This document shows positions 1 to 14,763 of a stretch of DNA of 14,763 bases, one piece after another (position 1 is the first letter of the stretch; each line of letters begins with the position of its first letter). The translations under genes and the position numbers were made by a program. The notes below the pieces were generated by a model. That model was not told the origin of the DNA, made no database searches, and saw only the letters and a list, made by a program, of their open reading frames with translations. Source of the DNA: Desulfuromonadaceae bacterium (GTDB lineage: Bacteria; Desulfobacterota; Desulfuromonadia; Desulfuromonadales; Geopsychrobacteraceae); NCBI GenBank assembly GCA_030639985.1, contig DAOWKG010000199.1, positions 1 through 14,763 of the forward strand. Reading direction: 5' to 3'.

Positions 1-7
1 ATATACG

Positions 8-319
8 ATGAAAAAGATCGCCATGCTTACAACAATTCTTCTGATGTTTTCATTATCAACCGCCCTTGCGCATACCGCCCTGATGTCATGCTTTGATGAA
101 GGGGACGGAACCATCACCTGCGAAGGTGGATTCAGCGATGGCAGCAGTGCCAGTGGCGTTGAATTCCGGGTTGAGCAAAAGGGCAAGGTGATCCTGAAAA
201 CGAAAATGAGCGAGTACAGCGAAGTGAACTTCAAAAAGCCGGCTGGAGATTATCAGGCCGTATTCAATGCGGGAGAAGGTCACGCCGTCTATGTCGATGG
301 CAACGACATTGTGGAATAA
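8..319 (+). CDS. Small exported protein resembling NikL-type periplasmic metal-uptake components
   Basis: 103 aa. Residues 1-21 are a signal peptide (MKK, hydrophobic core, ALA cleavage site), so the mature protein should start with His-22 (HTAL). The mature part has a DGTITCEGGFSDG stretch (about residues 33-45) and NAGEGHAVYVDG near the C-terminus; from memory this is the pattern of NikL/CbiL-like periplasmic components of nickel/cobalt transporters (AH at the mature N-terminus, E-G-x-F-S-D-G, then N-A-x-x-G-H). Two Cys (28, 38) could pair as a disulfide. It is shorter than typical NikL and has no C-terminal membrane segment. The ATG is 7 bases from the window edge, so its RBS and upstream neighbours are not visible. 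It lies upstream of a DUF4198 gene, which supports a metal-uptake role. The exact metal is unknown; the family call is by recognition only. Confidence 0.6.
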   Translation: MKKIAMLTTILLMFSLSTALAHTALMSCFDEGDGTITCEGGFSDGSSASGVEFRVEQKGKVILKTKMSEYSEVNFKKPAGDYQAVFNAGEGHAVYVDGNDIVE

Positions 320-362
320 CCACACCCGGTTCAATTTTCGTAATTATTCAGCACATTTTCCA

Positions 363-470
363 GATGGGCTCGTGACGTCCATGGCAAGGGTGTTTGTTGC
401 CAGGGATGGCAACAACAAGCCCCAAGGATGGGTTCAATGCGTCCCTTGCTATGGGCGTTGCGAGACCATC
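363..470 (+). ncRNA. 108-nt near-perfect RNA foldback between the two exported-protein genes
   Basis: Bases 363-390 pair with 443-470: 27 of 28 positions pair (23 Watson-Crick, 4 G-U), the only mismatch being G368/A465. Inside the 52-nt apical part is a second perfect 8-bp hairpin, 394-401 with 408-415 (TTGTTGCC/GGCAACAA). No T-run follows, so it is not an ordinary intrinsic terminator. It sits about 50 nt before the DUF4198 start codon and would be part of any shared transcript. It could be a processing or stabilising element, a cis-regulatory RNA or a palindromic genomic repeat; I do not recognise a known class. Confidence 0.5.
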
Positions 471-506
471 AAGCTGAATAGTTACAATTATCTTACACCC
501 ACCAAG

Positions 507-511
507 AGGAG
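507..511 (+). promoter_or_regulatory. Ribosome binding site of the DUF4198 gene
   Basis: AGGAG lies nine bases before the ATG at 521, supporting that start and separate translation initiation downstream of the foldback. Confidence 0.7.
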
Positions 512-520
512 AAACAGAAA

Positions 521-1339
521 ATGAGGAATGTATCTTTGGCAATAGCCCTGTCTGTGCTGCTGAGTAGCAGCGCCTTTGCCCATTTCCAGATGCTCTACAC
601 CCCTGAGTCGGCACTGGCAAAAGGGACAACTATCGAATTGAGAGAAGTGTTCACCCACCCCTTTGCCGATGAACACACCATGGACATGGGCAAACAACAC
701 GACTCCAAAGAGAATAGTCCTGTTGAAGCCTTCTATGTCATCAACAAGGACAGAAAAAAAGATCTGCTCGACACCCTGAAGGGTATTACCTGGACAGGAA
801 GCCATAACACCGGCGCCGCCTACAAGTCACAGTACAAAGCGAAGCGGATGGGAGATCACTTGTTTGTTCTGCAGCCCGCCCCCTACTACGAAGCTGGCGA
901 GGATATCTATATCCAACAGATCACTAAAATGATCGTCAATGTAGCTGGCGCCCCCACCGACTGGGATAAAGAGCTGGGTCTCAAAGCCGAGATTGTTCCC
1001 TTGATCAAGCCCTACGCCATCTGGACCGGATCGACCTTTACCGGCATTGTCAAAAGCAACGGCGAAGCAGTCCCTTTTGCTGAAATTGAAGTGGAATACC
1101 TCAACCGCGCTGTAGACCTCGACAAAAACGCCATGGGGAGATCCCGTGTTGAAGCACCCCAGGACAGCTTTGTCACTATCGGCATCAAAGCCGACAAAGA
1201 TGGCAAGTTTACCTTTGGTTTACCTAAAGCTGGCTGGTGGGGCTTTTGTGCCCTCGGTGCTGGCAGTGACAAGGAATATAAAGGGAAAGAGCTGAGCCAG
1301 GATGCCGTCATTTGGGTTCAGGTCAAAGATATGAAGTAA
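521..1339 (+). CDS. DUF4198 (NikM/NikK-like) periplasmic protein
   Basis: 272 aa. Residues 1-20 are a signal peptide ending in AFA, leaving mature His-21 (HFQML). The layout fits DUF4198: an N-terminal beta-rich part with a PAPYYEAGEDIYIQQITK stretch near residue 130, then a carboxypeptidase-regulatory-like beta-sandwich from about residue 165 (TGIVKSNGEAVPFAEIEVEY, later DKDGKFTFGLPKAGWWGFCA). Proteins of this family are exported accessory components of nickel/cobalt or other metal uptake, often coded beside TonB receptors or ECF-type transporters. The upstream NikL-like gene fits that. No membrane permease is visible in the window, so any transporter would lie to the left. A metal role is well supported; the metal is not determined. 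Confidence 0.8.
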   Translation: MRNVSLAIALSVLLSSSAFAHFQMLYTPESALAKGTTIELREVFTHPFADEHTMDMGKQHDSKENSPVEAFYVINKDRKKDLLDTLKGITWTGSHNTGAAYKSQYKAKRMGDHLFVLQPAPYYEAGEDIYIQQITKMIVNVAGAPTDWDKELGLKAEIVPLIKPYAIWTGSTFTGIVKSNGEAVPFAEIEVEYLNRAVDLDKNAMGRSRVEAPQDSFVTIGIKADKDGKFTFGLPKAGWWGFCALGAGSDKEYKGKELSQDAVIWVQVKDMK

Positions 1340-1352
1340 CCAATTGTTTTGT

Positions 1353-1391
1353 GCCGGATGTCTGGAACTGAGGTTTTTCCAGATATCCGGC
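1353..1391. terminator. 15-bp hairpin between convergent genes, without U-tract
   Basis: 1353-1367 (GCCGGATGTCTGGAA) pairs with 1377-1391 through 15 pairs including one G-U; the loop is nine bases. It lies 13 bases past the DUF4198 stop and about 80 bases past the end of the convergent regulator gene. Neither strand has a T-run after it, so it may act as an mRNA 3'-end stabiliser or a Rho-linked end rather than a classic intrinsic terminator. Confidence 0.45.
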
Positions 1392-1400
1392 TGATGAGAC

Positions 1401-1571
1401 ATGACCATGCAAGAGCTTCTTCGGTTCGGACTGTTCGTTCTAGCTCTCTACGATCTTCACCGAAAACTGATCAAAAATCACGACTGCAACTGCAGCGGCA
1501 TTCCTCTTCTTCGAGAACAGCCTCAAGACATGCGATATCGGTTACCTGTACCGTGCCACGCTGGTAGGTAA
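1401..1571 (+). CDS. Possible 56-aa small protein, antisense to the regulator 3' end
   Basis: Reading frame starting MTMQELLRFGLFVLALYDL, with a short hydrophobic stretch, a basic patch (HRKLIKNH) and CNC at about residues 29-31. It ends at TAA 1569-1571. The last 101 bases overlap the end of the Crp/Fnr-family gene on the other strand. No good ribosome binding site is seen, and a hairpin precedes it, so it may be chance. An internal ATG at 1407 is an alternative start. Listed because the first 70 bases fall outside any other gene. Confidence 0.2.
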   Translation: MTMQELLRFGLFVLALYDLHRKLIKNHDCNCSGIPLLREQPQDMRYRLPVPCHAGR

Positions 1572-2190
1572 TCCCTTCCCACTTGACCAGCCGCTGTAGG
1601 CTCCGAGATAACGTTTCCCGAGCAATCCCCAGCTCCTGAGCCGTCAAACTGATCGGCCTGAGATCAACGCTGCAGATAAATTTACGCAAACAGTGTCCCT
1701 GTTTAATTTTGTGCAATAGATAAGCGGCAACTTTTACATCCGCTTTACAACAGCGGGAAAGGGTTCGCATTTCACGTTCCTGCTCAATCTGCGATGCCAT
1801 CTGCTTGAGAATATTGCTATAGAAATTTTGATTATCTTCCATAAATTGACGAAAAACAGCATGGTCCCAATACATCAATTCGGTTCTACCTGCGTTGACC
1901 ATCTGGCTATTACAAGAGTGGTTGGAGGCGACTGCAGCAAGGCAAAAAAATTCACCAACACCGAATCTCTGGATCAAATGCTCTTGTCCATCGGGCGCCA
2001 CACGCAGCATACGCATCTCACCGGATAAAACAAAGAAGAGCCGTTTTGACATCTCTTCCATACCAATACGTCCAAACTGCCCCTTAAGTAGGCGAATACG
2101 TCCGGCGCTGGCAACTTGCTCAATCAAGTCATTGCCGACCCCATCCAGCAAAGGTGCAGCACTCAGCATACCTAAAACCTGATCCGACAT
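1471..2190 (-). CDS. Crp/Fnr-family transcriptional regulator
   Basis: 239 aa. Residues about 20-115 form the cyclic-nucleotide-binding-type beta roll (RLFFVLSGEMRMLRVAPDG, then GVGEFFCLAAV). A dimerisation helix follows (about 117-145), then a winged helix-turn-helix at 181-202 (SLTAQELGIARETLSRSLQ). The recognition helix R191-E192-T193-x-S195-R196 resembles E. coli CRP (RETVGR), which reads TGTGA half-sites. The pocket lacks the cAMP phosphate-binding pattern of CRP, and the effector is unknown; several Cys (83, 93, 147, 148, 167, 173) could allow redox, metal or haem sensing, but this is speculation. The tail is Cys-rich (ECRCSCS). The ATG is preceded by AGGTGG at good spacing, and the upstream DUF3793 frame, read through its TGA, ends one base before this ATG, so the two genes look translationally coupled. 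Confidence 0.85.
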   Translation of the reverse strand: MSDQVLGMLSAAPLLDGVGNDLIEQVASAGRIRLLKGQFGRIGMEEMSKRLFFVLSGEMRMLRVAPDGQEHLIQRFGVGEFFCLAAVASNHSCNSQMVNAGRTELMYWDHAVFRQFMEDNQNFYSNILKQMASQIEQEREMRTLSRCCKADVKVAAYLLHKIKQGHCLRKFICSVDLRPISLTAQELGIARETLSRSLQRLVKWEGITYQRGTVQVTDIACLEAVLEEEECRCSCSRDF

Positions 2191-2191
2191 A

Positions 2192-2314
2192 TCAAGCCAC
2201 CTGTAATAATTGCAAAGGGATAGATCCTGTCGCCAATTTTGTAATCATCTCCTGCCTCTTACTTCGATATAAATTACTCAACCTCAAGCTGCGTTGTGGT
2301 GGTCCATAAATCCG
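2192..2314 (-). other. In-frame continuation of the DUF3793 gene beyond its TGA
   Basis: After TGA 2317-2315 the same frame stays open for 40 codons (RIYGPPQRSLRLSNLY... ending GSIPLQLLQVA) to a second TGA at 2194-2192. From memory, DUF3793 proteins end with a W-[KR]-[VI]-Y-G motif followed by a basic stretch and a GxSI tail; the continuation starts exactly at the residue after the Trp of that motif. The first TGA is therefore best read as a TGG-to-TGA change or a recoded/read-through codon. The continuation also holds the regulator's ribosome binding site. Confidence 0.65.
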
Positions 2315-2887
2315 TCACATTCCACGTCCCGGAGACGGTTCAGTTTTTTGTTCCATAAAACCTTTTACATCTTTGACTGGGTACCCCAGAAACATACCAA
2401 CTTCATGTGGAATTCCACACCGGAACGATTCCTGTAAATGCTGCAATGTCTTTTCTAAAGTGAGGGGCTGGGGATAGTCTTGTCGGGCAAGAAAGGTTTG
2501 CATGGTTCGCCCACGTAATCTTCTCTCCAGCAAGTCCGAACGGTAAATCAGCAGCAGGGCACTATTTTTTTCGGTTCGCATCGGCCTAACAGAGAGCGGT
2601 AAGTCTTTTATAAGTTCTGAACCAAATTTCTGCCACAAACGGTATATACGTCGGCCACAGGGAAGCCTCTGATTAGGGATACGAATCATATTTGCCGGCT
2701 TTGCCCCAGACAAAACCTCTGCAGCAGCAACGGCTAGAAAGGCCGCCAGACATTCCTTAGGAGCAGGAAATAACCCTGCGACATCAATCCAGGTCAATTC
2801 TCTGCCAACTTGCGGTGCTGAACAACTTGAGTCTGATTTCTGCAATATATTTTCCGTGCAGCAACCCTGTTTCCTGCGACATATCAT
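2315..2887 (-). CDS. DUF3793 family protein, ended early by an in-frame TGA
   Basis: 190 aa as terminated. Diagnostic DUF3793 features: an N-terminal ECLAAFLAVAAAEVLSGAKPAN segment in the position of the family's L-A-G-x-K-P-A-N motif, a central ALLLIYRSDLLERRLRG stretch, and FRCGIPHEVGMFLGYPVKDV followed by KGFM (family PHEIGLFLGYP-x-x-DV-x-GF). The function of the family is not established; members are often coded near iron-related and flavodoxin genes. I prefer ATG 2887 over TTG 2896: AGGAG (2901-2897) abuts the TTG but is nine bases from the ATG. A Fur-like box overlaps the likely promoter. The frame stops at TGA 2317-2315 where the conserved Trp is expected and continues to 2192, so it may be a pseudogene, a leaky read-through gene, or functional though shortened. 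Confidence 0.75.
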   Translation of the reverse strand: MICRRKQGCCTENILQKSDSSCSAPQVGRELTWIDVAGLFPAPKECLAAFLAVAAAEVLSGAKPANMIRIPNQRLPCGRRIYRLWQKFGSELIKDLPLSVRPMRTEKNSALLLIYRSDLLERRLRGRTMQTFLARQDYPQPLTLEKTLQHLQESFRCGIPHEVGMFLGYPVKDVKGFMEQKTEPSPGRGM

Positions 2888-2900
2888 TTCACACAACTCC

Positions 2901-2924
2901 TAATGGTTTTGATTACCATTATCA
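2901..2924 (-). promoter_or_regulatory. Fur-box-like operator with overlapping -10
   Basis: On the minus strand TGATAATGGTAATCA (2924-2910) matches the Fur 7-1-7 consensus TGATAATnATTATCA at 12 of the 14 specified positions. It overlaps a perfect inverted repeat TAATGGT/ACCATTA (2901-2907 and 2915-2921). GATAAT (2923-2918) inside it would serve as a -10, placing the start near 2911 and a short leader before ATG 2887. Binding there would block transcription, as expected for iron-responsive repression of the DUF3793-regulator unit. Confidence 0.55.
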
Positions 2925-2981
2925 TCCACGTGGGCAAAAAAAACAGCATAGCTCTGCTTGAACCATTGGGCTATCCTTCTT

Positions 2982-3019
2982 AAAAAGCTAGAAATTGAAA
3001 ATGGATTTCAATTTCTAGC
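2982..3019 (-). terminator. 14-bp perfect AT-rich inverted repeat followed by T-run (minus strand)
   Basis: 2987-3000 (GCTAGAAATTGAAA) is repeated inverted at 3006-3019 with a five-base loop. On the minus strand five T residues follow (complement of 2982-2986). It lies after a stronger terminator of the same strand and before the DUF3793 promoter, so it probably serves as a second stop that insulates the two units. Confidence 0.5.
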
Positions 3020-3040
3020 AAAACCGCCCAAGCATGTCAA

Positions 3041-3074
3041 TAAAAAATCGGGGAAGCAATTTCCGCTCCCCCGA
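3041..3074 (-). terminator. Intrinsic terminator of the porin gene
   Basis: On the minus strand a GC-rich nine-bp stem (3073-3065 with 3057-3049, one G-U pair) with a seven-base loop is followed by ATTTTTTA. It starts 23 bases after the porin stop codon. Confidence 0.85.
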
Positions 3075-3096
3075 CAACCCTTTCTTACAAGTTTTT

Positions 3097-4164
3097 TTAG
3101 AACTCCAATGCCAACTGGCAAGTCACAGTATCTGCCGACTCCCCCGTTCCACCATCCGAAAGGCCATAATCCTCGTCATGAATGTACTCAAAAGCAATAC
3201 CAACACCTTCAGTAATATCAAAACCTAATGCTGCACCAATTCGTGTTTCTGGAAGACCAAACATAACTGCATCAGCTGAACCTTGGTAGGTAACTGCAAC
3301 TGAAGCACCGTGCCCGGAAATCTCAAAACGGTACCCAAATTCGAGCCCCCATGCCACCGGCTCAGAATCTTCTGCCACCAGATAATCGTTATCCAATGCG
3401 GTAAGATATTCACCCCTCAGAGTAAAATCGGCAATATTCACAATCGCACTGACAGTCGCACCGGCGGTATAATCATCCAGGAGCGCAACTCCAGCATCAT
3501 CAAGATAGGCAGAAAACCCGCCGGAAGACGTCAGATTACTAATCCAACCAGCAGACAAGTCAACGCTCATCTCGTCAGCCTCAAAGGCATATCCCGCCAT
3601 CAGCCCGTAAGCATCAATCATGTCATCAGTAGCGTCATCGTTAATTGCACTATTGAAGCTATATGCAGCACCGTAAAAGCCGCCGCCAGCAACATTGACC
3701 GTCACTGCCCCCTCTCGCGTTTCGCCTAACTCAAGGGTTAACGGATCGCTGACCATGCCGGTCTCATAAACACCAAACGGCACATAGAGTTTACCAGCGC
3801 TTACGGCAACACCATAGTCATCAACATTACCGAGAGTGACACCACCCTCATCAAGAAAAACCCCTTCGCCACCATCCTCTTCCCACTTCATCAGAGCAAA
3901 CCCTGAAAAATAATCGGTCAAATCTACATCAATACCCAGCTCCAGTGTAGTTAAGTCGACATCACTCTCTTTAACATCATCGTAGTCGATGCTATAGCCC
4001 ATCTCTGCTTCAATAGCCCCAGATATCTGCACCTGCTGGACAATGCCTTGACTCAAAACATCCTCCAATGCAGTAACACGACTAGCCAATGCTCCATCTG
4101 TTGCAAACACAAATGCGGGAGACAACATCAACCCACAGACAATCAAACTTACCAGCAACTTCAT
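3097..4164 (-). CDS. LbtU-family (siderophore) outer-membrane porin
   Basis: 355 aa. Signal peptide residues 1-21 (MKLLVSLIVCGLMLSPAFVFA), then a short heptad-like segment (ALASRVTALEDVLSQGI) and a beta-barrel rich in alternating strands, ending in Phe as outer-membrane proteins do. The start of the barrel (QISGAIEAEMGYSIDYDD), DLTTLELGIDVDLTDYFSG, the KWEEDGGEGVFLDEGGVTLG region and SAGKLYVPFGVYETGMVSDP followed by LTLELGETRE match, from memory, the LbtU family, named after the Legionella legiobactin receptor that works without TonB. Very acidic composition. The gene is monocistronic: its own terminator follows and a CRP-type operator with class II spacing precedes it. The divergent MFS gene could be the inner-membrane partner. 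Family call fairly good; the ligand is unknown. Confidence 0.7.
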   Translation of the reverse strand: MKLLVSLIVCGLMLSPAFVFATDGALASRVTALEDVLSQGIVQQVQISGAIEAEMGYSIDYDDVKESDVDLTTLELGIDVDLTDYFSGFALMKWEEDGGEGVFLDEGGVTLGNVDDYGVAVSAGKLYVPFGVYETGMVSDPLTLELGETREGAVTVNVAGGGFYGAAYSFNSAINDDATDDMIDAYGLMAGYAFEADEMSVDLSAGWISNLTSSGGFSAYLDDAGVALLDDYTAGATVSAIVNIADFTLRGEYLTALDNDYLVAEDSEPVAWGLEFGYRFEISGHGASVAVTYQGSADAVMFGLPETRIGAALGFDITEGVGIAFEYIHDEDYGLSDGGTGESADTVTCQLALEF

Positions 4165-4241
4165 AAACTTGTACCTTTCTCAATAGAGTAATCAGGGGGA
4201 GCCATATTGCATCCCGACTTAAAAAGAATTTACGTATGGAA

Positions 4242-4247
4242 AGATAA
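4242..4247 (-). promoter_or_regulatory. Putative -10 of the porin promoter
   Basis: TTATCT on the minus strand, giving a transcription start near 4235 and a leader of about 70 nt. No good -35 is present, as is usual for promoters activated by a Crp-type protein; the operator centre is 40.5 bases upstream of that start. Confidence 0.4.
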
Positions 4248-4267
4248 GCAAATCAGGAGAGAAAATC

Positions 4268-4283
4268 TGTGATCCAGGTCACA
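4268..4283. promoter_or_regulatory. Perfect CRP-type operator TGTGA-N6-TCACA
   Basis: TGTGATCCAGGTCACA has both half-sites at full consensus for the Crp branch of the Crp/Fnr superfamily. It lies in the 265-bp divergent region between the porin and the MFS gene. The Crp/Fnr-family regulator at 1471-2190 has an RETxSR recognition helix compatible with these half-sites and is the obvious candidate, although a global Crp-like protein coded elsewhere is equally possible. Confidence 0.65.
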
Positions 4284-4429
4284 AGCAATAAAGAAAATGA
4301 AATACATCATCAATTTGATAGATACTTTTATAAGCGAAAATCCCCCCATAAATTTTTATTCCTGTACAGCTAGCCACCATTCTGCTACAGCAGATAGCAA
4401 CTAATTACTCTTCACCTCAGGTCAGCAAA

Positions 4430-5590
4430 ATGCACCTGCGCAAACATACAGAAATATTACCGATCATCTTCAATACCATCTTGGTTCTCTCGGTTCTTTA
4501 CGCTCCGCAACCTCTGTTACCGCTACTAAGCCAGGAATTCGGCGTCAGTAGGGAAGCGGCAGCAGCTCTGACTACCATCACCTTTATCCCCCTGGCACTG
4601 GCACCGCTAGCTTACGGCTACCTGCTTGAAACGGTCTCACCGATCCGAGTGTTGAAGATTGCGGTTCCCCTGCTGGCAGTAACCGAACTTTGTTTTGCAG
4701 GCACCTCCAACTTTTCATTATTAATGACTATCAGACTGATTCAGGGCTTGCTGATTCCAGCTATTTTAACCTCGCTGATGACCTACTTGTCGGGACGATC
4801 CGCAGCAGACACAATCCAGCGAGTTATGGCCATCTATATCGCCGCAACAATTTTCGGTGGGTTTATCGGGCGAGCAGCTTCGGGTGTAATCGCCAACTTG
4901 TTTGGCTGGCGATTCAGCTTCCTGCTGCTGGCAATAGCCCTCGGAATCGGCTTTATTACTCTGTTCCGTTTACCCGAAGCAAATGGCTTAAAGACCACCA
5001 AACCACAACCAAAGGCAATTCTGGAGGTCTTACGCAAACCGGCATTTCTCCCCATTTACCTGAGCATCTTTTGTCTGTTTTTTGTTTTTGCCGCAGTGAT
5101 GAACTTTCTCCCTTTTCGATTGACCGAACTGAGCGATCAGGCCGACGAGCTACGTATTGGACTGATGTATTCAGGCTACATGATGGGAATTGTCACCTCA
5201 CTTGGGGCTCCCAGAGTTATCTCCTGGGTCAACGGCGAGCTCAAAACCATCCGGATAGGTTTGATCTGTCTGGGAATAACCCTCATCGGACTGGCGGTCA
5301 ATCAGGTTTGGTTACTATTTGGGATGATGTTCCTTTTCTGTGGCGCTATGTTTTTGGTTCATGCAACCGCATCGGGGCTGATAAATCAATTAGCAGGAAG
5401 TGAACACCGCGGTCTAACCAATGGTCTCTATGTTGCTTTTTATTATGCCGGGGGCAGTATCGGCTCATTCGTTCCCGGAATCATCTATCGCCACTACGGC
5501 TGGAATGGTTTTCTGATTGCCTTGGCAATAATTTGCGGAATAGGTTACTTTTGTATCCGCAAAATAAAGCTCCCCGTAAATCACTCTTAA
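4430..5590 (+). CDS. MFS transporter (YnfM/DHA1-like)
   Basis: 386 aa with about 12 hydrophobic membrane segments and a central hydrophilic loop near residues 185-200. TM5 carries a motif-C-like stretch (GGFIGRAASGVIANLFGWR, about 143-161), typical of drug-H+ antiporter-like MFS proteins of the YnfM/arabinose-efflux type. An N-terminal PQPLLPLLSQEFGVS also fits. The gene is divergent from the LbtU-like porin and shares its regulatory region; in Legionella, MFS proteins (LbtB, LbtC) export and import legiobactin, so a siderophore substrate is plausible but inferred. The ribosome binding site (AGG at 4419-4421) is weak. The next gene starts 15 bases after the stop. Confidence 0.8.
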   Translation: MHLRKHTEILPIIFNTILVLSVLYAPQPLLPLLSQEFGVSREAAAALTTITFIPLALAPLAYGYLLETVSPIRVLKIAVPLLAVTELCFAGTSNFSLLMTIRLIQGLLIPAILTSLMTYLSGRSAADTIQRVMAIYIAATIFGGFIGRAASGVIANLFGWRFSFLLLAIALGIGFITLFRLPEANGLKTTKPQPKAILEVLRKPAFLPIYLSIFCLFFVFAAVMNFLPFRLTELSDQADELRIGLMYSGYMMGIVTSLGAPRVISWVNGELKTIRIGLICLGITLIGLAVNQVWLLFGMMFLFCGAMFLVHATASGLINQLAGSEHRGLTNGLYVAFYYAGGSIGSFVPGIIYRHYGWNGFLIALAIICGIGYFCIRKIKLPVNHS

Positions 5591-5605
5591 AAACAAGGCT
5601 TGCTG

Positions 5606-6433
5606 ATGTTATTACCCGGCTACCGGTATGAATTGAAAATTAAAAGCATCACCCCAAAAGGTGTCTGGCTGGCAGCAGAGGAAGAACAAATTTTTCTGCC
5701 CCAAAGTGAATGTCCTGACGACATCAATCAAGAAGAAGCGATTGAAGTTTTTCTTTATCTTGATCGTGATAATAACCCAAAAGTAACCACCCGGATGCCG
5801 CTAGCCCAAGTCGGTGAATTTGCCCTGCTTAAAGTCAAAAGCATCGGCCCCCACGGCACTTTTCTCGATTGGGGTCTGGAAAAGGATCTGCTGGTTCCCT
5901 ACAGTGAACAAGCCAACAGGATGGAAGAAGGACGACGCTATCTGGTGCATATCTGCCACGATCAGGAAGATCGCCCGATCGCCTCAAGTCGTTTGGAACG
6001 GTTTCTGGTAAAAGAGAACCGTGATCTCAAAGAAGGTGAAGAGGTCGAACTTGTGGTCTGGGCTTTCACCGATCTGGGTGCCAAAGTGATCGTCAACAAC
6101 TACTACGAAGCACTTATCTATAAAGATGAAGTACCTCCGGGTCTAAAACGGGGAGACCAATATCTGGGTTACATCCTGCGTATCCGCGCCGACCATCGTA
6201 TCGATGTCACCCTGCGCCGTCCCGGTGCCGAAGGAGTCAAAGATGCCCGCACCGTGATCCTCGAAGCACTAGAGATTGATGGGTTTCTGCCACTGCATGA
6301 CAAAAGTGACCCGGAATTGATTCGTGAAAAATTGGGATTGAGTAAAAAGGTTTTTAAAAAAGCGGTTGGGGGGTTGTACAAAGATGGTTTGGTGGAATTG
6401 GTGGGAGATGGGATTAAGTTGATTCGTAAATAG
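5606..6433 (+). CDS. CvfB-like S1 RNA-binding protein
   Basis: 275 aa. Three consecutive S1-type OB folds (about residues 1-60, 65-130, 135-205; second one VGEFALLKVKSIGPHGTFLD) are followed by a C-terminal winged helix (about 215-275, REKLGLSKKVFKKAVGGLYK then DGLVEL). This is the domain order of the CvfB/YitL family, known from Staphylococcus and Streptococcus as RNA-binding proteins affecting virulence gene expression; in proteobacteria the role is unclear. Start chosen at ATG 5606 because AAGG (5595-5598) is seven bases upstream; a TTG at 5600 is also in frame. Likely co-transcribed with the MFS gene. Confidence 0.85.
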   Translation: MLLPGYRYELKIKSITPKGVWLAAEEEQIFLPQSECPDDINQEEAIEVFLYLDRDNNPKVTTRMPLAQVGEFALLKVKSIGPHGTFLDWGLEKDLLVPYSEQANRMEEGRRYLVHICHDQEDRPIASSRLERFLVKENRDLKEGEEVELVVWAFTDLGAKVIVNNYYEALIYKDEVPPGLKRGDQYLGYILRIRADHRIDVTLRRPGAEGVKDARTVILEALEIDGFLPLHDKSDPELIREKLGLSKKVFKKAVGGLYKDGLVELVGDGIKLIRK

Positions 6434-6435
6434 TT

Positions 6436-6900
6436 TTTTTAGACCGTCGGTTTTCGGACCGACAGCCGACTTCATTTTCTTTGAGCGCAAAGAAAACGAG
6501 AGCAAAAGAAACTCTTTTTATTTTCATTCGCTAGTTTTAGTGCTGCGTTGTGAATATTGGTGGGCAAAGGTGCTGCTCGGCTGCGTAGGTTACTTCCGAA
6601 CTTGTTAGGGGAAGCAAGAAAGTTAGTCTGCAGTATTTTGGATATGCAAACACCTTACACCTCACCCCTAACGCCTTACAGCAGTTCCCGTGTGACGCAG
6701 CCGAAGTGGAGCAGCTGATTTGAGAATCAGAGCGGCAAATGTTTGAGCGTAGCGAGTTTTTGCCGCTCCTCAAAACTGTTGTGGAATGGAGGGAACCCAC
6801 CAACGGTGGGCAAGGAGATCGGGCGTATTTCTTTGCTTCGTTTCTTTGGACGCACAAAGAAATGAAGGTGCCGTGCGGGGGCGCAACCCCGCGACCTTGA
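6436..6900. repeat. Non-coding hairpin-rich repeat-like element filling the 505-bp gap
   Basis: The stretch 6434-6938 has no credible gene. It is built of nested inverted repeats: 6446-6451/6458-6463; 6475-6483/6488-6496 (TTTTCTTTG/CAAAGAAAA); 6572-6586 with 6695-6715 (a 15-base arm whose partner has a five-base insertion); 6604-6611/6665-6672 (GTTAGGGG/CCCCTAAC); 6730-6739/6759-6768 (GAGCGGCAAA/TTTGCCGCTC); 6796-6801/6805-6810; 6841-6848/6855-6862 (TTTCTTTG/CAAAGAAA); and 6875-6880/6887-6892. Phrases such as ACGCAGCCGAAGTGGAGCAG and GATCGGGCGTATTTCTTTG match, from memory, a family of intergenic repeats seen in many Geobacter/Desulfuromonas and other proteobacterial genomes, often miscalled as small ORFs. 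Copy number cannot be tested here. Confidence 0.55.
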
Positions 6901-6924
6901 AAACCCAAAAACTACTTATATATC
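6897..6924 (+). promoter_or_regulatory. Possible promoter at the repeat edge
   Basis: TTGAAA (6897-6902) and TATATC (6919-6924) are separated by 16 bases, 15 bases before the hydrolase ATG. The -35 lies in the last bases of the repeat-like element. Confidence 0.3.
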
Positions 6925-6938
6925 ATATAAAAGCCGCT

Positions 6939-7751
6939 ATGACTGGAACAGCTAACCTACGAAAATTCCTCAAGCTCACCCTGAAACAGTGGCTGATTCT
7001 CATCCTGGTCGTACCGGGAATCCCATTTCTCCTGATATCACTGTTTATCGTCATCTATTCAACCATGCCGTGGCCGACCGGTGAAACGGTCACCATGCAA
7101 AAAGTTGATTCTCACACCAAAGAACTCATCGTCCTGGTTCACGGCAAGGGAGACAACCCCTCCTCGTGGGCCGATAGCTTTGCGGCCGAACTCAACCTTG
7201 CGCTTCTCGGTGACGGCCAGCAGGCGCTGACAATTAACTGGAGCGACTACTCAAACGACCTGTTCCGCAGCACTCTCAATGCCCGTCGGATTGGCCAGGA
7301 TCTCGGCCGTAAACTGGCCGCCCTCAAACACCTTAAGCGCCTGCACCTGATTGGACACAGCGCCGGTTCATTCGTCGTTTACGGTATCTGTGAAGCAGTC
7401 AAACCGTACCGGGAAGATCTCTTCGTCCATACGACCTTTCTCGACCCGGTCGGTATCTATGCCGGAATCGATTGGGGCTACGGCACCCGCAACTTTGGCA
7501 GCTGTGCCGATATCAGTGATGCCTACATTGACCGTGAGGATGGCGTACCCGGAAGTAATGCTCCCCTCGATCATCCACACACCTTCGATGTTACCGCCTT
7601 GCGGAAAAAATCGAGTTTCAAAGAACTCCCCCACCTCTGGCCAATCGAATATTACCGACAACAGGTAGTTGAACAAAAGCTACCCTACTGGGAGCCAAAG
7701 GTAGAGGTGTTGAAAATGTTCCCCGCCAGCAAATACACGCTAATGGAGTAG
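6939..7751 (+). CDS. Membrane-anchored alpha/beta hydrolase (lipase-like)
   Basis: 270 aa. Residues about 16-40 form one membrane helix (WLILILVVPGIPFLLISLF), so the catalytic part is anchored, facing probably the periplasm. The alpha/beta-hydrolase fold is shown by the oxyanion strand IVLVHGKGDNPSSW (64-77), the nucleophile elbow GHSAGS (139-144, Ser-141), the acid in FLDPVG (Asp-169) and a late His (H232 in PHLWPIEYY). Spacing resembles pancreatic-type lipases, but the substrate is not known. Start chosen at ATG 6939: the open frame reaches back to 6786, but that part is antisense-like repeat sequence. The ribosome binding site is poor. Confidence 0.7.
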   Translation: MTGTANLRKFLKLTLKQWLILILVVPGIPFLLISLFIVIYSTMPWPTGETVTMQKVDSHTKELIVLVHGKGDNPSSWADSFAAELNLALLGDGQQALTINWSDYSNDLFRSTLNARRIGQDLGRKLAALKHLKRLHLIGHSAGSFVVYGICEAVKPYREDLFVHTTFLDPVGIYAGIDWGYGTRNFGSCADISDAYIDREDGVPGSNAPLDHPHTFDVTALRKKSSFKELPHLWPIEYYRQQVVEQKLPYWEPKVEVLKMFPASKYTLME

Positions 7752-7780
7752 GCTGGGGTCAAGTCTGCCGTTGACTTACA
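7752..7780. repeat. REP-like hairpin (GGGGTCAAGTC...TTGACTTA)
   Basis: GTCAA (7758-7762) and TTGAC (7771-7775) flank an eight-base loop, preceded by GGCTGGG directly at the hydrolase stop codon. The phrase GGGGTCAAGTCTGCCGTTGAC resembles REP sequences tied to TnpA-REP (Y1) transposases in proteobacteria. No transposase is in the window, so this would be a solo copy. Confidence 0.35.
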
Positions 7781-7832
7781 CACCATGCCCATCTATAGCG
7801 TTACCTCCACCTCCAAAATCCACATTACTCCG

Positions 7833-8765
7833 CTAATCAGCAAATTTCAGCAAGCGTAATGCGGTTTCCCCATGACCATCAATATCGGGAAAGGCGTTAC
7901 CACCACAGTTCGAGTCATTGGGGGTAAGGCGTTCAATAATGGTTGCTTCAGGCAAGTGTTCTGCCAGTAATTGATCCAAAAGTTGTGCCGGATAAATCGG
8001 GCCATTCATACATGCCAGCAATTCACCGCTAGGTTTCACCAATGGAGCTATGCGTCGTAGTAGTTTGGGCCAGTGTTGGCGGGCATTAAAACTTTTCCCC
8101 TGACTGGCGGGGGGATCACAAATCACCAGATCATACGGTCCGAGTTTCCGTAATTTGCTCTGACTTTTAAAAAATTCCATCGCTAAAAAACTGGTCGAAC
8201 GTAAATCGATGTCGTTGAGTTGATGATTATGCCGACCAATATCAAGGGCAGCACGGTTCATGTCAAGATTGACCACGTGTTTGGCGCCACCGGCCAATGC
8301 TGCGACCGACAAACTACAGGTGTAAGCAAACAGGTTAAGCACCTTTTTCCCAGCTGCACGTTGCCGAACCAACTGACGACCGACAGCCATATCGGGGAAA
8401 AAGCCGATATTCTGAGCACTATCAAAGCGAAGCTGGTAACGCAAGCCATCCTCCTCAGCCTCAAGGCGTTCCGGCAATGCCCCCCACACTACCTCGACTG
8501 GTGCCCCGGTGACATAGCGCCGCTGCAACACTATCGCCGCTAAAGGACGGGGCAAGCGCTGTTCTAGCATTTGCACCACCAGCTGCACCCATTGGGTACT
8601 GCGTTCGGCATACAAATAGATGATGACAACAGGCGGATAAGCGTCAATCACTACATCATTCAGTGCAGCAAAACAGCCGCCACGCCCGTGAAATAGACGC
8701 CGAATCTGCCCCTGATGGGGCAAGTGACAATCCAGCTCTGGTTCCAAAACCTGAAAATCTTCCAT
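7833..8765 (-). CDS. Class I SAM-dependent methyltransferase, RlmI/RlmK type (COG1092)
   Basis: 310 aa. The N-terminal part (RRLFHGRGGCFAALNDVVID, about 22-41) and a short central domain precede a Rossmann methyltransferase: SAM motif I VLNLFAYTCSLSVAALAGG (142-160), acidic residue at the end of strand 2 (NLDMN, Asp-168) and catalytic motif CDPPASQGKSF (216-226). These are the marks of COG1092 enzymes such as RlmI and the RlmK half of RlmKL, which methylate 23S rRNA bases. The PUA domain of RlmI is absent, so the RNA target cannot be assigned. Start taken at ATG 8765 rather than in-frame TTG 8768. Same strand and 40 bases after the thioesterase gene, so probably co-transcribed. Confidence 0.8.
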   Translation of the reverse strand: MEDFQVLEPELDCHLPHQGQIRRLFHGRGGCFAALNDVVIDAYPPVVIIYLYAERSTQWVQLVVQMLEQRLPRPLAAIVLQRRYVTGAPVEVVWGALPERLEAEEDGLRYQLRFDSAQNIGFFPDMAVGRQLVRQRAAGKKVLNLFAYTCSLSVAALAGGAKHVVNLDMNRAALDIGRHNHQLNDIDLRSTSFLAMEFFKSQSKLRKLGPYDLVICDPPASQGKSFNARQHWPKLLRRIAPLVKPSGELLACMNGPIYPAQLLDQLLAEHLPEATIIERLTPNDSNCGGNAFPDIDGHGETALRLLKFAD

Positions 8766-8805
8766 CAAATAACTCTTTGCCTCATTTCACGTAACTGATG
8801 GGCAA

Positions 8806-9213
8806 TCAGGTAGCCTTACCCAACGCTACACTTATCTCTTCCGGCAATTGGGGCCGCCCTTTGGCGCTCACCCCGGTACCGACCACCCGTGCCCTTAGTA
8901 CCAGCTTTTGCTCCGGCAACAGGTAAATATCCTGGATAAACCGATAGCGTAACGGCGAAACGCGTTCCAGAATAACGCCGACCATGAAACGATCACCACT
9001 GCACAACGAATATTTATAATCGACTTCTGCGCGGATGATCACCAGACTGATTCCACGCCGCACCAACTCAGAAAAATCCAGGCCCAGCTCCTTGATAAAT
9101 TCATGGCGACAATGTTCCAGATAATTCAGATAGACCGAATTATTTACATGCCCCTGCATATCACATTCATAATCACGCACCTGAAATTTTAGTTGAAACT
9201 GGTATTGTTTCAT
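8806..9213 (-). CDS. Acyl-CoA thioesterase, hot-dog fold (4HBT/YbgC-FadM type)
   Basis: 135 aa, the usual length of single hot-dog domains. The active-site region VRDYECDMQGHVNNSVYLNY (12-31) has Asp-18 and the HVNN motif of FadM/YbgC-like thioesterases, which hydrolyse acyl-CoA to free acid and CoA in the cytoplasm. Start chosen at ATG 9213: an AAAGGG site lies about seven bases upstream, and the family begins just before the first strand; the open frame extends to 9249 without a good site. Chain-length preference cannot be told. Upstream gene of a probable two-gene unit with the methyltransferase. Confidence 0.85.
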   Translation of the reverse strand: MKQYQFQLKFQVRDYECDMQGHVNNSVYLNYLEHCRHEFIKELGLDFSELVRRGISLVIIRAEVDYKYSLCSGDRFMVGVILERVSPLRYRFIQDIYLLPEQKLVLRARVVGTGVSAKGRPQLPEEISVALGKAT

Positions 9214-9478
9214 CACTAGCCCTTTGACTGTACTGAATGCAAATATCACGAATAGTTGAAATCATCATTCTGCCCACCTGACTAATTTATATACCATTTA
9301 GGCGCCAAATTCATGATAAATACCTGGCAAAATAAAAATCTAACGTTAACTCCAAATATGCACATAAAACAGTAAAATCCATCTGTTTCTGTTCCTATCG
9401 ACCAGACTATCAACCTTTTGGCAAAATCTGCCTACCCCATAAAACAAACAAAACCACGCAAATAAGCGTACTTTATTC
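9214..9478. other. Divergent intergenic region, AT-rich
   Basis: The space between the thioesterase (minus) and Rrf2 (plus) start codons is 325 bp. Apart from the Rrf2 promoter at 9479-9507 I see no gene or RNA. A near-palindrome ATTTAGGCGCCAAAT (9296-9310) is the only symmetric motif; it could be an operator. Confidence 0.3.
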
Positions 9479-9507
9479 TTGACAATATTGGTTGTGATTT
9501 CTATATT
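9479..9507 (+). promoter_or_regulatory. Near-consensus sigma70 promoter of the Rrf2-larE operon
   Basis: TTGACA (9479-9484), 17-base spacer, TATATT (9502-9507). The start would be near 9514, leaving a 25-nt leader that holds AAGGAGA before ATG 9539. Such a strong promoter suggests repression, plausibly by the Rrf2 protein itself. Confidence 0.75.
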
Positions 9508-9538
9508 AGGCACCATAATAAATCATCAAGGAGACACC

Positions 9539-10015
9539 ATGAAACTTTCTACCAAAAGCCGTTACGGCGTTCGCGCCCTGTTCGACATGGCCTTTCACGC
9601 TGGCACCCTGCCGGCGCAAATTAAAGATATTTCTCGGCGCCAGAATATCTCTCCCCGCTATCTTGAACAAATTTTTCAAGATTTGAAAAAAGCCGGCCTA
9701 CTGAAAAGCCGCCGTGGACCACAAGGTGGCTACAGCCTCGCTAAACCAGCGGAACAAATCACCGTCAAAGAAATCATTCTGGCTGCCGAAGGGGAATTAT
9801 TGTTGGTAAATTGCATCAAAGGCCGTCGCAAGGAAGGCGAAGCACCACCTTCATGCGATTTTGACAATCAATGCCTGACGCAACATATCTGGAACGAGGG
9901 AAGCCGGATTCTCGGTGAATATTTCGATTCCATCACCCTGAAAAGTCTATGTGACAAAGGGCAAGAAATGGGACTCGAAAAAGAGCTGGATCATCGTTTT
10001 ATGTATTTCATCTAG
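9539..10015 (+). CDS. Rrf2-family transcriptional regulator (IscR-like)
   Basis: 158 aa. The N-terminal winged helix is typical: MKLSTKSRYGVRALFDMA, then DISRRQNISPRYLEQIFQDL (30-49), wing SRRGPQGGYSLAKP (57-70). Three Cys (92, 106, 112) and His-116 lie where IscR holds its 2Fe-2S cluster (Cys 92, 98, 104, His 107); the second-to-third spacing of five residues is kept, but the loop between the first two is eight residues longer. An iron-sulfur or redox sensor is likely but not shown. Start at ATG 9539 with AAGGAGA upstream; the frame open from 9479 is promoter DNA. First gene of the operon, six bases before larE. Confidence 0.9.
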   Translation: MKLSTKSRYGVRALFDMAFHAGTLPAQIKDISRRQNISPRYLEQIFQDLKKAGLLKSRRGPQGGYSLAKPAEQITVKEIILAAEGELLLVNCIKGRRKEGEAPPSCDFDNQCLTQHIWNEGSRILGEYFDSITLKSLCDKGQEMGLEKELDHRFMYFI

Positions 10016-10021
10016 CCGTTC

Positions 10022-10810
10022 ATGTGTTTGAGTTCTAAATATCAGCAATTACAGGACACCTTGTCAGAGTTTGATGCTGTCGCTATTGCGTACTCTGGCG
10101 GAGTCGATTCCGCACTGCTGTTAAAAGTTGCTTGTAGCTGTCTGGGGGTAGACAAAGTTATTGCCCTCACAGCAATATCGCCAATTTTACCGGAGCACGA
10201 AAAAGAACAAGGTCGGCTATTTGCTGTCAAACTTGGTGTCAGGCAACATTTTATTGCCAGCAACGACATGAAACTGGCTAACTTTGTCGAAAATGGTGAA
10301 CAACGGTGTTACCATTGCAAACACAACATTTTTTCTCTTTTTTTAAAACACCTGAAAAAACCATATGTTCTGCTGGATGGATCTAATTTCGACGATTTGG
10401 ACGATTACCGACCCGGCAGAAAAGCGTTGGCACAATTACAGATTCGTTCACCGCTATTAGAAGCAAAACTGACCAAAACAGAGATCCGGACCTTAAGCCG
10501 ACAGCTAAACCTATCGACCTGGGACAAGCAAGCCTTCTCCTGCCTGGCAACCCGCTTTCCTTACGGTACGACAATTACCCTCGAGCGGTTACAGCAGATT
10601 GACAAATGTGAAAATTGGCTCCGCTTGCAAGGTTTTACTAACTACCGGGTTCGGCACCATGAAAACTTGGCACGAATTGAAATTGAAGCTGCCGAAATAA
10701 AGCGCTTATTAAACGAGTCGCTCCGTCTGCAACTGCTGGAAACCTTTAAAATAAACGGCTTTGACTACGTTACCCTCGATTTGCAAGGATACCGTAGAAC
10801 CACAAAATGA
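10022..10810 (+). CDS. larE: LarE, ATP-dependent sacrificial sulfur transferase
   Basis: 262 aa. The N-terminal PP-loop ATPase motif SGGVDS (25-30) activates the pyridinium dinucleotide by adenylation. RCYHCK (Cys-96, Cys-99) is conserved in LarE proteins, and Cys-174 in FSCLATRFPYG aligns with the Lactobacillus plantarum sulfur-donor Cys-176. With three such Cys, this protein may alternatively bind a 4Fe-4S cluster and work catalytically, as reported for Thermotoga LarE. LarE supplies the sulfurs of the nickel-pincer nucleotide cofactor of lactate racemase-type enzymes. larA, larB and larC are not in the window. Control by an Fe-S-type Rrf2 protein would fit a cluster-bearing enzyme. Confidence 0.88.
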   Translation: MCLSSKYQQLQDTLSEFDAVAIAYSGGVDSALLLKVACSCLGVDKVIALTAISPILPEHEKEQGRLFAVKLGVRQHFIASNDMKLANFVENGEQRCYHCKHNIFSLFLKHLKKPYVLLDGSNFDDLDDYRPGRKALAQLQIRSPLLEAKLTKTEIRTLSRQLNLSTWDKQAFSCLATRFPYGTTITLERLQQIDKCENWLRLQGFTNYRVRHHENLARIEIEAAEIKRLLNESLRLQLLETFKINGFDYVTLDLQGYRRTTK

Positions 10811-10839
10811 AAAGTGCTCAACCTGCTACAGGAGGAACC

Positions 10840-11262
10840 ATGCCAAAAAGTAGCGCCTTATTTACCGTCTGTTTTGTTGCTGGAATGCTCGGCACCATTG
10901 CCACCATCCTGTTTCTTTGGGGGTGTAATGAAGCTAACATCTTCCACCTCATCAGGGTCAACTATACCCAGACACTGCACCTCCCAAAACTTTATCCACA
11001 AATTTTTGTTGGTGGGTTCTGGGGACTGGGATATTTTTTCACCGTCGGGGTACCCCGCCACCGACGCTACTGGATTCGTAAAGGACTCTGGTTTTCATTG
11101 CTGCCAGCTCTAACCGCTATTTTTTATACCTACCCTTACGTCTATCACAAGGGTATGGCCGGTTTTGATCTAGGGATGCTCACCCCACTATTAATTGTCG
11201 TGTCCAGCCTGGTATGGGGGCTATTTACCGGTTTCTTTGCCCGTCTATTCTGGGGACGCTAA
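10840..11262 (+). CDS. Conserved membrane protein with four TM segments
   Basis: 140 aa, hydrophobic: segments at about 8-28, 55-70, 82-100 and 110-135. The pattern of F-x-A/V-G-x-L-G near the N-terminus, GGFWGLGYFF in the second segment, and LTPLLIVVSSLVWGLFTGF at the end resembles uncharacterised inner-membrane proteins of about 150 aa seen in many proteobacteria. No function is known. I chose ATG 10840, which has a strong AGGAGG (10830-10835); the frame is open back to ATG 10807, overlapping the larE stop. Confidence 0.65.
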   Translation: MPKSSALFTVCFVAGMLGTIATILFLWGCNEANIFHLIRVNYTQTLHLPKLYPQIFVGGFWGLGYFFTVGVPRHRRYWIRKGLWFSLLPALTAIFYTYPYVYHKGMAGFDLGMLTPLLIVVSSLVWGLFTGFFARLFWGR

Positions 11263-11266
11263 AGGC

Positions 11267-11758
11267 ATGTTACAGCGATTCCTGTTGCCAGTTATTTTTC
11301 TGTTTCTGGTCACAGTATCCGCTCAAGCTGCAACCCTTAACGGCCGAGTATCATGGATTTATGATGGTGACACGATTAAGGTTGAAGGTATCGGCAAGGT
11401 GCGCTTGCTAGGTATCGACACCCCGGAGTACAAAGAGTCACCACGGGATCGCTTCTATAGCAAAAACTTTCAGATCAAACCCAAACGGTTGCGGTTAATT
11501 TCCCGGCAGGCAAAAAAATATAATGTCGATCATGTTAAAGGGCACTGGGTCAGATTAGAGCTTGATCAGAGCCAAAAAGACAAATATGATCGGGTACTCG
11601 CATACGTTTTTTTACCAAATGGTGATATGCTAAACCAAGTGCTATTAGAAAAAGGGTTAGCGACCGTATTTCGCCGCTATGATTTTCGTTATAAAAAAAC
11701 TTTTATAAGTGCCGAAAAAAAAGCCCGGCAGCAAAAACTGGGACTGTGGGAGAGGTAA
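11267..11758 (+). CDS. Secreted thermonuclease-family (SNase-like) nuclease
   Basis: 163 aa. Residues 1-21 are a signal peptide (LPVIFLFLVTVSAQA), so the enzyme works outside the cytoplasm. The staphylococcal-nuclease OB fold shows the calcium and catalytic set: DGDT (33-36), R46 in KVRLLGID, D51-T52-x-E54, and R109 in KYDRVLAYVF; these match Asp-21, Arg-35, Asp-40, Thr-41, Glu-43 and Arg-87 of the Staphylococcus enzyme. Expected activity: Ca2+-dependent cleavage of DNA and RNA. Starts four bases after the membrane-protein gene. An insertion of about 25 residues after DTPEY (about 56-80) is basic. Confidence 0.88.
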   Translation: MLQRFLLPVIFLFLVTVSAQAATLNGRVSWIYDGDTIKVEGIGKVRLLGIDTPEYKESPRDRFYSKNFQIKPKRLRLISRQAKKYNVDHVKGHWVRLELDQSQKDKYDRVLAYVFLPNGDMLNQVLLEKGLATVFRRYDFRYKKTFISAEKKARQQKLGLWER

Positions 11759-11788
11759 CACCCTAACCAACTGGAGCCTAATCACAAC

Positions 11789-12913
11789 ATGGAAGTCTTG
11801 ACCTATTTACAAAATCTGATCGACCAAACGGTTCTTGGTATCAACATGGCCCAGTTCGTCATCGCCTTTTTTATTTTTTTTATTGCACTATTACTTAAAC
11901 GAATTATCGCCCATCTTTTCACCAAAATAATATTCAAAGCGACCCAAAAAACTTCCAGTCAAATGGATGAAATGCTCCTTAAAAACATTAATAAACCGGC
12001 GGAATTTTTGGTTGTGATTATCGGTTTTTACCTGGCGCTGCAAATTTTACAACTCCCAACCCAGCCAACTGACCTCGATAAGCTTGGTCGAGATATCGTA
12101 CAAGTGCTAATGACCTTCAATCTAGCTTGGTTCTGCTTCAACATGGTTGCCCTTTTAGAGCATTGGCTCCTTCACTGGGCCAAGCGTACCGAGTCTACCC
12201 TTGATGATCATCTGGTTCCATTTATCCGCAAAACTTTACGGGTATTTATTGTTTTTCTAGCAGTTCTGATGCTGGTACAAAATCTGGGCTATTCAATCTC
12301 TGGACTTTTGGCTTCACTGGGGTTAGGTGGGCTGGCAATTGCTATGGCGGCAAAGGATAGTCTATCGAACATATTTGGATCAATCATGATCCTCCTTGAC
12401 CGCCCCTTCACCATCGGCGATTGGATCAAAGTTGGGGACATGGAAGGTACCGTCGACGAAATCGGTTTCCGCTCTACCCGCATCCGGACCTTTGCTAAAA
12501 CGGTAATCACGGTTCCCAACAGCGTCTTGATGAATATGTCCATCGACAACTTCAGCCAGATGCCAAAACGGCGCATTAAATTAACGGTGGGGGTTACCTA
12601 CGATACGACCCCGAGTCAAATGCGACAGGCGGTTGCTGCTATCAAGCAAATGCTCCGCAACCACGCAGCAATTCATCAGGAGTTCTTTCTCGTCAACTTT
12701 ACCAACTTTGGCGCTTCATCGCTCGATATCATGGTTTACTGTTTTACCACCAGCACCAAGTGGGAAGAGTACCTTGACGCTCGCGAGGATGTTTGCCTGC
12801 AGATCATGGAAACACTGGGAGAGATGGGGCTGGAAATCGCATTTCCGAGCCAGACATTATATATGCACGACATGAATAGTGAAGAAGAAAAAGAGGCAAT
12901 TACAACCGCTTGA
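11789..12913 (+). CDS. MscS-family mechanosensitive channel
   Basis: 374 aa. Four to five N-terminal membrane helices end in the pore helix with Gly/Ala pattern GLGGLAIAMAAKDSLSNIFG (about 177-196), followed by the beta-domain motif RPFTIGDWIKVGDMEGTVDE (206-225), PNSVLMN and the C-terminal alpha/beta vestibule ending around LYMHDM. It is longer than E. coli MscS (286 aa) because of extra N-terminal helices, like the YbdG/YnaI-type subfamily. Expected role: release of solutes on hypo-osmotic shock. Last gene of the plus-strand operon; GGAG lies about 14 bases upstream, which is loose. Confidence 0.9.
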   Translation: MEVLTYLQNLIDQTVLGINMAQFVIAFFIFFIALLLKRIIAHLFTKIIFKATQKTSSQMDEMLLKNINKPAEFLVVIIGFYLALQILQLPTQPTDLDKLGRDIVQVLMTFNLAWFCFNMVALLEHWLLHWAKRTESTLDDHLVPFIRKTLRVFIVFLAVLMLVQNLGYSISGLLASLGLGGLAIAMAAKDSLSNIFGSIMILLDRPFTIGDWIKVGDMEGTVDEIGFRSTRIRTFAKTVITVPNSVLMNMSIDNFSQMPKRRIKLTVGVTYDTTPSQMRQAVAAIKQMLRNHAAIHQEFFLVNFTNFGASSLDIMVYCFTTSTKWEEYLDAREDVCLQIMETLGEMGLEIAFPSQTLYMHDMNSEEEKEAITTA

Positions 12914-12924
12914 TTCGGCTACTA

Positions 12925-13470
12925 TTACCCCTGACCAGCGGTTAAGTAGGCGTAGATCAACTCATCCAGACTTGGTTCATTGCTGATCTTGTGTGACTTG
13001 AATTTATCGATAATCGGCTCTTCAACTATGATTGTCGGCTCTACCTGGATTGCCGCTTCTACCGGAGATTTAACTTCGGCTGGTTCTACTACTGGCTCTG
13101 GTTCAGCCACTAGCTTCGATGCTGATTCAGGGACAGATTTCGCCTCCGGCTGAAGTGGTGGTGTCTGTGCAGCAGACTGAATGGCCGGTGCTGCCAGAGA
13201 GATTCCAAGGGCAACAATCCGCTCGTCAAACTCACCCTTAGTCAAACGCCGCAACATCCCCTTATGTTGCTCCTTCGCTAACTCTTCTACCACTTTATCC
13301 AGATCGTCTACTTTGAGAATATCAGCATAGGTGGTCTTTTGTGATGAAATGATAATGCCACCATTATAGAGTAATGTTATCAATTGCGGTTTTTTTATCC
13401 CGCTATCCTCGGTCTGCACATGAAAACCGCTGCCGCGATAGGTTATATTATGATTAAATCCAACAATCAT
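12925..13470 (-). CDS. Conserved deltaproteobacterial protein with Pro/Glu-rich tail
   Basis: 181 aa, no signal peptide. Residues 1-85 form a compact conserved part (MIVGFNHNITYRGSGFHVQ, then TEDSG, LITLLYNGGIIISSQKTTYAD, and QHKGMLRRLTKGEFD) that I recall from uncharacterised Geobacter- and myxobacteria-type proteins. Residues about 95-160 are a low-complexity linker rich in Pro, Glu and Val (EPEPVVEPAEVKSPVE). The end, SLDELIYAYL, is a short amphipathic segment. AGGAG lies five bases before the ATG. Third on the murI strand, 84 bases after gerM. Function unknown; the layout suggests an adaptor with a tail motif. Confidence 0.75.
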   Translation of the reverse strand: MIVGFNHNITYRGSGFHVQTEDSGIKKPQLITLLYNGGIIISSQKTTYADILKVDDLDKVVEELAKEQHKGMLRRLTKGEFDERIVALGISLAAPAIQSAAQTPPLQPEAKSVPESASKLVAEPEPVVEPAEVKSPVEAAIQVEPTIIVEEPIIDKFKSHKISNEPSLDELIYAYLTAGQG

Positions 13471-13554
13471 TGTAGCTCCTCAAACAACATTGATGGCGGC
13501 ACAAAAAAACCAGCCTACGACGATACCGGACATAAAATTTTGCTTAAACATTTC

Positions 13555-14196
13555 TCAATCTTTATTGGCATTCTGCAGAATCTGATCAATCGACAGTTCC
13601 AGCTTACCATCAATGGGCGAATCTGTAACTCCCGAAACTGGCGGATGCCCGAAACTAAAATCGGCATAGATGGGTTGATCAATGCGCACATGCCCCTTCA
13701 ACGTTTGCAACGCTTCACCCTCAATCAATATCTGTAATTGGCGCAGATAGGGGAAATTTTCGTTCAAACTGTTAGCCAGGCTGTAAATTGAAAATAATTC
13801 AGTTGAACTGCCGCCAGGGTGAAAATCAACCAACTGGCGAGAAAAATTGACCCGCACCAGATCATTCTCAACCTCGACCCCTAGAACCTTAGTCTCCTTC
13901 GGCAGCACCGAAATATTTTCGTGCCGGGAACCAGCAATTAGACCATCCAGAAGGTTGCGAATACAATCAATATCTTCATCACAAATGGGGATTTCAAAAG
14001 TCTCAGTGATCAGGTAATCACCGGTCGGAGCAGTAAAATAAAGTTGGATTTCCCACGTCGGTTTTACTTCAGCAACAACAACATGAACCTCCTCGGTCTC
14101 ATCCTGCTGTTGCTGAAAAAACCAACTGGCACCATACCCAAAAATAATTCCCAGCAGTAAAACTCCGAGCAGTCCAAATACTATTTTTTTCATCAT
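13555..14196 (-). CDS. GerM-domain protein, membrane anchored
   Basis: 213 aa. Residues about 4-27 are one membrane helix (IVFGLLGVLLLGIIFGYGA), then a linker and a GerM domain (about 50-185): IQLYFTAPTGDYLI, a region near CIRNLLDGLIAGS, ETKVLGVEVENDLVRVNFS and LANSLNENFPYLRQLQILIE. GerM domains occur in envelope proteins linked to spore or peptidoglycan processes; in non-sporulating bacteria the role is unknown, but the position next to murI suggests the cell wall. ATG 14196 and 14193 are both possible; GAGGG is better spaced for 14193. Seventeen bases after murI, so one operon. Confidence 0.85.
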   Translation of the reverse strand: MMKKIVFGLLGVLLLGIIFGYGASWFFQQQQDETEEVHVVVAEVKPTWEIQLYFTAPTGDYLITETFEIPICDEDIDCIRNLLDGLIAGSRHENISVLPKETKVLGVEVENDLVRVNFSRQLVDFHPGGSSTELFSIYSLANSLNENFPYLRQLQILIEGEALQTLKGHVRIDQPIYADFSFGHPPVSGVTDSPIDGKLELSIDQILQNANKD

Positions 14197-14212
14197 GCCC
14201 TCGTTGACACTA

Positions 14213-14763
14213 TCAATCTATTGCTACCTGCTTAACCAATCCCAGGCTAGTTCCTAAAAAAGCTTCCCCAATCCGTTCAAAACGGGTCGGTACATCGGTC
14301 ACAAAAAATGCTCTGTCCCCATGCGCTTGCTTATTATCCAACCCTTGCTGAAAGATTAATTGCTGTACCGATTTTGCCGTTTCAGCCGCCGAATCTACCA
14401 AATCAACCCCACTTCCAAGCACTTTTATTAAAGTATTTCGCAACAACGGATAGTGAGTACAGCCGAGCACGATGGTATCAATCTGGGCTGCCTGCAATGG
14501 CTGTAGATATTCTGCTGCAGTCAATCTGGCAATTTCATGCTCCGCCCACCCCGCTTCTACCAATGGGACAAATAATGGACAAGGGGTAGAAAAAATTTGC
14601 GCTTGCGGCAACAACAAATTGATTGCTTCGGGATAACGATTACTATTAATCGTTGCTTCGGTACCAATAACCCCAATCCGCTGATTCTCACTTTTGGCAG
14701 CGCGCTTGGCACCGGGCTCTATCACCCCGATCACCGGCAGCTGGAAGCGTTGCCGCAAACCAG
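14213..14763 (-). CDS. murI: Glutamate racemase, C-terminal part (cut by window end)
   Basis: About 183 residues visible; the frame runs out of the window, so the N-terminal third with the first catalytic Cys is missing. Visible signatures: VIGVIEPGA, IGVIGTEATINSNRYPEAI, the second catalytic Cys in VLGCTHYPLL, and VDLVDSAAETA. MurI interconverts L- and D-glutamate for peptidoglycan. The apparent start TTG at 14758 is an internal Leu codon, not a start. Confidence 0.93.
   Translation of the reverse strand, partial: GLRQRFQLPVIGVIEPGAKRAAKSENQRIGVIGTEATINSNRYPEAINLLLPQAQIFSTPCPLFVPLVEAGWAEHEIARLTAAEYLQPLQAAQIDTIVLGCTHYPLLRNTLIKVLGSGVDLVDSAAETAKSVQQLIFQQGLDNKQAHGDRAFFVTDVPTRFERIGEAFLGTSLGLVKQVAID

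Follow-up and report, generated by a model that had tools for sequence, protein, structure and literature searches.

The window (the whole 14,763-nucleotide stretch of DNA that was analysed) contains a DUF3793 gene in which an in-frame TGA stands in place of an invariant tryptophan codon. We consider it highly likely (probability of about 0.9) that an ordinary DUF3793 gene carries here a nonsense change of one base at Trp191 and that this change is very recent, being either a mutation at the level of the strain or an error in the consensus. The features involved are as follows.

1471 to 2190, minus strand: Crp/Fnr-family regulator of 239 amino acids, which starts one base past the DUF3793 frame's own stop and ends in TGA.
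2192 to 2314, minus strand: in-frame continuation of 40 codons with its own stop TGA, comprising the W-[RK]-[IV]-Y-G tail and predicted C-terminal helices (from the profile match and the structural model).
2315 to 2317, minus strand: TGA codon replacing the invariant Trp codon, residue 191, with C as the next base (from the codon and protein comparison).
2315 to 2887, minus strand: DUF3793 (PF12672) gene up to the in-frame TGA, encoding 190 residues and lacking the C-terminal 41.
3097 to 4164, minus strand: siderophore porin of the LbtU family, encoded upstream of DUF3793 (254.2 bits to NCBIfam NF033652, whose cut-off is 90).

The DUF3793 frame starts with an ATG at 2887, is interrupted by the TGA at 2317-2315, which is followed by C, and then continues for 40 sense codons, RIYGPPQRSLRLSNLY...LLQVA, to a second stop, the TGA at 2194-2192, one base ahead of the ATG of the regulator (2190). 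Read-through would give a protein of 231 residues and termination one of 190 (193 if translation begins at the TTG at 2896). Around the TGA the frame carries no second lesion. The initial annotation had described an in-frame TGA at a conserved Trp without a frameshift, and both its coordinates and its reading of the frame hold.

When the frame is cut at the TGA, it matches the PF12672 profile with 102.2 bits over positions 1-123 of 167, and when the TGA is read as Trp, the match rises to 130.7 bits and covers positions 1-162 of 167. Both versions pass the curated Pfam cut-off for the family (25.1 bits), but the full domain, including the W-x-x-Y-G part, is reached only with Trp; the 40-residue tail alone has no match in Pfam. 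The homology thus runs through the TGA, as an alignment with DUF3793 members, proposed in the initial annotation, had been meant to show or refute, and the match extends beyond residue 191 in all six genomes of the genus that have the gene, the source genome of the window included. The codon at the site was compared in 31 further distinct genes (28 from 27 genomes other than the window's own, plus 3 more, with duplicates excluded and with five remote DUF3793 matches from a plasmid search left out of the count), the family being present in 28 of the 60 genomes of the set when the window's own is counted. All 30 genes that reach the site have TGG there, so that no relative examined shares the TGA; the remaining gene, L028, stops at a contig edge, short of the site. 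At the protein level, among 120 sequences listed of 166 found, Trp occupies the site in all 119 that have a residue there, and the other sequence, P0057, is a fragment without a residue at this position. The public P0057 fragment ends in ...VSYTHLRAHET, presumably a translated adapter artefact. In an alignment of 80 sequences, which includes the read-through window protein, W191, G195 and S200 are invariant. Judged by these comparisons, the continuation after the TGA is genuine family homology and not a chance extension. The gene is carried by 5 of the 13 other genomes of the genus, several of these genomes being incomplete, and it looks dispensable.

The public protein P0001 bears on the age of the change. 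This protein of 217 residues is identical to the window frame from residue 15 on and has Trp at the position of the TGA, the sole other difference being Met for Leu15, the initiator, as expected from a TTG start. It is encoded on a contig of 5,526 bases (the window contig has 14,763) and represents a cluster of 3 members, the sequence compared being that of the representative. On this protein evidence, from which we infer a TGG codon, an intact DUF3793 allele very probably exists in a near-identical relative; P0001 could also stem from the same sample, assembled a second time. The Trp of P0001 is unlikely to result from translation with code 4 because the neighbouring Crp/Fnr regulator, which under that code would have 392 amino acids (a length within the range searched), occurs among public proteins only in the 239-residue form, identical to that of the window and present on two contigs, the longer of which has 20,181 bases. 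The length of the regulator thus makes a code-4 origin of P0001 unlikely but does not amount to proof, and the 5,526-base contig may be a separate one. A contig of that same length, 20,181 bases, encodes P0210, which differs by 3 residues from the LbtU-family porin of the window; P0210 and the identical regulator, taken as lying on one and the same contig, probably represent another strain in the public data. P0001 bears the source mark '-' that proteins of the window itself receive, but P0210 bears it too despite its 3 differences, so that the mark denotes near identity. With an otherwise identical protein that carries Trp at hand, the simple reading is that one base changed recently or that the assembly is in error. 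Provided that P0001 is that intact allele, the lack of any other residue change would make the lesion very recent, and given a recent lesion, conservation of the tail does not require read-through.

The substitution pattern is a point against this reading, though one that a recent lesion would account for. Compared with L030 and L032, the dN/dS ratio is about 0.07-0.08 before the TGA and about 0.18-0.20 after it, and between L030 and L032, both of which are intact, it is 0.07 before the site and 0.12 after, with dS near saturation before the site and few sites after it (the comparisons with L031 are saturated). The codons after the TGA look selected, which would be expected if the lesion is recent and is compatible also with a tail that is in use. 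In the AlphaFold2 model of the read-through protein (mean pLDDT 87.5, pTM 0.81), the part that is lost contains helices at residues 198-219 (22 residues) and 224-229, and the 10-residue blocks over 191-230 have pLDDT values of 93-96. Given the loss of these predicted C-terminal helices, the truncated product probably misfolds or loses its function, and the model accordingly suggests a protein that is probably non-functional or unstable. A fold search with the DUF3793 model against the PDB gave no match at E <= 0.001 among 398, a sequence search for a solved relative gave none up to E = 1, and in the literature found, as far as its text was available, DUF3793 is mentioned only in a fungal splicing study.

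We therefore envisage an ancestor with an intact DUF3793 gene, which a near-identical relative very probably retains, and a very recent change in the copy of the window, either by mutation at the strain level or through a consensus error in a fragmented metagenome assembly. If the base is real, ribosomes would stop at UGA191 and release a protein of 190 residues, 41 residues early and without its C-terminal helices, and we would then expect the truncated DUF3793 to have lost its function and any read-through to stay at basal leakage.

The error form of this explanation, one of the two that it comprises, holds that the gene in the cell has the Trp codon and that the consensus base is wrong or reflects a strain mixture, and we give it somewhat less than an even chance. 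The source MAG, 2.06 Mb in 345 contigs, makes such an error plausible, as do the near-identical protein P0001 with its Trp, the undamaged remainder of the frame and the 20,181-base contig, which suggests a second strain in the public data. Internal stops, however, are rare elsewhere in the genome, with one in 104 family matches, and a test of 183 stops, albeit a weak one, turned up no clearly broken gene. The rarity of internal stops slightly favours a true allele over poor assembly, which is weak ground where a single base in a fragmented MAG is concerned. The 183 stops come from the second version of a codon-statistics scan, in which 12 were flagged, 2 of them TGA; the first version covered only 36 stops from the G000 sample, a single one being flagged. 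Judged from the translations, 11 of the 12 flagged stops separate adjacent genes that share a frame, the next start codon following shortly, and the one that remains (L094:13831) is a TAG with a short continuation of 32 codons. The scan is weak because the DUF3793 TGA itself would escape it (upstream score 3.8, downstream -2.0).

Could the TGA instead be decoded? That it is read as Trp throughout the genome is the least probable of the possibilities considered, with a chance that is practically nil, and nothing was found in its favour beyond the DUF3793 codon itself. In a sample of about 255 kb of the genome (the window and 20 further stretches), 131 frames with a stop reach 250 codons or more, and 44 of these end in TGA. 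In the window, 6 of the 17 other frames end in TGA, among them the regulator, larE and mscS, as had been stated at the outset, and none of the 17 contains an internal one. RF2 is encoded by prfB (524.6 bits), which from its ATG has the frame AGG-TAT-CTT-TGA-C, which we take to be the classical RF2 frameshift site. The only tRNA with a UCA anticodon, in the loci of 24 tRNA matches plus that of tRNA-Sec, is tRNA-Sec. Across the whole genome, 104 matches to two families (66 response-regulator and 38 ABC) include none with an internal TGA and one with an internal TAG. The latter is the response-regulator match at G000:C182:1842-2183, possibly a broken gene or an edge effect. A second release-factor match that seemed to have a stop inside proved to be an edge effect, since the TGA precedes an open frame of 358 codons, that of prfA (560.5 bits). 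With TGA a common stop, the RF2 site kept and no internal TGA in the family matches, a genome-wide change of code was rejected, and dedicated Trp decoding is likewise not supported.

Programmed or tolerated read-through, in which tRNA-Trp would usefully decode UGA-C so that both a short and a full-length protein are made, is improbable. UGA followed by C is a leaky stop context. In the window C directly follows the UGA and the tail is conserved, and given this leakiness, functional read-through keeps a small probability. Against it, the TGA occurs in none of the relatives (30 genes and the 119 proteins listed), no structure follows it, and the tRNA-Trp of the genus has a CCA anticodon and an anticodon stem of 5 bp in all 10 cases (from 11 secE loci). 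A tRNA-Trp with a 4-bp anticodon stem does read UGA in Escherichia coli, according to the available part of the source (PMC13092985). The accessible portion of a paper on termination makes no mention of the UGAC context. In the fragmented assembly from which the window comes, neither tRNA-Trp nor secE, its neighbour in the genus, was found; the anticodon arm of tRNA-Trp, searched for as a pattern, was hit at 9 places with one mismatch, and ARAGORN found no tRNA-Trp in the 7 of these 9 loci that were scanned, one of the 7 being tRNA-Sec. More doubtful still is the proposal that leaky decoding of UGA-C by tRNA-Trp keeps full-length DUF3793 at a low dose, the TGA allele being then a translational dimmer ahead of the Crp/Fnr gene and not a null. 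Were read-through true, this would be a natural leaky UGA that sets the dose of a protein in a bacterium for which UGA is a stop elsewhere.

Recoding as selenocysteine is very improbable, even though the genome encodes the machinery for it, with selC (65.8 bits) and with selA (601.3 bits) adjoining selB (298 bits), of which the contig end leaves only the first part. None of the 119 proteins listed has Cys at the site, and all have Trp. A survey of bacterial selenoproteins, in the part of it that was available, discarded a candidate unless TGA/Cys pairs made up more than 50% of the homologues and searched for a SECIS afterwards (PMC1088965). Three stretches that start at the TGA show no folding advantage over shuffled sequences (z of +1.25, +1.40 and +0.61), where a positive z denotes a fold weaker than the shuffle mean and the test was run without a true SECIS as a positive control; the corresponding stretches of three relatives, begun six bases after the TGG, also fold worse than the shuffle mean (+1.08, +1.21 and +0.97). 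These z-scores bear out the earlier impression that there is no strong stem 3' of the TGA, and an Rfam scan of the window yielded no match at the gathering threshold. The search for selABC and a SECIS suggested in the initial annotation thus came out divided, with selA, selC and the first part of selB present and a SECIS-like fold not found. Selenocysteine was rejected on the residue pairing, with no Cys, and on the lack of a SECIS-like fold, despite the Sec machinery. Among the options first raised, the nonsense mutation, which had been listed first, is therefore the one that stands, whereas selenocysteine fails for want of a SECIS-like fold and of a Cys homologue among those examined, and decoding by tRNA-Trp is unsupported.

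The gene neighbourhood offers several further observations. The ATG of the regulator is preceded by an AGGTGG-like site of its own, and since this site is kept, the regulator may still be translated, possibly with weaker coupling. The order porin, DUF3793, Crp/Fnr regulator (window 1471-4164) is kept in all five other loci of the genus that have DUF3793 (L014, L017, L019, L021 and L027), suggesting that the three genes may form one metal-related unit. A Fur-box-like 19-mer, GATAATGGTAATCAAAACC, lies at 2905-2923 on the minus strand, with 15-16 of 19 identities to the consensus, a score that none of 200 shuffles reaches. In five of the six loci of the genus (the window, L014, L017, L019 and L027), such a site precedes the aligned start of DUF3793 by 36-38 bases, the best-scoring site in L021 lying elsewhere; of the 32 loci tested, many outside the genus are at the shuffle level. 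Together with the adjoining LbtU-family porin, the predicted Fur-box-like site hints at iron control of DUF3793. Between the porin and DUF3793 there is also a near-perfect palindrome, CTAGAAATTGAAATCCATTTTCAATTTCTAG, at 2988-3018 on the minus strand, matching at 13 of 15 arm positions, which may be an operator or else a terminator-like element. At 8-1339, a protein of 103 amino acids with weak similarity to NikL, a nickel/cobalt ECF subunit (44 bits, cut-off 100), is encoded beside a DUF4198 protein (185.4 bits).

A TGA at an invariant Trp resembles recoding, and the intact, near-identical public protein warns otherwise and calls for caution. Comparison with known systems points the same way. 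The window shares with bacterial selenoproteins an in-frame TGA and a genome with selA, selB and selC, but the homologous residue is Trp, never Cys in the sequences examined, and no stem-loop follows the codon. With read-through of UGA by a near-cognate tRNA-Trp it shares the UGA at a Trp position and the C that comes next, but it differs from the 4-bp-stem case, as far as the available part of that report goes (PMC13092985), in that the tRNA-Trp of the genus has a 5-bp stem and a CCA anticodon and UGA is a widely used stop. The features of DUF3793 (PF12672), namely a near whole-domain match when read through, the invariant Trp and W-[RK]-[IV]-Y-G, are shared once the TGA is read as Trp, the difference being that the copy in the window is interrupted. 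With bacterial nonsense alleles and pseudogenes, finally, no difference was observed, and a real base and a consensus error both fit: a single stop stands at a conserved codon that is sense in relatives (TGG in 30 of 30), the rest of the frame is intact, and intact genes in relatives are accompanied by an intact, near-identical protein of the same species, P0001, at the protein level.
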